NCBI RefSeq assembly: GCF_030369675.1
Contig: NZ_CP128477.1
Location: 2,170,001-2,234,000, forward strand
Length of the DNA: 64,000 bases
From: Peteryoungia algae
GTDB taxonomy: Bacteria > Pseudomonadota > Alphaproteobacteria > Rhizobiales > Rhizobiaceae
Direction of reading: 5' to 3'
Shown here: piece after piece, positions 1-64,000 of the stretch
How the letters are laid out: each line of letters starts with the position of its first letter
Numbering within the stretch: position 1 is the stretch's first letter
Made by a program: the position numbers and the translations under genes
Notes under the pieces: generated by a model
Database searches by the model: none
What the model was told of the DNA's origin: nothing
The model's input: only the letters and a program-made list of their open reading frames with translations

Positions 1-605
1 TGGCCAAGGAAATCACGCCCGTCACCGTGCCCCAGCGCAAGGGCGATCCTGTGATCATCGACCGCGACGAGCATCCGCGCGCGACCTCGATCGAGGCGCT
101 GGCCAAGCTGAAGCCGATCAACAGACGAGAAGGGGCCACTGTCACCGCAGGCAATGCCTCGGGCGTCAACGACGGAGCCGCCGCGCTGATCATCGCCTCG
201 GAAGCTGCAGTGAAGAAATATGGCCTCACCCCGATCGCCCGCATTCTGGGTGGTGCAACCGCAGGCGTTCCGCCGCGCATCATGGGCTTTGGTCCGGCCC
301 CGGCCTCCAGGAAGCTGCTCGCCCGTCTCGGCCTGACACAGGAGCAGATCGACGTCATCGAGCTGAACGAAGCCTTTGCGTCCCAAGGCATAGCGACACT
401 CCGTGACCTCGGTATCGCCAGCAACGATCCGCGCGTCAACCGCAATGGCGGCGCGATCGCGCTCGGCCACCCGCTCGGCATGTCGGGTGCCCGGATCGCG
501 GGAACGGCAGCATTGGAGCTAAAGGAAACTGGCAGGCGCTACGCGCTTTCCACCATGTGCATCGGCGTCGGCCAGGGCATTGCAATCGCGCTGGAGCGCG
601 TCTGA
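1..605 (+). CDS. pcaF: Thiolase, 3-oxoadipyl-CoA thiolase-like (5' end missing)
   Basis: C-terminal ~200 residues of a thiolase; the reading frame is open from base 3, so the start lies outside the window. Thiolases of this group cleave 3-oxoacyl-CoA with CoA; PcaF makes succinyl-CoA and acetyl-CoA in the beta-ketoadipate pathway. Visible family motifs are NEAFA, the catalytic-His segment GHPLGMSGAR and the C-terminal catalytic-Cys segment MCIGVGQG. That last segment followed by a terminal LERV resembles PcaF/PaaJ more than biosynthetic PhaA-type thiolases, but this is recall rather than a search. No other pca gene is in view, so a general acetyl-CoA acyltransferase cannot be excluded. Confidence 0.75.
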   Translation, partial: AKEITPVTVPQRKGDPVIIDRDEHPRATSIEALAKLKPINRREGATVTAGNASGVNDGAAALIIASEAAVKKYGLTPIARILGGATAGVPPRIMGFGPAPASRKLLARLGLTQEQIDVIELNEAFASQGIATLRDLGIASNDPRVNRNGGAIALGHPLGMSGARIAGTAALELKETGRRYALSTMCIGVGQGIAIALERV

Positions 606-640
606 CATCCGAAGGCGGCGGGAAACCGGCGCCTGTCTGC

Positions 641-1237
641 TCAAGGATTGAGGAAGGCCAGGATGAGCTGATGCACGGCCCCGCCGGGTGACATTTCCAC
701 CCGATCATATTCGCTGTGGCGCGCCACATGCGCATCCGAGATTGGCTTCAACTGGGCCTGCAGCGCTGCACGCACTTTCTGGCAGCCCGGGTCGTTTTCG
801 TGGCGAAGGCCGATCGACACATCCTGAATCTGCTGCGTCAGATCCCGCATGAATTCACCATGCAGCTTCTCGTGCGCGACGATACCCTCGTAAAATGCGT
901 CCCACTTCGCCGCCACATCCGACGGAAGCTTCTGTGCGGGCTTCGGCAGGGTGTAGGTGACGACAAGCTTGGGTTTCGCCGTTGCGAGCACGCAAGCCGC
1001 CCCCTGCTGCTGATAGTCGCGCTGCCAGGTCAGCTTGAACGTCGTATGGGCGATCACCCGCCCGAGGCTGAGCTTAGGCCCCCGCTCGCCGACCGACTGA
1101 TACAGGGCCATCGGCGTTGTTCCGTTCACCGGGTAGTGAGCGACCTTTTCTGTGGCCCGCCACTCCTGGCCGGCAGCGGGAAACGCTGCAACCATTGAGA
1201 CAAGAAGGCCGTTAAGCAGGCGAAAGACAGTGGTCAC
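641..1237 (-). CDS. Secreted DUF922-type putative Zn-dependent protease
   Basis: 198-residue protein beginning at a GTG codon that is preceded by GGGAG and opens directly into a hydrophobic signal peptide (about residues 1-23, ending near FPAAG). A longer frame exists upstream but would bury the signal peptide. The mature part carries HEKLH (H122, E123, H126), the HEXXH zinc-protease signature seen in DUF922 proteins, so a periplasmic or secreted metalloprotease is the likely role. It is convergent with the thiolase (35-base gap) and divergent from the GGDEF-EAL gene. Substrate unknown. Confidence 0.7.
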   Translation of the reverse strand: MTTVFRLLNGLLVSMVAAFPAAGQEWRATEKVAHYPVNGTTPMALYQSVGERGPKLSLGRVIAHTTFKLTWQRDYQQQGAACVLATAKPKLVVTYTLPKPAQKLPSDVAAKWDAFYEGIVAHEKLHGEFMRDLTQQIQDVSIGLRHENDPGCQKVRAALQAQLKPISDAHVARHSEYDRVEMSPGGAVHQLILAFLNP

Positions 1238-1412
1238 GGACAGAAGGCTCCCAAGATCATGAACCTGATACCGGTGGCCATGCCCGACCGCAATGACCAA
1301 CTGCAACCTCGACAACCGCCTCGCCGTATTTCGATGGACCGCAGTTTCCGCAAATTTAACTGATCCTCATATATATGAAACCGGACAGGAGAGACGGGGA
1401 GAGTACAAAGGC

Positions 1413-3422
1413 GTGGAAAAAAAGGTGACGAAGCATGCTTTCCTGAGCCGTGCAGCGGGATGGGTGGACCTGCTCAAGGTTCCCAATGGCAATCCGGCGC
1501 TGACCGCAGCTCAGTTCGAGGCCTTCTCCAAACAGGTACCGCTTCTTTATTTCATCCTCGCGACGAACATGATCTCGCTCTCCTGGACCCACCTTGGTTC
1601 AGCGCCGGATTACCTGGTCGTTTATTTGCCCGCCATTCTCACCACGCTTTTTGCACTCCGATCGCTGATCTGGCTGCGTGGCCGCAATCTCCAGCGCACG
1701 CCGCAACAGGCCTATCGCCAGCTCCGGGCCACAAACCTCCTGTCTCTCCCGATCGCCGTCTTCTGCACTGCCTGGTCGATTTCGCTCATACCTTATGGCG
1801 ACGCCCATCAGCAGGCTCATGTCGCCTTCTTCATGGCGATCACGGTCATCGGCTGCATCTTCTGTCTGATGCACCTGCGCTCGGCCGCCCTGATCGTTAC
1901 GGTGACGGTCAACTTGCCCTTTTTCGTGGTCATGTGCCTGAGTGGCGAGCCCACCTTCATCGCGACAGGCGTCAACGTGATCCTCGTGACGATGGCGATG
2001 ATCATGATCCTTGTCTCGCACTATCGCGATTTCCGCCAATTGCACGAGTCTCGCAACGTCCTGATGCTGCAGCAGCAGGCGCTGCAGGAGCAGAACAAGG
2101 CCATGCAGGCACTCTCGGATGAAAACCTGCGCCTCGCCAATCTTGACAGTCTGACCCTGCTCGCCAACCGCCGTAGCTTCTTCCAGATGCTGGAGACGAC
2201 CTTCAGCCGAGCGAGTGCCGCCAGTGGCAAGCTCGCGGTCGGCGTCATCGATCTCGACGGCTTCAAGCCGGTCAATGATCTCTATGGCCACTCGGCAGGC
2301 GACAAGGTGCTGATAGAGATCAGCAACCGGCTGTCCACGCTCGCGGACCAGCGCCTCTCCGTCTATCGCCTCGGCGGCGACGAATTCGGCCTCCTGCTCC
2401 AGGGGGATGTTGAAGAAGCCGATGCCATGGCGCTCGGTGAAAAGGTTTGCGAACTGATCGCCGAACGCATCAACATCGGCAGCGGCATGGTCCAGGTCAC
2501 CGGCTCGGTCGGCTTTGCGCTTTATCCCGATGTCGGCCAGACCGGTCAGGAGATCTACGAACTCGCCGACTACGCGCTCTATACCGCAAAGCGGCACCAC
2601 CGCGCCGGGACGGTTATCTTCAACGCCGTTCAGGCGAACGAACTGAACCGCCAGAAGATTGTTGAGGAAGCACTGGTCGCTGCCGATCTGGAGCAGGAAC
2701 TCTCGCTCGTTTTCCAGCCGATCACCTGCGTCGACAGCCACGTCAGCATTGGTTTCGAAGCCCTTGCCCGGTGGGAAAGCCCGCGTATCGGTCAGGTCTC
2801 GCCGGCCGAATTCATCCCGGTCGCCGAGCATAACGGGCGCATCACGCTGATCACCCGCCTTCTGCTCGAACGCGCACTCGAAGTGTCCTGCCTGTGGCCG
2901 GACGACGTCTACCTCTCGTTCAACCTTTCGGCTCACGATCTCAGCTCGCCGGAAAACACCTTGAAGATTGTCTCAATCGTGCTGAAAAGCGGCTTCGACC
3001 CGCGCCGGATCAATTTCGAGATCACTGAAACTGCGGTCATGCACGACTTCGAACAGGCGAGCGCCTCGATCCAGATGCTGCGTGAACTGGGCGCCGGCAT
3101 CTCGCTCGACGATTTCGGCACCGGTTATTCCAGCTTGAACCATGTACACAAGCTGCCGCTCACCAAGATCAAGATCGATGGCAGTTTCGTTCGCAACATC
3201 CACACCCGCAGGACCAGCTTCAACATCGTCAAATCGGTGCTGGCGCTCTGTGCCGAGATGGAACTGGAAGCGATCGTCGAGGGTGTAGAGACAGAAGAGG
3301 AACTGCGCATCCTCGAAAATCTCGGCGTCCGAGCGGTTCAGGGCTATTACTTCGGGAAGCCGATGGTCGCCGCTGAGGCCATGAAGCTACTGTTGGCGCA
3401 ACGGCAGGCACGGGCCTCGTAA
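1413..3422 (+). CDS. Membrane-bound GGDEF-EAL cyclic-di-GMP enzyme
   Basis: 669-residue bifunctional-type signalling protein. The N-terminal ~190 residues contain several hydrophobic segments, followed by a short coiled linker rich in Gln/Glu. The diguanylate cyclase domain has an intact GGDEF (residues 321-325, in RLGGDEFGLL). The phosphodiesterase domain has an intact EAL (449-451), a DDFGTGYSSL loop and EGVE, so both synthesis and hydrolysis of c-di-GMP are possible. I chose the GTG at 1413 because GGGGAGAG lies just upstream; the frame is open to an ATG at 1293, but the extra residues look non-coding. It converges with cutC, with only 3 bases between the stop codons. Confidence 0.9.
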   Translation: MEKKVTKHAFLSRAAGWVDLLKVPNGNPALTAAQFEAFSKQVPLLYFILATNMISLSWTHLGSAPDYLVVYLPAILTTLFALRSLIWLRGRNLQRTPQQAYRQLRATNLLSLPIAVFCTAWSISLIPYGDAHQQAHVAFFMAITVIGCIFCLMHLRSAALIVTVTVNLPFFVVMCLSGEPTFIATGVNVILVTMAMIMILVSHYRDFRQLHESRNVLMLQQQALQEQNKAMQALSDENLRLANLDSLTLLANRRSFFQMLETTFSRASAASGKLAVGVIDLDGFKPVNDLYGHSAGDKVLIEISNRLSTLADQRLSVYRLGGDEFGLLLQGDVEEADAMALGEKVCELIAERINIGSGMVQVTGSVGFALYPDVGQTGQEIYELADYALYTAKRHHRAGTVIFNAVQANELNRQKIVEEALVAADLEQELSLVFQPITCVDSHVSIGFEALARWESPRIGQVSPAEFIPVAEHNGRITLITRLLLERALEVSCLWPDDVYLSFNLSAHDLSSPENTLKIVSIVLKSGFDPRRINFEITETAVMHDFEQASASIQMLRELGAGISLDDFGTGYSSLNHVHKLPLTKIKIDGSFVRNIHTRRTSFNIVKSVLALCAEMELEAIVEGVETEEELRILENLGVRAVQGYYFGKPMVAAEAMKLLLAQRQARAS

Positions 3423-3425
3423 GCT

Positions 3426-4172
3426 TCAGCTCGCCCGCACATTGATTTGCGCCTTGAGCTGCCGCACGATCGCGGCATCCGTTCGCCGCGGCATCTCGCT
3501 CAAGAAACCGAGTTCGACGAGCCGCCCAGCGCCGACATACGCCCCGCTGCAGGAGGCATGCAGCTCGGTTACTCCGGGGATCGCCAGAAGGCGTGCCGCA
3601 TTTTCCGGTCGTACGCCACCGCCCGGCATGATCGAGATCCTGCCTGCACTGCGCTTGACCAACCGCGCGATGATGTCGATCCCTTCTTCCGCGTGACGCG
3701 CGCCCCCAGACGTCAGAACACGTGAGAAGCCCAGGCTGATGGCGAGATCGAGGGCGCGCTCCATATCCGAGACGACATCGATCGCCCGATGCAGGGTGAG
3801 GTCCAGGCCCACCGCTGCGTCGACGAGCTTCCGGTTCACCTGTTGATCGAGGGCGCCGTCGGCAGTCGTGGCCCCTATCACGACACCGGCCAGTCCGGCG
3901 TCACGAGCGGCCGCAATATCGGCCTCCATCACCGCCACCTCCGCCTCGGAATAGACGAACCCGCCGGCGCGCGGACGGATCAGGGCAAAGACGGGGATCG
4001 GCACCTGCGCAGCAGCGGCCATGAAGCCGCGAGACGGTGTGAGTCCACCCGAACCGAGCGCAGAGCAGAGTTCGATGCGATCCGCGCCACCGGAGACGGC
4101 CGCCTGAAGGCCTGCGATATCATCGACGCAGACTTCGAGTAGAGGAGCTGAAGCTTTTTCCTGGGACGTCAT
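3426..4172 (-). CDS. cutC: CutC family protein
   Basis: 248-residue TIM-barrel protein of the CutC family, historically linked to copper homeostasis though the biochemical role is uncertain. Family features include LEVCVDD near the N-terminus, GGADRIELCSAL with GGLTPS after it, RPRAGGFVYS and a C-terminal MPGGGVRPEN segment. Length is usual for the family. It is the last gene of the leftward RidA-to-CutC operon, starting 12 bases after the MFS gene ends. In that context a role in handling sugar-derived or peptide-derived metabolites is as plausible as copper handling. The stop codon is 3 bases from that of the convergent GGDEF-EAL gene. Confidence 0.9.
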   Translation of the reverse strand: MTSQEKASAPLLEVCVDDIAGLQAAVSGGADRIELCSALGSGGLTPSRGFMAAAAQVPIPVFALIRPRAGGFVYSEAEVAVMEADIAAARDAGLAGVVIGATTADGALDQQVNRKLVDAAVGLDLTLHRAIDVVSDMERALDLAISLGFSRVLTSGGARHAEEGIDIIARLVKRSAGRISIMPGGGVRPENAARLLAIPGVTELHASCSGAYVGAGRLVELGFLSEMPRRTDAAIVRQLKAQINVRAS

Positions 4173-4184
4173 GAAATCGATCCC

Positions 4185-5396
4185 TCAACCCTGTGCTTTT
4201 TTCCGTGACTTCCCGTCAAGCAGCCAGAGCAGGCAGACCCCGACAAGACCGGCAATCGAGGCTATGATCGCCGTACCCGCATAGTCGCTGATGCTGGTGC
4301 CCAGCGCAAACATCAGCGAGGCCATACCGCCGCTCAGGAAGATGTTGACCGCAATCAGCGAACTGCCGAGACCGGCGCGGTCGGCGATCAGGTTCTGCAG
4401 ATAGGTGATCGGGATTGCAATGATACCGGCGGCGCCAAGCCCTGCAACCACCGTGAGCAGATAGACATCGACCGGACGGTCGGCGAGACCGAGGAAGACG
4501 AGATAGCTGCAATAGATGAGTGCTGCGGTGACCATTGCGAAGAGGATGGAGGTTCGCGCTTCGACCCATCCCCAGAAGAGGATGAAGATGATCTCGAGAA
4601 AGGCGACGATCCCGACGATAACGCCGACATCAGCTGGTGTTCCACCCGCCTTGCCGGCAACGATCAGCGGCAGGACGGTGCCATTGGCATGCAGCATGGC
4701 CGAGATCAGCGAAATCGCCAGAAGCCGAGGCAGGACGCTTGCCGAGCCGATCTGGCGGATGGAACGGAAGAAGGAATAGTGCTGCCGCTCTCCCTCCTGC
4801 ACGGGCTTTTGACGATCAAGCCCGAAGACGAAGAGCAGGAGGCAGACGGCAGAAGCGAGGCTCGCGAGCAGAAAGGCCGGCAGCATGCTCGGCTGACCGA
4901 TCAGAAGAGCACCGACGATTCCGGGTACCAGTACCCAGGAGGCAGAGAGAATGGCCCGGACGGCAGAATTCACCGCCATCAGTTCGCGCACCGCCATGCC
5001 GGTGGAAACCGCACGGATATTGGCGAAGATGAGCGAATTGATCGTGCCGAAGACCGGGATCAGGACCAGCGTCGCGATCGCAAACATCACCGGCGTCGGG
5101 ACCACATAAACCAGCCCGAAACCGACGATGCCGAAGACGGCGGCCAGGATCATCGGCGACCGGAAATGTCCGAGCCGATCCGCAACAATGCCGGCAGTGA
5201 CGCTGGCCGAAACATTCACCACGGCAGCCAGGAAGATCAGCACAGAATAGACGGCGTCCGACAGTCCGAGTTCCCGGATGCCGATGAGCGACATGTAGGG
5301 CGACGTCGCGGCGCCGGAGAAGCCGAAGAAGAAGATTGCGGCCGCACTGACCCGGATCGGCTTGTGGCGATAGACCACCGAAAAGGAGGACAACAT
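4185..5396 (-). CDS. MFS transporter, sugar-efflux (SetA-like) type
   Basis: 403-residue integral membrane protein with about twelve hydrophobic segments and the MFS loop between helices 2 and 3 (GIVADRLGHFRSP). The layout and the motif region FANIRAVSTG resemble the SET sugar-efflux group that exports lactose, glucose or their analogues. It lies 12 bases upstream of cutC and 59 bases downstream of the M81 peptidase gene, in the same leftward operon. Export of a by-product of the operon's hydrolases is a reasonable guess; import cannot be excluded from sequence alone. Confidence 0.8.
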   Translation of the reverse strand: MLSSFSVVYRHKPIRVSAAAIFFFGFSGAATSPYMSLIGIRELGLSDAVYSVLIFLAAVVNVSASVTAGIVADRLGHFRSPMILAAVFGIVGFGLVYVVPTPVMFAIATLVLIPVFGTINSLIFANIRAVSTGMAVRELMAVNSAVRAILSASWVLVPGIVGALLIGQPSMLPAFLLASLASAVCLLLFVFGLDRQKPVQEGERQHYSFFRSIRQIGSASVLPRLLAISLISAMLHANGTVLPLIVAGKAGGTPADVGVIVGIVAFLEIIFILFWGWVEARTSILFAMVTAALIYCSYLVFLGLADRPVDVYLLTVVAGLGAAGIIAIPITYLQNLIADRAGLGSSLIAVNIFLSGGMASLMFALGTSISDYAGTAIIASIAGLVGVCLLWLLDGKSRKKAQG

Positions 5397-5455
5397 GAAG
5401 GGAACTATCGGTCTGGAGTTCGTGCCGCCGGAAGGACGGCACGGTGATCATGGTC

Positions 5456-6895
5456 TCAAGGGAATCGCGTCGAGAAAAAGACCTTTGCCGTATAGCCGAA
5501 ATCCTTGACGAAGGGATAGCTCGGCTGATGTCGGCGATGGCTGGGCAGGTTCTCGATATCCTGGTTGATCACGCCGTCCGTCAGCGCCATCAGGTTCGGA
5601 TTGGCGACCGGCGAAAGCTCCGGCGACAGATAGCCTGACTTCACCACCAGCAGCCGCACCTTGGTCGGATCGAGGCCAAGCCGGGTGAAATCCGCGATGT
5701 TGTGATAGGGCCGACGCCGCGCGGCAAGCACCAGCGTGATGTCTCCGATCCGCACGACCGCCTGCTGATCGGCAGCGGAGCCGGGATCGTCGAGAAAGAC
5801 GACAGTTGCCTCCACTTCGACAGGGCCGCTAGCCGGGTCCAGAGACCCGCCGACCATGAGCGTGACCCGCGAACCGACGCCGGCTGTAAAACAGCGTTCG
5901 ATGGCAGGTCGATCCGTAATACCGGCAATCAGGACGTTATCGATTGACCGCGTCAGAAGCGCCTTCAGCACATCCGCCCGATCGCCGACGCCACCCCCGG
6001 TCGGGTTATCGCCGGAGTCGGCGAGGATTATCGGCCGTGTCTCGGTGCTTTCGGCAATATCGAGCATCTCCGCCAGCGGGCCGGTCACGGGACCGAAACG
6101 GAAATCCTCGCGCGCATCCCAGTATGACTGCGCGATGGCAGCCGCGACCTTCTCAGCCGCAGCCTTGTCGACCGCCGTGACCACGGCACAGGCCGTGCCG
6201 CGCGGTTCGTCGGCCCAGACATAACCCACCATCAGATTGGCGTCCCAGATACCAGGGACTGCATCATGCTCAGGCAACTTCAGATAGAGGCTCCTGGCCG
6301 GCTCGTCCTCGGTCGAGGTCCGCTCGCCGGGCAGGAGAACCGGCACCGGCGCCCAGGCGACACCGGGTTTTTCGCCCGTGCGCAACGTGCGGACCAGCAT
6401 CGACCAGGCCCGCACCATGGTCTCCCGCACATCGATATGCGGCGCCGTGCGATAACCGGCGAAGATGTCCAGCTGATCGACGATCTTCTGGGTGACGTTG
6501 CCATGCAGGTCATAGCTTGCCGCCACCGGCACGTCCGGACCGACAACGGCGCGCGCCGCCGAAATCCAGTCGCCCTCGGCATCATCCATGCCTTCCACAT
6601 TCATCGCGCCATGCATGGCGAGATAGAGCCCGTCGATCGGCAGTGTGGCCTTCAGCTGCTCCAGAAATTCCGCCTTGAACCCCTCGTAAGTGGCGCGCGC
6701 CAGAGGCCCACCGGGAACGGCACGAGCATGCAAAAGCGGAAGGTGCTCGACATCCTCGGCATCGAGGAAGTCGAAATACTCATGCGCCAGCAGATCCGGC
6801 CCGCGCAGCACACGGAAATCCTCCGGCTGCATCAGGACGGGAGAGGAGGTCGAGCATTCGGTATGGATACCGCCAACGGCAATGCGGAATGTCAT
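5456..6895 (-). CDS. M81 family metallopeptidase (MlrC-like), copy 1
   Basis: 479-residue MlrC-like protein. MlrC of microcystin-degrading sphingomonads hydrolyses linearised peptides containing D- and beta-amino acids; most homologues have unknown substrates. The N-terminus FRIAVGGIHTE, the HGAMNVEG segment, the Asp-x-His pair D129/H131 in YDLHGN and H153 in APHID match the expected metal-binding pattern. DSGDNPTGGGVGD is the typical C-terminal-half motif. It sits between the GH20 hexosaminidase gene (13-base gap) and the MFS gene, so it probably processes the peptide part of whatever the hexosaminidase also handles. A paralogue is at 11587. Confidence 0.88.
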   Translation of the reverse strand: MTFRIAVGGIHTECSTSSPVLMQPEDFRVLRGPDLLAHEYFDFLDAEDVEHLPLLHARAVPGGPLARATYEGFKAEFLEQLKATLPIDGLYLAMHGAMNVEGMDDAEGDWISAARAVVGPDVPVAASYDLHGNVTQKIVDQLDIFAGYRTAPHIDVRETMVRAWSMLVRTLRTGEKPGVAWAPVPVLLPGERTSTEDEPARSLYLKLPEHDAVPGIWDANLMVGYVWADEPRGTACAVVTAVDKAAAEKVAAAIAQSYWDAREDFRFGPVTGPLAEMLDIAESTETRPIILADSGDNPTGGGVGDRADVLKALLTRSIDNVLIAGITDRPAIERCFTAGVGSRVTLMVGGSLDPASGPVEVEATVVFLDDPGSAADQQAVVRIGDITLVLAARRRPYHNIADFTRLGLDPTKVRLLVVKSGYLSPELSPVANPNLMALTDGVINQDIENLPSHRRHQPSYPFVKDFGYTAKVFFSTRFP

Positions 6896-6908
6896 GGGAC
6901 TGGGATCC

Positions 6909-8840
6909 TCAGTAGCGGGGGCTCAAACGGACGGTGGCGGCAAATCGCAGCCAGTCCTTGTTTTCCTTCGGCGTCCAGGCCGCCTCGGCAATGGCTGGAA
7001 GCCGCGGGAAGACGAGGTGGTTGAAGTAGTCGCGGGTCAGGAAGTGTTCGCACCAGATGCAGGCCTGGACACCCCGCATGCGGGCCGCAAGCTCGGTTGG
7101 AAACTCGGCGACCGCCTCATAGGCGTAGGTGTGCTTCGGCGGCACGGTGCCGGCCCAGCTCGCACCCGGCTCCTGAAACGCCTCGTCCTGCACCATGTCG
7201 AGATAGTAAGCCTGGCCCGGCGTCATGACGACGTCGTAGCCCTGTTCTGCCAGTTCCAGCCCGACCTCCGGCTTCTGCCAGGCCATTAGCACTGTCCCCT
7301 TGGGATCGACACCGCCGCCATGACTGACTTCGTCCCAGCCGGCGAGCTTGCGGCCGCGCTCGGCCAGCATCTTCTGGATCCGCTTCATGAAATAGCTCTG
7401 TAGCCCGAAGGTCCCCTCGATACCCTCCTGCTCCATCAGTTTCTTGGCGAGTGGCGATGCCATCCAGGTATTGGCCGCCACCTCGTCGCCGCCGATATGG
7501 ATAAGCATCGAGGGGAACAACTCGACCATTTCGTCGAAAACCTTGCCCAGCACCTCGTAGGTGTATTCGATCGCCGGGTTCAGCGCATTGTTCGGATAGC
7601 CCTGAACCGAGCGATAGCTGTCGGGCGCTTCCTGGCCATCGACGAGCTCCGGCAGGGCAACAAGCATGGCCGTGCTGTGGCCGGGAACGTCGATCTCCGG
7701 CACCACCTCGACCTGCAGGGCTGCTGCATGGGCAACGATATCGCGCACCTCGTCCTGCGCATAGAAGCCGCCGACCGGTTCGGCCCCGTTGCCAAGCTGC
7801 GGCAAGAGCGGCTCGTCGGGTCCGCGCAAAACGCCAAGCGTTGTCAACTGCGGGAAGGCCTTGATTTCGAGACGCCAGGCTTCGTCGTCGGACAGATGCC
7901 AGTGGAAGGTGTTCATCCGGAACCAGGCGAGGATGTCGATGAGCCGCTTGACGTCGGCAACGGGGAAGAACTGGCGGGAGACATCGAGATGGCAACCGCG
8001 CCAGCCGTAGCGCGGCTTGTCCGCAACGACGCCGGAAGCCGGGAAGCGGAAGGTATCCGGCTGCGTGCGGGCTCCATGCAGCATCTGGGCAAGCAGTGTC
8101 AGCGCATATTGCAGGCCGGCGACATCACCATAGGCGAGCGTGATGCCGTCACCCGCAAAGTCCAGCCTATAGGCGGAGACACCAAGGGCCTCGTCCGACT
8201 TGAGGGTAATTGCCCGCCCCTGATGAACCGGCGCCAGCGACAGCGGCGCATGGCCGACGGCAAAGAGACGGCAGAACAGACGCAACACGTTTTCGACGGC
8301 GCGCAACTCAACCAGCGAGGCACCTTCGGTAGGATAGAGCGCGACAGGGAAACCTTCGCCCGGCACCAGTTCGGCCGACGCCGGCCAGGGCAGCATGGCG
8401 AAAGGCTGGGAGACTTTACCCTTAGGCAGGAGGGCCGGCGGTGGCGCGCTGTCACCGCCGCCAAGCATCAGGTCGGCCACCGCAACGGCCGTATGCTGGC
8501 CGGTGGAAAGAGTGATGTAGGCGGATTTTGCCCCGTCCGTCCGGTGTTTGGCCGGCCGCCACAGACCGCCGACGCGGAAAGTCCAGGAGGCTCCCGGCTG
8601 CAGCACGAAGCCAGCAGGTGGCGCAAACTGGTGGAAATTGGCATTGCGCTTCAGAAAAACGGCATTCTCCAGGATCGGCTCTTGCACGTCTTTCAAGCGG
8701 GTGAGTGAGGTGTAGGCCAGCTTGAAATCGGCAAGCGCGACATCGGAGAGATTGACCAGCGTGAAGACGAAGGCGCCGCAGTCGTCGCCCTCCACCGGAT
8801 GCCACGCATTTTCGAGACGGAACTGAACTTCGTTTGCCAT
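6909..8840 (-). CDS. Cytoplasmic beta-N-acetylhexosaminidase (GH20)
   Basis: 643-residue glycoside hydrolase family 20 enzyme that removes terminal beta-linked GlcNAc or GalNAc. An N-terminal beta-rich domain (to ~residue 150) precedes a GH20b-like domain and the TIM barrel beginning near YGWRGCHLDVSRQF. The catalytic Asp-Glu pair is D452-E453 in HIGGDEV, and WHLSDDEAWRLE is also characteristic. There is no signal peptide, so it should act on imported oligosaccharides in the cytosol. I start at the ATG at 8840 with GGAG upstream, not at the TTG 30 bases earlier. It is in the leftward operon between an SDR and an M81 peptidase, and complements the NagA/ROK genes at 22-24 kb. Confidence 0.9.
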   Translation of the reverse strand: MANEVQFRLENAWHPVEGDDCGAFVFTLVNLSDVALADFKLAYTSLTRLKDVQEPILENAVFLKRNANFHQFAPPAGFVLQPGASWTFRVGGLWRPAKHRTDGAKSAYITLSTGQHTAVAVADLMLGGGDSAPPPALLPKGKVSQPFAMLPWPASAELVPGEGFPVALYPTEGASLVELRAVENVLRLFCRLFAVGHAPLSLAPVHQGRAITLKSDEALGVSAYRLDFAGDGITLAYGDVAGLQYALTLLAQMLHGARTQPDTFRFPASGVVADKPRYGWRGCHLDVSRQFFPVADVKRLIDILAWFRMNTFHWHLSDDEAWRLEIKAFPQLTTLGVLRGPDEPLLPQLGNGAEPVGGFYAQDEVRDIVAHAAALQVEVVPEIDVPGHSTAMLVALPELVDGQEAPDSYRSVQGYPNNALNPAIEYTYEVLGKVFDEMVELFPSMLIHIGGDEVAANTWMASPLAKKLMEQEGIEGTFGLQSYFMKRIQKMLAERGRKLAGWDEVSHGGGVDPKGTVLMAWQKPEVGLELAEQGYDVVMTPGQAYYLDMVQDEAFQEPGASWAGTVPPKHTYAYEAVAEFPTELAARMRGVQACIWCEHFLTRDYFNHLVFPRLPAIAEAAWTPKENKDWLRFAATVRLSPRY

Positions 8841-8866
8841 GGGGGAATGCTCCGGGCTTTTCGGTA

Positions 8867-9643
8867 TCAATAGTTGTCGGATTGCGAGAATGTTCGCGCG
8901 AGTTCGGCCTGACCGGCCGTCAGGCCACAGTCGACGGGAAGGCAGACGCCTGTGATGGCGGCCGCCTGATCGCTCGACAGGAAGAACACGGCATTTGCAA
9001 TATCTTCAGAAGTCGCGATGCGTTGCAGCGCGTACCAGCGTTTGGCCTCTTCAAAGACATCAGGGTTGGCGGCGGCCCGCGCCTCCCAGGCCTGGGTGCG
9101 CACGGTACCCGGTGCGACCGCATTCGATCGGATACCATGTTTGCCATATTCGACGGCAATCAGCTTGGTGAGGTGAATAAGCCCGGCCTTGGCCGCGCTA
9201 TAGGCCGGGTGACCGAAGACGGCCATGCCGTTGACCGAGGAGATGTTGACGAGCGAACCTTTGGACGCCTTGAGCGCCTCCTCAAACGCGCGGAAGCAGA
9301 GGAAGGGTGCTTCGAGATTGAGTGCACTGTCCTTGCGCCAGATCTCGCCATCGGTATCACCGAGGCTGACGGCCCGCGCCGCGCCGGCATTGTTGACCAG
9401 CGTATGCACGAGGCCATGGGTCGCGATGCGTGCGGCGGTCTCGGCAAGATCCTTTTCGTCCGTCACATCGCAGACGAGCGAGACGAAGCGAGCTTCATCA
9501 TCGAGCTCGATCATCGCTTGTTCCAGCGCCTGACAATCCAGATCCAGCAGTACGACAACGTCGTGGCTGTCGGCAAGGCGTCTTGCGATCGCCCGACCGA
9601 TATCTCCGGCAGCTCCGGTCACGACAGCAACCTTATGCGTCAC
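8867..9643 (-). CDS. SDR family oxidoreductase
   Basis: 258-residue classical short-chain dehydrogenase/reductase. The Rossmann motif TGAAGDIG is at residues 9-16, NNAG follows near 84, and the catalytic set is S135, Y148 and K152 (Tyr-x3-Lys). The C-terminal ITGVCLPVDCG is typical. The start is a GTG at 9643 with GGAG upstream; the longer frame adds 22 residues that do not resemble the family. It probably oxidises or reduces a sugar-derived or amino-sugar-derived hydroxyl. It lies between the RpiR regulator and hexosaminidase genes with gaps of 31 and 26 bases. Confidence 0.88.
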   Translation of the reverse strand: MTHKVAVVTGAAGDIGRAIARRLADSHDVVVLLDLDCQALEQAMIELDDEARFVSLVCDVTDEKDLAETAARIATHGLVHTLVNNAGAARAVSLGDTDGEIWRKDSALNLEAPFLCFRAFEEALKASKGSLVNISSVNGMAVFGHPAYSAAKAGLIHLTKLIAVEYGKHGIRSNAVAPGTVRTQAWEARAAANPDVFEEAKRWYALQRIATSEDIANAVFFLSSDQAAAITGVCLPVDCGLTAGQAELARTFSQSDNY

Positions 9644-9674
9644 GGCGGGTCTCCGACATCGATGCGGGCATGGT

Positions 9675-10541
9675 TCAGTCTCCGAGAAGTTGCCGGTCAT
9701 CCCCACCATCGCGGTGCTCGACCAGCTGTTGTTTGATATGGCGCAGCGTCACCTGCGACTGCTTGCGATTGCGATAGGCAACCAGGCTTGCGATCACGTC
9801 GACGACGGCGAGATAGGCAAAGCGCGTCGAGGTCGGCCGGAAGATGTTTTCGCCCTCCGGAAGGTCGATGCCGATGACAAGTTCGGAGGCTTCCGCCACC
9901 AGGCTGTTGCTCTGGGTGAGCGCGATAGTCGTGATGCCGTTCTCGCGCGCGAGCCTGAAACACTTCACCAGCTCGGTATTGCGCCCCGAAAACGACGAGC
10001 CGATCAACACATCATTCGAGCGTGCAGCCGCTGTCAGCATCAGCTGCATATTATGGTCTGCTGAGGCGGTGACCCGCGAGCCGAGGCGAAAAAGACGGTT
10101 CTGCAATTCGCCCGAGATCATCGAGGAGTTGCCGCCGGAGCCAAAGGCATAGACCATCTCGGCTCGCGCAAGCCTGTCCGCGACCTTGTCAAGCATCACG
10201 GGGTCGAGCGCCCGATGCACCATGAACATGGCATTTTGCGCCTTGGTGATTACATCGGTCGCGACATCGGCCGGCTCGGTGCTCTGTGCTTCGGGATTGA
10301 GATAGCGCACGCCGACATAGGCAGTCCGCGCGAGGCTCACTTTGAAATCTGCGAAGTTGTGGCAGCCAAGACGACGGCAGAAGCGCGTGACCGTCGGCGG
10401 CGAGACCTCTGCTTTCTCGGCCAGTTCGATGATCGAGGCATTGACCGCGAAATCGAAGGAATTGAGCAGGATATCCGCGATGCGTTGCTCGGAGGCCGAA
10501 AACTGCCCTGCCTCTTCCTGAATGCGTGCGAAGATATCCAA
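9675..10541 (-). CDS. RpiR/MurR-family transcriptional regulator
   Basis: 288-residue regulator with an N-terminal RpiR helix-turn-helix (about residues 15-75, including SPPTVTRFCRRLG) and a C-terminal SIS sugar-phosphate-binding domain (about 125-265). The family includes MurR, which senses MurNAc-6-P, and regulators of hexose and GlcNAc use. It is the second gene of the leftward operon, 16 bases after ridA, so it probably autoregulates the operon. Near-palindromic boxes of the form GAAAA-N3-TTTTC in the promoter regions at 10958-10970 and 19857-19873 are candidate operators. Signal molecule unknown; an amino-sugar phosphate fits the neighbours. Confidence 0.9.
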   Translation of the reverse strand: MDIFARIQEEAGQFSASEQRIADILLNSFDFAVNASIIELAEKAEVSPPTVTRFCRRLGCHNFADFKVSLARTAYVGVRYLNPEAQSTEPADVATDVITKAQNAMFMVHRALDPVMLDKVADRLARAEMVYAFGSGGNSSMISGELQNRLFRLGSRVTASADHNMQLMLTAAARSNDVLIGSSFSGRNTELVKCFRLARENGITTIALTQSNSLVAEASELVIGIDLPEGENIFRPTSTRFAYLAVVDVIASLVAYRNRKQSQVTLRHIKQQLVEHRDGGDDRQLLGD

Positions 10542-10557
10542 TGCCCTGCCCTCTCTC

Positions 10558-10944
10558 TTATTTCGAAGGCTTGAAGGCTACGCAGTCGATTTCGACCTTG
10601 CAATCGACCATCATCGAAGCCTGAACACAGGCGCGCGCCGGCGGGTGCTCGCCGAAATACTGCTGGTAGATCTTGTTGAAGGTCCAGAAATCGCGAGGGT
10701 CATCCAGCCACACGCCGCAGCGCACGACATGTTCAAGGCCGTAGCCGGCCTCGTCAAGAATGGCGATGACATTGGCGATCGTCTTGTGGGTCTGCTCGAC
10801 GATGCCGCCCGGGATGATTTCCCCGTCTTCCATCGCCACCTGACCGGAAACATAGAGCCAGCCATCGGCCTCGACGGCGCGCGCAAACGGCAAACGCTGA
10901 CCACCTGCACCCGCCTTTTCGGCCCCGTAACGCTTGATCGTCAT
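10558..10944 (-). CDS. RidA family protein
   Basis: 128-residue protein of the RidA/YjgF/Rid superfamily, whose core activity is hydrolysis of reactive enamine/imine intermediates released by PLP enzymes. The family signature region RACVQASMMVDCKVEIDCVAF is at the C-terminus, and the N-terminal half has the LYVSGQVAM segment. It is the first gene of the leftward operon, and a PLP-dependent enzyme gene lies in the divergent unit at 13065. Removal of an imine generated by that enzyme is therefore a plausible role. Rid subgroup not resolved here. Confidence 0.88.
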   Translation of the reverse strand: MTIKRYGAEKAGAGGQRLPFARAVEADGWLYVSGQVAMEDGEIIPGGIVEQTHKTIANVIAILDEAGYGLEHVVRCGVWLDDPRDFWTFNKIYQQYFGEHPPARACVQASMMVDCKVEIDCVAFKPSK

Positions 10945-10957
10945 GGATACCCCTTAT

Positions 10958-10970
10958 GCAAATTATTTTC
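10958..10970. promoter_or_regulatory. Candidate RpiR operator in the ridA/SnoaL divergent promoter region
   Basis: GCAAA-TTA-TTTTC, a near-palindrome with one mismatched arm pair, lies 14 bases before the ridA start codon. It resembles the perfect box ATGAAAA-TTG-TTTTCAT at 19857 in front of the sugar ABC operon. RpiR-family regulators often bind such A/T-rich inverted repeats. The 112-base region 10945-11056 separates the two divergent units, so one site could control both. This is pattern-based only. Confidence 0.35.
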
Positions 10971-11056
10971 TTCGATCGTTGACAAGCGACCATAAAAAAC
11001 CGATTTTGACCAGAGAAAATTGACATCCATGAAAAGAATTTAAAGACGGGGAAGAA

Positions 11057-11548
11057 ATGCGCGACCCATTCCAGAATCCGTTTCCGGCCACGGACGAAGC
11101 CCGCCACGCCATTTGGGAGATGCTCGTCCCTCGCGACATCGATGCTTTTCTGGCCGCCGACTGGAGCATGGTCGCACATGATTTCGTCGAGGACGGCTTT
11201 ATCGGCATCAGTGGCAATCGCGAGGAGGATGCGGACAAGTGGACGCTGGCCTTCCCCAATCTCACCGCCTATCGCGACGAATGGCTGAAGCAGGCCAAGG
11301 ATTTTGCCGCCCAGAGCTACGGCGAGGATCCGCGCACCGCGATCTTCACCACGACGACACTCGAGGAGATCGAGATTTCCGGAGAGACGGCCCTCGTGCG
11401 CAAGAAGTTCGACGGTGGCATCAAGAAGGCCGACGGCACGCTCGATGTCATGCGCTGGCAGACACTCTATTATTGCCGACTGCATGAAGGCAGCTGGAAA
11501 ATCTCCGGCTTTACCGGTTATCTGCCCAATCCGATGGGCAAGCGCTGA
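11057..11548 (+). CDS. SnoaL/NTF2-like protein of unknown function
   Basis: 163-residue protein that looks like a small NTF2/SnoaL-type alpha+beta cone. It has an N-terminal helix, several short beta segments, and a C-terminal strand-rich stretch ending in WKISGFTGYLP. The ATG follows GGGGAAGAA. It is the first gene of the rightward unit and is 38 bases upstream of the second M81 peptidase. No catalytic residues can be assigned. A small-molecule binding or isomerase-like role in the same pathway is possible. Confidence 0.6.
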   Translation: MRDPFQNPFPATDEARHAIWEMLVPRDIDAFLAADWSMVAHDFVEDGFIGISGNREEDADKWTLAFPNLTAYRDEWLKQAKDFAAQSYGEDPRTAIFTTTTLEEIEISGETALVRKKFDGGIKKADGTLDVMRWQTLYYCRLHEGSWKISGFTGYLPNPMGKR

Positions 11549-11586
11549 ACCTGCCCTCGAACCCTCAAGACCCCGGAGGTCGGCCC

Positions 11587-13068
11587 TTGCGCATCTTCAC
11601 CGCCGCGCTTGCAACGGAAACGAATACCTTCTCCCCGATCTGCATCGACCGGCGCGCCTTCGAGGATTCGCTCTATGCGCCTCCGGGTGAGCACCCCGCG
11701 ACACCAACGCTTTGCACGGCGCCGATCACCGTCGGTCGCAAGGTCTGCGCCGAGAAGGGCTGGATGCTAATCGAGGGCACCGCAACCTGGGCGGACCCGG
11801 CGGGACTCGTCAATCGGCAGACCTATGAGAGCCTGCGCGACGAGATCCTCGACCAGTTGACGGCAGCACTGCCCGTTGATGCTGTCGTGCTCGGCCTGCA
11901 TGGCGCCATGGTCGCCGACGGCTATCTCGACCCGGAAGGCGATCTCTTGACCCGGATCCGCGAGATCATCGGCCCGGACATCCTGCTCTGCGCCGAACTC
12001 GATCCGCATAGCCACCTGACGGCGAAGCGCGTCTCGGCCGCTGATTTCTTCGTCGTCTTCAAGGAATTCCCGCACACAGATTTCGTCGATCGCGCCGAAG
12101 ATCTCTGGCGTATCGCGGTCAACACGCTGGAAGGCCGGGTGAAACCCGTTATGTCGGTCTTCGACTGCCGGATGATCGATATCTTTCCGACATCGCGCGA
12201 GCCGATGCGCAGCTTTGTTGACAGGCTTATGGCCATCGAGAAAATGGATGCAGAGGTTTTGTCGCTCTCTGTCATTCATGGTTTCATGGCGGGCGATGTG
12301 CCGGAGATGGGAACGAAGACAATAGCCGTGACCAACGGCCATCCGGAAAAGGGCGCCATGCTTGCCCGCGACCTCGGCCTCGAACTATTCGCCCGGCGCG
12401 GTACCTTCATGATGCCGCAGATCGACGAAAAGACGGCCCTCGACCAGGCGCTCGCCTATCCGCAAGGGCCCGTGGTCATTGCGGACATGTGGGACAATCC
12501 GGGTGGCGGCACAGCGGGTGACGCGACGGTGATCCTCGCGGAAATGCTTGCGCGTGGCGTGACCAATGCTGCAATTGGCATGATCTGGGATCCGATCGCC
12601 GTGCAGATCTGCATGGCGGCCGGCGAAGGTGCTGAAATCCCGCTGCGCTTCGGCGCAAAGTCTGCGCCCGGCACCGGCCATCCGATCGATGGTCTCGTCA
12701 AGGTGGTCAAGGTCGTGCCCAATGCCGAGATGCGCTTCGGCGACAGCATCGCGCCCTTCGGCGATGCGGCCCATATCCGGCTTGATGGCATCGACATCAT
12801 CCTGAGTTCGGTCCGCGTCCAGAGCTACGACCCGTCGCTCTTCACCGCCCTTGGCATTGACCCGACGAGCAAGCATCTCCTCGTCATCAAGTCGACCAAC
12901 CACTTCTACGCGGCCTTCTCGCAGATCGCCTCGGACATCCTGTACTGTGCCGCCGGCACGCCCTATCCGAACGACCCGGCCAAGACAGCCTATCGCCATG
13001 TGCGCCGCGATATCTGGCCGATCATGGCAAACCCGCATGATACGCCCGAGGGCAATGAGGCCGCATGA
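11587..13068 (+). CDS. M81 family metallopeptidase (MlrC-like), copy 2
   Basis: 493-residue second MlrC-like protein, starting at TTG (RIFTAALATETNTFSP follows) with GGAGG placed just upstream. The equivalent metal-binding pattern is D139-P-H141 in LDPHSH and H163 in FPHTD. HGAMVADGYLDPEGD and DMWDNPGGGTAGD match the family, the latter differing from the DSGDNPTGGG of copy 1. The two copies are clearly diverged, not a recent duplication. It overlaps the following PLP-enzyme gene by 4 bases, so translational coupling is likely and the peptidase product may feed that enzyme. Substrate unknown. Confidence 0.87.
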   Translation: MRIFTAALATETNTFSPICIDRRAFEDSLYAPPGEHPATPTLCTAPITVGRKVCAEKGWMLIEGTATWADPAGLVNRQTYESLRDEILDQLTAALPVDAVVLGLHGAMVADGYLDPEGDLLTRIREIIGPDILLCAELDPHSHLTAKRVSAADFFVVFKEFPHTDFVDRAEDLWRIAVNTLEGRVKPVMSVFDCRMIDIFPTSREPMRSFVDRLMAIEKMDAEVLSLSVIHGFMAGDVPEMGTKTIAVTNGHPEKGAMLARDLGLELFARRGTFMMPQIDEKTALDQALAYPQGPVVIADMWDNPGGGTAGDATVILAEMLARGVTNAAIGMIWDPIAVQICMAAGEGAEIPLRFGAKSAPGTGHPIDGLVKVVKVVPNAEMRFGDSIAPFGDAAHIRLDGIDIILSSVRVQSYDPSLFTALGIDPTSKHLLVIKSTNHFYAAFSQIASDILYCAAGTPYPNDPAKTAYRHVRRDIWPIMANPHDTPEGNEAA

Positions 13069-14156
13069 TGCAACTTCCCCGCCCGAGGATCGGTCAGCCG
13101 ATTGCAGAACTGTCGACCCCGCTTCCCCTGGTCGATGAGGACAGGCTTGCCGCCAACATCGCCCGCGTCCAGGACTATATGGACGATCATGGCCTCGCCT
13201 TCCGTCCGCACATCAAGACGCACAAGATCCCGGCAATCGCCGCCGAACAGGTCAAGGCGGGCGCGAAAGGCATCAACTGCCAGAAGATCACCGAAGCAGA
13301 GGTCTTTGCCGATGCCGGGTTCGAAGACCTGCTGATCACCTTCAACATTCTTGGTCCCGAGAAGCTGAAACGCCTCGTTCCGCTCAATGCCCGCATTTCC
13401 GGCCTCAAGGTCGTGGCAGACAGCGAAACCACCATCCGCGGCCTCTCTGCCGCCTTTGCTGCTGAACGCCCGCTCAGCGTTCTCGTTGAATGCGACACGG
13501 GTGGCGGACGCTGCGGCGTCCAGAGCCCGGAGGCGGCCATTGCGCTCGCCGAGACGATCGCCGCGGCCCCCGGCCTGACCTTCGGCGGCATCCTGACCTA
13601 TCCAAAGGCGAATAGCGAAGAAGCCGTGGAGGCCTTTTTCGCGACGACACGCGAGGGCCTCGCCACCCGTGGCCTCCCCTGCCCCATCGTCTCCAATGGC
13701 GGCACGCCCAGCCTCTTCTCCGCCCACAAAGTACCCTCGGCAACCGAGCACCGGGCCGGCACCTATGTCTACAACGACCGCGCCATGGCAAGGGCCGGCC
13801 ATTGCAGCCTTGACGACTGCGCCATGTCTATCCTTGCCACCGTCGTCTCCCGCCCGACCGAGGATTGTGCCATCCTCGACGCAGGCTCCAAGGCCCTGAC
13901 CTCGGACCTCCTCGGCTTCTCTGACTACGGCCTGATCGTCGAGTATCCGGACGCTATAATCTCCGGCCTCTCCGAAGAGCATGGCACGGTCGATCTGTCG
14001 AAGGTTCAGGGACGGCGACCGGAGATCGGCGAGAAGGTCAGGATCATCCCCAACCACACCTGCGTCGTCTCCAACCTCTTCGACCTCATGACCTTCCACC
14101 GCGACGGCATCGTCACCCGGGTGGAAGACGTCGCGGCTCGCGGGCTCGTCTGGTAA
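13065..14156 (+). CDS. DSD1-family PLP enzyme (D-threonine aldolase/D-serine dehydratase-like)
   Basis: 363-residue fold-type III PLP enzyme. The probable Schiff-base lysine is K51 in RPHIKTHK. A substrate-side segment ECDTGGGRCGV follows, and the C-terminal metal site typical of the group appears as PNHTC (His-x-Cys). Family members cleave D-threonine-like beta-hydroxy-D-amino acids or deaminate D-serine. It overlaps the M81 peptidase gene by 4 bases. A peptidase that frees a D-amino acid followed by an enzyme that degrades it would be a logical pair, with RidA across the divergent promoter removing imines. Exact substrate unknown. Confidence 0.85.
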   Translation: MMQLPRPRIGQPIAELSTPLPLVDEDRLAANIARVQDYMDDHGLAFRPHIKTHKIPAIAAEQVKAGAKGINCQKITEAEVFADAGFEDLLITFNILGPEKLKRLVPLNARISGLKVVADSETTIRGLSAAFAAERPLSVLVECDTGGGRCGVQSPEAAIALAETIAAAPGLTFGGILTYPKANSEEAVEAFFATTREGLATRGLPCPIVSNGGTPSLFSAHKVPSATEHRAGTYVYNDRAMARAGHCSLDDCAMSILATVVSRPTEDCAILDAGSKALTSDLLGFSDYGLIVEYPDAIISGLSEEHGTVDLSKVQGRRPEIGEKVRIIPNHTCVVSNLFDLMTFHRDGIVTRVEDVAARGLVW

Positions 14157-14254
14157 CAGCGCGACTGTTGCAAAGCCGTCCCCGAGCGCATGCCGGCGGG
14201 CAACTTGCGGAATCTCGGACGCATTCCAGGTGGAGAAGTCCGCTCCCTCCTTAT

Positions 14255-14281
14255 AAAAAAAGGTCCGCCCGAAGGCGGACC
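14255..14281 (-). terminator. Intrinsic terminator of the leftward ABC operon
   Basis: On the minus strand an 8-bp perfect stem GGTCCGCC/GGCGGACC with a 4-base loop (14262-14281) is followed directly by a run of seven T. It lies 35 bases past the stop codon of the ABC ATPase gene, so it ends the operon that begins at 19767. Confidence 0.85.
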
Positions 14282-14315
14282 AGGGGATTGGCCTTTGGCA
14301 GGGCCGGGAGGAGCT

Positions 14316-15446
<1,131 letters not shown>

Positions 15447-15502
15447 GACCCTTAGTCTCCACTGCCGGTCCGTCGTTGACCGGCCAAATATGCCTGATGA
15501 AA

Positions 15503-15528
15503 TCCGCGGGCCGGACCCGGCCCGCGGA
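15503..15528 (-). other. Intercistronic hairpin after the sugar-binding protein gene
   Basis: Perfect 11-bp G/C-rich inverted repeat (arm TCCGCGGGCCG) with a 4-base loop, 17 bases past the binding-protein stop codon and before the ATPase gene. Only a short TTTC follows on the minus strand, so it may act as a partial terminator or as a 3' end stabiliser that leaves more binding-protein mRNA than ATPase mRNA. Confidence 0.6.
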
Positions 15529-15545
15529 GCCTCGGTCGCCCGAGA

Positions 15546-16766
15546 TTATTTGTACTGCTCGAGATCAGCTGCAGCCTTCTTCAGCGCATCGGCCGGCTCG
15601 GTCTTGCCGGTGACGACCGACTGGACCATCTCGATCATGACGTTCTGGAAGCCCTTGTAGTCGGTGAAGAGGGGCTCGGGACCGCCATAGGCGATGCCGT
15701 CAATGAAAGGCTTCCAGAAAGGCTCGTTGGTGACGAACTGGTCGACGACCGCACCTGGGCGCAGCGGGGTGAGGCCAGCGCCGCCCTGCAGCTCGTATTC
15801 GTGCTGGATATCGGTCGAGGTGATGTACTTGGCGAACTCGATCGCCTTTTCCTCGACGCCCGAACCGGAGAAGATCGCCAGGCTGTCGGTGATCAGCAGT
15901 GTGCCTTCACCCTGGGCCGATGGGCCGCGCGGCAGCGGGGCGACACCCCAGTTGATCTTCGTGTCTTTCAAACGATAGGCGGCGCCCGAACCCGACTGGA
16001 TCATACCGACCTTGCCGTCGAGGAAGATGGCGCGGATTTCGTTCTGCTCGTACGCGGTCGCACCCTCGACGGAGTAAGGTGTGATATCCTTGTAAGCTTG
16101 GAGCGCTGCAAGTACTTCCGGGCTGTCGATGACGATCTTGTCGCCGTCGATGACCTTGCCATTGTTGGTGTAAACCCAATGCATGAACTGGTGCATCGTG
16201 TTGTCGAAGGTCTTGGCGGGCAGACCGTAGCCGGCGACGCCAGCCTTTTCCGTGATCTGCTTGGCAAACTCGATCTCTTCAGCCCAGGTCTTCGGCGGGG
16301 TTTCCGGATCGAGGCCGGCAGCCTTGAACAGATCCTTGTTCCAGTAGAGTGCCTTGGTCGAGAAGGCGACGGGAACACCCCACTGCGTGTCTTCAAAGGT
16401 CACTGTTTCGACGATGTTCGGGTAGTAGGAGGCTTTCTCCTCATCCGTCATCGGAACCGGAACGATCAGTTCGTTCTGGGCGAATTCCTTCAGCGTGCGC
16501 GAGCCGACATAAGCCATGGCAACGGGCGTACCGGCGACGGCAAGCGTCGTGGCCTTGTCCTGGCACTGTTCCCAGCCGACGACCTCGGGCTTGACCTTCC
16601 AGCCTTCGTTCTTGCCTTCCCATTCGGCGATGTACTTCTCGTGGATCGGGTCGATCTTGTCGCCGCAATAGATCCAGCTGATCTCCTGGTCAGCCGCAAG
16701 CGTGGTGAGCGCGGAGCTGGCGAGCAGGGCAAACGAGCCTGCGAGCATGGTCAGTTTTCTTGTCAT
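15546..16766 (-). CDS. Sugar ABC transporter substrate-binding protein
   Basis: 406-residue periplasmic binding protein of the CUT1 (family 1) type. It has an N-terminal signal peptide ending at about LTTLAA, then EISWIYCGDKIDPIHEKYIAEW. Segments such as WGVPVAFSTKALYWNKDLF and the C-terminal half are usual for sugar-binding lipoprotein-like proteins. I start at the ATG at 16766; the longer frame upstream runs through the preceding permease gene. It lies between the permease genes and the ATPase gene. Substrate unknown; the divergent GlcNAc-type operon suggests an amino-sugar or glycoside. Confidence 0.88.
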   Translation of the reverse strand: MTRKLTMLAGSFALLASSALTTLAADQEISWIYCGDKIDPIHEKYIAEWEGKNEGWKVKPEVVGWEQCQDKATTLAVAGTPVAMAYVGSRTLKEFAQNELIVPVPMTDEEKASYYPNIVETVTFEDTQWGVPVAFSTKALYWNKDLFKAAGLDPETPPKTWAEEIEFAKQITEKAGVAGYGLPAKTFDNTMHQFMHWVYTNNGKVIDGDKIVIDSPEVLAALQAYKDITPYSVEGATAYEQNEIRAIFLDGKVGMIQSGSGAAYRLKDTKINWGVAPLPRGPSAQGEGTLLITDSLAIFSGSGVEEKAIEFAKYITSTDIQHEYELQGGAGLTPLRPGAVVDQFVTNEPFWKPFIDGIAYGGPEPLFTDYKGFQNVMIEMVQSVVTGKTEPADALKKAAADLEQYK

Positions 16767-16828
16767 CGATAGTTCCCCTTTGTTGACAGGTTGAAAGCGT
16801 CCGGTTGACCCGAATTTTGTTGGCAGCC

Positions 16829-17689
16829 CTACTTCACCGCACCGGCGGTAAGCCCGCTGACGAGGTAGCGTTGCAGGAAGAAGATCACGATCATGGCAGG
16901 CGCGATCCCGACGAAGCTCGCCGCCATCAGCTCGTTCCAGATGACCTCCTGACGGCCGAAATAGGCAAAAAGCCCGATCGGCAGCGGCATGTATTCGGTC
17001 TTGGAATTGAAGGTCAGGGCGAAGATGAACTGCTGGGCATAGGCGCCGATGAAGGTGGTGATGGCGACGACGGCGATGCCCGGCATTGCGAGCGGCAGAA
17101 CGACCCGACGGAACGTATAGAAATAGCTGGCACCATCGACATAGGCTGCTTCTTCCAGCTCGCGTGGGATGCGCATCATATAGGTGCGCAAGAGCCAGAT
17201 GGCGGTCGGGATGAGGAAGGCGACACCCGGCACGATCATGGCAAAATAGGTGTTGAGGACCCCCATCGAGCGCATCAATCGGAAGAGCGGGATAAGCAGC
17301 ACCGCGCCCGAGAACATGTTGACGGCGAGGAAGGCCCCGAGCAATTGCCCCCGGCCGCGAAACTCGAACCGGGCGAAGGCGTAGGAAGCCGGCACGACAA
17401 GCAGCAGCACGACAAGGGTCGCGATCGTCGAGATGAAGAAGGAGTTGAAGATGTATCGCGCAAAGCCTGGCACGCTGTCCCACATCGTGATGTAGGCGTC
17501 GAACGAACCATTCTCCGGGAAGAACCGATAGGGCGAGGAGAAGAGCTGGCTGAGCGGCTTTAGCGACACCAGGAAACCTTCGACGAAGGGCGCGAGCACA
17601 AAGGTCAGGAACACGGCGATACCTGCATAGATGCCGACCAGTTCATACCAACGATAGCGGTTGATCAGGGCTGTCTTGTCGTAGCTCAT
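16829..17689 (-). CDS. Sugar ABC transporter permease (MalG-like)
   Basis: 286-residue inner-membrane permease with about six hydrophobic segments. The EAA loop is in LEEAAYVDGASYFYTFRRVVLPLAMPG. The start at 17689 gives MSYDKTALINRY and overlaps the stop of the other permease gene by 4 bases, so the pair is translationally coupled. It forms the channel with the gene product at 17686-18570. Confidence 0.9.
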   Translation of the reverse strand: MSYDKTALINRYRWYELVGIYAGIAVFLTFVLAPFVEGFLVSLKPLSQLFSSPYRFFPENGSFDAYITMWDSVPGFARYIFNSFFISTIATLVVLLLVVPASYAFARFEFRGRGQLLGAFLAVNMFSGAVLLIPLFRLMRSMGVLNTYFAMIVPGVAFLIPTAIWLLRTYMMRIPRELEEAAYVDGASYFYTFRRVVLPLAMPGIAVVAITTFIGAYAQQFIFALTFNSKTEYMPLPIGLFAYFGRQEVIWNELMAASFVGIAPAMIVIFFLQRYLVSGLTAGAVK

Positions 17690-18570
17690 CGTGCATGCTC
17701 CTGCGAAAGACGGCTGGTCACACGAAAATAGGCGACGCAGAAGATCGAGAGGAAGATACAGATCAGGACCGCCCGGGCAGCACCCTCGCCGTATTTCTTG
17801 GACCCGATCGCCGTGTGATAGGTGTCGATGATCATTGTCGTGGTCTCGCCGCTCGGGCCACCGCGCGTGAGGATCCAGATGATGTCGAAGGAGTTGAAGG
17901 TGGAGATCAGCGAAATCATCGACATGGTGATCATGGCGGGCAGGATCAGCGGCAGGGTGATCCGGCGAAAGCGGTAGAAGCGCCCCGCGCCATCGGTCCA
18001 TGCGGCTTCGTACAGATCCTGCGGGATCGCCTGCATGGCGGCGAGCATGTAGAGCGTCACCATGGGCACGCCGATCCACACATCCGTGAAGATCGTCGCC
18101 CAGAAGGCCGTCGAGCCATAGGCGAGGAAGGCAACCGGACCATCGACCACGCCGGTCCGTTGCAGGACGCCGGAAATCATCCCGAACTGGCCGTTATACA
18201 TCCAGCCCCACATGAAGATGCCGATCGCCATGGGTACGATCCATGGTGGCATGGTCAGCACGCGGAAGAGCGTACGACCCGGCACGGCCGTGTTCAGCAT
18301 GGCAGCCCCGAAGGTGCCGATGATCATCTTGATCGACACCGAGAAGAAGGTCCAGATAAACGTCCTGACGATGACGGTCGCGAAGGTGTCGTTGAAGATC
18401 TTCTCGTAATTCACCCAGCCCACCCAGTTCGTCGTCTTCCTGAGCGACGCGTCCGTGAATGAGAGAATGAAGGTATCGACCAGCGGATAGGCTACGATGG
18501 CCGTGATATAGAGAAGGGCCGGCGCGATCAGCAGCCAGGCGAAGGTGATGGCGCTTTGGCGAGCTTGCAT
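17686..18570 (-). CDS. Sugar ABC transporter permease (MalF-like)
   Basis: 294-residue permease with an N-terminal hydrophobic helix (ITFAWLLIAPALLYITAIV) and five further membrane segments. The EAA loop is LYEAAWTDGAGRFYRFRRITLPLILP. It starts 12 bases after the Gfo/Idh gene ends and overlaps the MalG-like gene. It belongs to the leftward operon 19767 to 14316. Confidence 0.9.
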   Translation of the reverse strand: MQARQSAITFAWLLIAPALLYITAIVAYPLVDTFILSFTDASLRKTTNWVGWVNYEKIFNDTFATVIVRTFIWTFFSVSIKMIIGTFGAAMLNTAVPGRTLFRVLTMPPWIVPMAIGIFMWGWMYNGQFGMISGVLQRTGVVDGPVAFLAYGSTAFWATIFTDVWIGVPMVTLYMLAAMQAIPQDLYEAAWTDGAGRFYRFRRITLPLILPAMITMSMISLISTFNSFDIIWILTRGGPSGETTTMIIDTYHTAIGSKKYGEGAARAVLICIFLSIFCVAYFRVTSRLSQEHAR

Positions 18571-18582
18571 CCGACCGCTCCC

Positions 18583-19767
18583 TTATGCCGAACGCGCGCG
18601 GGCGGAAACGCCGGCGGGTCCATGAAGGCATGCATCGAACTTTTCCCAGACGGGTTTCAGATCGACAACCTTGCGGCCGAGGCGGGCCTCGTCCATGGCA
18701 AGGGCGAGCATGCCGGCTTCGAGCGCATCGATTGCAGACACCGGCTGCTTTGCCCCCGAATTGACGAAGGCGATGACGTCTTCGGCCATCTGCTCATCGG
18801 CGCCGTAATGCTGGGAAAGCGCGGAAGGCGCCTTGTAGGTGTTGGCGATGACCTTCTCATTGGTGTGGGCGTCATGCACATCCATGAAACCACGCACGAA
18901 ATCGCCTTCCGCCATGCCCTTGGATCCGATCACGCAGAAGCGGCGGAATTCGTCCGGCACATTGAGATTGGTATGGAAGGTCATCGACACCCCGTTCTCG
19001 TATTCCACGATGGCAGTCTGGTAATCGATGATGTCGCCGTCGCTGTCGAAGACCTTGTCGGAGCCCTGCCAGCCGCTCGGCTTGCGGTGATAGACATTGA
19101 GGTCGTTGATACCGGCGGCCTCGGGCGCATTCTCCGGCACGAAGCTCTTGCGGCCGCCAAAGCTTGCGACGAAACGCGGACGGGCACCGACCACGCCGTT
19201 GTAGAGATCGAGGTCGTGGCAGCATTTTTCCAGCATGAAACCACCGGCATATCGGCCGTAACGGCGCCAGTCGCGCATGAAGAAGGCACCGTGATAGGGC
19301 TGAATGTGCTCGGAAGCTTCGATCGACACGACATTGCCGAGACGCCCCTCCTCCTGCGCCTTGCGCAGATCGCGATAGAGCGGGGAATACCGCAGAACCA
19401 GGCCGACGAGCAGCCGGTCATGTCCATGCGTGTGGAGCAGCGAGGCCAGCGCATAGCTCTCCTCGATGCTGGTGACGATGGGTTTTTCCGTGAAGACTGT
19501 GAGCCCTGCTTCGAGACCGAGACGAATATGCTCCAGATGCATGTGGTTCGGCGACCCGATCATCAGGAGGTCGAAGCTTTCGCCTGCGATGAGCGCCTCG
19601 GGGGTGTCATAGGCTTTGCCGGGGGAAATACCGTATTCATCGAGCGTCGGCATGCCGGCCGGAGCCGGATCGACATAACCAACGATCTCGAAGCTCGGAT
19701 CAATCTCCCTGAACACCCGACCCAGATATCCGAGACGGAATCCGAGTCCGATAATCGCGACCTTCAT
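18583..19767 (-). CDS. Gfo/Idh/MocA family oxidoreductase
   Basis: 394-residue NAD(P)-dependent sugar-type dehydrogenase. The N-terminal Rossmann fold reads MKVAIIGLGFRLGYLGRVF, the dinucleotide/substrate motif is FTEKPIVTS (EKP near residue 93), and the C-terminal half is the beta-sheet substrate domain. It has GGRKSFVPENAPEAAG and a family-like CCHDLDLYNGV segment. It is the first gene of the leftward ABC operon, with AGGGGA upstream of the ATG, so the imported sugar or glycoside is probably its substrate. Some family members are NAD-dependent glycosidases, so oxidation may not be the net reaction. Confidence 0.88.
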   Translation of the reverse strand: MKVAIIGLGFRLGYLGRVFREIDPSFEIVGYVDPAPAGMPTLDEYGISPGKAYDTPEALIAGESFDLLMIGSPNHMHLEHIRLGLEAGLTVFTEKPIVTSIEESYALASLLHTHGHDRLLVGLVLRYSPLYRDLRKAQEEGRLGNVVSIEASEHIQPYHGAFFMRDWRRYGRYAGGFMLEKCCHDLDLYNGVVGARPRFVASFGGRKSFVPENAPEAAGINDLNVYHRKPSGWQGSDKVFDSDGDIIDYQTAIVEYENGVSMTFHTNLNVPDEFRRFCVIGSKGMAEGDFVRGFMDVHDAHTNEKVIANTYKAPSALSQHYGADEQMAEDVIAFVNSGAKQPVSAIDALEAGMLALAMDEARLGRKVVDLKPVWEKFDACLHGPAGVSARARSA

Positions 19768-19856
19768 GATACATTCCCCTGCTTTCGTAATTATTTTTCG
19801 CAGACTGCGTCACTTTTCCAAGATCGTCAACACAGGAAGCGAAAATCCCAGCATTG

Positions 19857-19873
19857 ATGAAAATTGTTTTCAT
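19857..19873. promoter_or_regulatory. Perfect inverted repeat, candidate RpiR-family operator
   Basis: ATGAAAA-TTG-TTTTCAT, 7-bp perfect arms with a 3-base spacer, 90 bases before the start of the Gfo/Idh gene. The core GAAAA-N3-TTTTC is echoed by GCAAA-TTA-TTTTC at 10958. The only RpiR regulator in view is at 9675, which makes control of both operons by it a testable idea. Confidence 0.45.
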
Positions 19874-20133
19874 GACCGTTCGCGATACTGGATGAAGATC
19901 TGGCACTCCGCTTCCCAGCCACAGCAGAAACCTCACGGGCATGCCAGCGCAAAGGATTTGGATTGTGATCTTCCCCAATCGTTAATTTAAGATACCAAAA
20001 CTAGTCCAATCGTAAAGCTGAGCTCGCCGAAAATCTTTGAAAAACGCGCAAAATGCTGTTTTCACGGCGAAATTTCTAAAACGCCTCAGAAATCAGGTCA
20101 GAGCTTCAAAACCATTTGCGAAATAGGTCTCTG

Positions 20134-20159
20134 GTTGGTATTGTATCGCAAAGACCAAC
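20134..20159. promoter_or_regulatory. Inverted repeat upstream of the GntR/UTRA gene
   Basis: GTTGGT-N14-ACCAAC, with a second nested pair GGTCT/AGACC (20126-20130 and 20152-20156), lies about 90 bases before the GntR/UTRA start codon. GGTCT/AGACC resembles half sites bound by NagR/DasR-type regulators, so autoregulation of the nag-type operon is plausible. Pattern only. Confidence 0.35.
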
Positions 20160-20247
20160 GCCGGGACGGAAGCATGCAGAAGTTGATGAGGATTGCCGTC
20201 GCTGCCATCTGCTTGCAGCCACGCCATCGCTGGGGCAGATTTGCCGC

Positions 20248-21015
20248 ATGAGCACAGCCCTCCCCCTTGAACAGCTCCAGATGGTGCGCGGCGGACCGCT
20301 TTATGTGAAGCTCCGCAAGATGATCGAAGACGCCGTCGCCTCGGGGCGCCTGAAGCACGGCGACGCCCTGCCGGCAGAACGCGACATTGCCGAAGCGGCA
20401 GACATCAGCCGCGTGACTGTGCGCAAGGCGATCGACGAACTGGTGGAAGAAGGCCTGCTCGTTCGCCGCCGCGGCTCCGGGACCTTTGTGGTCAAGCCCG
20501 TCCCGCGCATGCAGCAGCCGCTCAGTCAGCTCACCTCCTTCACCGAGGACATGCGCCGGCGCGGCATGGTCGCAGGCTCCCGCTGGCTGGGGCGCGGCCT
20601 GTTTTATCCCACGGCCGAAGAAACCATGATGCTGGGCCTTGTCGGCGGCGCGCGCGTCGCGCGGATCGACCGCTTGAGAACCGCCAATGACATGCCGATC
20701 GCATTGGAACGCACCAGTCTGCCGGACGACCTTCTGCCCGATCCGGAAAAAATAGAGGATTCCCTCTACCTCTGCCTGCTCGATGCCGGTATCCGGCCCG
20801 TCCGCGCCAATCAGCGTATTTCCGCCGTTCTGCTGAAGGACGAGGAAACCAAGCTGCTCGGTGTCCCGCCGGGCTCTGCGGCACTGTCAGTGCAGCGCAT
20901 CGCCTATCTCGAAACCGGTCGCGTGATGGAAATGTCGCGCGCCCTTTATCGCAGCGACGCCTATGATCTGGTTGCCGAACTCGGCATCGGCTCGCCCATG
21001 AAGCCCCAAGACTGA
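20248..21015 (+). CDS. GntR-family regulator, HutC/UTRA type (NagR-like)
   Basis: 255-residue regulator. The N-terminal winged helix (about residues 15-80, with LPAERDIAEAADISRVTVRKAIDEL) is followed by a UTRA ligand-binding domain (about 95-250). NagR/DasR relatives of this type respond to glucosamine-6-P or GlcNAc-6-P. I use the ATG at 20248 giving MSTALPLEQ; an in-frame start 132 bases upstream would add residues that do not resemble the family. It is the first gene of an operon with a SIS protein, NagA and a ROK kinase, which supports a GlcNAc regulator. Confidence 0.88.
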   Translation: MSTALPLEQLQMVRGGPLYVKLRKMIEDAVASGRLKHGDALPAERDIAEAADISRVTVRKAIDELVEEGLLVRRRGSGTFVVKPVPRMQQPLSQLTSFTEDMRRRGMVAGSRWLGRGLFYPTAEETMMLGLVGGARVARIDRLRTANDMPIALERTSLPDDLLPDPEKIEDSLYLCLLDAGIRPVRANQRISAVLLKDEETKLLGVPPGSAALSVQRIAYLETGRVMEMSRALYRSDAYDLVAELGIGSPMKPQD

Positions 21016-21026
21016 AAGCGCGTACC

Positions 21027-22049
21027 ATGACCACCAAGATGCGTGAGGAGATCAACGAGATCCCCGCAGCCGCCGCCCGTTTGCTGGACAGCTCGAAATC
21101 CGTGATATCAGACGCGGCGAACGCATTGCGCGACAAGGATCCCGCCATCGTGGTGACGATTGCCCGCGGCTCGTCCGATCATGCGGCATATTTCCTGAAA
21201 TATGCGATCGAGCTGCAGATGGGCCTGCCGGTCGCCTCGCTCGGTCCCTCCCTCGCCTCGATCTACGAGGCTCCGATGAAGCTCGGCAGCGCGGCCGCCT
21301 TTGCCGTGTCCCAATCCGGCGCCAGCCCCGATATCGTGGCCATGGCCAAGGGCGCCCGCGACGGCGGCGCCACGACGATCAGCCTGGTGAACACGCTCCC
21401 CTCGCCGCTGGCGGACGCGGCGACATTCGCCATCGACATCAAGGCGGGGCCGGAGATCGCGGTGGCTGCGACCAAGTCCTACGTGAATTCGATCATCGCG
21501 GGGCTTGCAATCCTCGCGAGCTGGAGCCGCGACGTAGCGCTCACTCGCGCTGTCGAGGCCCTGCCCGAGCATTTCGAACAGGCCCTCGGCCTCGACTGGA
21601 CCGCGTTGCTCGAGCCGCTAAAATCGGCCGACTCTCTCTACATGCTCGGTCGCGGACCCACGCTGGCGATTGCCGCTGAAGCGGCCCTGAAATGCAAGGA
21701 AACCTGCGAACTGCATGCCGAAGCCTATTCCTCGGCAGAAGTGCTGCACGGCCCGGTCTCGATCGTTGGCCGCAACTTTCCCGTCGTTGCCTTTGCGGCA
21801 AGGGACATGGCCGAGGCCTCGATCGCCGGAACTGTCTCGAAGCTCGCGGCCAGCAATGCCACCTGCTTCATCACATCGGACCAGGCGACGGCCGGGCACA
21901 AGCTGCCGATCATCGCAACGGGCCATCCGATCACGGATGCGCTGGCTCTGATCGTTCCCTATTATGGCTTCATCGAATCCCTCTCCCGTGCGCGCGGTTT
22001 CAATCCCGACAAGCCAGTCGCGCTGAAGAAAGTCACCGAGACACAATGA
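21027..22049 (+). CDS. SIS-domain aminosugar-phosphate deaminase/isomerase (NagB-II/AgaS-like)
   Basis: 340-residue protein with two SIS domains but no glutaminase domain, i.e. GlmS-like isomerase halves. In nag operons such proteins (NagB-II) deaminate and isomerise glucosamine-6-P to fructose-6-P and ammonia. Motifs include TIARGSSDHAA, SQSGASPD and ATKSYVNS in the first half, and GRGPTLAIAAEAALKCKETC followed by AEAYSSAEVLHGP in the second. It starts 12 bases after the GntR/UTRA gene and overlaps nagA by 4 bases, which fits the step after deacetylation. Confidence 0.85.
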   Translation: MTTKMREEINEIPAAAARLLDSSKSVISDAANALRDKDPAIVVTIARGSSDHAAYFLKYAIELQMGLPVASLGPSLASIYEAPMKLGSAAAFAVSQSGASPDIVAMAKGARDGGATTISLVNTLPSPLADAATFAIDIKAGPEIAVAATKSYVNSIIAGLAILASWSRDVALTRAVEALPEHFEQALGLDWTALLEPLKSADSLYMLGRGPTLAIAAEAALKCKETCELHAEAYSSAEVLHGPVSIVGRNFPVVAFAARDMAEASIAGTVSKLAASNATCFITSDQATAGHKLPIIATGHPITDALALIVPYYGFIESLSRARGFNPDKPVALKKVTETQ

Positions 22050-23230
22050 CGTCCGCCTTCGCCATCACCGCACGCCGCATCTTTGATGGGCACATGTTCC
22101 ACGAGGATGCTGCACTCCTGGTCGAGAACAGCCGGGTGAAGGCTGTTCTCGCCAGAGCGGATTTGCCCGGCGGCATGATGCACCACGATGCCGGCGATGC
22201 ACTGATCACCCCAGGCTTCATCGACCTCCAGGTCAATGGTGGCGGTGGCGTGCTCTTCAACAACGATCCCACGGTGCCGGGCATCCGCACGATCTGCGAG
22301 ACCCATGCTCGTTATGGCACGACCGCGCTGATGGTCACGCTGATCACCGATGCACCGGAACTCAAGAGAGAAGCGATCGCCGCCGGCGCGGCCGCAGCCG
22401 CAGCGGGAGAGCCCGGCTACCTCGGCCTTCATCTCGAGGGTCCGCATCTGTCGATTGCCCGCAAGGGCACGCATGATCCGGCCCTGATCCGCCCGATGAC
22501 CGAAGCCGATCTCGCCTATCTTCTCGAACAGGTACCGCGTTTCGGCATACCGATGATCACGATTGCCCCCGAGAGCGTGACGCCGGATCAGGTCCGGCGT
22601 CTGGTTCAGGCCGGCTACCGGGTGAGCCTCGGCCACACCGATACCAGCTGCAGTGACGTTGCGGCTTACATCAAGGCGGGCGCCACCCTCGTCACCCACC
22701 TCTTCAATGCCATGAGCCAGCTCGGCAACCGCGAGCCTGGCCTTGTCGGCGCTGCCCTTGCTTCCCCCTCCCTGCATTGCGGCCTCATTGCCGATGGCTT
22801 CCATGTCGATCCGGTCACCATGAAGATCGCGCTCGCCGCAAAGACAGGGCCCGCCCATATTTTTCTGGTCACCGATGCCATGTCGACCATCGGCACGGGG
22901 GAGAACGGCTTCGACCTGAACGGCCGAACCGTTTACCGCCGTGATGGCCGGCTGACGCTCGCCGACGGAACGCTGGCCGGTGCGGACATCGACATGCTCT
23001 CCTGCGTCCGCTACGTGCGCGAACAGCTTGGGCAGCCGCTGGAAGAGGCGCTGCGCATGGCCTCGCTCTATCCGGCCGAAGCGATCGGCGCCCCGAGCAA
23101 GGGCAGCCTCACTGCCGGCAAGGATGCCGATTTCGTCGTGCTCGGTGCAGACCTCGACATCAGATCCACCTGGATTGCAGGCACCTGCGTCCATACTGCT
23201 GACACCAAGCCGAGCTGGGCCTTCGCATGA
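22046..23230 (+). CDS. nagA: N-acetylglucosamine-6-phosphate deacetylase
   Basis: 394-residue amidohydrolase that converts GlcNAc-6-P to GlcN-6-P and acetate in the cytosol. Visible metal and catalytic residues are E131 in HLEGPH, H197 in GHTD, H218 in THLFNAM and the general base D277 in VTDAMS. ITPGFIDLQVNGGGG near residue 55 is also typical. The ATG at 22046 overlaps the SIS gene stop; the open frame before it lies inside that gene. It overlaps the ROK kinase gene by 4 bases. Confidence 0.93.
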   Translation: MTSAFAITARRIFDGHMFHEDAALLVENSRVKAVLARADLPGGMMHHDAGDALITPGFIDLQVNGGGGVLFNNDPTVPGIRTICETHARYGTTALMVTLITDAPELKREAIAAGAAAAAAGEPGYLGLHLEGPHLSIARKGTHDPALIRPMTEADLAYLLEQVPRFGIPMITIAPESVTPDQVRRLVQAGYRVSLGHTDTSCSDVAAYIKAGATLVTHLFNAMSQLGNREPGLVGAALASPSLHCGLIADGFHVDPVTMKIALAAKTGPAHIFLVTDAMSTIGTGENGFDLNGRTVYRRDGRLTLADGTLAGADIDMLSCVRYVREQLGQPLEEALRMASLYPAEAIGAPSKGSLTAGKDADFVVLGADLDIRSTWIAGTCVHTADTKPSWAFA

Positions 23231-24159
23231 TCGTCTGCTTCGATATCGGCGGCACGGCCATCAAGGGCGCCATGGCAACAAGCCGCGAGGACATCCGTCC
23301 CTTCCCGCGCCAGCCGACTCCCATTCATGATTTCGACGCCTTCGTCACCACACTCGCCTCCGTCATTGCGGAAGCCGAAGCACTCGCTGGCAAGCGCGCT
23401 GCCTGCATCGCAATCTCGATTGCGGGCGTGATCGACCCGGACACCGCGAACGCCGTCGTCGCCAATATCCCTTGCATCCACGGACGGCCGCTGCAGGCCG
23501 ATCTCGAAGCCGCCTTGGGCCTCCCGGTGATCGTCGCAAACGACGCGGACTGCTTCGTTCTCGCCGAAGCCGGCATTGGGGCGGCCCGCGGTCATCGTGT
23601 CGTGTTCGGCGTGATCCTCGGCACCGGCGTCGGCGGTGGCCTCGTCATCGACGGCAAGCTGATCAACGAGAGCGGCTTTGCCGGCGAATGGGGACACGGT
23701 CCGATCCAGCCGACAGAGGCCGGCTCTCCACCAATCCGCGTGCCGCGCTTCCAGTGTGGCTGCGGCCAGATTGGCTGCATCGACGCGGTCTGCAGCGCCA
23801 GAGGCCTCGAGAAACTACACAAGCATATCCATGGCAAACATCTGACCAGTGAGCAGATAATCACCGACTGGCAGAAGGGGGAGGCCATGTCCGAGCGCAC
23901 GATCGACGTTTACGTCGACATCCTCACGGATGCGCTTTCGGTCGTCGTCAACGTCACCGGCACGACCATTTTACCCGTCGGCGGCGGCCTTTCAAATGTG
24001 CCGGCACTTCTGGCACGCATCGATACGGCCCTGCGTGCGCGCATTCTGCGCAAATTCAAGGACCCGATCGTCGTTCCTGCCGCCTGCGGCGTGGAGCCGG
24101 GCCTCATCGGGGCCGCGATCCTGGGGCTCGACTTCGCCAAAGAGCATGGAGGAGGCTGA
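23227..24159 (+). CDS. ROK family sugar kinase (N-acetylglucosamine kinase-like)
   Basis: 310-residue ROK kinase. The N-terminal phosphate loop is DIGGTAIKG (residues 6-14), then GTGVGGGLVIDG, EWGHGPIQP and a zinc-binding stretch CGCGQIGCIDAVCS. The usual Glu after GC is Asp here. ROK kinases in this setting phosphorylate GlcNAc released inside the cell by hexosaminidases. The product would then go to NagA and the SIS deaminase, both encoded just upstream with 4-base overlaps. ManNAc or other amino sugars cannot be excluded. Confidence 0.88.
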   Translation: MIVCFDIGGTAIKGAMATSREDIRPFPRQPTPIHDFDAFVTTLASVIAEAEALAGKRAACIAISIAGVIDPDTANAVVANIPCIHGRPLQADLEAALGLPVIVANDADCFVLAEAGIGAARGHRVVFGVILGTGVGGGLVIDGKLINESGFAGEWGHGPIQPTEAGSPPIRVPRFQCGCGQIGCIDAVCSARGLEKLHKHIHGKHLTSEQIITDWQKGEAMSERTIDVYVDILTDALSVVVNVTGTTILPVGGGLSNVPALLARIDTALRARILRKFKDPIVVPAACGVEPGLIGAAILGLDFAKEHGGG

Positions 24160-24161
24160 GA

Positions 24162-24662
24162 ATGGCTACGGACATGCTCGTGAAACTCTACGATCTGCAG
24201 CCAAACCCCGACCTCGACAGGCGCATGCATGCCGAAGGCGTGACGATCCGGCGCGCGCTCGTGCCGGAACTCTCGGGGATCTGTGCCTGGATCGAGCCGC
24301 GTTTCGGCGCCGGCTGGGCAGCCGAGGCGACGGCAGCAATCATGCGCCAGCCCGTCACCTGCTGGATTGCCCATGAAGGCGAGACCCTGCTGGGCTTTGC
24401 CTGCCACGAGGCAACGATGAAGGGGTTCTTCGGTCCAACCGGTGTGGACGAGAATGCCCGAGGTCGGGGCATCGGCCATGCGCTGCTGATCCGCACCCTT
24501 CTCGACATGCGCGACCAGGGTTACGGTTATGCCATCATCGGCGGTGCCGGCCCCGAGGGTTTTTATGAGAGGAGCGTGGGTGCAATCGCAATTCCCGGCT
24601 CGTCGCCCGGCATCTACAAGGACATGCTGCCGCTTGCCGCACCGGCAGGCATGACGGACTGA
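24162..24662 (+). CDS. GNAT family N-acetyltransferase
   Basis: 166-residue acetyltransferase. The acetyl-CoA-binding motif A appears as VDENARGRGIGHALL (near residues 90-105), followed by GGAGPEGFYERSVGA. It begins 2 bases after the ROK kinase gene stops, so it is the last gene of the nag-type operon. An amino-sugar or an amino-acid product could be acetylated, but nothing in the sequence fixes the substrate. Confidence 0.83.
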   Translation: MATDMLVKLYDLQPNPDLDRRMHAEGVTIRRALVPELSGICAWIEPRFGAGWAAEATAAIMRQPVTCWIAHEGETLLGFACHEATMKGFFGPTGVDENARGRGIGHALLIRTLLDMRDQGYGYAIIGGAGPEGFYERSVGAIAIPGSSPGIYKDMLPLAAPAGMTD

Positions 24663-24798
24663 AGCACCTCAGCCGAAGTCCGATGTCGGGGGATGCCGAC
24701 GCCCGGGCACATTGAGGCCGATCTCGGACCTGTCGGTGGCAGAAACCCCGATGCGCAAGAATGCACTCGCCCTCTGAACCCACCAGCCCGGCCTGGAA

Positions 24799-25536
24799 CT
24801 AGCCGGACCACTCCGCCACCATCCGGTCATGTTCGATGGTTTCGAGCATGGCATTTCGCGCTCCGGCTTCGTCGCCATATTCGATCCGGTTCACCAGGAG
24901 CCGGTGCTTGTCGAGGATCGCGTCCAGCACACAAGCGTCAGGAGCAGTCATCAGTGCCTTGTAGGCCAGCGCATGCGCGAGCTCGATGACACCGTAAAGC
25001 GCCCGCACGAATGGATTGTGAGCGGCGTCCGCGATGATCCGGTGCAACTCGAAATCGGCAAGCGCGAAGTTCTGTAGGGAGCCCAGCGAGGTCTCCATCT
25101 GGTGGATCCAGTAGAGCATCAGGCGGATCTGGTCCGCCGTGCGGCGTCTGGCAACTTCAGCTGCCGCCTGCGGTTCCATCGAGCGGCGCACCTCATGCAG
25201 GCCGGAGAGAAACTCCGGGTCTAGCGGCGCTTCGAGATGCCAGGCCAGCACCTGAGGATCGTAGAGGTTCCAACGGCTTTTCTTGGCAACCTTGGTGCCG
25301 ACTTTTGGCCTTGCTTCGAGCAAGCCCTTGGCCTCCAGGGTCTTCAATGCCTCGCGCAGAACCGTACGCGACACCTCGAACTCTTCCATGAATTTGGCGT
25401 CATTCGGAAGGGTCGTCCCAACGGGATAGCGACCGGAGATGACCCCGGCCCCGATCTCGTTGATGACATGCGAATGATAGTTACGCGCCGTCAACCGCCC
25501 TGACAGGGAGCGAAGAAGGCTCCCCGGCTCGCTCAT
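24799..25536 (-). CDS. FadR/FCD-type GntR regulator
   Basis: 245-residue GntR regulator. An N-terminal winged helix (about residues 20-85, with FEVSRTVLREALKTLEAKGLLEARPKVGT) is followed by an all-helical FCD ligand domain (about 105-235). It overlaps the end of the upstream permease gene by 4 bases, making it the last gene of the YtfQ-type operon. It probably controls that operon in response to the imported sugar or its product, often a sugar acid for this family. Confidence 0.88.
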   Translation of the reverse strand: MSEPGSLLRSLSGRLTARNYHSHVINEIGAGVISGRYPVGTTLPNDAKFMEEFEVSRTVLREALKTLEAKGLLEARPKVGTKVAKKSRWNLYDPQVLAWHLEAPLDPEFLSGLHEVRRSMEPQAAAEVARRRTADQIRLMLYWIHQMETSLGSLQNFALADFELHRIIADAAHNPFVRALYGVIELAHALAYKALMTAPDACVLDAILDKHRLLVNRIEYGDEAGARNAMLETIEHDRMVAEWSG

Positions 25537-26513
25537 GCAGGGGCCTTCTTCAGGCGCGTACGCCCGGTCTGTGCGGTAAACACCAGCTTCTGGAGCAGGA
25601 TGAACATGAACAGCAGGAACCCGATGGCGATTTTAGTCCACCAGCTGGAGAGCGTCCCGTCGAAGACGATATAGGTCTGGACGAGGCCCTGCAGCATGAC
25701 CCCGATCAGGGTTCCGAAGATGAAACCGTAACCGCCCGTCAACAGGGTCCCGCCTATCACTACGGCTGCAATCGAGTCAAGTTCGATACCCACCGCCGCC
25801 AGCGGATAGCCGGCCGAGGTGTAGAGCGAATAGACGATGCCCGCGAGCCCGCCCAGGAAGGACGACAGCGCATAGATGCCGACCGTTACCCGCCCGGTCG
25901 GCACCCCCATCAGCGACGCCGAATTGATGTTGCCGCCGATGGCATAGACATAGGAGCCGAACCGCGTCTTGTGGGCGATAAAACCGAAGACGAGGAAGGT
26001 GCAAAGCATCAGCAGTCCGATGAAGCTCAGGCGGCCGCCACCGGGCAGCCGGTAGTAGAGGCTGGAGATCGTCCGGTAGAACTCGTGGTCGATCGGGATC
26101 GAATCCTGGCTGAGCACCGAGGCCAGACCGCGCGCCAGGAACATGCCGGCCAGCGTCACGATGAAGGGGGGCACCTGCAGAAAGTGAATGACCGCTCCCA
26201 TGGAGGCCCCGAAGGTGGCCGCAAGCGCAAGCACGATCGCAAAGACCGCCAGCGGATGGATGCCGACCCAGGAGATCAGGATGGCCGTGATGACCCCCGT
26301 CAGGCCGATCACCGCGCCGACCGATAGATCGATGCCGCCGGAAATGATGACAAAGGTGGCGCCGACGGCGGCGATGCCGAGAAAGGCGTTGTCCGTCAGG
26401 AAGTTTCCGAACACCCTGGTCGACCACATGGCCGGGAACTGGAAAATGCAGATGGCATAGGCGACCACGAAGATGAGGGTGGTCGCAGCGAGTGGGCGAT
26501 AACGCGGATTCAT
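25533..26513 (-). CDS. yjfF: Sugar ABC transporter permease (YjfF-like)
   Basis: 326-residue CUT2-type permease with eight to ten hydrophobic segments. The typical GGIDLSVGAVIGLTGV motif is near residues 60-75, and the C-terminal region is GGTLLTGGYGFIFGTLIGVM. The pairing with a YtfT-like permease, a double ATPase and a YtfQ-like binding protein follows the E. coli galactofuranose importer. It overlaps both neighbours by 4 bases. Confidence 0.87.
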   Translation of the reverse strand: MNPRYRPLAATTLIFVVAYAICIFQFPAMWSTRVFGNFLTDNAFLGIAAVGATFVIISGGIDLSVGAVIGLTGVITAILISWVGIHPLAVFAIVLALAATFGASMGAVIHFLQVPPFIVTLAGMFLARGLASVLSQDSIPIDHEFYRTISSLYYRLPGGGRLSFIGLLMLCTFLVFGFIAHKTRFGSYVYAIGGNINSASLMGVPTGRVTVGIYALSSFLGGLAGIVYSLYTSAGYPLAAVGIELDSIAAVVIGGTLLTGGYGFIFGTLIGVMLQGLVQTYIVFDGTLSSWWTKIAIGFLLFMFILLQKLVFTAQTGRTRLKKAPA

Positions 26514-27553
26514 CGTGCCTGTCCCGAAGTTTGGCCTGAGGTCTTGGGGGGTGTTGTCGCAACGGCCTGGCGCGGACCGAACTTGCGGCCGAGCAGATGG
26601 GCGATCCGGGCCGACTGCAGCACCAGGATGATGATGATCATGCCGGCCTTGACGATCAGGTTGAACTCCGGCGGGAAGCCCGAGACGAGCACGCCTGTGT
26701 TCATCGCCTGGATGATGATCGCGCCGAGCACCGACATCGGGATCGAGAAGCGTCCGCCAAGCAACGAAGTGCCACCGATGACGACCGCGAGGATGGCGTC
26801 GAGTTCGAGCCAGAGACCGGCATTATTGGCATCTGCCCCGCGGATGTCCGCAGCGGCGATAATCCCCGCTGTCGCCGCACAGAAGCCGCCGAAGGCATAG
26901 ATGCAGAGAATGAAAATCTTGCTGCGCAGCCCGGTGTAATTGGCGGCGGAAAGATTAATGCCGATGGCCTCGATGAACAGACCGATCGCCGTGCGCCGCA
27001 TCACAAGATGGACGAAGAGCATCAAGACGATGGCGATCACGGCCGGCATGGGCAGACCGAAGAGATTGCCGGTGCCCACGAAGATCAAGGCCGGGTCGGA
27101 AAAGGTGACGATCGACCCCTCCGTGATCAACTGTGCCACCCCGCGCCCGGCCACCATGAGTACCAGCGTGGCGACAAAGGGCTGGATGCCGAGATAGGCG
27201 ACGAGAATGCCGTTCCACATGCCGCACAGGATCCCGACGGCAAGGGCAGAGAAAAGGGTGACGATCAGCGGCTGGCCGGCAACCGCACAGGTCGCGGCAA
27301 CCGCGCCGGCCACCGCCATGACCGCACCGACCGAGAGATCCACGCCCTTGGTAGCGATGATCGCGGTCATCCCGATCGCAAGGATCGCGACGGGGGCGCC
27401 ACGGTTCATGACGTCGATCAGGCTGCCGAACAGGCGCCCGTCCTGCCAGGTGATGTTGAAGAAGCCGGGAAAGACAAGCCAGTTGAAGAACAGCACGCCG
27501 GCGAGCGCCAACAGCTGCGGAGAAATGATACGGGACATTGAAAGCCTTTTCAT
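26510..27553 (-). CDS. ytfT: Sugar ABC transporter permease (YtfT-like)
   Basis: 347-residue CUT2 permease with about ten membrane segments. TKGVDLSVGAVMAVAGAVAA is the family motif near residue 70, and GGTSLLGGRFSIPMSVLGAIII is in the C-terminal third. The last ~15 residues are Thr/Ser/Gln-rich (TTPPKTSGQTSGQAR). It overlaps the ATPase gene upstream and the YjfF-like gene downstream by 4 bases each. Confidence 0.87.
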   Translation of the reverse strand: MKRLSMSRIISPQLLALAGVLFFNWLVFPGFFNITWQDGRLFGSLIDVMNRGAPVAILAIGMTAIIATKGVDLSVGAVMAVAGAVAATCAVAGQPLIVTLFSALAVGILCGMWNGILVAYLGIQPFVATLVLMVAGRGVAQLITEGSIVTFSDPALIFVGTGNLFGLPMPAVIAIVLMLFVHLVMRRTAIGLFIEAIGINLSAANYTGLRSKIFILCIYAFGGFCAATAGIIAAADIRGADANNAGLWLELDAILAVVIGGTSLLGGRFSIPMSVLGAIIIQAMNTGVLVSGFPPEFNLIVKAGMIIIILVLQSARIAHLLGRKFGPRQAVATTPPKTSGQTSGQAR

Positions 27554-29073
27554 GCCTCGGCCTCCGCCGGAAGGGCGGCGATGGTCTGGACAATGACGCC
27601 GGGCGTGATATCGGCGCCATGCAGTTCTGCGACCATCTTGCGATCGCGCATGATGACGACGCGCGAGGAATAACTGACGATCTCGTCGAGCTCGGACGAT
27701 ATGACGACGAGTGCGAGACCGTCTTCACGCAACCGGCTGATCATGCGGACGATTTCGGCGTGGGCGCCGACATCGATACCGCGCGTCGGTTCGTCGAGGA
27801 TCAGGAAGCGCGGATCGGTGGCGAGCCAGCGGGCAAGGATAACCTTCTGCTGGTTTCCGCCGGACAGGAGCTTGACGGGTAGCTCGGCCGATGCCGTGCG
27901 GATGTCGAGCGCCTCGATAAAGTCGCCGGCGATCTCCAACTGCTCGTCACGGTTCAGTGCCTTGAACCAGCCCAGCCGCGCCTGCATGGCGATGACGATG
28001 TTCTCGCGGACCGAGAGATCACCGAATATGCCGTCGATCTTGCGGTCTTCCGGACAAAAGCCGAAGCCGAGCTCCACCGCATCGCGCGGATTGCGCACCT
28101 GCCGTGTCGCGCCGTCGATCTTGAGCGAACCACTGTCGGCATGGTCGATACCGAACATCAGCCGTGCCATTTCCGTGCGTCCGGAACCAAGGAGACCGGC
28201 AACACCGACGACTTCACCGCGGTGGATCTTCAAATCGAAGGGTTGAACACTGTTGGAAAGCCCGAACCCCTCGAACTCCATCAGCGTCTCGCCCACCTCG
28301 CCCTCTTCGCCCAGCACCTCGGGATGATGGAAGGCCAGATCCTTGCCAAGCATCATGCGCACGAGGCTGGTGCGGTCGAGCGAGGCGATGGCCTCTGTCC
28401 CGACGAGGCGCCCATTGCGCAGGACCGTCACGCGATCCGACAGCTCGAAAACCTGATCGAGAAAATGGGTTATGAAGACGATGGCAAGGCCACGATCACG
28501 CAACTGGCGGACGATGCCGAAGAGCTTTTCGACCTCGGAACGATCAAGGCTCGCGGTCGGCTCGTCGAGGATCAGAACCTTGCCGGAGAGTTCGACGGCG
28601 CGTGCAATCGCGATGATCTGCTGGACAGCGACGGAAAAGGTCGAAAGTTCGGCCTTCACGTCGATATCGAGGCCATAGCTCGTCAGGATCTCGCGAGATT
28701 TCCGCTCCATGTGGCGCTTGTCGACCAGACCGAAGCGGTTGGTCGGCTGGCGACCGATGAACAGATTGTCGATGACGGTCATGTTGGGCAGGAGGTTGAC
28801 CTCCTGATAGACCGTGCCGATGCCGAGCGCCTGGGCCTGCTGTGGCGTGGTAAAATGGACGGTTTCGCCATCGACGGAAATCGTCCCGCCATCGGGAATA
28901 TACGCTCCCGTCAGGATCTTGATCAGCGTCGATTTTCCGGCACCGTTCTCACCGAGAAGCGCATGCACCTCGCCGCGATGAAATGCGATGTCGACGTCCG
29001 CGAGCGCCGTGTGATTGCCGAATGTCTTGGTGATGCCCGCCGCCGCAAGCACGATCGATGGATGCTTGGTCAT
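27550..29073 (-). CDS. ytfR: Sugar ABC transporter ATP-binding protein, double NBD (YtfR-like)
   Basis: 507-residue tandem ATPase of the CUT2 (ribose/galactofuranose) type. The first domain has Walker A GENGAGKST (residues 41-49) and LILDEPTASLD. The second has the altered loop GLLGSGRTE usual for the family, then LSGGNQQKVILARWL and LILDEPTRGIDVG. I start at 29073 (MTKHPSIV), which has a GGGGGAAGAGG Shine-Dalgarno stretch, rather than 21 bases upstream. It lies 104 bases after the binding-protein gene; that gap holds a hairpin. Confidence 0.92.
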   Translation of the reverse strand: MTKHPSIVLAAAGITKTFGNHTALADVDIAFHRGEVHALLGENGAGKSTLIKILTGAYIPDGGTISVDGETVHFTTPQQAQALGIGTVYQEVNLLPNMTVIDNLFIGRQPTNRFGLVDKRHMERKSREILTSYGLDIDVKAELSTFSVAVQQIIAIARAVELSGKVLILDEPTASLDRSEVEKLFGIVRQLRDRGLAIVFITHFLDQVFELSDRVTVLRNGRLVGTEAIASLDRTSLVRMMLGKDLAFHHPEVLGEEGEVGETLMEFEGFGLSNSVQPFDLKIHRGEVVGVAGLLGSGRTEMARLMFGIDHADSGSLKIDGATRQVRNPRDAVELGFGFCPEDRKIDGIFGDLSVRENIVIAMQARLGWFKALNRDEQLEIAGDFIEALDIRTASAELPVKLLSGGNQQKVILARWLATDPRFLILDEPTRGIDVGAHAEIVRMISRLREDGLALVVISSELDEIVSYSSRVVIMRDRKMVAELHGADITPGVIVQTIAALPAEAEA

Positions 29074-29132
29074 TGCCTCTTCCCCCTCTCCCACGAAGCT
29101 ACCCCCTGCTGACGCCGGGAGAAAGCGACAGC

Positions 29133-29160
29133 GACCCCGCCACGAGTATTTGGCGGGGTC
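29133..29160 (-). other. Intercistronic hairpin after the YtfQ-like gene
   Basis: Perfect 9-bp stem GACCCCGCC/GGCGGGGTC with a 10-base loop, between the binding-protein stop codon and the ATPase start. No clear T run follows. It probably stabilises the upstream message or attenuates the downstream genes, as at three other binding-protein genes in this window. Confidence 0.55.
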
Positions 29161-29177
29161 CTGCCGGGAGGGTTACC

Positions 29178-30140
29178 TTAGTAACCGAGGCCCTTGCGGT
29201 TGTCATACTCGCCCTGCGGATTGTCGGCAGGCGTGTAGAGCTTGGATTCCGTGATGATGAACTTCTCCGGCTGCTTGCCGTCCTTCATGAAGGCATCGAT
29301 CGCATCGAAGGCAGGTCCTGCCATATTCGGGGTCAGTTCCACGGTCGCATTGGCTTCGCCAGCAACCATGGCGGCGAAGATATCCGGAACAGCGTCAATC
29401 GACACGACCAGAATGTCTGTACCCGGCTTCAGCCCGGCATCCTTGATTGCCTGGATGGCACCGACGGCCATGTCGTCGTTATGGGCATACATCGCGCAGA
29501 TGTCCTTGCCGCCATTTTCAGCTTTCAGGAAGCCTTCCATGACTTCCTTACCCTTGGCGCGTGTGAAATCGCCGGTCTGGCTGCGGGCAATGCTGATATT
29601 CGCCTTGCCAGCAATGGCTTCTTCAAAGCCCTTCTTGCGGTTGATGGCAGGCGTCGAACCGACGGTGCCCTGCAGTTCAACGACCTTGCACGGCTTGTCG
29701 CCGACGGTGTTGACCAGCCATTCGCCTGCAACACGACCTTCCTTCACCTGGTCGGATGCGACAGAGGTCAGGTAGAGATCCTGCGGAGCATCGACGCCGC
29801 GGTCGAGCAGGATGACCGGGATCTCGGCTTCCTTGGCTTCCGTCAGAACATCTTCCCAGCCGGTTGCGACGACGGGAGCAACGAGGATGGCGTCAACGCC
29901 CTGAGCGATGAAGCCCCTGATAGCCTTGATCTGGTTTTCCTGCTTCTGCTGTGCGTCGGCAAACTTCAGTTCGATGCCGCGCTTTTCAGCTTCCTGCTTG
30001 GTGACGGATGTTTCAGCAGCGCGCCAGCCCGATTCAGAACCGATCTGCGAGAAGCCGACGGTGAGGTCTGCCGCCAGGGCAGACGAGCAGCCGAGTGCAA
30101 TCACGCTTGCGCTGAGCGCAAGCTTGCGAAGAAATGTCAT
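29178..30140 (-). CDS. ytfQ: Galactofuranose-type ABC substrate-binding protein (YtfQ-like)
   Basis: 320-residue periplasmic binding protein with a signal peptide ending at SSALAA. The mature start LTVGFSQIGSESGWRAAET, the internal KQENQIKAIRGFIAQGVDAI and APVVATGWEDVL, and the block VELTPNMAGPAFDA are very close to E. coli YtfQ as I recall it, so galactofuranose or a near relative is the likely ligand. The ATG at 30140 follows AAGGGAGGA. First gene of the leftward five-gene operon. Confidence 0.9.
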   Translation of the reverse strand: MTFLRKLALSASVIALGCSSALAADLTVGFSQIGSESGWRAAETSVTKQEAEKRGIELKFADAQQKQENQIKAIRGFIAQGVDAILVAPVVATGWEDVLTEAKEAEIPVILLDRGVDAPQDLYLTSVASDQVKEGRVAGEWLVNTVGDKPCKVVELQGTVGSTPAINRKKGFEEAIAGKANISIARSQTGDFTRAKGKEVMEGFLKAENGGKDICAMYAHNDDMAVGAIQAIKDAGLKPGTDILVVSIDAVPDIFAAMVAGEANATVELTPNMAGPAFDAIDAFMKDGKQPEKFIITESKLYTPADNPQGEYDNRKGLGY

Positions 30141-30498
30141 GATGTCCTCCCTTGAAAAGACACCGCCTCCACGGTGCCTGCCGTTATGCATAGGCAACGG
30201 CTCAACCGCTGTAAAGAGAAAAAGTACTATTATATGTTGTGCACTGCAGCATAGACTTGCGACACGCCCCTGATGCATGCCACTCTACTTCAAGATGCCA
30301 AAAGTTAATATCCATTCACTGCGATGCTGAACGGTCGTCCGCGAAAGGCCGAAGGATGCTTGAAGTTTAGCCAAAGGGCATAACCTCCCTAAAAATCGCA
30401 ATATCTTATTAACCACGTTTCTTTACAACTTCGACTGCACGATTCCTGTGCCTTGCATGAGCAATTCCGGCTCCCGATACACGAACCAGGAATACACC
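30141..30498. other. Divergent intergenic region ytfQ / parA
   Basis: 358 bases with no credible gene; A/T-rich. It should contain the promoters of both flanking genes. On the minus strand TATAAT at 30229-30234 lies about 90 bases before the ytfQ-like start, but I could not find a good -35 at the proper distance. No clear operator was seen. Confidence 0.5.
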
Positions 30499-31224
30499 AT
30501 GGCAGTAATCACTTTCGCAAACACGAAAGGCGGCGCAGGCAAGACGACCGCAGCCCTTCTGCTCGCCACCGAACTCCTGCATCAGAATCATCGCGTTTGC
30601 GTTCTGGACGCCGACCCGCAACGGTGGTTCTCGCGCTGGCAGGAAGGTGCACCACTCATTCCACGCCTGTCTGTCGAGACCTATGTCTCCGCCTCAACCA
30701 TACAAAAGATCGTCCACGAACGTCGGCAGGAATGGGATTTCGTCATCATCGACCTTCCCGGCATCCAATCCCCGCTTCTCGCTTCCGCAGTCGGCCTCTC
30801 CGACCACGTCATCGTTCCGATCCAGGGCAGCAGCATGGATGCGCAAGGCGGCGCGCAGGTTCTCGATCTGCTGCGCTATCTCGACCGCAAGGCCGGTATT
30901 TGCATCCCCCATTCGGTCGTGCTTTCCAGGGTCAACCCCGCCATAACCACGCGTTCGATGACGGCCGTGAAACGGCTTCTGGCCGAGCAGCAGATCAATG
31001 TTCTCGATACGCCGATCGCCGAAAGGGCAGCCTTCCGGGAGATGTTTGACCTCAATCGCCCCCTGCGCAAGCTTGAGGGCACGACGACGAGCGGCGGCGA
31101 AAAGGCAATCCGCAACGCAGAAGCCTTTGCCGCTGAAATTCTCACCTTGGTCACGCCCGGCAAGACCCAGGACCGATCCTTGGTGAGCCGGCGGAATATG
31201 GCCCGTTACGAAACGGCTGCCTGA
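30499..31224 (+). CDS. ParA/MinD-family ATPase, VirC1-like
   Basis: 241-residue deviant-Walker ATPase. The P-loop is KGGAGKTT (residues 10-17) and the Walker A' aspartate region is VCVLDADPQRWFSRW near 35-45; IIDLPG is the Walker B-like segment. Size and the DADPQ-W-x-W context recall Agrobacterium VirC1 and related rhizobial ParA proteins. There is no adjacent parB, repB or repC gene, so it is an orphan. Possible roles are positioning of a protein or chemosensory cluster, or a chromosomal partition function. The start at 30499 has AGGA upstream. Confidence 0.85.
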   Translation: MAVITFANTKGGAGKTTAALLLATELLHQNHRVCVLDADPQRWFSRWQEGAPLIPRLSVETYVSASTIQKIVHERRQEWDFVIIDLPGIQSPLLASAVGLSDHVIVPIQGSSMDAQGGAQVLDLLRYLDRKAGICIPHSVVLSRVNPAITTRSMTAVKRLLAEQQINVLDTPIAERAAFREMFDLNRPLRKLEGTTTSGGEKAIRNAEAFAAEILTLVTPGKTQDRSLVSRRNMARYETAA

Positions 31225-31269
31225 CGCCTTTCGAAACAAGTTGGATTGTCGTCCTGAATGGAGGCCCGG

Positions 31270-31316
31270 CGCTCGCCGGCGGACAGGAAGCCGGGCTACC
31301 AGTCCTGTCCGGAGCG
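31270..31316. repeat. Long imperfect inverted repeat downstream of parA
   Basis: GGACAGGA (31281-31288) pairs with TCCTGTCC (31303-31310). An outer CGCTC/GAGCG pair (31270-31274, 31312-31316) extends the stem. No T run on either strand marks it clearly as a terminator; it could be a rho-independent-like end of the parA transcript or a small palindromic repeat element. Confidence 0.4.
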
Positions 31317-31521
31317 AGCCGGCTGGTCACCTGTTGCGAGACCGAGAAGTCAGCCCACAAAAACCATATCAATTGCGGATATAGCGGCGTCGTCCAGAAG
31401 ACCCTTGAGGGTCTCCGCTGACGGGATGAGATCGCATGTCTTCGTGGCCGCTGCTGATGCGCCGCATCACGTCACGAATTTGGACAAAAGACTGACGGGA
31501 GATCGGGCGCAATTGTCGCCC

Positions 31522-31550
31522 TGAAAGGAAACGGGGCTTCAATCGCCCCG
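31522..31550 (-). terminator. Intrinsic terminator after cheW
   Basis: On the minus strand CGGGGC-GATTGAA-GCCCCG (31532-31550) is followed by TTTCCTTTC. It lies 10 bases past the cheW stop codon. Confidence 0.75.
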
Positions 31551-31560
31551 CCCCGAATGA

Positions 31561-32031
31561 TCAGGCTGCCATGCCCCAGGAAGAAGGATCATCCTCGCCA
31601 AACATGCGCTCGAGGCTGAGGAAGCAGATCATGCTCTTGTCATGCGCGATGATACCGTCGGAAAAGGCGGCACTTGGGCCGGTCGCGGCTGGAAGCGGCT
31701 GCAGCGTGCTGCCGGCGACGGTCAGAATGTCCGATACGCCATCGACGAGAAGGCCGACCGTCATGCCATTGACTTCAGTGACGACCACGGCGCTGCGTTC
31801 CGTCGCCTGCGCCGCCGGCATGCCAAGCTTGACCGCCAGATCGACGATCGGGATGACCGTGCCGCGCAGGTTCATCACGCCGAGGACTTCGTAGGGAGAA
31901 TGGGGGATCGGCGTCACCGGTGCCCAGCCACGGATTTCGCGGATGGAGGTCGTCTTGACACAGAATTCCTGCTGGTGAAGGCGAAAAGCGATGATCTCGA
32001 GGGCATCTGTGGCATTCGACGTCGTGTTCAT
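31561..32031 (-). CDS. cheW: CheW-domain chemotaxis coupling protein
   Basis: 156-residue single CheW domain. Such proteins link chemoreceptors to the CheA kinase. Family segments include FRLHQQEFCVKTTSIREIRGW, VLGVMNLRGTVIPIVDLAVKLGM and VGLLVDGVSDIL. The ATG at 32031 follows GAGGAG. No cheA, cheB, cheR or receptor gene is beside it, so it is a lone coupling protein, perhaps serving receptors encoded elsewhere. A terminator follows closely, so it appears monocistronic. Confidence 0.93.
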   Translation of the reverse strand: MNTTSNATDALEIIAFRLHQQEFCVKTTSIREIRGWAPVTPIPHSPYEVLGVMNLRGTVIPIVDLAVKLGMPAAQATERSAVVVTEVNGMTVGLLVDGVSDILTVAGSTLQPLPAATGPSAAFSDGIIAHDKSMICFLSLERMFGEDDPSSWGMAA

Positions 32032-32190
32032 CTGCAATTCTCCTCGGCAAGCCCGACCGGCTGGCACCTTGTCACGATGATGATCGCCCGGTTGGACCGG
32101 CGTGCAATCCTGAGTCTGCAACTCGGAATCAATCTAGCCCACCAGCAATTAAATAATTTCTAAATCAACGCATAGATTCTGCCATATACG

Positions 32191-33096
32191 TCAACCGGAT
32201 GACGATTCCCGCGCAACCATCTGATAATGCGCCATCTGTCCGGCGCTCCACCAGAAGAACTCGGTGAGCAATCCTCCGTCGACATCCTCGATCCGGCCGT
32301 TCTGGATGCTGAAGAGACCACGTTTCACGGAGGGCGTCAGGACATTGCCCACGTGCTGGCGGGAGACCTGAAAACGCTGCGAAAGAGCATCATAGCTCAG
32401 CTGAAGGTCCCAGCTTTCGCCTCCGGATCGGGAGAGATGAGCGCCAATCACGGCGCACAGAATGAGATAACCACTATCCCGGCCGGAGAAATCGACGATT
32501 GTCGGAAAGGGAGCGAAAAGCACGTCCTTGGTCAGGATGGCATCCATCGATCGCGCGAGAAGATCACCCATCCGTAAAGGATCAACGGCCATCCAGTCAT
32601 GCAACGCATGCTGTTCGAGCAGAGCGGACGACGCGAGGAAGGCCAGGGGCGAGCGCGCGATCTTGAGGATCAGCGCTTCAGTCGGGCGAAGGATCAGTTC
32701 GCGCCGATCGCTCGGATTTTGTTCGGCTGTGACATAGCCGCCTGCCCTCAGGCCTGCAATCAGATCGCTGGCTTGCCGCCCGCTGCCCGGCACGACGCTC
32801 TTGAGCAGGGTCATCGTCGGCGCCGGGCCGATCCCAAGGTCGAAACGCCCCGCAAGTGCTATCAGCATGTAGCAGGTGATGTAGCGCGTTTTCTGGGCGA
32901 AGATCTTGTTTGCCGGCCAGCGAAAGTCGTTCGGTTCGACCATTCTGCGGCAGTAGGCGAGCACTGCACGCTCATAGCCCGGGCGTGCGAGAAGCGGCAT
33001 GGCGGCCTGCCAGACCGGCTCCTGGAGGTGTTCTTCGACACCGCCGTAAACGATGCGTGGATTGCCTGCAAAGTGTTCTGTATGCATCTGATCCAT
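32191..33096 (-). CDS. Unrecognised two-winged-helix putative DNA-binding protein
   Basis: 301-residue protein I do not recognise as a named family. Residues ~75-145 look like a MarR-type winged helix (VVPGSGRQASDLIAGLRAGGYV then a wing NPSDRRELILRPTE). Residues 231-265 form a clear helix-turn-helix (LSYDALSQRFQVSRQHVGNVL). The rest is helical. A transcription regulator with two DNA-contacting modules is the best guess. I start at 33096 because GAGGAG lies 9 bases upstream; the ATG 27 bases earlier has no ribosome binding site. It stands alone between cheW and the DUF442 gene. Confidence 0.6.
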   Translation of the reverse strand: MDQMHTEHFAGNPRIVYGGVEEHLQEPVWQAAMPLLARPGYERAVLAYCRRMVEPNDFRWPANKIFAQKTRYITCYMLIALAGRFDLGIGPAPTMTLLKSVVPGSGRQASDLIAGLRAGGYVTAEQNPSDRRELILRPTEALILKIARSPLAFLASSALLEQHALHDWMAVDPLRMGDLLARSMDAILTKDVLFAPFPTIVDFSGRDSGYLILCAVIGAHLSRSGGESWDLQLSYDALSQRFQVSRQHVGNVLTPSVKRGLFSIQNGRIEDVDGGLLTEFFWWSAGQMAHYQMVARESSSG

Positions 33097-33211
33097 TGCC
33101 GCCGCTCCTCGATTGACGGACATAGGAGAACAAATCGCCGGCTGCGTCGAGCCCTGGCCTTGTGCGCTGCCTCACCGAGCCCAACTGCAGGCAGTTGGGG
33201 ATCCGCGCAAA

Positions 33212-33544
33212 TCAGGCCCGCTTGGCAAGGTCGTAGGCAGCGATACAGCGCATGCCGGAGGCACAATAGGCGAGAACCGGGCCAGTTTGCCTGGAGAGCA
33301 GATCCCTGAGTTGGCGCGCCTGATCGAAAGAGAGCGATCCGGGAACAACAGGCAGGTAATGTGCTTCCAGCCCGACACCGCGCGCAGCTTCCTCCACTTC
33401 CTCGAAGGAGGGCTGGAAAAAGCCTTCCTTGTCCGGACGCATGCAGATCACGGTCTTGAAGCCCAGATCTGCGAATTCGCGCAGTTGCGAAGGTTTGATC
33501 TGGCCGGTGACATGAAAACTGGGATCGATGCTGCGAATGCTCAT
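33212..33544 (-). CDS. DUF442/TIGR01244-type sulfurtransferase-phosphatase domain protein
   Basis: 110-residue protein matching the small domain found at the N-terminus of Blh (beta-lactamase-like hydrolase) proteins in Agrobacterium and Xylella. SFHVTGQIKPSQLREFADLGFKT and VICMRPDKEG are the usual opening. The active-site loop is C94-ASGM-R99, a Cys-x4-Arg loop as in rhodaneses. It is divergent from the ArsR-family gene at 33679, the arrangement seen for BigR-controlled sulfide-detoxification genes. A role in handling persulfide sulfur is likely; the ETHE1-like partner domain is absent here. Confidence 0.82.
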   Translation of the reverse strand: MSIRSIDPSFHVTGQIKPSQLREFADLGFKTVICMRPDKEGFFQPSFEEVEEAARGVGLEAHYLPVVPGSLSFDQARQLRDLLSRQTGPVLAYCASGMRCIAAYDLAKRA

Positions 33545-33593
33545 GCAGGGCTCCTTCGAGAGATAAATGCGGACGCGAGGCTGTCAACGCACA

Positions 33594-33604
33594 ATACATA
33601 GTAT
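33594..33604. promoter_or_regulatory. Candidate ArsR-family operator, DUF442 side
   Basis: ATAC-ATA-GTAT, a perfect short palindrome 50 bases before the DUF442 gene start and within A/T-rich sequence. It resembles ATAC-ATTC-GTAT at 33665 in front of the ArsR gene. Confidence 0.4.
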
Positions 33605-33664
33605 TTTTATTATATTTATGGTGCCCACGCGGCATGTCAACACTTGCCAGCACTGATTAATGAT

Positions 33665-33676
33665 ATACATTCGTAT
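33665..33676. promoter_or_regulatory. Candidate ArsR-family operator overlapping the arsR start region
   Basis: ATAC-ATTC-GTAT immediately upstream of the ATG at 33679. Binding here would block initiation and give autorepression. The arm sequence is shared with 33594. Confidence 0.4.
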
Positions 33677-33678
33677 CT

Positions 33679-33996
33679 ATGAAGATTGATCCTGAACAGA
33701 TGAAGCTTGGTGCCGATATGGCCAGCGAACTCCTGAAGTCGCTATCGAACCGGTATCGCCTGCTGATCCTCTGCCGCCTCGCTGATGGCGAGCATTCCGT
33801 CGGCCAACTGGCGGAATTCCTTGGGATTCGCGACAGTACCGTCTCCCAGCATCTGGCACTCCTGCGTCGCGAGAAGATCATTGCGGGGCGGCGTGACGGC
33901 CAGACAATCTGGTATCGGATTGAGAGCGAACCGGCCCGCGCCGTGATTGGCACCCTCTACGACAGTTTCTGCAAGACCTCGGATTGCGTCACCTGA
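33679..33996 (+). CDS. ArsR-family repressor, SqrR/BigR-like persulfide-sensor type
   Basis: 105-residue winged-helix repressor (HTH near residues 42-68, VGQLAEFLGIRDSTVSQHLALL). It lacks the metal-binding ELCVC of ArsR. It has C32 in the alpha-2-like helix (LLILCRLADGEHSVGQL) and C98 near the C-terminus (DSFCKT), plus C103. A Cys pair at these two places is the thiol switch of BigR, SqrR and YgaV, which sense persulfides. The divergent DUF442 gene and the downstream DUF2892 gene support a sulfide/persulfide response. It may also regulate the RND operon beginning at 34091. Confidence 0.85.
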   Translation: MKIDPEQMKLGADMASELLKSLSNRYRLLILCRLADGEHSVGQLAEFLGIRDSTVSQHLALLRREKIIAGRRDGQTIWYRIESEPARAVIGTLYDSFCKTSDCVT

Positions 33997-34048
33997 CAGC
34001 CGCGACCATGGAATGAGCCCCGCCTCCGCTTGACTTCCGCTTGCCCAT

Positions 34049-34070
34049 TATCTACGTATTGTCGTAGATA
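34049..34070. promoter_or_regulatory. Inverted repeat upstream of the DUF2892-RND operon
   Basis: Perfect 8-bp arms TATCTACG/CGTAGATA with a 6-base spacer, 20 bases before the DUF2892 start. The site would sit over or just after a promoter, as expected for a repressor. The ArsR-family protein encoded upstream is the obvious candidate binder. Confidence 0.55.
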
Positions 34071-34090
34071 TGTACATTAAGGAGAAAAAT

Positions 34091-34291
34091 ATGTCGATCG
34101 ATCGCGCCGTCCTCGCCTTTGCCGGCCTCATGGTCCTCCTCTCGCTGCTGCTCACGCACTTCGTCCATCCAGGATTCGTCTGGTTTACCGTCTTCATTGG
34201 CGTGAACATGCTACAGTCCGCCTTCACCGGCTTCTGCCCGGCAGCCATGATCTTCCGCAAGCTGGGTCTTCGACCCGGCACCGCATTCTGA
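34091..34291 (+). CDS. Small DUF2892 membrane protein (YgaP TM-domain-like)
   Basis: 66-residue protein with two hydrophobic segments (VLAFAGLMVLLSLLLT and FVWFTVFIGVNMLQSAFTGF) then a C-terminal FCPAAMIFRKLG. This matches the membrane domain of YgaP rhodanese and the free-standing DUF2892 family often encoded with sulfide-responsive ArsR regulators. The ATG follows AAGGAG. It is 11 bases upstream of the RND adaptor gene. A role in membrane sulfur or persulfide handling is inferred. Confidence 0.8.
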   Translation: MSIDRAVLAFAGLMVLLSLLLTHFVHPGFVWFTVFIGVNMLQSAFTGFCPAAMIFRKLGLRPGTAF

Positions 34292-34302
34292 GGACATTTG
34301 TC

Positions 34303-35280
34303 ATGCAGCCCACCGCCTTCATCACCCTGATCGCTGCCCTCACGGCAACCGGAATGAGCGTCTCCCATGCAGCCGACACCGAGCTGACGCCGGTCAGCAT
34401 ACCGGAGATGAAGGCGGTCTATGGCCAAATCCAGCCGCGCAACAGAGTATTGGCACGCGCAAGACTCGGCGGCACGGTAGCACGCCTCACCGTGACCGAG
34501 GGCGACCTCGTCAAGGCCGGCGATGTGATTGCCGAGGTCAAGGACGACAAAATCGACTTCCAGATCAAGGCTGTGGATGCCCAGCTTCAGGGCCTGACCG
34601 CTTCGGTGAATGATGCACAGGTTGAACTCGACCGTGCAGACAGGCTGGTCCGCAGCGGCGCGGCCAGCACCCAGCGGCTCGATCAGCTTCGCACCCAGCT
34701 GGACGTGATCACCAATCAGGTTCGCCAGGCCGAAGCCCAGCGATCCCTTCTTGTCCAGCAATCCTCCGAAGGCGCCGTTCTTGCGCCGTCGGACGGCCGC
34801 GTCATCTCAGTGCCTGTCACCCGCGATGCCGTGGTCATGGCCGGTGAAACGGTCGCCACGATTGCTGGTGGTGGCTTCTTCCTGAGACTCGCAGTCCCCG
34901 AACGGCACGCCCATGAACTTTCTCAAGGCGCCCAGATCCGCATCGAGGCCGCAGGGGAAAAGCTCGAAGGCGAACTCGTGAAGATCTATCCGCAGATCGA
35001 AGGCGGTCGGGTCACGGCGGATGTGGAGGTCGACGGCCTCGACACCGATTTCGTCGCAGCGAGAGTGCTCGTTGAACTGCCCGTCGGCAATCGCCAGGCG
35101 CTGTTGGTGCCTCCGACATCCGTTTCCAGCCGAGCCGGCATCGACTTCGTCGCCGTCCGCGAGGGCGACAAGGTGGTGGATCGCACCGTGGTCGCCGGCA
35201 ATGCCGTGGAGATCGACGGGGAGGAAAAGATCGAGATCCTGTCCGGCCTCGCGGCCGGTGATGTCGTGGTGACGAAATGA
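34303..35280 (+). CDS. RND efflux periplasmic adaptor (membrane fusion protein)
   Basis: 325-residue adaptor with a signal peptide ending at VSHAA. The lipoyl/barrel-sandwich halves include ARLGGTVARLTVTEGDLVKAGDVIAEV, and a coiled hairpin lies between them (about residues 85-150). It links an inner-membrane RND pump to an outer-membrane channel. It overlaps the pump gene by 4 bases. No outer-membrane factor is encoded nearby, so a shared TolC is probable. Confidence 0.9.
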   Translation: MQPTAFITLIAALTATGMSVSHAADTELTPVSIPEMKAVYGQIQPRNRVLARARLGGTVARLTVTEGDLVKAGDVIAEVKDDKIDFQIKAVDAQLQGLTASVNDAQVELDRADRLVRSGAASTQRLDQLRTQLDVITNQVRQAEAQRSLLVQQSSEGAVLAPSDGRVISVPVTRDAVVMAGETVATIAGGGFFLRLAVPERHAHELSQGAQIRIEAAGEKLEGELVKIYPQIEGGRVTADVEVDGLDTDFVAARVLVELPVGNRQALLVPPTSVSSRAGIDFVAVREGDKVVDRTVVAGNAVEIDGEEKIEILSGLAAGDVVVTK

Positions 35281-38200
35281 CTGATCATATCGATAGCGCG
35301 CCTGGTGGCGCGGACCCGGAAAACGATACCCCCATGGGCAATCTGGGCATTGCCGGCAATCTCACACGCGCCTTCATCAAGTCACCGCTCACACCGCTTT
35401 TCCTGATCGCCGCCTTCGCCTTTGGCCTGATCGCGCTGCTGACCCTGCCGCGCGAAGAGGAACCGCAGATCTCCGTGCCCATGGTCGACATCATCGTCGA
35501 GGCTCCGGGATTGCGCGCCGATGACGCCCAGAAGCTGATCTCAGAACCACTGGAAACGATCGTCAAGAGCATCAACGGCGTCGAGCACATCTACTCCCAG
35601 TCCATGGACAACATGGTCATGGTGACCGCCCGTTTCCTTGTCGGCACCTCGTCCGACACGGCGGTGCTGCGTGTCCACGACAAGGTCCGCGCCAATATCG
35701 ACCGTATTCCCGTCGGCATTGCCGAACCAAGGGTTGTCGGGCGCGGCATCGATGACGTCGCGATCGTCACGCTCACCTTCTCCCCGACCAAGGTCGCCAG
35801 TGGCCATATCGGCGCCAACGACCTGACCCGCATCGTGCGCGAAGTTCGCAACGAGATCGCCAAGGTCCCGGACGTCGGCCTGACCTATGTGGTGGGCGAG
35901 ACCAACGAGATCATCCGCATTTCTCCCCAGCCGGAAAAGCTCGCCCTCTATGGGATCACCCTGCAGCAGCTCGCCGGCAAGGTTGGCGGCGCAAACACGG
36001 CCATGCCGGCCTCGCAGGTGCGGGAACAAGGCCGCCAGATCGACGTCATCGCCGGTGAGACCTTGTCCACCCCGGCCGAGATCGGCAATCTGCTGCTGAC
36101 GTCCCGCGATGGTCGCCCGGTTTATGTCCGCGACGTGGCCATGATCGACTTTGCCACCGACACCAGCGAAGCCCTGGTGTCCACGCTGAGCAAGGATGGC
36201 GAGAGCGTCGAGCGCGTGCCCTCGGTCACGCTCGCCATCGCCAAGCGCGCCGGCTCGAATGCCGTGATCGTCGCGGAAACCATCCTCGAGCGGATCGAAG
36301 CCCTGGAAGGCAAGCTCATTCCTGAGGACATCCATGTCGAGGTGACCCGCGACTATGGCGAAACCGCCAACGAAAAGGCGAACGAGCTTCTCTACCACCT
36401 CGGCCTCGCAACCGTCTCGATCATCGCCCTCGTCTGGCTGGCGATCGGCCGTCGCGAAGCTCTGGTCGTTGCCATCGTCATTCCCGTGACGATCCTGCTC
36501 ACCCTTTTCGCCTCACGCCTGATGGGCTACACGCTGAACCGCGTCTCGCTCTTTGCCCTCATCTTCTCGATCGGCATTCTCGTCGATGACGCAATCGTCG
36601 TCATCGAGAACATCGCCCGTCACTGGGGCATGGGTGACAAGCGCTCGCGCCGCCGCAGCGCCATTGAGGCCGTCGCCGAGGTCGGCAATCCGACGATCGT
36701 TGCAACCCTCACAGTCGTCGCCGCCCTCCTGCCGATGCTCTTCGTCTCCGGCATGATGGGTCCCTATATGAGCCCGATCCCGGCCAATGCCTCGGCGGCG
36801 ATGATCTTCTCCTTCTTCGTTGCGGTCATGGTGACGCCCTGGCTGATGCTGAAGGTCGCAGGCAACGCGCCCGTCCACGCTCATGAGGCTCACGAGACGG
36901 GCGGGAAACTCGGACGGCTCTATGCGGCGACCGCCCGCCCCATCCTCGCCACCAAGACCCGAAGCTGGATCTTCCTGGTACTGGTCGGGCTGCTCACGCT
37001 CGGTTCGCTGAGCCTGTTTTACACCAAGCATGTCACGGTGAAGCTCCTGCCCTTCGACAACAAGTCGGAACTGCAGGTGACGATCGACCTGCCGGAGGGC
37101 TCGTCCGTCGAGGCGACCGATGCCATTGCGCAGGCCGTCGGCCGCACCGTCCTCGACATGCCGGAGGTGGTGTCCGTGCAGACCCATGCCGGCACTGCCG
37201 CACCCTTCAACTTCAACGGCCTCGTGCGCCACGCCTATATGCGTGCGGCCTCCTATCAGGGTGACGTCGCGATCAATCTGACGCCGAAATCGGACCGTGA
37301 TCGTTCGAGCCACGATATTGCCCTCGACATCCGTCAGAAAATTGCATCGATCCCGACACCCGAAGGCACAAGCCTCAAGGTCGTCGAGCCCCCACCGGGT
37401 CCGCCGGTCATGGCCACCCTTCTTGCGGAGATCTACGGCCCCACGGCGGAGATCCGCCGCCGTGTCGCGGCCAAAGTCGAGGCGGCCTTCCGCTCGGTCC
37501 CCTTTATCGTCGACGTCGACAATTCCTACGGTGTCGAGGCCCCGCGCAAGCGTCTGGTCATCTCGACCGACGATGCGGAATTCTACCGCGTCGAAGAGGG
37601 CGACGTCTTCGATACGATCTCGATCCTGTCGAACGGCAAGACCATTGGTTATTCCCATCGCGGCAAAGGCCGCCCGCCGATCCCGATCCGGCTTGAGCGG
37701 GCGAAAGGCGAAAAGGTCATCGACGAGCGTTTCCTCTCGACCCCGATGCCGGCCAATGTCTTGCCGGGCGACAAGGGCGTTGTCGAACTCGGCGACGTCG
37801 TGCGTGTCCTCGATGAGAAGACCTCACTGCCGATCTTCCGCCACAATGGCATCAGCGCCGAGATGGTGACGGCCGAGCTGGCCGGCGACTTCGAAGCGCC
37901 GCTTTACGGCATGCTCGCGGTTCAGGACGCGATCGATGCGCAGGATTGGACGGGCCTCCCCAAACCGGTCATCTCCCTGAGCGGTCAACCGACCAACGAG
38001 GACGAGGCAACCCTGCTTTGGGATGGCGAATGGGAAGTCACCTGGGTGACCTTCCGCGACATGGGCGCTGCCTTCATGATCGCGCTGCTCGGCATCTACA
38101 TTCTCGTGGTCGCCCAGTTCGGCTCCTTCAAGGTGCCGCTGGTCATCCTGACGCCCGTGCCGCTGACCTTCATCGGCATCCTCGGCGGCCACTGGCTCTT

Positions 38201-38522
38201 CGGCGCGCCGTTTTCGGCGACATCGATGATCGGCTTTATCGCGCTCGCCGGCATCATTGTCCGCAATTCGATCCTGCTTGTCGATTTCATCCGCCATGCC
38301 GACCACACGGGAAGGGGCCTGACAGACGTTCTGGTCGAGGCGGGTTCGATCCGCTTCAAGCCGATCCTCCTGACAGCACTTGCCGCCATTATCGGTGCCG
38401 CCGTCATCCTGACCGACCCGATCTTCCAGGGGCTTGCGATCTCGCTGCTCTTCGGCCTGATCTCCTCGACACTGCTGACGGTGCTGGTCATCCCCGCGAT
38501 CTACCGGGTGCTGCGGACCTGA
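35277..38522 (+). CDS. RND efflux transporter permease (AcrB/MdtF-like)
   Basis: 1081-residue inner-membrane proton-driven pump. The N-terminal transmembrane segment starts after ~40 residues (PLTPLFLIAAFAFGLIALLTLP). The proton-relay DD is visible in GILVDDAIVVIENI. Two large periplasmic domains and a second set of six helices follow, ending GLISSTLLTVLVIPAIYRVLRT. Length is usual for the HAE1-like family. It overlaps the adaptor gene by 4 bases. With the ArsR and DUF2892 neighbours, its cargo may be a sulfur-stress-related or toxic hydrophobic compound rather than an antibiotic. Confidence 0.92.
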   Translation: MTDHIDSAPGGADPENDTPMGNLGIAGNLTRAFIKSPLTPLFLIAAFAFGLIALLTLPREEEPQISVPMVDIIVEAPGLRADDAQKLISEPLETIVKSINGVEHIYSQSMDNMVMVTARFLVGTSSDTAVLRVHDKVRANIDRIPVGIAEPRVVGRGIDDVAIVTLTFSPTKVASGHIGANDLTRIVREVRNEIAKVPDVGLTYVVGETNEIIRISPQPEKLALYGITLQQLAGKVGGANTAMPASQVREQGRQIDVIAGETLSTPAEIGNLLLTSRDGRPVYVRDVAMIDFATDTSEALVSTLSKDGESVERVPSVTLAIAKRAGSNAVIVAETILERIEALEGKLIPEDIHVEVTRDYGETANEKANELLYHLGLATVSIIALVWLAIGRREALVVAIVIPVTILLTLFASRLMGYTLNRVSLFALIFSIGILVDDAIVVIENIARHWGMGDKRSRRRSAIEAVAEVGNPTIVATLTVVAALLPMLFVSGMMGPYMSPIPANASAAMIFSFFVAVMVTPWLMLKVAGNAPVHAHEAHETGGKLGRLYAATARPILATKTRSWIFLVLVGLLTLGSLSLFYTKHVTVKLLPFDNKSELQVTIDLPEGSSVEATDAIAQAVGRTVLDMPEVVSVQTHAGTAAPFNFNGLVRHAYMRAASYQGDVAINLTPKSDRDRSSHDIALDIRQKIASIPTPEGTSLKVVEPPPGPPVMATLLAEIYGPTAEIRRRVAAKVEAAFRSVPFIVDVDNSYGVEAPRKRLVISTDDAEFYRVEEGDVFDTISILSNGKTIGYSHRGKGRPPIPIRLERAKGEKVIDERFLSTPMPANVLPGDKGVVELGDVVRVLDEKTSLPIFRHNGISAEMVTAELAGDFEAPLYGMLAVQDAIDAQDWTGLPKPVISLSGQPTNEDEATLLWDGEWEVTWVTFRDMGAAFMIALLGIYILVVAQFGSFKVPLVILTPVPLTFIGILGGHWLFGAPFSATSMIGFIALAGIIVRNSILLVDFIRHADHTGRGLTDVLVEAGSIRFKPILLTALAAIIGAAVILTDPIFQGLAISLLFGLISSTLLTVLVIPAIYRVLRT

Positions 38523-38545
38523 AGCAGGAATGGTTCCTGATGCCA

Positions 38546-38576
38546 ACGGCCGCGCCTCGAGCGCGGCCGTCTTCGT
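38546..38576 (+). terminator. Intrinsic terminator of the RND operon
   Basis: ACGGCCGCG-CCTCGAG-CGCGGCCGT, a 9-bp perfect stem with a 7-base loop, then CTTCGTTC. It lies 24 bases after the RND permease stop codon. Confidence 0.75.
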
Positions 38577-38724
38577 TCAGATCCGGGGCTCCCCATCGCC
38601 TCCATGAAAGGAAGGTGGGGGCGAAGTTTCAAACTTGGGCCGAGGCAGGACCCATGGCCGACCGCGACTGAAACCTGGTCGCAATACGGCTCCCGAAAGC
38701 AAGACAGGACGTGAGATGTCGTTG

Positions 38725-38777
38725 TCGGCGATGGCGCGTCCCCGGAGAAAGCCCCCCGGGGATCGCGCCATCGCCGA
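38725..38777. repeat. Very long near-perfect hairpin between convergent genes
   Basis: TCGGCGATGGCGCG-TCCCCGG (38725-38745) pairs with CCGGGGA, a single bulged T, then CGCGCCATCGCCGA (38756-38777). That gives a ~21-bp stem and a 10-base loop. It is 7 bases from the stop codon of the minus-strand Gfo/Idh gene. There is no T run, so it is not an ordinary intrinsic terminator. It may be a REP/BIME-like palindromic unit or a transcript-end stabiliser. Confidence 0.65.
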
Positions 38778-38784
38778 TGCCCAT

Positions 38785-39894
38785 TCAGCGTGGCGCGAAC
38801 GAAAGCGGGAAGGTCACAGCCTGGCCGGTCTGCGCCGATTGTTGGGCCGCAAGCCCCATGGCCACCGCCCACCAGCCATCGTCGAGAGCAACGTCCACCA
38901 CCCCTTCACCCCGCACAGCCTTCTGGAAACGCTGGTGCTGATAGAAGGTGGAGCCGTTGTGATCACCGGCCTCCAGCAGTTCCGGATCGACCGGAATTTC
39001 CACCACATGGGGTCCCTTGGGATCGCGTGGCGACACGATGACCTGGGCGATCGGCGGCTCGCCGAGATGTTCCGGCCAGAAGCGACCGGGACCGGGAACC
39101 AGGCATTCGATCTTCCCTTCCGGTCCCACGGCCGAGATTTCCTCCTGATAACGAGCGCCTTCCGCGAACATGCAGAGCTCGAGCATGGCCCGGGCCCCTG
39201 ACGCAAAATCGACGATGACATAGGCATTGTCCCAGATGTCAGAGGACTTGCCCTCGTAGACTTCGTCGAGATGGTTCACCGCCTGACCGCCGGACGCCAT
39301 GACACGCACCGGATCCGATTTCAGGATGTGCCGCATGAGGTCGAAGAAATGGCAGCATTTCTCCACAAGCGTCCCGCCGGTGTTGCGGTTGAACCGGTTC
39401 CAGTCACCGACCTTTTCGAGAAAGGGAAATCGATGCTCGCGAATGGTCAGCATCCGGATGCCGCCAGTCGCCTCTTCCGCCTGCGCGATCATTCGCGCGA
39501 CGGGTGGCATGTAGCGATATTCCATGGCGACCCAGATGGGGGCCGGATAGGCGGCACGCAAGGCGGCGAGACGCGGCGCATCGGCCGGATCGGTGAAAAG
39601 CGGCTTTTCGACCAGCACCGGCAGCGGGCGGATCGCGGCAATCTTTTCCAGCTGGTCAAGATGGAGGAAGTTGGGGCTCGCGATCAACAGGCAGTTCACC
39701 GCCTCGACGGCGAGCAATTCCTCGATCGAGTCGACCATTTTGGCCATAGGAACCGCCTCTGCCGACAGTGCACGCATGCCGGCATCCGGCTCAAAGATCG
39801 CCACCACCGTTGCATCCTGCAAAAGGGCGATGTTGCGCAAATGCTCCTGCCCCATCATGCCGCAACCGATGATTCCGTAATTCAGTCCTGCCAC
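38785..39894 (-). CDS. Gfo/Idh/MocA family protein; candidate NAD-dependent sulfoquinovosidase
   Basis: 369-residue protein with an N-terminal Rossmann fold (YGIIGCGMMGQEHLRN), the VEKPLFTD motif and a conserved catalytic-domain region NTGGTLVEKCCHFFDLM. Most relatives are sugar dehydrogenases. A recently described branch (GH188) comprises NAD-dependent sulfoquinovosidases that free sulfoquinovose from its glycosides. This gene lies downstream of a GntR regulator and divergent from an LLM monooxygenase, aldo-keto reductase and flavin reductase set like the sulfoquinovose monooxygenase pathway. I therefore favour that function, by context only. An ordinary dehydrogenase is the alternative. Confidence 0.7.
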   Translation of the reverse strand: MAGLNYGIIGCGMMGQEHLRNIALLQDATVVAIFEPDAGMRALSAEAVPMAKMVDSIEELLAVEAVNCLLIASPNFLHLDQLEKIAAIRPLPVLVEKPLFTDPADAPRLAALRAAYPAPIWVAMEYRYMPPVARMIAQAEEATGGIRMLTIREHRFPFLEKVGDWNRFNRNTGGTLVEKCCHFFDLMRHILKSDPVRVMASGGQAVNHLDEVYEGKSSDIWDNAYVIVDFASGARAMLELCMFAEGARYQEEISAVGPEGKIECLVPGPGRFWPEHLGEPPIAQVIVSPRDPKGPHVVEIPVDPELLEAGDHNGSTFYQHQRFQKAVRGEGVVDVALDDGWWAVAMGLAAQQSAQTGQAVTFPLSFAPR

Positions 39895-39931
39895 TCTTTC
39901 CTCCTGGGTTGGTCTGCCTTGTGCCGTGCCG

Positions 39932-40651
39932 TCATTTCAGCCGCGACACGTAGCGGGCGATGTTGTGGTCGAGCCAGGTCCGCGAAACTTCGGCGCGAAA
40001 CCCTTCCTGATCCTGGCTGATGCGTTGAATGTGGGTGACCGCTGCTCCGGGCGCCTGGCCGAAGATCGACGGCGCCCAGTCGGGCACGAGATCGAGGCCG
40101 ATCTGGTCCTCTGCCCGCGCGATCCACAGCGACAGTTTGGTCCTGTAGAAGAGATAGAGCGATTCCGACACCGCCTCGCGCTCGATCGCATCGATATAAG
40201 ATCCGTCCAGCCAGATCTCCTCGAGCGCAGCGGGCTTGCCTGAAAGGCGGCGCAGACGGCGGATGCGATGCGCCTCGCCGGAACGCCCAAAGGCAGGCAA
40301 ATCAGCCGGTTTTTCAAGGCGATCAATGGTCAGGATCTCTGCCGTCGGCAATCCACCTCCGCCCAGCAGTTCAAGCCGGAACAGCGCATAGACCGACTGC
40401 GGGTCCGAGATCGCCCGGACATAATTGCCGGACCCCTGGACTCGCTCGAGAAGCCCCCGATTTTGCAGCTCAGCCAGAGCCTTGCGCAACGTTCCCACGG
40501 CAATTCCGAGTTCCTCGGCCATGTCCCGTTCCGGCGGCAGTTTCTCCCCGTCGATCAGCCGCCCCGCCGCGATATCGCGAACGAGAAGTTCGGTGATCTG
40601 CACATAGATCGGAAGGCTGCCGGGCGGCTGGGTCGCGTGGTTCTGTGGCAT
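39932..40651 (-). CDS. GntR-family regulator, HutC/UTRA type
   Basis: 239-residue regulator. The winged helix (about residues 15-75, with LPPERDMAEELGIAVGTLRKALAEL) precedes a UTRA domain. I use the ATG at 40651, giving MPQNHATQ; a GTG 30 bases upstream is possible, and neither has a strong ribosome binding site. It starts 93 bases from the divergent LLM monooxygenase gene and is followed after 37 bases by the Gfo/Idh gene. It probably regulates both directions through the inverted repeat at 40684. Confidence 0.85.
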   Translation of the reverse strand: MPQNHATQPPGSLPIYVQITELLVRDIAAGRLIDGEKLPPERDMAEELGIAVGTLRKALAELQNRGLLERVQGSGNYVRAISDPQSVYALFRLELLGGGGLPTAEILTIDRLEKPADLPAFGRSGEAHRIRRLRRLSGKPAALEEIWLDGSYIDAIEREAVSESLYLFYRTKLSLWIARAEDQIGLDLVPDWAPSIFGQAPGAAVTHIQRISQDQEGFRAEVSRTWLDHNIARYVSRLK

Positions 40652-40683
40652 TTCTGTATCGCCGAGAAAAAATTGATACACTA

Positions 40684-40697
40684 TTGATCTACATCAA
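40684..40697. promoter_or_regulatory. Inverted repeat in the GntR / LLM monooxygenase divergent promoter
   Basis: TTGAT-CTAC-ATCAA with perfect 5-bp arms; a further TTGAT at 40673-40677 gives a second half site. It sits between the divergent starts at 40651 and 40745. It is a plausible binding site for the adjacent GntR regulator. Confidence 0.4.
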
Positions 40698-40744
40698 ATC
40701 CGGTGTTAGGCAAGAGGAAAGTTGGAGCCTTGGAGGAGACCTCA

Positions 40745-41902
40745 ATGACCATCGTACCCGTTACATCGGCAGACCTGGATGGCGCGGAAGTGTCGTGGTT
40801 CGCCGCGCTCTGCTCTGACGATTATCAATTTCTCGGCGTGCCGGACGGAGCCCTGCGCTCGAGCTTCGAACACTGCTCGGACATTGTGCAGAAGGCCGAA
40901 CAGCTCGGCTTCCGCAACATCCTTTGTCCTTCCTCCTATCAGGTGGGTCAGGACACGCTCAGCTTCGTTGCCGGTTGCGCACCGATCACCTCCAGCATCA
41001 ACATGCTGGCCGCCATCCGCTGCGGTGAGATGCAGCCGATCATGCTGGCGCGTACGGTCGCGACCCTCGACCACATGCTGAAGGGTCGTCTGACCCTCAA
41101 CGTGATCAGCTCGGATTTTCCCGGCGAAGTGGCAGACAGCGCCTTCCGCTACAAGCGCAGCCATGAGGTCGTGGAGATCCTGCGCCAGGCCTGGACGCGC
41201 GAGACGATCGACCATGAAGGCGAAGTCTACCAGTTCAAGGGTGTATCGACAGAACCCGCCCGTCCCTATCAGCAGAATGGCGGCCCCCTTCTCTACTTCG
41301 GCGGCTACTCGCCCGACGCGCTCGAACTCTGCGGTGCGCAATGCGACGTCTATCTGATGTGGCCCGAGAAGAAGGACCAGCTTGCAGAGCGGATGAAGGC
41401 CGTCCATGCCAGAGCCGAGGCCCATGGCCGCACACTGGATTATGGTCTGCGTATTCACATGATCGTCCGCGACACCGAAAAGGAAGCGCGGGAATACGCC
41501 GAATACATCGTCTCGAAGCTCGATGACGAATACGGCAAGCTGATCCGCGACCGTGCGCATGACTCGATCTCGCTCGGTGTCGCGCATCAGGCCCGTGCTC
41601 GCGAACTCGCCGACCAGTTCGGCTATATCGAACCGCACATGTGGACCGGTATCGGCCGTGCCCGTTCCGGCTGTGGTGCAGCGCTTGTCGGCTCCACGGA
41701 CCAGATCCTGTCCGAACTCGAAGCCTACCGGAAAATGGGCATCCGCGCCTTTATCCTGTCGGGATACCCGCATATCGACGAGGCCGTCCACTTTGGCACC
41801 AAGGTGCTGCCGGAACTCAAGACCGTCTCGCTCCCCCATGCTTATGGCCGCGTTCCCTCGGAAACGCCGCCCACACCTCTCGGAAATGGAGTTCGCCGCT
41901 AA
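40745..41902 (+). CDS. LLM-class flavin-dependent monooxygenase (SsuD/SmoC-like)
   Basis: 385-residue bacterial-luciferase-like enzyme that uses FMNH2 supplied by a reductase. NVISSDFPGE, ARSGCGAALVGSTDQI and FILSGYPHIDEAVHFG resemble alkanesulfonate monooxygenases, which convert a sulfonate to an aldehyde and sulfite. The ATG at 40745 follows TTGGAGGAG. Next come an aldo-keto reductase overlapping by one base and a flavin reductase. That trio is the composition of the sulfoquinovose monooxygenase pathway of Agrobacterium (SmoC, SmoB, SmoA), in which this enzyme would yield 6-oxo-glucose and sulfite. Other sulfonates cannot be ruled out. Confidence 0.82.
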   Translation: MTIVPVTSADLDGAEVSWFAALCSDDYQFLGVPDGALRSSFEHCSDIVQKAEQLGFRNILCPSSYQVGQDTLSFVAGCAPITSSINMLAAIRCGEMQPIMLARTVATLDHMLKGRLTLNVISSDFPGEVADSAFRYKRSHEVVEILRQAWTRETIDHEGEVYQFKGVSTEPARPYQQNGGPLLYFGGYSPDALELCGAQCDVYLMWPEKKDQLAERMKAVHARAEAHGRTLDYGLRIHMIVRDTEKEAREYAEYIVSKLDDEYGKLIRDRAHDSISLGVAHQARARELADQFGYIEPHMWTGIGRARSGCGAALVGSTDQILSELEAYRKMGIRAFILSGYPHIDEAVHFGTKVLPELKTVSLPHAYGRVPSETPPTPLGNGVRR

Positions 41903-42795
41903 TGCAGCGCGTCAATCTCACCCCAGACCTAACTTTCAGTCGCCTTGTCTACGGCATGTGGCGCATCGGTGACGATGCCGACACGTCGGCGAAACATGTC
42001 CAGGCCAAGATCGAGGCCTGCCTCGCCCAGGGCATCACCACGATGGACCAGGCTGACATCTATGGCGGCTATACGGCGGAGGCCGTGCTCGGCAACGCCT
42101 TGAAGGCCGCGCCTGGACTGCGCGACAAGCTCGAAATCGTGACCAAATGCGATATCGTGGCACCTGCCGGCCGCCATCAGGCAGCACGCGTTAAGCACTA
42201 CGACACGTCGGCTGCCCATATCACCGCGTCCGTCGAAGCCTCGCTTTCTGACATGGGCACGGATCACGTCGACCTGCTCCTGATCCATCGTCCCGATCCG
42301 CTGATCGACCCCGACGAGACAGGTCCGGCGCTCGATGCGCTGGTCGCCTCCGGCAAGGTGCTCGCGGTCGGCGTTTCCAACTTCCGCCCTTGGGACATCT
42401 CGCTCCTGCAGTCTTCGATGGAGAACAATCTCGTCACCAACCAGATCGAGATGAGCCTGCTGGCAACAGACACCTTCGTGAACGGTGATCTCGCCTATCT
42501 GCAGGAGCGCATGGTCCCGCCCATGGCCTGGTCTCCGCTTGGCGGCGGGCGCCTCATGGACGGATCAAAGCCGGAACTCTTGGCCGCCTTGAAGCGGATC
42601 GGCGTCGAACACGGCGTCGATGAAACGGCGGTCGCCGTCGCCTGGCTGCTGCGCCATCCTGCGACCATCCTGCCGGTCATGGGCACCAATTCGCTCGAAC
42701 GCATCGCCAGGATCGCAGACGCGACCAAGGTGGATATGGATCGCCAGACTTGGTTCGAACTTTACACACTCGCGATCGGACGGGAGGTTGCCTGA
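41902..42795 (+). CDS. Aldo-keto reductase (YdhF/SmoB-like)
   Basis: 297-residue AKR. The catalytic tetrad is D49, Y54 (in DIYGGY), K82 (TKCDIV) and H129 (LLIHRPDP). The C-terminal RQTWFELYTLAIG is shared, to my memory, with the Agrobacterium 6-oxo-glucose reductase SmoB and the E. coli YdhF group. In the predicted pathway it would reduce the aldehyde from the monooxygenase to glucose. It overlaps the monooxygenase gene stop by one base and the flavin reductase gene by one base. Confidence 0.87.
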   Translation: MQRVNLTPDLTFSRLVYGMWRIGDDADTSAKHVQAKIEACLAQGITTMDQADIYGGYTAEAVLGNALKAAPGLRDKLEIVTKCDIVAPAGRHQAARVKHYDTSAAHITASVEASLSDMGTDHVDLLLIHRPDPLIDPDETGPALDALVASGKVLAVGVSNFRPWDISLLQSSMENNLVTNQIEMSLLATDTFVNGDLAYLQERMVPPMAWSPLGGGRLMDGSKPELLAALKRIGVEHGVDETAVAVAWLLRHPATILPVMGTNSLERIARIADATKVDMDRQTWFELYTLAIGREVA

Positions 42796-43313
42796 TGATG
42801 GCTGCCAATGACATTCATGCACTGGAAGCCGTCTTCGTTCCAGGAGGCGACAATCATCGCGCCTTTCGCAACGCGCTCGGCAGCTTCACCACGGGCGTGA
42901 CCGTGGTGACCGCCATGACCGACGACGGTCCAATTGGCATGACCGTCAACAGCTTCGCCTCCGTCTCGCTAGATCCACCGCTGGTGCTGTGGTCGCCGGC
43001 CAAGAGCTCGTCGAGATATCGCGCCTTCACCGGCGCCGGGCATTTCGCGATCCATGTTCTGGGCGCAGATCAGGATCATCTGAGCGCCGCGTTCACACGC
43101 GGGGGCAGCGGTTTCGATGGCATCGAGGTTTGCCTCAACGACGAGGAGGTACCAGTCCTGCCGGGCACGCTCGCGCGTTTCGAATGCATCCAGCAGGCAC
43201 AGCACGACGCAGGGGATCATACGCTCGTCATAGGCAGGGTGTTGAGAGTTGCGCATCGGCAGGGAGAACCGCTGTGTTTCTCGGGTGGACGGTTCGGACG
43301 CTTCGCCGTCTGA
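42795..43313 (+). CDS. Flavin reductase family protein
   Basis: 172-residue flavin reductase of the FMN_red (HpaC-like) group. FTTGVTVVTAM, GMTVNSFASVSLDPPLVLWSPAKSS and GHFAIHVLGADQDHL are characteristic. It should supply FMNH2 to the LLM monooxygenase encoded two genes earlier, making a two-component system. The start ATG overlaps the previous stop. The open frame before it lies in the aldo-keto reductase gene. Confidence 0.9.
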   Translation: MMAANDIHALEAVFVPGGDNHRAFRNALGSFTTGVTVVTAMTDDGPIGMTVNSFASVSLDPPLVLWSPAKSSSRYRAFTGAGHFAIHVLGADQDHLSAAFTRGGSGFDGIEVCLNDEEVPVLPGTLARFECIQQAQHDAGDHTLVIGRVLRVAHRQGEPLCFSGGRFGRFAV

Positions 43314-43504
43314 GTTAAAATGGGAGGACGTCGTCGGCGCATGCCGTGCATGCTGCGGCGAGACGATCGAGGAACACAGGAACAAGTGAACGCGGGAGAT
43401 TTTGCTCCCGCGGAATCTGGAACCGGAACGACCGTGCTTGCGCGGGCTGGAGTTGTCTTCGATCGTTTTGCCGATTTGACCGATGACAAGAAATGGGTGG
43501 AGTC

Positions 43505-44095
43505 ATGACGGCACTTTCGAATCTGACCAATCTGCTCGGACGGCTGAATGCCGCCGTCCTGACCCTTGGTCTCTGGCTGGGAGCCGGAGCTCTCGGCATT
43601 ATGCTCGTCTTTATATTGGTGCAGGTTTTCTTTCGCTACATTCTCGGCGACGCCCTGGCATGGAGCGAAGAAGCATCACGTTTCCTCATGCTCTGGATGA
43701 CCGGATTGATGGTCCCGACGGCCTTCCGTCAGGGCGGCTTCGTCGCGATCACGATGATCCTCGACATCTTTCCGCGCGTGATCGGCACCATCATCGCCTT
43801 GCTCTTTCTCGGCCTCTCGGCCGTGCTGCTCTTTGTCGGTATGCGTATCGGCTGGGCCGAAGCGACAGGCTTGGGCGGGCGTTTCGCCATGCCCGCGATT
43901 GCCGTGCCCACGTCGCTTGATCTGAGCACGTGGATGAAGGTGCCTCGTAGCTGGATGATGGCGTCGCTCGCGGCAGGCGTAACCATGATGTTCGTGGTCA
44001 ACATCGAACTGATCCTGCGTGGCCTGCTGGAATTGTTTGGACGTGGTGAGAGGCTGCAGCCCATCACCACCTTCGGCGGCCTGGGAGCTGAATGA
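43505..44095 (+). CDS. TRAP transporter small permease (DctQ)
   Basis: 196-residue membrane protein with four hydrophobic segments and the DctQ-type core RYILGDALAWSEEASRFLMLWMTGLM. I start at 43505 with GGAG just upstream. It is preceded by a 191-base gap that has no credible gene and overlaps the large permease gene by 4 bases. TRAP transporters import acids by sodium or proton symport. Here the likely substrate is a sulfonate, given the neighbours. Confidence 0.88.
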   Translation: MTALSNLTNLLGRLNAAVLTLGLWLGAGALGIMLVFILVQVFFRYILGDALAWSEEASRFLMLWMTGLMVPTAFRQGGFVAITMILDIFPRVIGTIIALLFLGLSAVLLFVGMRIGWAEATGLGGRFAMPAIAVPTSLDLSTWMKVPRSWMMASLAAGVTMMFVVNIELILRGLLELFGRGERLQPITTFGGLGAE

Positions 44096-45384
44096 TGCTC
44101 AGCCTTTTCCTTCCGCTCTTCATGGTTCTTCTGCTGCTCGGTTTCCCGATCGTCTTCGGCCTGATCGCAGCACCCGCCATCCTGCTCTGGCTGAATGGCC
44201 AGGAGCGCGACATCGTGCTGCTTTACCGAAACGTCTATAACGGGATGGATAGCTTCCCGCTGATGGCGATCCCCTTCTTCATGCTGGCCGGAGAGTTGAT
44301 GAACCGGGCCGGCATTACCATGCGCCTGGTCGAATTCGCCCAGGCCGTCATAGGGCATCTGCGCGGCGGGCTTGCCCACGTCAACATCCTGTCGTCAATG
44401 CTGTTCGCCGGTCTCTCCGGCTCGGCCGTTGCGGATGTTTCGGCGCTGGGCTCCATGCTGATCCCCGCCATGGAAAAACAGGGCTACAGCCGTCGGTTTG
44501 CAACGGCCGTCACGGCAGCATCGTCCATCATCGGTCCGATCATCCCGCCATCCGGCATTATGATCATCTATGCCTATGTCATGGGTGAGAGCGTCGCGGC
44601 CCTGTTTCTCGCCGGCATCGTGCCCGGTGTCCTCATCGGCATCAGCCTGATGGTGATCGTTTATCTTCTGGCGGATCGCGAAAACCTCCCGGCCGCGACG
44701 AAGCGTGCCTCCTGGTCGGAGCGCGGGCGCGCAAGCCTCAACGCATTCTGGCCGCTGATGACCCCCGTCATCATCATGGGCGGCATTCTCGGCGGCATCT
44801 TCACCCCGACGGAAGCGTCTGCGGTTGCCGTCGGTTATGCCATCTTCATTGGCCTGTTCGTGCTGCGCACCCTCAATGTCGCCGACATGCCGAAAATCCT
44901 CATGCGCGCTGCAATGACGTCGGCCGTCGTCCTGTTGCTCGTGGGAGCGGCAATGGCGTTCAAGACTGTCGCCAGCCTGTCGCACACGCCGGAACTGCTC
45001 GCTTCGATTATCCTGAGCCTGAGCGACAACCCGCTCGTCCTGCTTCTGCTGATAAACCTGCTGCTGTTTGTCGTCGGCATGTTCCTCGATGCAGGCCCCG
45101 CGATCATCATCCTCGGACCGATCCTCGGCCCGATCTTCACCCAAATGGGTGTGGACTCCGTTCACTTCGCCATCATCATGGCGGTGAACCTGACAGTCGG
45201 CCTCCTGACCCCACCCATGGGTCTGGTGCTCTTCGTGTCCTCGTCTGTTTCGGGGCTTCGCGTCGAGACGATTGCAAAAGCCACCTTGCCATTCCTGGCG
45301 GCGGAAATCGTGGTGATCTTCCTGATCACCTACTTCCCCGCCTTGACCCTGACGGTCCCGCGCCTTGCGGGCTTCGTTGACTAA
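44092..45384 (+). CDS. TRAP transporter large permease (DctM)
   Basis: 430-residue membrane protein of the DctM family with about twelve hydrophobic segments. GIMIIYAYVMGESVAALFLAGIVPG and VNLTVGLLTPPMGLVLFVSSSVSG are typical. It is translationally coupled to the small permease by a 4-base overlap and is followed by the binding-protein gene after 24 bases. Confidence 0.92.
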   Translation: MMLSLFLPLFMVLLLLGFPIVFGLIAAPAILLWLNGQERDIVLLYRNVYNGMDSFPLMAIPFFMLAGELMNRAGITMRLVEFAQAVIGHLRGGLAHVNILSSMLFAGLSGSAVADVSALGSMLIPAMEKQGYSRRFATAVTAASSIIGPIIPPSGIMIIYAYVMGESVAALFLAGIVPGVLIGISLMVIVYLLADRENLPAATKRASWSERGRASLNAFWPLMTPVIIMGGILGGIFTPTEASAVAVGYAIFIGLFVLRTLNVADMPKILMRAAMTSAVVLLLVGAAMAFKTVASLSHTPELLASIILSLSDNPLVLLLLINLLLFVVGMFLDAGPAIIILGPILGPIFTQMGVDSVHFAIIMAVNLTVGLLTPPMGLVLFVSSSVSGLRVETIAKATLPFLAAEIVVIFLITYFPALTLTVPRLAGFVD

Positions 45385-45408
45385 CTTGAGAAAACGGGAG
45401 GAACCAGA

Positions 45409-46464
45409 ATGCTCAAGTCCATGTTTAAGACCCTGCTGCTCGCCAGCGCATTGACAATCACGGGAGTGGCGCAGGCAGCAGACATCACGCTGCGCGCTAC
45501 CGCCAATTCCAACGAGAACGACGAGGACTATGACGGTCTCGTCGTGTTCAAGAACTATATCGAGAACGCCTCGAATGGCACGATGGCCGTCGAGCTCTTC
45601 ATGGGAACGCAGCTGTGCGCCACCGGCGAGGAATGCCTGCAAGGCGTCGCCGACGGCTCGCTCGACGTCTACATCTCGACCTCGGGCGGGGCTGCCGGCC
45701 TCTTCCCCTATATCCAGGTGCTCGACCTGCCCTACCTGATGAGCGATGACCGGATTGCAGAGGAAGTGCTGACCGGTGACTTCACCCGCAAGCTGCGCGA
45801 GAAGGCACTGGCCGACAGCGACAACAAGATCCGCCTGATGACGATCGGTAACACCGGCGGCTGGCGCAACTACGCCAACACGAAACAGCCGGTAAAGTCG
45901 CCGGAAGACCTCAAGGGTCTGAAGATGCGCACGGTCCCGGCAGACCTGCCGCAGCAGGTTGCGACCGCCGTGGGTGCAGCACCCACCCCGATCCCGTGGC
46001 CGGAGCTTTTCACCTCGCTGCAGACGGGTGTAGTTGAAGGAACTGCCAACGGCATCACGGACATCATGTCGATGAAGTTCCCGGATGCGGGCCTGAAATA
46101 CCTGACGCTCGACGGCCACAGCTACATGGGTGCCTTCTGGTGGATGTCCAACGACCGTTTCCAGGGCCTGACGCCCGAGCAGAAGCAGATCGTCGTTGAC
46201 GGCTTCGCCGCGCTTCAGCAGGCGACGTTTGCATCACCGAAGCGCAAGGAAATCGCCGCCTATCAGGACTTCCTCAAGGCCGGCGGCGAGATCTACGTGC
46301 CGACACCTGCCGAGAAGGAAGCCTTCAAGACCTCCGTCTCGCCTGTCTTCGACTGGTTCAAGACAAACGTCACCGGCGGAGCTGAAGTGTTCGACCAGTT
46401 CACGGCAGCGGTCGCCGATGCTCAGGCGAAGGTCGACGCCGACCGCGCGGCTGATCTCAACTGA
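45409..46464 (+). CDS. TRAP transporter substrate-binding protein (DctP)
   Basis: 351-residue periplasmic binding protein with a signal peptide ending at GVAQA. QVLDLPYLMSDDRIAEEVL and LKGLKMRTVPADLPQQVATAVGAAPTPIPWPELFTSLQTGVVEGTANG are characteristic of the DctP family. The conserved Arg in MRTVP commonly binds a carboxylate; here it might bind a sulfonate. It is followed by a hairpin at 46471. Confidence 0.92.
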   Translation: MLKSMFKTLLLASALTITGVAQAADITLRATANSNENDEDYDGLVVFKNYIENASNGTMAVELFMGTQLCATGEECLQGVADGSLDVYISTSGGAAGLFPYIQVLDLPYLMSDDRIAEEVLTGDFTRKLREKALADSDNKIRLMTIGNTGGWRNYANTKQPVKSPEDLKGLKMRTVPADLPQQVATAVGAAPTPIPWPELFTSLQTGVVEGTANGITDIMSMKFPDAGLKYLTLDGHSYMGAFWWMSNDRFQGLTPEQKQIVVDGFAALQQATFASPKRKEIAAYQDFLKAGGEIYVPTPAEKEAFKTSVSPVFDWFKTNVTGGAEVFDQFTAAVADAQAKVDADRAADLN

Positions 46465-46470
46465 CAACCA

Positions 46471-46497
46471 GGGATGCGCGGTATACCCGCGCATCCC
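46471..46497 (+). other. Hairpin after the DctP gene
   Basis: Stem GGGATGCGCGG/CCGCGCATCCC (one pair beyond the 10-bp perfect core) with a 5-base loop, 6 bases past the dctP stop. No T run follows. It may protect the binding-protein mRNA or partly terminate before the YeiH-type gene. Confidence 0.55.
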
Positions 46498-46557
46498 ACC
46501 CGCCCCCGGCATCTGGTGATGCCGACAATCCCCCGGGCGAAATTCCAGAGGTGATCC

Positions 46558-47604
46558 ATGCCAGAACCGTCAACCGTCTCGCCCGATCCGGAGCGGGAGC
46601 GCCAGTCTCCGACCAGGAGCGCGCGCTGGCAGATGCTGTTCCCCGGACTTTCGGTGACCGTTCTCATCGCATTGGCATCGGCCTTCCTGTCGGAACACTA
46701 TGGCGCACCGGCCATGCTGCTTGCGATCCTCATCGGGCTTGCCCTGCATTTCCTGGCCGAAGACCCGAAGACCACAGCCGGTCTCGACTTCGCTTCGCGT
46801 ACCGTTCTTCGCCTTGGCATCGCCCTGCTCGGCCTGAGGGTGAGCGTTGCAATGTTCGCCGAACTGGGTGCCGCAGTGATCGTGATGATCGTCAGCGCCG
46901 TCCTTCTCACCATTGCATTCGGCATCCTCGCCTCACGCCTCTCTGGACAAGGCACGCCCTTCGGCGTCCTGACCGGTGGCGCGGTCGCAATTTGTGGCGC
47001 TTCTGCCGCCCTCGCGATTTCGGCGGCCCTCGGCAACCGCAGCAAGGAAGCCGACCAGCAGATGGTCTTCACGGTCATCGGCGTCACGATGCTGTCGACG
47101 CTCGCGATGATCTTCTACCCGATCCTCGCAAGTCTGGCGGGACTGGATGATCACCAGACCGGCATATTCCTCGGCGCGACAATCCACGATGTCGCACAGG
47201 TTGCCGGCGCCGGCTTCTCCGTATCCGTGCCAGCAGGTGAGACTGCCGTATTCGTCAAGCTCATCCGCGTCACCATGCTTGCACCTGTGGTTCTGGTGGC
47301 AGCACTCGCCTTCCGAAGCACTGTCTCCGGCGATCTCAAGCGCCCGCCGATGTTGCCGGGCTTCGTGGTGGCCTTTCTGCTGCTTGCCGCTGTGAACTCG
47401 ATGATCGCCATTCCGCCAATCGTCGCGGATTGGGCAGGCACACTTTCCCGTTGGGCCCTTCTCGTCGCCATTGCTGCCGTTGGCGTGAAAACCTCCCTGC
47501 CCGAAGTCTTCAAGATCGGTGGTCGAGCCATTGGCCTTCTCGTCGCAGATACCGTGTTCCTGGCCGCACTCGTGCTGGCAGTTCTGCTTTTCGTAGGGGT
47601 TTGA
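46558..47604 (+). CDS. yeiH: YeiH/UPF0324 family putative sulfate/sulfite exporter
   Basis: 348-residue membrane protein with about ten hydrophobic segments and the UPF0324 core GAVAICGASAALAISAAL and GIFLGATIHDVAQVAGAG. The family is annotated as a putative sulfate exporter and related to bacterial proteins next to taurine or sulfonate catabolism genes. It lies 93 bases after the TRAP genes, facing the same way, so disposal of sulfite or sulfate from the monooxygenase reaction is the likely role. The ATG at 46558 follows AGAGGTGA. Confidence 0.85.
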   Translation: MPEPSTVSPDPERERQSPTRSARWQMLFPGLSVTVLIALASAFLSEHYGAPAMLLAILIGLALHFLAEDPKTTAGLDFASRTVLRLGIALLGLRVSVAMFAELGAAVIVMIVSAVLLTIAFGILASRLSGQGTPFGVLTGGAVAICGASAALAISAALGNRSKEADQQMVFTVIGVTMLSTLAMIFYPILASLAGLDDHQTGIFLGATIHDVAQVAGAGFSVSVPAGETAVFVKLIRVTMLAPVVLVAALAFRSTVSGDLKRPPMLPGFVVAFLLLAAVNSMIAIPPIVADWAGTLSRWALLVAIAAVGVKTSLPEVFKIGGRAIGLLVADTVFLAALVLAVLLFVGV

Positions 47605-47692
47605 TCGGGCACGTTGCCCATTGGGTACAGTGTCAAAATCCGCTAGAGCATGAGCTGACGCCGGCATTACTGGCGAAGCATGTGGAGGACCG

Positions 47693-48352
47693 ATGGCCAA
47701 GACCCCGAAGGCAGCGCCGAAAGAACGTAAGCCTGCGCTGACGCAGGATCCCCATGCCGTGCGCGAGCCCCGCGCCAACAATCTGGAAATGGCAATCGGC
47801 CACGAGGTCCGCACATATCGCAAGAAACTCGGGATCACGGTCGCCGATCTCGCCGCGTCCACCGGCATGTCGGTCGGCATGCTCTCGAAGATCGAGAACG
47901 GCAACATATCGCCTTCGCTGACAACGCTTCAGGCGCTGTCGAAGGCGCTGGGCATGCCGATCACGGCCTTCTTCAAGGGATTTGAGGAGCCGAAGTCGGC
48001 AAGTTTCGTCAAGGCGGGCGAAGGTGTGAATCTTGAGCGCCGGGGAACCCGTGCCGGTCATCACTACAGCCTGCTCGGGCATATCGAGAACAATAGCTCA
48101 GGCGTGGTCGTCGAGCCCTATATCATCACCCTGAATGCTGAATCCGACGTCTTCCCGACCTTCCAGCACGAAGGCATGGAGTTCCTCTACATGCTGGAAG
48201 GCGAAGTCGTCTATCGTCACGGGGACAGCCTCTACCGCATGCGGATGGGCGATAGCCTCTTCTTCGACGCCGATGCACCGCACGGCCCGGAAGAACTCGT
48301 CACCCTGCCTGCACGCTACCTCTCGATCATTTCCTATCCCCAACGGCGCTAG
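47693..48352 (+). CDS. XRE-family regulator with C-terminal cupin domain
   Basis: 219-residue regulator. An N-terminal lambda-repressor-type HTH spans about residues 35-92 (LAASTGMSVGMLSKIENGNISPSLTTLQAL). A cupin_2 domain spans about 140-212 (FQHEGMEFLYMLEGEVVYRHGDSLY then DSLFFDADAPHGPE). The first ~28 residues are Lys/Pro-rich. Such regulators often sense amino acids or polyamines. It lies 87 bases upstream of glxB in the same direction and is the likely controller of glxBCD-glnT. It could also be linked to the sulfonate genes just upstream. Confidence 0.88.
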   Translation: MAKTPKAAPKERKPALTQDPHAVREPRANNLEMAIGHEVRTYRKKLGITVADLAASTGMSVGMLSKIENGNISPSLTTLQALSKALGMPITAFFKGFEEPKSASFVKAGEGVNLERRGTRAGHHYSLLGHIENNSSGVVVEPYIITLNAESDVFPTFQHEGMEFLYMLEGEVVYRHGDSLYRMRMGDSLFFDADAPHGPEELVTLPARYLSIISYPQRR

Positions 48353-48439
48353 TTGCCCACGAAGAAAACTTTATTCCTTACGATTGATTTTCACCTGTGT
48401 GACTGCTAGCCCTACCTCATCAAGTACGGAGGTCGCAGC

Positions 48440-49345
48440 ATGTGCGGAATCGTGGGTCTGTTTTTGAAAGACAAGTCGCTGGAGCCTCGGCTGGGCGAAT
48501 TGCTCTCTGACATGCTGATCACCATGACCGACCGTGGGCCGGACTCGGCCGGCATCGCCATTTACGGCAGCGTGGATGGAAAGACCGCCAAGATCACTAT
48601 CCAGTCGGCGACCCCCGAAGGCGATTTCGCCGGGCTGGTCGATGATCTCGCCCAGGCCGGCATCGACGCCGAAGTCTGCCTCAAGAGCACCCATGCGGTC
48701 ATCGCGATCGACATGGGACAACTGGCGGCAATTCGTCCGGTCCTTGCCGAAATCCGGCCGAACGTCCGCATCATGGGCTCCGGCGAGAGCGTCGAAATCT
48801 TCAAGGAAGTCGGTCTGCCGAAGGATGTCGTACAGCGCTTCGGCGTCCGCGCCATGGGCGGCACGCACGGCATCGGCCATACCCGCATGGCAACGGAGAG
48901 CGCCGTAACCACCCTTGGCGCACACCCCTTTTCGACGGGGGCAGACCAATGCCTGGTGCACAACGGCTCTCTGTCGAACCACAACAACCTGCGCCGCGAG
49001 CTGATCCGTGAAGGCATGCGTTTCGAGACGCAGAACGACTCCGAAGTGGCCGCCGCCTATCTCACGGCACAAATGGCAAAGGGCAAGGACCTCGGCCAGG
49101 CCCTGACCGGCGCGTTGGACGATCTCGACGGCTTCTTCACGTTTGTCGTCGGGACCAAGACAGGCTTCGGCGTCGTGCGCGACCCGATCGCCTGCAAGCC
49201 CGCCGTCATGGCCGAGACCGACCAGTATGTCGCCTTCGGTTCCGAGTATCGCGCCCTCGTCAACCTGCCGGGCATCGAGACCGCCCGAGTCTGGGAGCCG
49301 GAACCGGCGACCGTCTATTTCTGGGACCACGACAAGGCCGCCTGA
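48440..49345 (+). CDS. glxB: Class II glutamine amidotransferase (GlxB/MgsA-like)
   Basis: 301-residue glutaminase subunit with the Ntn nucleophile Cys directly after the initiator Met (MCGIVGLF). HGIGHTRMATESAV and HNGSLSNHNNLRREL are GATase II motifs. With GlxC and GlxD it forms a split version of glutamate synthase; homologous MgsABC makes N-methylglutamate from methylamine and glutamate. AGTACGGAGG upstream is a good ribosome binding site. Spacing to glxC is 28 bases. Confidence 0.88.
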   Translation: MCGIVGLFLKDKSLEPRLGELLSDMLITMTDRGPDSAGIAIYGSVDGKTAKITIQSATPEGDFAGLVDDLAQAGIDAEVCLKSTHAVIAIDMGQLAAIRPVLAEIRPNVRIMGSGESVEIFKEVGLPKDVVQRFGVRAMGGTHGIGHTRMATESAVTTLGAHPFSTGADQCLVHNGSLSNHNNLRRELIREGMRFETQNDSEVAAAYLTAQMAKGKDLGQALTGALDDLDGFFTFVVGTKTGFGVVRDPIACKPAVMAETDQYVAFGSEYRALVNLPGIETARVWEPEPATVYFWDHDKAA

Positions 49346-49373
49346 TCCGCTCCCCTTCGAGAAAGCTTGCCGA

Positions 49374-50060
49374 ATGCCAGTCTTCGACCTCTCCCAAACC
49401 CCGCTTCGAGAATTGAACAGCGCGCTCCACAATCTCGGCGCAAGCTCGAATGACACCCTGTTCGAAGTGGTAAACCCGCGCGGCCACCATGCGGTTGCCG
49501 TCGGCATCGATGGTCCTGTGACGGTCGAGGTCAAGGGTTCCGTGGGCTACTACTGCGCCGGCATGAATGATGGCGGGACGGTCACCGTTGATGGCTCCGC
49601 CGGTCCGGGCGTGGCCGAAAACATGATGTCCGGCACTGTCGTGATCGAGGGCGACGCCAGCCAGTATGCCGGTGCCACAGGTCGCGGCGGCCTGCTCGTC
49701 ATCAGGGGCAATGCAGCCTCCCGATGCGGCATCTCCATGAAGGGCATCGACATCGTCGTGCACGGCTCGATCGGCCATATGTCCGCTTTCATGGGTCAAT
49801 CGGGTCACCTCATTGTCTGCGGCGACGCAGGCGAAGCGCTGGGCGACAGCATTTACGAAGCAAAGCTCTTCGTTCGAGGCTCGGTGAAGAGCCTCGGCGC
49901 CGATTGCATCGAGAAAGAGATGCGCCCGGAACATCTTGAAAAGCTCGCCGAACTCCTGGGCAAAGCGGGTGTGACGCAGGCCAAGCCAGAAGAGTTCAAG
50001 CGCTACGGATCGGCCCGCAAGCTCTACAATTTCAACATCGACAATGCCGACGCGTATTGA
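49374..50060 (+). CDS. glxC: GXGXG-domain protein, glutamate-synthase alpha C-terminal-like (GlxC/MgsB-like)
   Basis: 228-residue right-handed beta-helix protein matching the C-terminal GXGXG domain of GltB. Repeated Gly-rich strands include GTVTVDGSAGPGVAENMMSG and GATGRGGLLVIRGNAASRCG. It has no catalytic centre of its own and scaffolds the glutaminase and synthase subunits. The start at 49374 gives MPVFDLSQ; a longer frame reads back into glxB. Confidence 0.87.
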   Translation: MPVFDLSQTPLRELNSALHNLGASSNDTLFEVVNPRGHHAVAVGIDGPVTVEVKGSVGYYCAGMNDGGTVTVDGSAGPGVAENMMSGTVVIEGDASQYAGATGRGGLLVIRGNAASRCGISMKGIDIVVHGSIGHMSAFMGQSGHLIVCGDAGEALGDSIYEAKLFVRGSVKSLGADCIEKEMRPEHLEKLAELLGKAGVTQAKPEEFKRYGSARKLYNFNIDNADAY

Positions 50061-50075
50061 GGCGAGGAAAAGCTG

Positions 50076-51404
50076 ATGAGCTACCACAACCCCTTCACCC
50101 CGCCGCGCAAGTCTGCCACCTTCGATGACCATACGCTCGCCGAGATCCGCCGTGCGGCCGCAACCGGCATCTACGACATCCGCGGCGGCGGCACGAAGCG
50201 GAAGGTGCCACATTTCGACGACCTGCTCTTCCTCGGCGCCTCGATCTCCCGCTATCCGCTCGAAGGTTATCGCGAGAAGTGCGACACCTCGGTTGTCCTC
50301 GGCACCCGCTTTGCGAAAAAGCCGATCGAACTGAAGATCCCGATCACCATCGCTGGCATGAGCTTCGGCGCGCTCTCGGGCAATGCCAAGGAAGCGCTCG
50401 GACGCGGCGCGACGCTCGGCGGCACATCGACGACGACGGGCGACGGCGGCATGACCGACGAGGAGCGCGGCCATTCCGAAAAGCTGGTCTATCAGTATCT
50501 TCCGTCCCGCTATGGCATGAACCCGAAAGACCTGCGTCGCGCCGATGCGATCGAGATCGTGGTCGGCCAAGGCGCCAAGCCCGGCGGCGGCGGCATGTTG
50601 CTCGGCCAGAAGATTTCCGATCGCGTCGCCCAGATGCGCAACCTTCCGGTGGGCATCGACCAGCGCTCCGCCTGCCGCCACCCGGACTGGACCGGCCCCG
50701 ATGATCTGGAGATCAAGATCCTCGAACTGCGCGAGATCACAGACTGGGAAAAGCCGATCTATGTGAAAGTCGGCGGCGCCCGACCCTATTATGACACAGC
50801 CCTTGCCGTGAAGGCCGGCGCGGATGTTGTGGTGCTGGATGGCATGCAGGGCGGAACGGCTGCAACGCAGGACGTCTTCATCGAGAATGTCGGCATGCCG
50901 ACGCTTGCCTGTATCCGCCCCGCCGTTCAAGCGCTGCAGGATCTCGGCATGCATCGCAAGGTCCAGCTGGTGATTTCGGGCGGCATCCGCTCAGGCGCTG
51001 ATGTCGCCAAGGCTCTGGCCCTCGGCGCAGACGCCGTGGCAATCGGTACGGCAGCACTCGTTGCGATCGGCGACAACGATCCGCAATGGGAAGAGGAATA
51101 CAGACAACTTGGCACCACCGCTGGCGCCTATGACGACTGGCATGAGGGCAAGGACCCCGCCGGCATCACCACCCAGGATCCCGAGCTTGCCGCCCGCCTC
51201 GATCCGGTCGCTGCCGGACGCAGGCTCGCCAACTATCTGAAGGTGATGACGTTGGAGGCGCAGACCATCGCCCGCGCCTGCGGCAAGAACAAGCTGCACA
51301 ATCTGGAGCCGGAGGACCTCTGCGCGCTCACGATGGAGGCCGCCGCCATGGCCCAGGTGCCACTCGCCGGCACCAGCTGGTTTCCCGGCAAGGGAGCTTT
51401 CTAG
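50076..51404 (+). CDS. glxD: FMN-binding glutamate synthase-like subunit (GlxD/MgsC-like)
   Basis: 442-residue FMN-dependent TIM-barrel subunit like the synthase domain of GltB. MSFGALSGNAKEALGRGA, VVLDGMQGGTAATQ and SGGIRSGADVAKALALGADAVAIGTAAL are the family motifs. It would use ammonia from GlxB for amination, or methylamine if it behaves like MgsC. It follows glxC by 15 bases and is followed by a terminator. Confidence 0.9.
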   Translation: MSYHNPFTPPRKSATFDDHTLAEIRRAAATGIYDIRGGGTKRKVPHFDDLLFLGASISRYPLEGYREKCDTSVVLGTRFAKKPIELKIPITIAGMSFGALSGNAKEALGRGATLGGTSTTTGDGGMTDEERGHSEKLVYQYLPSRYGMNPKDLRRADAIEIVVGQGAKPGGGGMLLGQKISDRVAQMRNLPVGIDQRSACRHPDWTGPDDLEIKILELREITDWEKPIYVKVGGARPYYDTALAVKAGADVVVLDGMQGGTAATQDVFIENVGMPTLACIRPAVQALQDLGMHRKVQLVISGGIRSGADVAKALALGADAVAIGTAALVAIGDNDPQWEEEYRQLGTTAGAYDDWHEGKDPAGITTQDPELAARLDPVAAGRRLANYLKVMTLEAQTIARACGKNKLHNLEPEDLCALTMEAAAMAQVPLAGTSWFPGKGAF

Positions 51405-51412
51405 AAATCCTG

Positions 51413-51454
51413 ATGGCCGCATCCGACTCCCACGGATGCGGCCATTCTTCTTAT
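51413..51454 (+). terminator. Intrinsic terminator/attenuator between glxD and glnT
   Basis: ATGGCCGCATCCG-ACTCCCA-CGGATGCGGCCAT (51413-51445), a 13-bp perfect stem, followed by TCTTCTTATC. It lies 8 bases after glxD and 39 bases before glnT, so glnT either has its own promoter or is expressed by read-through. Confidence 0.75.
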
Positions 51455-51493
51455 CTGAACATGTGTCTCAATCCATAAAAACAGGGGAACGAC

Positions 51494-52801
51494 GTGACAC
51501 AGGATCTGGCAGGCTTCGCTGCGGAGCGGGGCATCAAATATTTCATGATCAGCTATACGGACCTCTTCGGCGCCCAGCGCGCCAAGCTGGTCCCCTCACA
51601 GGCGATCGCCGAGATGCAGAGGGACGGCGCGGGCTTTGCGGGCTTTGCCACCTGGCTCGATCTGACACCGGCCCATCCCGACCTCTTTGCCATTCCCGAT
51701 GCATCATCGGTCATCCAGCTGCCGTGGAAGCAGGATGTCGCCTGGGTCGCCGCCGATTGCATGATGGACGATCAGCCGGTGGCCCAGGCGCCGCGCGTGA
51801 TGCTGAAGAAGCTGGTCGCCGAGGCAGCGGAGCTCGGGCTTCGCGTCAAGACCGGCGTGGAACCGGAATTCTTCCTGATTTCGCCGGATGGCGAGGCGAT
51901 TTCGGACCCGTACGACACCGCCGAGAAGCCCTGCTATGACCAGCAGGCGCTCATGCGTCGCTACGATGTGATCGCCGAAATCTGCGACCACATGCTCTCA
52001 CTCGGCTGGAAACCCTATCAGAACGACCACGAGGACGCGAACGGCCAGTTCGAGATGAATTGGGAATATGACGACGCGCTGAAGACCGCCGACAAGCATT
52101 CCTTCTTCAAGTTCATGGTCAAGTCGGTGGCGGAAAAACATGGGCTGCGCGCCACGTTCATGCCCAAACCCTTCAAGGGCCTGACGGGTAACGGCTGCCA
52201 TGCCCATATCTCGGTCTGGGACCGCGACGGGAAGGTCAATGCCTTCGCCGACAAGGACATGCCCTTCGGCCTCTCCGCCAAGGGCAAGACCTTCCTTGGC
52301 GGCATCATGAAACATGCTTCCGCCCTGGCCGCGATCACCAATCCGACGGTCAACTCCTACAAGCGCATCAATGCGCCGCGGACGGTTTCCGGCGCCACAT
52401 GGGCACCGAACACGGTGACATGGACCGGAAACAACCGCACCCACATGGTCCGCGTGCCCGGTCCTGGCCGCTTTGAACTGCGACTGCCTGACGGCGCCGT
52501 GAACCCCTATCTTTTGCAGTCGATCATCATTGCGGCGGGCTTGAGCGGGCTGAAGAGCAATGCCGATCCCGGTCCGCATTATGACATCGACATGTACCGC
52601 GAAGGACACATGGTGAAGGATGCGCCCCGGCTGCCGCTGAACCTCCTCGACGCGCTCCGCGCCTTCGAAAAGGACGACGAGCTGAAAGCTGCGCTCGGCG
52701 CGGAGTTTTCAGAGGCCTATCTCAAGCTCAAGCATGACGAGTGGAACGGCTACTGCACGCATTTCACCGTCTGGGAGCGCCAGACGACGCTGGACATCTG
52801 A
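51494..52801 (+). CDS. glnT: Type III glutamine synthetase-like enzyme (GlnT)
   Basis: 435-residue glutamine synthetase family enzyme of the rhizobial GlnT/gamma-glutamylmethylamide synthetase branch. Metal and ATP site segments visible include KTGVEPEFFLIS, EDANGQFEMNWEYDDALKTAD, GNGCHAHISVWD and NRTHMVRVPGPGRFELRLPDGAVNPYLL. It may make glutamine, gamma-glutamylmethylamide or another gamma-glutamyl amide. The start is GTG after AGGGGAA. The gene order glxB-glxC-glxD-glnT is a known rhizobial arrangement. It converges with the ABC operon at 52817. Confidence 0.87.
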   Translation: MTQDLAGFAAERGIKYFMISYTDLFGAQRAKLVPSQAIAEMQRDGAGFAGFATWLDLTPAHPDLFAIPDASSVIQLPWKQDVAWVAADCMMDDQPVAQAPRVMLKKLVAEAAELGLRVKTGVEPEFFLISPDGEAISDPYDTAEKPCYDQQALMRRYDVIAEICDHMLSLGWKPYQNDHEDANGQFEMNWEYDDALKTADKHSFFKFMVKSVAEKHGLRATFMPKPFKGLTGNGCHAHISVWDRDGKVNAFADKDMPFGLSAKGKTFLGGIMKHASALAAITNPTVNSYKRINAPRTVSGATWAPNTVTWTGNNRTHMVRVPGPGRFELRLPDGAVNPYLLQSIIIAAGLSGLKSNADPGPHYDIDMYREGHMVKDAPRLPLNLLDALRAFEKDDELKAALGAEFSEAYLKLKHDEWNGYCTHFTVWERQTTLDI

Positions 52802-52816
52802 CGGTCTGGCTGTGGA

Positions 52817-53896
52817 TCATTCCGTAAGATCGATCCGCGTTTCGGTGACGGCATCGAACAGATGCAGATGCGCCGGATCGAAGCCGAGCGACATTGTCTC
52901 GCCATGCCGGAGAGACTGCCGCTCCGAGACGACCACATTGATTTCCGACTGACTGGCCGACGTAATGTAGGTCATCGAGCCCGTGCTCTCGACGACGCCG
53001 ACAGGGAGCCGGATTTTGGCCTCGTGATCGGGCACCAGTCGCAAGTGCTCTGGCCGCAATCCGACGATCAGGTTTGAAGCCGTCGGGATGGGCCGATCGA
53101 GAGCGATGGCCTGGGGGCTTTCGAGATCGAGCACGAGCGACTTGCCATCTGCACCGATCGTCGCCGGAATGAAATTCATGGCCGGCGAGCCGATGAAACC
53201 AGCGACGAACTTGTTGACCGGCCGATCGTAGAGCTCAAGCGGCGGCCCCTGCTGTTCGATCACACCCTGGCGCATGACGACGACATGATCCGCCATTGTC
53301 ATGGCCTCGATCTGGTCATGGGTAACATAGACGGAGGTCGCGCCGAGCCGGTCATGCAGCGAACGGATCTCCTTTCGCATGTGAACGCGCAGCGCCGCGT
53401 CGAGATTAGAAAGCGGTTCGTCGAAGAGAAACGCCTTGGGATGACGGATGATCGCCCGGCTCATGGCGACACGCTGGCGCTGGCCGCCGGAGAGTTCGCG
53501 TGGGTAGCGATGCAGCAGGTTTGAAAGCCCCGTGGTTGCCGCCACCTCCTCCGCGGCCTTCCTGGCTTCGGCCTTCTTCACGCCGCGAATGCGCAGCGAA
53601 TAGGTAAGGTTCTCCTCGACGGTCATATGCGGATAGAGCGCATAGGACTGGAAGACCATGGCAAGGTCGCGCTTGCGCGGCGGGACCCCGTTCATCCGCT
53701 TGCCGGCGATCACCAGGTCGCCGGCAGAAATGCTCTCAAGACCGGCCAACGACCGCAGAAGCGTGGACTTGCCGCAGCCAGACGGGCCGACAAGCGCGAC
53801 GAAAGAGCCTTTGCGGATCTTCAGGTCGATGTCGCGCAGGGCGTGATAGGCGCCATAGTATTTGTTGACGCCGGATAGTTCGATCTGATGGGTCAT
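52817..53896 (-). CDS. Sugar ABC transporter ATP-binding protein (UgpC type)
   Basis: 359-residue CUT1 ATPase. Walker A GPSGCGKST is near residue 37, the signature is LSGGQRQRVAMSRAI, Walker B is AFLFDEPLSNLDA, and the C-terminal TOBE region is about residues 240-355. I use the ATG at 53896, which overlaps the upstream permease stop by 4 bases. Last gene of the leftward LacI-associated operon. Confidence 0.92.
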   Translation of the reverse strand: MTHQIELSGVNKYYGAYHALRDIDLKIRKGSFVALVGPSGCGKSTLLRSLAGLESISAGDLVIAGKRMNGVPPRKRDLAMVFQSYALYPHMTVEENLTYSLRIRGVKKAEARKAAEEVAATTGLSNLLHRYPRELSGGQRQRVAMSRAIIRHPKAFLFDEPLSNLDAALRVHMRKEIRSLHDRLGATSVYVTHDQIEAMTMADHVVVMRQGVIEQQGPPLELYDRPVNKFVAGFIGSPAMNFIPATIGADGKSLVLDLESPQAIALDRPIPTASNLIVGLRPEHLRLVPDHEAKIRLPVGVVESTGSMTYITSASQSEINVVVSERQSLRHGETMSLGFDPAHLHLFDAVTETRIDLTE

Positions 53897-54720
53897 TTGA
53901 GAGCTCCAGACGTGAGCCCGGAGACAATCCGGCGCTGCAGAAGGACGAAGGCTGCGAGGATCGGCGTCACATAGATCGAGGCAAAGGCCATGATGTTGTT
54001 CCACTCGTTGGTGTTCGGCCCCATGAAGGAATTGAGGCCCACGCTCGCCGGCTGGAATTCCGCATCCTGAATGATCGACTTCGAATAGACGAATTCGCCA
54101 AAAGCCTGCATGAAGATCAGGATGGCGGCGACCAGGATGCCGTTGCGAGCAAGCGGCAGCGCAATATGGAAGAAGGCGCCGATCCGCGAATTGCCATCGA
54201 CAAGTGCAGCCTCCTCAAGTTCGATCGGCACGCTCATGAACGTGGCGCGCACCAGCACGACGAAGAAGGGCATGCTTTTCGCGGCAATTGCGATGATGAC
54301 GGCAGTCCGGGGATATTCCAGCATCCCGACCTGCGAGAAGCCGACAAAGATCGGCGTGATCATCAGGGAAGCCGGCAGAACCTGCAGCATGAGGATCAGG
54401 AAAAGCCCGACATCGATCCAGCCGTTGCGGTAGCGGGCAAGCACATAGGCACAGCCCGTCCCCAGCAAGGTGATCAGCGCCACCGCGCCGAATGCGATGA
54501 CGAGCGAATTCCACATGTACCGGGCGAGGTTTCGGCTCTCCCAGACATACACGTAGGCGCCCCACTGCGGATCGCTCGGCCAGAAGCTGGGCGGAGTCGC
54601 AAACATCGCTGAACCCGTCTTCAGCGTGGTGAGGTACATCCAGTAGAGCGGGAACAGATAGATCGCCGCAAGCAGGATCGCGATCGTCAGCATCAGTCGG
54701 TTGCGCCAGATCTCGCTCAT
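53893..54720 (-). CDS. Sugar ABC transporter permease (MalG-like)
   Basis: 275-residue permease with about six membrane segments. The EAA loop is LEEAALVDGNSRIGAFFHIALPLARNG. The C-terminal IVSGLTSGALK is typical of MalG-type partners. It overlaps the ATPase and MalF-like genes by 4 bases each, so the three are translationally coupled. Confidence 0.9.
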   Translation of the reverse strand: MSEIWRNRLMLTIAILLAAIYLFPLYWMYLTTLKTGSAMFATPPSFWPSDPQWGAYVYVWESRNLARYMWNSLVIAFGAVALITLLGTGCAYVLARYRNGWIDVGLFLILMLQVLPASLMITPIFVGFSQVGMLEYPRTAVIIAIAAKSMPFFVVLVRATFMSVPIELEEAALVDGNSRIGAFFHIALPLARNGILVAAILIFMQAFGEFVYSKSIIQDAEFQPASVGLNSFMGPNTNEWNNIMAFASIYVTPILAAFVLLQRRIVSGLTSGALK

Positions 54721-55619
54721 CCGCGCACCTCCTGCCGGGTCGAACGTACATAAACGACCGAAGCCAGCATCACGAAGATGATCATGATGACGGATATCGT
54801 CGCACCGCGGGCAAAATCATATTGCCGGAACGATTGGTCCCAGGCCCAGTACTGCGCAACATTCGAGGCGTTGTTGGGCCCGCCGGAGGTAATGGCGGCG
54901 AAGAGGTCGAACTGCTGAAGCGTGAAGATCAGCCCGAGCGAGATGATTGCACCGATCGTGGAGCGCATCATCGGCAGGGTGATCGTCCAGAACCGCTGCC
55001 AGACATTGGCGCCGTCGAGTTCGGCCGCCTCGTAGAGGTCTTTCGGGATGCCGGACAGGCCGACGGAGAGCAGGATCATGTTGAAGGAAGTCCCGAGCCA
55101 GATATTGGCGATGACCACGGCCCAGAGCGAATAGTTCGGGTCAGAACGCCAGAAGATGTTTTCCGAGATGAAGCCTGCTTCCCGAAGAAAGAAATTGAGG
55201 ACACCGAAGTCACCGGACAGGATCCAGTTCCAGACCGCACCGACGACAAGGCCGGGCATGACCCAGGAGACGAGGAACAGCCCGCGCAGCCAGGATGCTC
55301 CGGGAAAATTCGTCCAGAAGAACAGGGCAAGCCCAAAGCCGAAGAGAAACTGGCCGGCGATCGAAGCGCCGACGAAGATGGCGGTGTTGGTAAAGATCGG
55401 CCAGGTCTCCCGCTGGGAAAACAGCGAGACATAGTTCTTGAAGCCGACAAAGGGGCGAAAGAACGTGCCCAGCGAAAACATGTCGACTTCCTGGAAACTC
55501 ATCAGCACGTTGTAGAGAAGCGGCAGGCCGGACAGGACAAAGAGAAAGGCGAGCGGCAGTCCGACGAGGCCGATGTCGAAGCCACGGCCATCAGTCAGGC
55601 TGGACAGGATCTTGCGCAT
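54717..55619 (-). CDS. Sugar ABC transporter permease (MalF-like)
   Basis: 300-residue permease with six membrane segments. The EAA loop is LYEAAELDGANVWQRFWTITLPMMR. It lies 137 bases after the binding-protein gene; that gap holds a long hairpin. It pairs with the MalG-like permease encoded next. Confidence 0.9.
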   Translation of the reverse strand: MRKILSSLTDGRGFDIGLVGLPLAFLFVLSGLPLLYNVLMSFQEVDMFSLGTFFRPFVGFKNYVSLFSQRETWPIFTNTAIFVGASIAGQFLFGFGLALFFWTNFPGASWLRGLFLVSWVMPGLVVGAVWNWILSGDFGVLNFFLREAGFISENIFWRSDPNYSLWAVVIANIWLGTSFNMILLSVGLSGIPKDLYEAAELDGANVWQRFWTITLPMMRSTIGAIISLGLIFTLQQFDLFAAITSGGPNNASNVAQYWAWDQSFRQYDFARGATISVIMIIFVMLASVVYVRSTRQEVRG

Positions 55620-55704
55620 GAGGGTCTCCGCATCGCGATGGAAATCTCCGGTCGGGCCGCCCCCGCGATTTGGGAACGAGGACGGCCCTCCGGGAGGTTG
55701 ACGA

Positions 55705-55750
55705 GGTACGGGCAGCCTCTTTCCACATGGACGGGGAAAGGGTCCGTACC
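55705..55750 (-). other. Long two-part hairpin after the binding-protein gene
   Basis: GGTACGG/CCGTACC forms the base (55705-55711, 55744-55750) and CTTTCC/GGAAAG an inner stem (55719-55724, 55735-55740). It starts 6 bases past the binding-protein stop. There is no T run, so partial termination or mRNA stabilisation is likely. Confidence 0.55.
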
Positions 55751-55756
55751 GTTTTG

Positions 55757-56992
55757 TTACCCGGTCACGGCAGCGATGGTTTCAGCCGCCTGGTCGAGCG
55801 CTTCCTTCGGGGTCATCTGGCCGGTCAGTGCCGCCTGAATGGCATCCTGGATCGCCTTGGAGATCTTCGGCCATTCCGGATGCGGACCACGAGCCTTGGC
55901 GAACTGCAGCTGCTCCTGGAAGACCTTCAGCGCTGCGTCCTTCTTTTCGTTGCCGGTGGCCGGCAACGTGATGTCGGAGCGCGCCGGGAGCTGGCCGTAT
56001 TTCTCGAACATCACATTGTCCTGCGAAGCAAAGTATTCGAGCGCCTTGAAGGCTTCCTCGGGATGCTTGCTGTTCGAAAAGATCGCGTAGTTGAAGTCGC
56101 CCATGGCCGAGGAGCGCTCGGCGCCGGGTTCCGGCACCGGCAGAAGCGTCACACGCCAGTCGAACTTGGCTTCATCCGACATGCGGTTCAGCTCCCACGG
56201 GCCGGAGACGGCCATCGCCGCATTGCCGGAATTGAAGGTACCGGTTGAGTCCCACTGTCCGCGGGTCAGACTGTCAGGCGAGGCGAGCTTCTCGTCCATG
56301 ATTGTCTTCCAGGCTTCAAGTGCCTTCACGGCACCTTCAGCATTGATCTTCTCGTAGCCACCTCCGCCCATCTGCGCCCAGGGCAGGAACTGGAAGGTGC
56401 CCTCTTCGCTCGCCTTTGCAGAGAAGGCGAGGCCGTAAACATTCTTTGCTGGATCAGTCAGTTTGCGCGCGGCATCGATGAGTTCTGCCCAGGTCTGCGG
56501 CGGCTTGTCGGGATCAAGCCCCTTCTCCTTGAACATGTCCGCATTGTAGTAGAGCGCAATCGTGTTCGTCGCCTTCGGCACGCCAAAGATCTTGCCGTCC
56601 CAGGTGACGGAATTCAGCGGGCCAGGAAAATAATTGTCCGGGCTGATGACTTCGGATTTGGCAATGCGGTCCGTCAGGTCGAGGAAGGCGCCACGCGAGG
56701 CAAAGAGCGCATGCTCCGGATTGTCGACGGCAATGATGTCGGGCGCCTGGCCTGTCGAATAGGCGCGCATGGCTTCGCTCACCACATCGTCAAACTGCAC
56801 GAGGCGATATTCGACCTTGATGCCCGGCTCCTTCTCGTCGAATTCGCGGGCGAGGTTCCAGGCCGGCTGCTCCGGCTTGTCGAGGCTCCAGATGGTGATG
56901 GTGACTTCTTCCTGTGCATGGGCCGCCATAGCGAGCCCGGACACGGAGGCCAGCGCCAGCGCGCCAGCCATCAGGCAATTCTTGATAGACAT
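55757..56992 (-). CDS. Sugar ABC transporter substrate-binding protein
   Basis: 411-residue CUT1 periplasmic binding protein with a signal peptide ending at MAAHA. Typical segments include [33 protein letters not shown] and [14 protein letters not shown] start at 56992 (MSIKNCLM) with AAGGAGGAG upstream. It is the third gene of the operon beginning at 59002. Substrate unknown; the TIM-barrel and Gfo/Idh partners suggest an inositol-like or other polyhydroxy sugar. Confidence 0.9.
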
Positions 56993-57054
56993 GCTCTCCT
57001 CCTTGGGGTTTGACCTTGTCGTTTCGCCGGCTTCCTCCAAGCCGACAGGCAGTC

Positions 57055-57957
57055 TCATTGCGGATCGGCGACGAAGTCTCCGCCCCGGCAATTCTTCAGA
57101 TAGTTCAGGCCATGCACCTGACCGGTCATCTCCAGCGCGTCGCGATAGACGGGATCATGCCAGCCCTCGATATCGATCGAGCCAGACCAGCCGGCGAGCC
57201 GAAGCTCCGAGATCACATCCGTCCAGTTGGTGTCGCCGAAGCCCGGCGTGCGCATGAAGACGAAGGGGTGCTTGCCGAAGACACCGTGTTCGCGAATGAC
57301 GTCCCAGCGGATCGTCGCGTCCTTGCCATGGACGTGAAAGAACTTGTGCGCCCATTTGCGGATCTGCGGGATCGGGTCGATCAGATAGACCATCTGATGG
57401 CAGGGCTCCCATTCGAGCCCGATATGATCATCCGGTGTCTCGTTGAAGATCAGCTCCCAGGCATCCGGATTGTGAGCGATATTCCAGTCGCCGGTCTGCC
57501 AGTTGCCGTCCATGGCGCAATTTTCAAACGCGATCTTCACGCCCTTGTCGGCTGCGCGCTTCGCAAGCTCGCTCCAGATCTGGCGGTAACGCGGAAGGCT
57601 ATCCGTCAGTGGACGGTTACGAATGCGTCCCGTAAATCCGGCGACGCAGGTCGCGCCGAAATGATGCGCATTGTCGATGCAGTCCTTCCATCCCTGCAGC
57701 GTCTGAAGGTCCATGTCGGTTTCCTCGAGGGGGTTTCCGAACATGCCGAGCGTCGAGATCGTGATGTCGCGATCGCCGATCGCCTCGACACAACGCTTGC
57801 CGAGCTCGGCGAGATGCTGGCCATTCGTAGTTTGCCAGAAAAATGGCTCGAAGCTCTCGAAGCCCATGTCGGTGATCTGACCGATCCGCTCGGCCGCCTT
57901 GCCGCCGCTGGCGCTGACCATGGTTCCGATGCGGATGGATTTTGCAGGATTGCTCAC
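57055..57957 (-). CDS. Sugar phosphate isomerase/epimerase family TIM-barrel protein
   Basis: 300-residue AP-endonuclease-2/xylose-isomerase-like TIM barrel, as in IolE/IolI and related epimerases. Metal-ligand-type segments include [29 protein letters not shown] and IEGWHDP. It starts at GTG (57957) with AAGGA upstream, 4 bases after the Gfo/Idh gene ends; a longer frame reads into that gene. With the dehydrogenase it likely isomerises or dehydrates a keto-sugar formed from the imported compound. Confidence 0.85.
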
Positions 57958-57961
57958 GGGC

Positions 57962-59002
57962 TCAATGTCCTTCGACTGAAATGCTGACGGGAAGTCCGGT
58001 CCGGGCGCTTTCGATCGCGCCGAACACCATGGAAAGGCTCTTGATATTGTCGTCGCTCGCGGTCTCCGGTCGACGTCCGGATTTGACCGCGCGGATGAAA
58101 TCAACGAGCACGCTTGCGTGCCCATGTGTTTGGTTCTCGTCGGGTGCCGATGGGATGGCCAGCACCTGATGGCCGCGCAGCAAACCTGGCTCGCCGCCGG
58201 CGATTGTCGCCTCGAAGGCCTCCTCCCCGTCCCAGGTGATCATGCCCTTGGAGCCGACCAGCCTCCAGGCGCTCTCCCAGCTCGTACGTCGGCCCTCTGC
58301 GCACCATGAGCCGCGATAGGTGAAGACGGCGCCGCCGGAAAGCTTGAAAATGGCATTGGCCGATGCGCCATGCGCGTACCATGACCCTGAAGGATTGCTT
58401 TCGACACAATAGACCGTGAGCGGCTGCCTTCCCGAGATGAAACGGGCCGCATCGAAGGTGTGGATGGCCATGTCCAGCAGGAGGACATTGTCCATCGCCT
58501 CGCGGAAACCGCCGAAATGAGGCCCGATGAAAAAGTCGCAGTGTATGCCGCTCACTTCTCCGACGAGCCCGTCCTCCACGGCACGGCGCAGGCGCCGGAT
58601 GCCGGAGATGAAGCGGCGGTTCTGCACAACGGCATGCACGCGGCCTGTTTCCGCAGCAAGCGCGAGCAGAGCCTTTGCCTCCGCCATGGATGCCGCAAGC
58701 GGTTTCTCCGAGAGAACGTGGCAGCCGCGCCGGAGCGCCGTCGAGACGACGGTAGAGCGGGCAGACGGCACGACCACGTCGAAAACCATGTCCGCCTGCG
58801 TCGTCTCGATAACGGTGGCCAGATCTGTTCCGATATCGGCACGATCAAGACCGAACTCGGCTGCAAGTGTTCTTGCCACCGAAAGGTCGAGATCAACGAG
58901 GCCGACGATCTCGACCTCGCTCCGAAGCTCGGAAGACTGAAGCGCCCGGAGCCAGCCCTTGGCCATAGCTCCGCATCCGCACAAAACGGCCCTTAACGTC
59001 AC
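57962..59002 (-). CDS. Gfo/Idh/MocA family oxidoreductase
   Basis: 346-residue NAD(P)-dependent oxidoreductase. The N-terminal Rossmann fold is LRAVLCGCGAMAKGWLRAL and the EKP motif is in LSEKPLAAS. The second domain has the sheet region DMAIHTFDAARFISG, with His in the usual catalytic area. The start is GTG with GGGAGGA upstream. It is the first gene of the leftward operon under the two LacI-type operators, so it probably acts first on the imported sugar. Confidence 0.87.
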   Translation of the reverse strand: MTLRAVLCGCGAMAKGWLRALQSSELRSEVEIVGLVDLDLSVARTLAAEFGLDRADIGTDLATVIETTQADMVFDVVVPSARSTVVSTALRRGCHVLSEKPLAASMAEAKALLALAAETGRVHAVVQNRRFISGIRRLRRAVEDGLVGEVSGIHCDFFIGPHFGGFREAMDNVLLLDMAIHTFDAARFISGRQPLTVYCVESNPSGSWYAHGASANAIFKLSGGAVFTYRGSWCAEGRRTSWESAWRLVGSKGMITWDGEEAFEATIAGGEPGLLRGHQVLAIPSAPDENQTHGHASVLVDFIRAVKSGRRPETASDDNIKSLSMVFGAIESARTGLPVSISVEGH

Positions 59003-59046
59003 TGCTATCCTCCCAAAGGATGAGCGGAACTCCCTCTCCGCACATA

Positions 59047-59062
59047 TCGTAAACGTTTACGA
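59047..59062. promoter_or_regulatory. LacI-family operator 1
   Basis: TCGTAAAC-GTTTACGA, a perfect 16-bp palindrome with the central CG typical of LacI/GalR operators, 45 bases upstream of the Gfo/Idh start. It fits repression of the leftward ABC operon by the divergent LacI protein. Confidence 0.8.
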
Positions 59063-59099
59063 CACTATGAAGCAGACGATCGATGTGTCAATAGAGATT

Positions 59100-59115
59100 T
59101 CGTAAACGATTACGG
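59100..59115. promoter_or_regulatory. LacI-family operator 2
   Basis: TCGTAAACGATTACGG, a near match to operator 1 (two mismatches in the second arm), centred 53 bases from it, i.e. about five helical turns. It lies 24 bases before the lacI start codon, so it likely mediates autorepression or a repression loop. Confidence 0.7.
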
Positions 59116-59138
59116 ACGGCGTTTCAGCGGAGGGATAG

Positions 59139-60155
59139 ATGAAGGGCATCCGGCAACTGGCCGAACACCTCGACATATCGATTGGCACCGTGTCCCGCGC
59201 CCTGAACGGCAAGCCCGATGTCAATGAGGAGACGCGGCGGCGCGTACTGGAAGCGGCCGAACAACTGGGCTATGTCGCGAACCAGGCAGGACGCTCTCTG
59301 CGCAAGGGCGCGACCGGCATCATCGGCTTCATGATGCAGACCGGCCACGACATCACCGGCCAGGGCGACACGTTCTTCTTGCGCGTCTTCGACGGCATGC
59401 AGACCGTGCTCACCCGCCACAAGCTTGATCTGGTCGCCCTGCTCTGCTCGTCGGAAGAAGATCCCGATGACTATCTGAAACGTATCGTTGCGCGAGGCTT
59501 CGCCGATGGCATTATCCTGTCGGCGACCCGATTTCAGGATCCGCGCTTCGAGCTCCTGCAGAAAACGAAGATTCCCTTCATCACACTGGGGCGAAGCCAG
59601 ACCGATGTCGGACAGCCCTGGTACGATCTGGATTTCGAGGGCATGGCAGAAGATGCGGTCGAACGTCTTGTCGCCAAGGGTCACAGGCGGATCGCGATGA
59701 GCCGACCGCATGGCGACATCAACCTTGGCCACGTCTTCGAAAACCACTGCCGCGTCGTGCTTGCCCGTCACGGGCTCGAGCTCGACCCGGCCAATGTCTA
59801 TCGCTCGGGCCCGAACGAGCCGGGCGGCTACAACGTTGCCCAGCAGGTGATGAAGTCGCGCGATCGGCCATCCGCGATCATCCTCCTCAACGAGGCAACC
59901 GTGGTCGGTTTCTATCGCGGCCTGCAGGAAGTCGGATTGAAGCCTGGAAAGGACATCGCCGTCATTGGCCAGTACAGCCCCCAGGCACAGTTTCTGAACC
60001 CGGTTCTCACCTGCTTCCGTCCGGATTTGAGGGCGCTCGGCGTGGCACTGGCCGAAAGCCTGCTCGCCACCATGCCGGACTTCGCCCATCACTACCCAGA
60101 CGCTGTCCGCCGCCGCCTTTGGCCGATGACGCTGATCGAGGGCGAAAGCGGCTGA
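59139..60155 (+). CDS. LacI-family transcriptional regulator
   Basis: 338-residue repressor. The LacI HTH is at residues 1-25 (MKGIRQLAEHLDISIGTVSRALNGKP) and the hinge region follows. The periplasmic-binding-like effector domain (about 65-335) has HRRIAMSRP and PSAIILLNE. It is divergent from the ABC/Gfo-Idh operon, with two operators between them. The effector is presumably the imported sugar or its first product. Confidence 0.92.
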   Translation: MKGIRQLAEHLDISIGTVSRALNGKPDVNEETRRRVLEAAEQLGYVANQAGRSLRKGATGIIGFMMQTGHDITGQGDTFFLRVFDGMQTVLTRHKLDLVALLCSSEEDPDDYLKRIVARGFADGIILSATRFQDPRFELLQKTKIPFITLGRSQTDVGQPWYDLDFEGMAEDAVERLVAKGHRRIAMSRPHGDINLGHVFENHCRVVLARHGLELDPANVYRSGPNEPGGYNVAQQVMKSRDRPSAIILLNEATVVGFYRGLQEVGLKPGKDIAVIGQYSPQAQFLNPVLTCFRPDLRALGVALAESLLATMPDFAHHYPDAVRRRLWPMTLIEGESG

Positions 60156-60176
60156 GGCGCCGCGCACGCCATGTGC

Positions 60177-61160
60177 TCAGACGCGACGCGCTTCCAGACG
60201 ATAGCCCGTGTCGATCGTGACGTTGCCGCCCACGGCCCGCGAGACACAGGCGCACATCTTCTCGCCTTCGTGCCGCTCTTCGGGAGAGAAGAACACATCG
60301 CGATGATCGAGCGGCGCCGAGGCGTCGACGATGTTGACAGCGCAGAGCCCACATTCGCCGCGCCGACAGTCATAGACCATGTCGATGCCTGCCTCCGTCA
60401 GCGCATCCAGCATGGTCTGGTCGGCACGCACCTCGAACGTCCGGCCATATTGCGGAATGGTGACCGAAAAAGGCTGCTCGGCGAAACGCCCACTGTCCCC
60501 GAAGACCTCGAAGCGCAGACGGCTCATGGACCGCCCACTTTTCCGCCAGGCATTTCGCGCAGCCTCGAGCAGACCATGCGGACCGCAGATATAGGCCTCG
60601 CCATCGGCCGGCAGCGCTGCGAACTCGGTTGCGAGATCGAAGGTCCGCCCTTCATCCTGGATGTAGGCTTCCAGCCCGTCCCCGAGCAATTCGCCCAGTT
60701 CGTCGGCAAATGCCATCTGCGCCCGGCTCTTGGCGCCATAGATCAGCCGAACGGATTGCCCGCGCCCGACAAGCGCCTTCGCCATCCCGTAGATGGGCGT
60801 GATGCCGATACCGCCGGCGATCAGCAGATAGCGCGAGGCCCGCCAGGACAGCTCGAAGCGGTTCTCCGGTTCGGTCATCTCGGTTTCGTCACCGACCGCC
60901 ATGCCCCAGATGAAAGCCGATCCGCCGCGGCTGTTGGGGTGCAGTTTGACCGCGATCGTCGAGGTCCCCGGCGCACTCGGCAGCACCGTATAAGTCCGGA
61001 TGGCCGGCTCGCCTCGGATGACGACCTTGATATTGGTATGCGAGCCGGGATCGAAGGCGGACCGCAGCCCCTCGACCGCAAAGGTCACAGCCCGCACATC
61101 CTCGGCAGGGGTCTCGATCTGAATGACACGCGCCGGGCGCCATTCCAGCTTGGAACGCAT
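60177..61160 (-). CDS. vanB: PDR/VanB-type ferredoxin-flavin reductase
   Basis: 327-residue reductase of a two-component Rieske oxygenase. An N-terminal FMN/FAD-binding barrel includes RTYTVLPSA (about residue 55). The NAD domain carries GGIGITPIYGM and ICGPHGLL. The C-terminal plant-type [2Fe-2S] has C265, C270 and C273 (DCRRGECGLC), with the fourth ligand at C303 or C305. I start at 61160 with GGGAGGA upstream. It would pass electrons from NADH to the VanA-like oxygenase. Confidence 0.87.
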   Translation of the reverse strand: MRSKLEWRPARVIQIETPAEDVRAVTFAVEGLRSAFDPGSHTNIKVVIRGEPAIRTYTVLPSAPGTSTIAVKLHPNSRGGSAFIWGMAVGDETEMTEPENRFELSWRASRYLLIAGGIGITPIYGMAKALVGRGQSVRLIYGAKSRAQMAFADELGELLGDGLEAYIQDEGRTFDLATEFAALPADGEAYICGPHGLLEAARNAWRKSGRSMSRLRFEVFGDSGRFAEQPFSVTIPQYGRTFEVRADQTMLDALTEAGIDMVYDCRRGECGLCAVNIVDASAPLDHRDVFFSPEERHEGEKMCACVSRAVGGNVTIDTGYRLEARRV

Positions 61161-61194
61161 GAAGTCCTCCCTCAACTTTACCTTGCCAAACCGA

Positions 61195-61938
61195 TCAGCC
61201 CGCCATCAAGGCAAGCGCCAGCACCTTACGGCGCAGATCGGGTTGCTCCTCAAGCACGAAATCCAGGTTCTGCCGCGCCAGGCGCGCATGTTCACGCGCC
61301 AAGGCCTCGGCGCGTGCGCCCTCCCGCAATTCTATCGCCGCCACGATCGCCTTGTGCTGCGCCTGCGCCACGATCAGCGTCCTATAGAAGGCCGGCGCAT
61401 TCGATTCCGTGTTCACGAAGGCATTGGGGCTCGCAAAGGGCAGGCTCGTCATGCGCTCGACTTCCCGCCGCAAAACCTCACTGCCGGCGAGAGCCCAGAG
61501 CAACCGATGGAACTTGCCGTTAAGCGCCTCGTAACGCTCGAAATCCATCGCGCGGGCCTCGGCTTGCAGGACCTCGTCCAGCTGGGCCACAACCTCGCGA
61601 ATGGCCTTCATCCGTGCCGGCGTCACACCCCGCTCGGCAGCAAGCCGCGCAGCAGTGCCCTCCAGAACACCGCGCAACTCGATGGCATCGATCACCTCTT
61701 GCCGACTGAAGGAGCGCACGGCATAGCCGCCGGAGGGGATAAGCGCGACCAGCCCCTCCTGCTCCAGCCGCTGCAGGGCGGCACGCAGCGGCGTGCGGGA
61801 CACAGAGAGGCGCTCCGCGAGTGCGACCTCCGACAAGCGTTCGCCCGGTTCGATCTCGCCGGTCAGGATGAGATCCCGGAGCCCCAGAAGTGCCTTGGCA
61901 GTCTGCTGCTTGGGGGCTTTTTCTGTCTCGGGACCCAT
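61195..61938 (-). CDS. vanR: GntR-family regulator, FCD type (VanR-like)
   Basis: 247-residue regulator. A winged helix (about residues 12-75, with LSEVALAERLSVSRTPLRAALQRLEQEGLVALI) precedes a helical FCD domain (about 85-225). It lies between the oxygenase gene (4-base gap) and the reductase gene (34-base gap), so it is co-transcribed. TGTATACA palindromes upstream of vanA are candidate operators. The start is at 61938 with CGGAGTG upstream. Confidence 0.85.
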   Translation of the reverse strand: MGPETEKAPKQQTAKALLGLRDLILTGEIEPGERLSEVALAERLSVSRTPLRAALQRLEQEGLVALIPSGGYAVRSFSRQEVIDAIELRGVLEGTAARLAAERGVTPARMKAIREVVAQLDEVLQAEARAMDFERYEALNGKFHRLLWALAGSEVLRREVERMTSLPFASPNAFVNTESNAPAFYRTLIVAQAQHKAIVAAIELREGARAEALAREHARLARQNLDFVLEEQPDLRRKVLALALMAG

Positions 61939-61942
61939 GCCG

Positions 61943-63004
61943 TCACTCCGCCGCAACGGAATGGGGGCCAAGCTGTGGTGTAAGCTCCGCATCGATCATC
62001 CGGTCGATGAGCTTACGGGCCCACATCGACCCGGCATCGATGTTGAGGTTGTAGAACTGATGATCGGGATTGGCCTCGATCGCCCGCTGCTGCGCCTCGA
62101 GCACAACCTCATCCTCACGGAAAACACCAGCGACCCCTTCCCGAAGCTCATGGGTACGAGCCTGATTGCCGAGATCATAGTTGCGGGCAAAGGCCCAGAA
62201 GTAGAGACAGGTATTGTCCGTCGACGGCGTGATCGTGTTGAGCACATAACCGTTCACACCCTGGGACCGGTCGCCTTGTTTGGCTCCCGTGCCTGCCTCG
62301 GCAACGCCGACGTCGATGGTGACCGTGCAAGGCGCCTCGAAGCGGATGATCTGCCAGCGGTCGACCTTGCCCGGTCGGCCATACTGCTTGCGCCAGAAGG
62401 GTGGCGGCTCGATGTCATCCATCCAACGGGTGATATAGGCGAAGCGATCCGAATGGCTCGCCTCGAACGGCGCCTCGGCGACAGCACGATTGCCGATGGA
62501 GGACCCGTGCACGAAGGTCTCGTGGGTGAGGTCCATCAGGTTGTCGACGACGAGGCGATAATCGCACTTCACCTCGATCATCTTGCCGTCGGCCGCCCAA
62601 GCGGGATCATTGTTCCAATGCATGTCGGGCACGAGCGCGGGATCGGCGAGAGCCGGATCGCCCGGCCAGATCCAGATGAAGCGATGCCTCTCGGCGATCG
62701 GATAGGACTTCACACAGGCCGACGGATTGATCGTGTCCTGCGAGGGCATGTATACACAACGGCCTGTATCGTCGAATTCGAGGCCGTGATAGCCGCAGAC
62801 CACATTGTCGCCCTCCAGCCGCCCCAGCGACAGCGGCACCAGCCGGTGCCAGCAGGCATCGGCAAGCGCGACGGGCGTGCCATTTTCCTTGCGATACAGG
62901 ACGACTGGCTTGTTGCAGATGGTGCGCGGCAGAAGCTGACGCTTCAGTTCGACATCGTATGCCGCAGCATACCAGGCATTCAGCGGAAAGGTGGGTTTGG
63001 ACAT
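61943..63004 (-). CDS. vanA: Rieske aromatic ring-hydroxylating oxygenase, VanA-like
   Basis: 353-residue oxygenase component, probably vanillate O-demethylase (vanillate to protocatechuate). The Rieske [2Fe-2S] is C51-W-H53 ... C70-GY-H73. The mononuclear iron site has H161 and H166 in DNLMDLTHETFVHG, and D154/D158 lie nearby. The C-terminal SMWARKLIDRMIDAE resembles VanA. A GTG precedes the ATG by 3 bases; AGGAGGAG is upstream. It is the first gene of the vanA-vanR-vanB order. A different methoxy-aromatic substrate is possible. Confidence 0.87.
   Translation of the reverse strand: MSKPTFPLNAWYAAAYDVELKRQLLPRTICNKPVVLYRKENGTPVALADACWHRLVPLSLGRLEGDNVVCGYHGLEFDDTGRCVYMPSQDTINPSACVKSYPIAERHRFIWIWPGDPALADPALVPDMHWNNDPAWAADGKMIEVKCDYRLVVDNLMDLTHETFVHGSSIGNRAVAEAPFEASHSDRFAYITRWMDDIEPPPFWRKQYGRPGKVDRWQIIRFEAPCTVTIDVGVAEAGTGAKQGDRSQGVNGYVLNTITPSTDNTCLYFWAFARNYDLGNQARTHELREGVAGVFREDEVVLEAQQRAIEANPDHQFYNLNIDAGSMWARKLIDRMIDAELTPQLGPHSVAAE
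62749..62756. promoter_or_regulatory. Third TGTATACA octamer, inside the vanA coding region
   Basis: Exact third copy of the octamer within vanA. It may be chance or an auxiliary intragenic operator about 290 bases inside the gene from operator 1. Confidence 0.2.
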
Positions 63005-63041
63005 CACAGCTCCTCCTCAATCGGCACACAGGAAGCCATAA

Positions 63042-63049
63042 TGTATACA
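63042..63049. promoter_or_regulatory. TGTATACA palindrome, candidate VanR operator 1
   Basis: Perfect 8-bp palindrome 38 bases upstream of the vanA ATG, in the context ATGTATACAA. FadR-subfamily GntR sites have the form TnGTnnnACnA or close to it. The same octamer recurs at 63115. Confidence 0.4.
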
Positions 63050-63114
63050 ACGAGTCAACCCCAGCCTGCCTCAATGCATATAACCTGCCAAAACACACTC
63101 AGGATTGGCCATGC

Positions 63115-63122
63115 TGTATACA
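63115..63122. promoter_or_regulatory. TGTATACA palindrome, candidate VanR operator 2
   Basis: Second exact copy of the octamer, 73 bases from the first (about seven helical turns). It lies within the vanA upstream region. Confidence 0.4.
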
Positions 63123-63424
63123 CCCCGGACTACGCTCCGACATACGCAGCGCGCCGCGTCTGCCGGTCAGGTCGCCATCTCCATGAACGGCGCTTTACTG
63201 CCGGTTGATGGCAACAGAACCGATGAGCGTCGAACCGGGCGGGCGCGATCACCCCAGCGAGGTCGACCGTCATCACGAGCCGGCGCCCCAGGGGGCGTGA
63301 AGTGTTAAGCGATTAGCCTTCGCCCATGCCCGTCAAATTGACCCAATCGGGCCCTGATCGCGCATCCGATCGGACTGTCCTTGCCGACCGGGAGGCGCAA
63401 GGCGCCCGGTTCCTCAGGTGCGCA

Positions 63425-64000
63425 TCAAGCGTTCGCAATTCTGGATCGAAAGCGCTCGGCGCCCGTCGCGATATGGTCGAGGATCGTTTCCACGGCCCAG
63501 TGACGCTCCGTGATATCGTGGGGAACGGCGCGGCTGTGGACATGGGCGAAGGTGCCCATGCGCTGGTGATAGTGCTTGGCGAGCTTCGGGTAACCGAAAC
63601 TCTCCGACATTGCGGACAGGACGAGGAATGTGTCGAGTTCCGCCGCCAGCTCCGGATGAGCGGCACCGTGATCATACAGCCAGCGATAAAGGTCGGGATG
63701 AAAATTGTTCATGACGCCCGAGAAACCGTGACCGCCAGACTGCAGGAAGGGCCAGACAATTGCCGCATTGGCATTGTTGATCGCCAGCGGCGTGTTGTCG
63801 ACAATGGCAAGACGGCGCTTGATGTGGTCGAGATTGCAGGAGACATCCTTCAGGAAGGCGAAGCGGCCGCTCTCGGCACACCATCTCACCTCGTCGTCCG
63901 TCAGCAGGCGGCGATACGGCGCCGGGCACTCGTAGAGACCCAGCATCATCTCGGTGGGCAGCGACCCAAGCAGGTCCTGCATGCGCGCCATGAAGACGGA
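63425..64000 (-). CDS. Dihydrodipicolinate synthase-family aldolase/lyase (partial)
   Basis: C-terminal ~190 residues of a DapA-family (class I aldolase) protein; the frame is open through the window edge, so the start lies beyond 64000. The Schiff-base lysine is probably in FAFLKDVS, and the following GGHGFSGVMNNFHPDLY matches the usual GGDGVISVxxN segment. Members cleave or form pyruvate C-C bonds in amino-acid, sialic-acid or sugar-acid metabolism. Substrate unknown. Confidence 0.8.
   Translation of the reverse strand, partial: SVFMARMQDLLGSLPTEMMLGLYECPAPYRRLLTDDEVRWCAESGRFAFLKDVSCNLDHIKRRLAIVDNTPLAINNANAAIVWPFLQSGGHGFSGVMNNFHPDLYRWLYDHGAAHPELAAELDTFLVLSAMSESFGYPKLAKHYHQRMGTFAHVHSRAVPHDITERHWAVETILDHIATGAERFRSRIANA

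Follow-up and report, generated by a model that had tools for sequence, protein, structure and literature searches.

Sulfoquinovose (SQ) is produced in quantities of billions of tons annually (PMC10755693); a 2022 paper describes import of the sugar as poorly characterised (PMC8873060). The closest described relatives of the locus analysed here are the sulfo-SMO (sulfo-ASMO) system of Agrobacterium tumefaciens, with which it shares orthologues of SmoC, SmoB, SmoA and the GntR regulator in the same order and the same operator-like site (cf. L024, L031), and the Roseobacter-clade sulfo-SMO loci, in which, as predicted here, a GH188 sulfoquinovosidase (SQase) accompanies SmoCBA (PMC10755693). Agrobacterium-type loci combine a GH31 SQase with an ABC importer, whereas the Peteryoungia algae locus combines a predicted GH188 SQase with a TRAP transporter and a YeiH-family protein. 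Hybrid sulfo-EMP clusters have also been noted (PMC9594981).

Gene Organization of the Locus

The window (the whole stretch of 64,000 nucleotides analysed, from contig NZ_CP128477.1) holds the following features, with functions predicted by homology:

38785..39894, minus strand: sqgA, GH188 NAD+-dependent SQase with a Gfo/Idh/MocA fold (PDB matches, contact residues)
39932..40651 (end approximate), minus strand: smoD-like regulator of the GntR/UTRA type, reading divergently from smoC (PF07702 and PF00392, both above cut-off)
40673..40697, plus strand: operator-like site TTGATACACTATTGATCTACATCAA in the gap separating the regulator from smoC (pattern conservation)
40745..41902, plus strand: smoC, FMNH2-dependent SQ monooxygenase, LLM type (identities to PDB chains)
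41902..42795, plus strand: smoB, 6-dehydroglucose reductase, AKR (identity to 7bby)
42795..43313, plus strand: smoA, NAD(P)H flavin reductase (PF01613, likeness to Agrobacterium)
43493..44095, plus strand: dctQ, TRAP small permease (PF04290, 65 bits, cut-off 28.3)
44092..45384, plus strand: dctM, TRAP large permease (TIGR00786, 437 bits, cut-off 268; PF06808)
45409..46464, plus strand: dctP, TRAP solute-binding protein, putative SQ or SQ-glycerol binder (PF03480)
46558..47604, plus strand: YeiH-family membrane protein, probable sulfite exporter (PF03601, 209 bits, cut-off 24.5)

Every gene named by an earlier reading of this DNA made from the letters alone (the sequence-only reading) lies where it had been placed, with its reading frame intact. 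The smoC and smoB genes share a single base, as do smoB and smoA, and the TRAP genes, in the order Q-M-P, encode all three subunits (PF03480, PF04290 and PF06808 each over cut-off). The same nine-gene order recurs, with protein identities of 74–99%, in 11 Rhizobiaceae loci from named organisms or MAGs (L006–L016; in L013 the Gfo/Idh gene lies mostly past the contig end), so the arrangement is not due to chance. A promoter or terminator of its own ahead of dctQ was rejected, as matches did not exceed the shuffled level and none fell in the smoA-dctQ gap.

Enzymes of the Sulfo-SMO Pathway

The LLM protein is 88% identical to 7olf and 86% to 7oh2 (PDB chains), both of which we take to be SQ monooxygenases, versus 35% to E. 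coli SsuD (1nqk), and it scores 242 bits against the SsuD equivalog model, below the cut-off of 518; identity as SsuD is thereby ruled out. More broadly, SmoC belongs to the SsuD/LLM superfamily. The best match of the AKR is 7bby (523 bits, 80% identity), presumably SmoB, with YdhF behind at 232 bits. The smoA product matches PF01613 at 127 bits (cut-off 27) and the FerA model at 224 bits (under its cut-off of 260), and is 65–79% identical to the flavin reductase adjoining smoCB in Agrobacterium loci (e.g. L022, L024, L031). The flavin reductase required by the sulfo-SMO pathway is represented by a gene that overlaps smoB and is orthologous to the Agrobacterium neighbour. According to PMC13372026, a sulfo-SMO cluster is recognized by SmoB and SmoC genes within ten ORFs; here the two are adjacent. 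The sequence-only reading had proposed an SQ catabolic cluster, with the overlapping monooxygenase, a SmoB-like AKR and the flavin reductase as the sulfo-SMO enzyme set, and had named grouping of the LLM protein with SsuD as the outcome that would speak against it; the identities to 7olf, 7oh2 and 7bby support the proposal. The enzymes are of known kinds, and nothing new in kind comes from them.

The Gfo/Idh Protein Is a Predicted GH188 Sulfoquinovosidase

The top PDB matches of the Gfo/Idh protein are 8zn9 (548 bits, 68% identity), 8qc3 (389 bits, 54% identity) and 8qc2 (383 bits), and the next family follows at 51 bits; 8QC3 is ArSqgA and 8QC2 is FlSqgA (PMC10755693). A literature search on 8ZN9 brought up unrelated papers. 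Mapping onto ArSqgA, by hand on a sequence alignment, shows that all eight mapped contact residues are kept: K97, Y126, R155, L159, K161, E178, H182 and H312, corresponding in order to Lys107, Tyr136, Arg166, Leu170, Lys172, Glu189, His193 and His321. These include the three sulfonate-binding positions of ArSqgA (Arg166, Leu170 and Lys172, here R155, L159 and K161). Glu153, the glutamate of a shared EHRFPFL motif, is also conserved; spacing from Arg166 numbers its ArSqgA equivalent 164, and PMC10755693 names Glu163. No signal peptide was seen by eye, so the protein is predicted to be cytoplasmic. An inositol dehydrogenase assignment was rejected (TIGR04380, only 96 bits against a cut-off of 355). 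On this homology the protein is assigned as a GH188 NAD+-dependent SQase, SqgA; the sequence-only reading was right as to the presence of a Gfo/Idh protein and not as to its role as an added extra.

No GH31 SQase was found in the genome (single contig, 99.9% complete), and its absence beside GH188 fits the complementary pattern of SQases described in PMC10755693. Because the Gfo/Idh protein is assigned as the SQase and GH31 is absent, the locus is, as judged by homology, a full sulfo-SMO cluster, in which the SQase and the monooxygenase are joined by two reductases, an importer, a probable sulfite exporter, the GntR regulator and the operator-like site.

Regulator and Operator-like Site

A GntR/UTRA gene lies ahead of smoC in 106 of 110 SmoC loci (by score thresholds). 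The ORF listing starts the Peteryoungia regulator at GTG 40681, and ATG 40651 is the likelier start, since the operator-like site overlaps the GTG. The sequence-only reading did not mention this site. In 97 of 111 loci, a set that includes the window, the pattern TTGATACA N2 ATTGAT stands no more than 200 bases ahead of smoC; with as many as three mismatches allowed, the entire genome has a single match (reversed-pattern control, 0). Three Agrobacterium-type loci (L022, L024 and L055) have a second copy ahead of the ABC importer operon, which would place that importer under the same site there. Repression through this site by the GntR protein is predicted.

A TRAP Subfamily Linked to SQ Pathways

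TRAP importers are present in 22 of the 80 closest SmoC loci, 10 of 20 loci in an order-level sample and 10 of 11 plasmid loci examined; two importer types are common in sulfo-SMO clusters, and TRAP is one of them. The sequence-only reading described a variant architecture with DctPQM where an ABC importer is usual. The replacement stands, and a variant peculiar to the Peteryoungia algae genome is ruled out by these counts. Among the 80 SmoC loci none has both SQases or both importers, and no ABC solute-binding protein was found in the 22 TRAP loci. GH188 accompanies TRAP in all 22 (raw-count p 3.6e-8); as a statistical rule this pairing was rejected, being not significant on the SmoC tree, where the independent pairs, four, are too few. 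A YeiH-family gene occurs in 14 of the 22.

Relatives of DctP at 64% identity or more have SQ-pathway genes alongside in 24 of 28 genomes. In 15 the neighbor is SmoC; in nine, lacking SmoC, it is a hybrid sulfo-EMP set, made up of an isomerase, a kinase and an aldolase. This pathway is unrelated, and four of these nine loci also carry GH188. The kinase of the hybrid set is nearest to the sulfofructose kinase 7ag6, the aldolase to 8tnf, which has an uncharacterised name, and the isomerase reaches 29.2 bits for PF02952, just under the cut-off of 29.3, with no match in the PDB. The GH31 proteins of L117–L119 and L121 are just 28–29% identical to the Agrobacterium GH31. Of the four close DctP genes without neighboring SQ genes, two (L127 and L128) are in genomes with SmoC on a different contig, and two (L120 and L122) have a PhyH dioxygenase neighbor and no known SQ pathway. 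None of 20 control loci with DctP at 30–39% identity holds SmoC, SqgA, GH31, the isomerase or the aldolase (Fisher p 1.3e-9 for close versus distant DctP). In the 41–51% band (19 genomes), three of seven loci inspected showed no SQ link.

A signal peptide was seen by eye in DctP, and Arg153 and Arg174, presumably the motif typical of TRAP binding proteins, are invariant in 25 aligned relatives. Among solved proteins in the PDB none is closer than 4p47 (128 bits), and the nearer ones include 8t9t, a DctP for isethionate (110 bits; 127 by profile). A literature search that did not extend to the key sulfo-SMO papers found no paper naming a TRAP importer for SQ. The strongest support for SQ or its glyceride as the TRAP cargo comes from the genomic linkage of the subfamily, and DctPQM probably represents a TRAP subfamily dedicated to one or both and common to two unrelated SQ pathways across Alphaproteobacteria.

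Probable Sulfite Export

The YeiH-type gene noted in the sequence-only reading is present; its product meets PF03601 at 209 bits and scores 127 bits against TIGR00698 (putative sulfate exporter), below the curated cut-off of 233. The single PF00174 protein in the genome is MsrP. No PF00174-family sulfite oxidase was found in the genome, so an exporter is expected, and the YeiH-family protein is probably that sulfite exporter, a cargo assigned from its context. No paper combining sulfoquinovose with YeiH was retrieved in the literature search.

Proposed Pathway and Alternative Readings

The locus is likely to be a sulfo-SMO operon for the plant sulfo-sugar SQ and for SQ glycosides, imported by TRAP. 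Anionic SQ-glycerol and/or SQ would be captured in the periplasm by DctP and carried into the cell by DctQM through ion symport. Cytoplasmic SqgA would remove the aglycone via transient NAD+-dependent oxidation at C3; SmoC, with O2 and FMNH2 from SmoA, would cut the C-S bond to give sulfite and 6-dehydroglucose, which SmoB would reduce to glucose. Sulfite would leave via the YeiH-family protein, and the GntR protein may repress both divergent units from 40673–40697 until an SQ-type inducer binds.

It is possible, if rather doubtful, that the TRAP imports free SQ alone and that SqgA serves glycosides arriving by another route. Free SQ is smaller and closer in size to known TRAP cargo, and the sequence does not separate SQ from an SQ glycoside, but glycoside import is to be expected from an NAD+-dependent, predicted cytoplasmic SqgA in the same regulated unit, and a second importer was not found in the TRAP loci. 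Import of a short-chain sulfonate or carboxylate (isethionate, sulfolactate or a sugar acid) by a TRAP that merely shares the operon, with the enzymes degrading SQ taken up by some other porter, is improbable. The position of 8t9t among the nearer solved proteins would suit such a cargo, as would the occurrence of the subfamily in L120 and L122; however, the subfamily tracks SQ through two unrelated pathways that have the substrate and the SQase in common and not short-chain products, its close members seldom lie outside SQ loci (4 of 28), and an ABC solute-binding protein was found in none of the 22 TRAP loci.

Least probable is a cluster acting on another sulfosugar (e.g. sulfofucose) or another alkanesulfonate. 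Assignment of substrates by homology, together with the SsuD/LLM superfamily membership of SmoC, leaves room for it, yet SmoC, SmoB and SqgA all lie far nearer to the SQ enzymes than to the rest of their families, SqgA retains the residues that contact the sulfonate, and sulfofucose breakdown uses different enzymes according to PMC12421959. The TRAP-supplied sulfo-SMO operon for SQ and its glycosides is the reading we prefer.

Comparison with Known Systems

The Roseobacter-clade loci have essentially the same layout, with SmoC 74–81% identical and a YeiH-family gene that is not always adjacent; dctQMP also directly follows smoA in Ruegeria sp. TM1040, THAF33 and AD91A, and in Roseivivax, Salipiger and Paracoccus seriniphilus. 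The hybrid sulfo-EMP loci (SqvD-type isomerase with YihV/YihT/YihR-type enzymes; L116, L124–L126) share the DctP subfamily (68–72%) and GH188, but differ in having no monooxygenase, in cleaving the carbon chain instead of desulfonating, and in their DeoR regulator. The isethionate (8t9t) and sialic acid (SiaP) TRAPs have the DctP fold and the characteristic arginines of TRAP binding proteins in common with the Peteryoungia protein, but at just 86–110 bits the latter belongs to a separate, structurally unsolved subfamily. If the assignment is correct, an SQ TRAP subfamily would be a marker of SQ uptake valid across pathways, would explain SQ uptake by many roseobacters and some rhizobia, and would mean that a sulfo-sugar of very high abundance can be imported by symport as an alternative to the ATP-driven importer of the SmoEFGH type.

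Layout of the Cluster and Its Neighborhood

Nine genes between 38785 and 47604 are arranged as two divergent units on the single contig of a 4.4-Mb genome, with a second cluster, which we take to resemble the mgsABC-gmaS methylamine cluster, to their right:

Within 38785–47604, leftward unit: sqgA and the gene of a GntR/UTRA regulator
Within 38785–47604, rightward unit: smoC-smoB-smoA-dctQ-dctM-dctP-yeiH
47693–48352: HTH-cupin regulator preceding the next cluster
48440–52801, + strand: class II amidotransferase, a protein without an NCBIfam match, a protein with a glutamate-synthase domain, and a type III glutamine synthetase, which scores 675 bits against TIGR03105 (cut-off 470)

Sulfo-SMO Enzymes and the Sulfoquinovosidase

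The sequence-only reading assigned the LLM monooxygenase and the aldo-keto reductase to the sulfo-SMO pathway, and alignments bear this out. SmoC is identical at 336/383 positions to 7olf and at 328/383 to 7oh2, both of which we take to be sulfoquinovose (SQ) monooxygenases, versus 124/357 for Escherichia coli SsuD (1nqk); its nearest SmoC matches, at 98%, are Peteryoungia and Rhizobium records. SmoB matches 7bby, presumably a SmoB itself, at 237/296 positions. The PDB table labels 7olf/7oh2 methanesulfonate sulfonatase and alkanesulfonate monooxygenase, and 7bby aryl-alcohol dehydrogenase; our reading of 7bby is supported because it is 96% identical to SmoB of the sulfo-SMO-type locus of Agrobacterium pusense (L024; L numbers denote loci fetched from other genomes or plasmids). 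SmoA belongs to the PF01613 flavin reductases and is the orthologue of the one adjoining smoCB in Agrobacterium. Six smoC loci (L027, L033, L034, L039, L040, and L043) have no close smoB or smoA match in the fetched stretch, and a different reductase may act with SmoC there.

The Gfo/Idh protein, previously regarded as a mere addition to the cluster, is instead a GH188 sulfoquinovosidase (SQase). It is closest to 8zn9 (68%) and also resembles 8qc3 (ArSqgA) and 8qc2 (FlSqgA), as identified in PMC10755693. By-hand alignment mapping finds the SQ-contact residues named in that paper retained (K97, Y126, R155, L159, K161, E178, H182, and H312); Glu163 is the sole named residue not placed on the alignment, owing to its numbering. 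The other SQase family, GH31 (PF01055), has no match in the genome containing the window, and the same search was positive in 6/14 control genomes.

Distribution of the TRAP Importer among SmoC Loci

A TRAP importer is indeed present where an ABC importer had been expected, but this layout is widespread among SmoC loci and not specific to this genome. A total of 582 SmoC loci were confirmed in genome_contigs. In the best 80 of them, a sample biased toward close relatives, GH188 occurs with TRAP in 22, with an ABC solute-binding protein in 17, and with no importer found in 5 (L013, whose gene is incomplete, was assigned to GH188 manually); GH31 occurs with ABC in 33 and on a cut contig in 2, and one further cut locus has neither. 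No locus of these 80 has both SQases or both importers. In an evenly drawn order sample of 397 genomes, 20 have SmoC at E ≤ 1e-120, with TRAP in 10 (including the window), ABC in 9, and neither in 1; their SQases are GH188 (17) and GH31 (2), with one locus cut. SmoC at E ≤ 1e-100 occurs in 22 plasmid records; of the 11 most similar of these, 10 carry dctQMP, the exception being the Marinovum algicola DG898 plasmid, with an ABC importer. The samples share loci; of 111 SmoC rows, 108 are distinct. The SmoC tree requires at least 8 importer and at least 6 SQase changes; the raw TRAP-GH188 association (p = 3.6e-8) is supported by just 4 independent pairs and does not reach significance on this tree. 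On a Qingshengfaniella alkalisoli plasmid (L110), dctQMP directly follows smoC, and smoB, smoA, and sqgA were not found in the stretch.

Gene Neighbors of the DctP Subfamily

In a reverse test, close DctP relatives were sought regardless of neighbors in the order sample and in 385 genomes sampled from the class. DctP at ≥64% identity occurs in 28 genomes of 18 genera (27 full length, 1 partial), and SmoC adjoins it in 15. In 9 of the remaining 13, a fucose-isomerase-like protein, a PfkB kinase (nearest PDB chain the sulfofructose kinase 7ag6, 181 bits; next 173), and a DeoC/LacD-family aldolase lie nearby, with an aldose epimerase in most and an aldehyde dehydrogenase in four. Judged by the families given in PMC9594981, this set is a predicted hybrid sulfo-EMP pathway. 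Four of the nine loci have GH188 (L116 and L124–L126), four have a GH31 protein 28%–29% identical to that of Agrobacterium (L117–L119 and L121), and the ninth (L123) is a 5-kb contig. In two further genomes (L127 and L128) SmoC is on a different contig from the close DctP.

SQ-type genes thus adjoin DctP in 24/28 genomes. SmoC, SqgA, GH31, isomerase, and aldolase are absent from all 20 control loci with DctP at 30%–39%, picked from many such rows of the order sample; these controls contain a 25%–27% kinase in 3/20 and a 32% aldehyde dehydrogenase in 1/20. The difference in linkage gives a Fisher p of 1.3e-9, with the linkage rule chosen after the first loci were viewed and the control searched later with identical queries. 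In the intermediate band (41%–51%, 19 genomes), SQ-type genes are found in 4 of 7 fetched loci and not in 3. Because the two pathways have their substrate and an SQase in common, and not their products, the shared factor is, on this genomic evidence, predicted to be SQ or an SQ glycoside.

In the last two genomes, close DctP adjoins a PhyH-family dioxygenase gene (L120, 7887–8666; L122, 13155–13880) and no SQ pathway was recognized; the dioxygenase may represent a further desulfonation route that depends on oxygen. In both pathways, many TRAP loci also encode a Sel1/TPR protein and a MauG-type di-haem cytochrome c peroxidase near dctP (L108, Ruegeria sp. TM1040 L109, and L114; L116, L120, L122, and L124–L128); the window has neither.

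Proposed Regulation and Sulfite Release

An operator-like site lies at 40673–40697, between the regulator gene and smoC. Its core, TTGATACA-N2-ATTGAT, occurs in 97/111 loci in the 200 bases preceding smoC; in L092 the site lies just beyond this slice, and several other misses have near-variants. When up to 3 mismatches are allowed, the genome contains a single match to the full 25-base form. The site was found in 0/20 loci of the batch fetched for DctP relatives, which includes the 13 without adjacent SmoC. Twenty fetched loci have two copies, and in the three inspected, all Agrobacterium-type (L022, L024, and L055), the second precedes the ABC importer operon. This pattern suggests that the enzymes and importer would be jointly controlled by the GntR protein; a single site would suffice in the window because the TRAP genes come after smoA.

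MsrP is the sole PF00174 protein of the genome (486 bits, cut-off 207), and a sulfite oxidase of this family is therefore absent. The likeliest outlet for sulfite would be the YeiH-family protein, which scores under the TIGR00698 cut-off.

Comparison with Known Systems

PMC10755693 describes GH188 in sulfo-SMO clusters without GH31, near-universally in roseobacters, and the window agrees with this pattern. The sulfo-SMO pathway, GH188, and their association are already published. A TRAP importer for SQ is named in no paper searched, a set outside which lie the main sulfo-SMO and roseobacter SQ papers, which may show one. The potentially new element is the TRAP subfamily, a testable candidate SQ importer.
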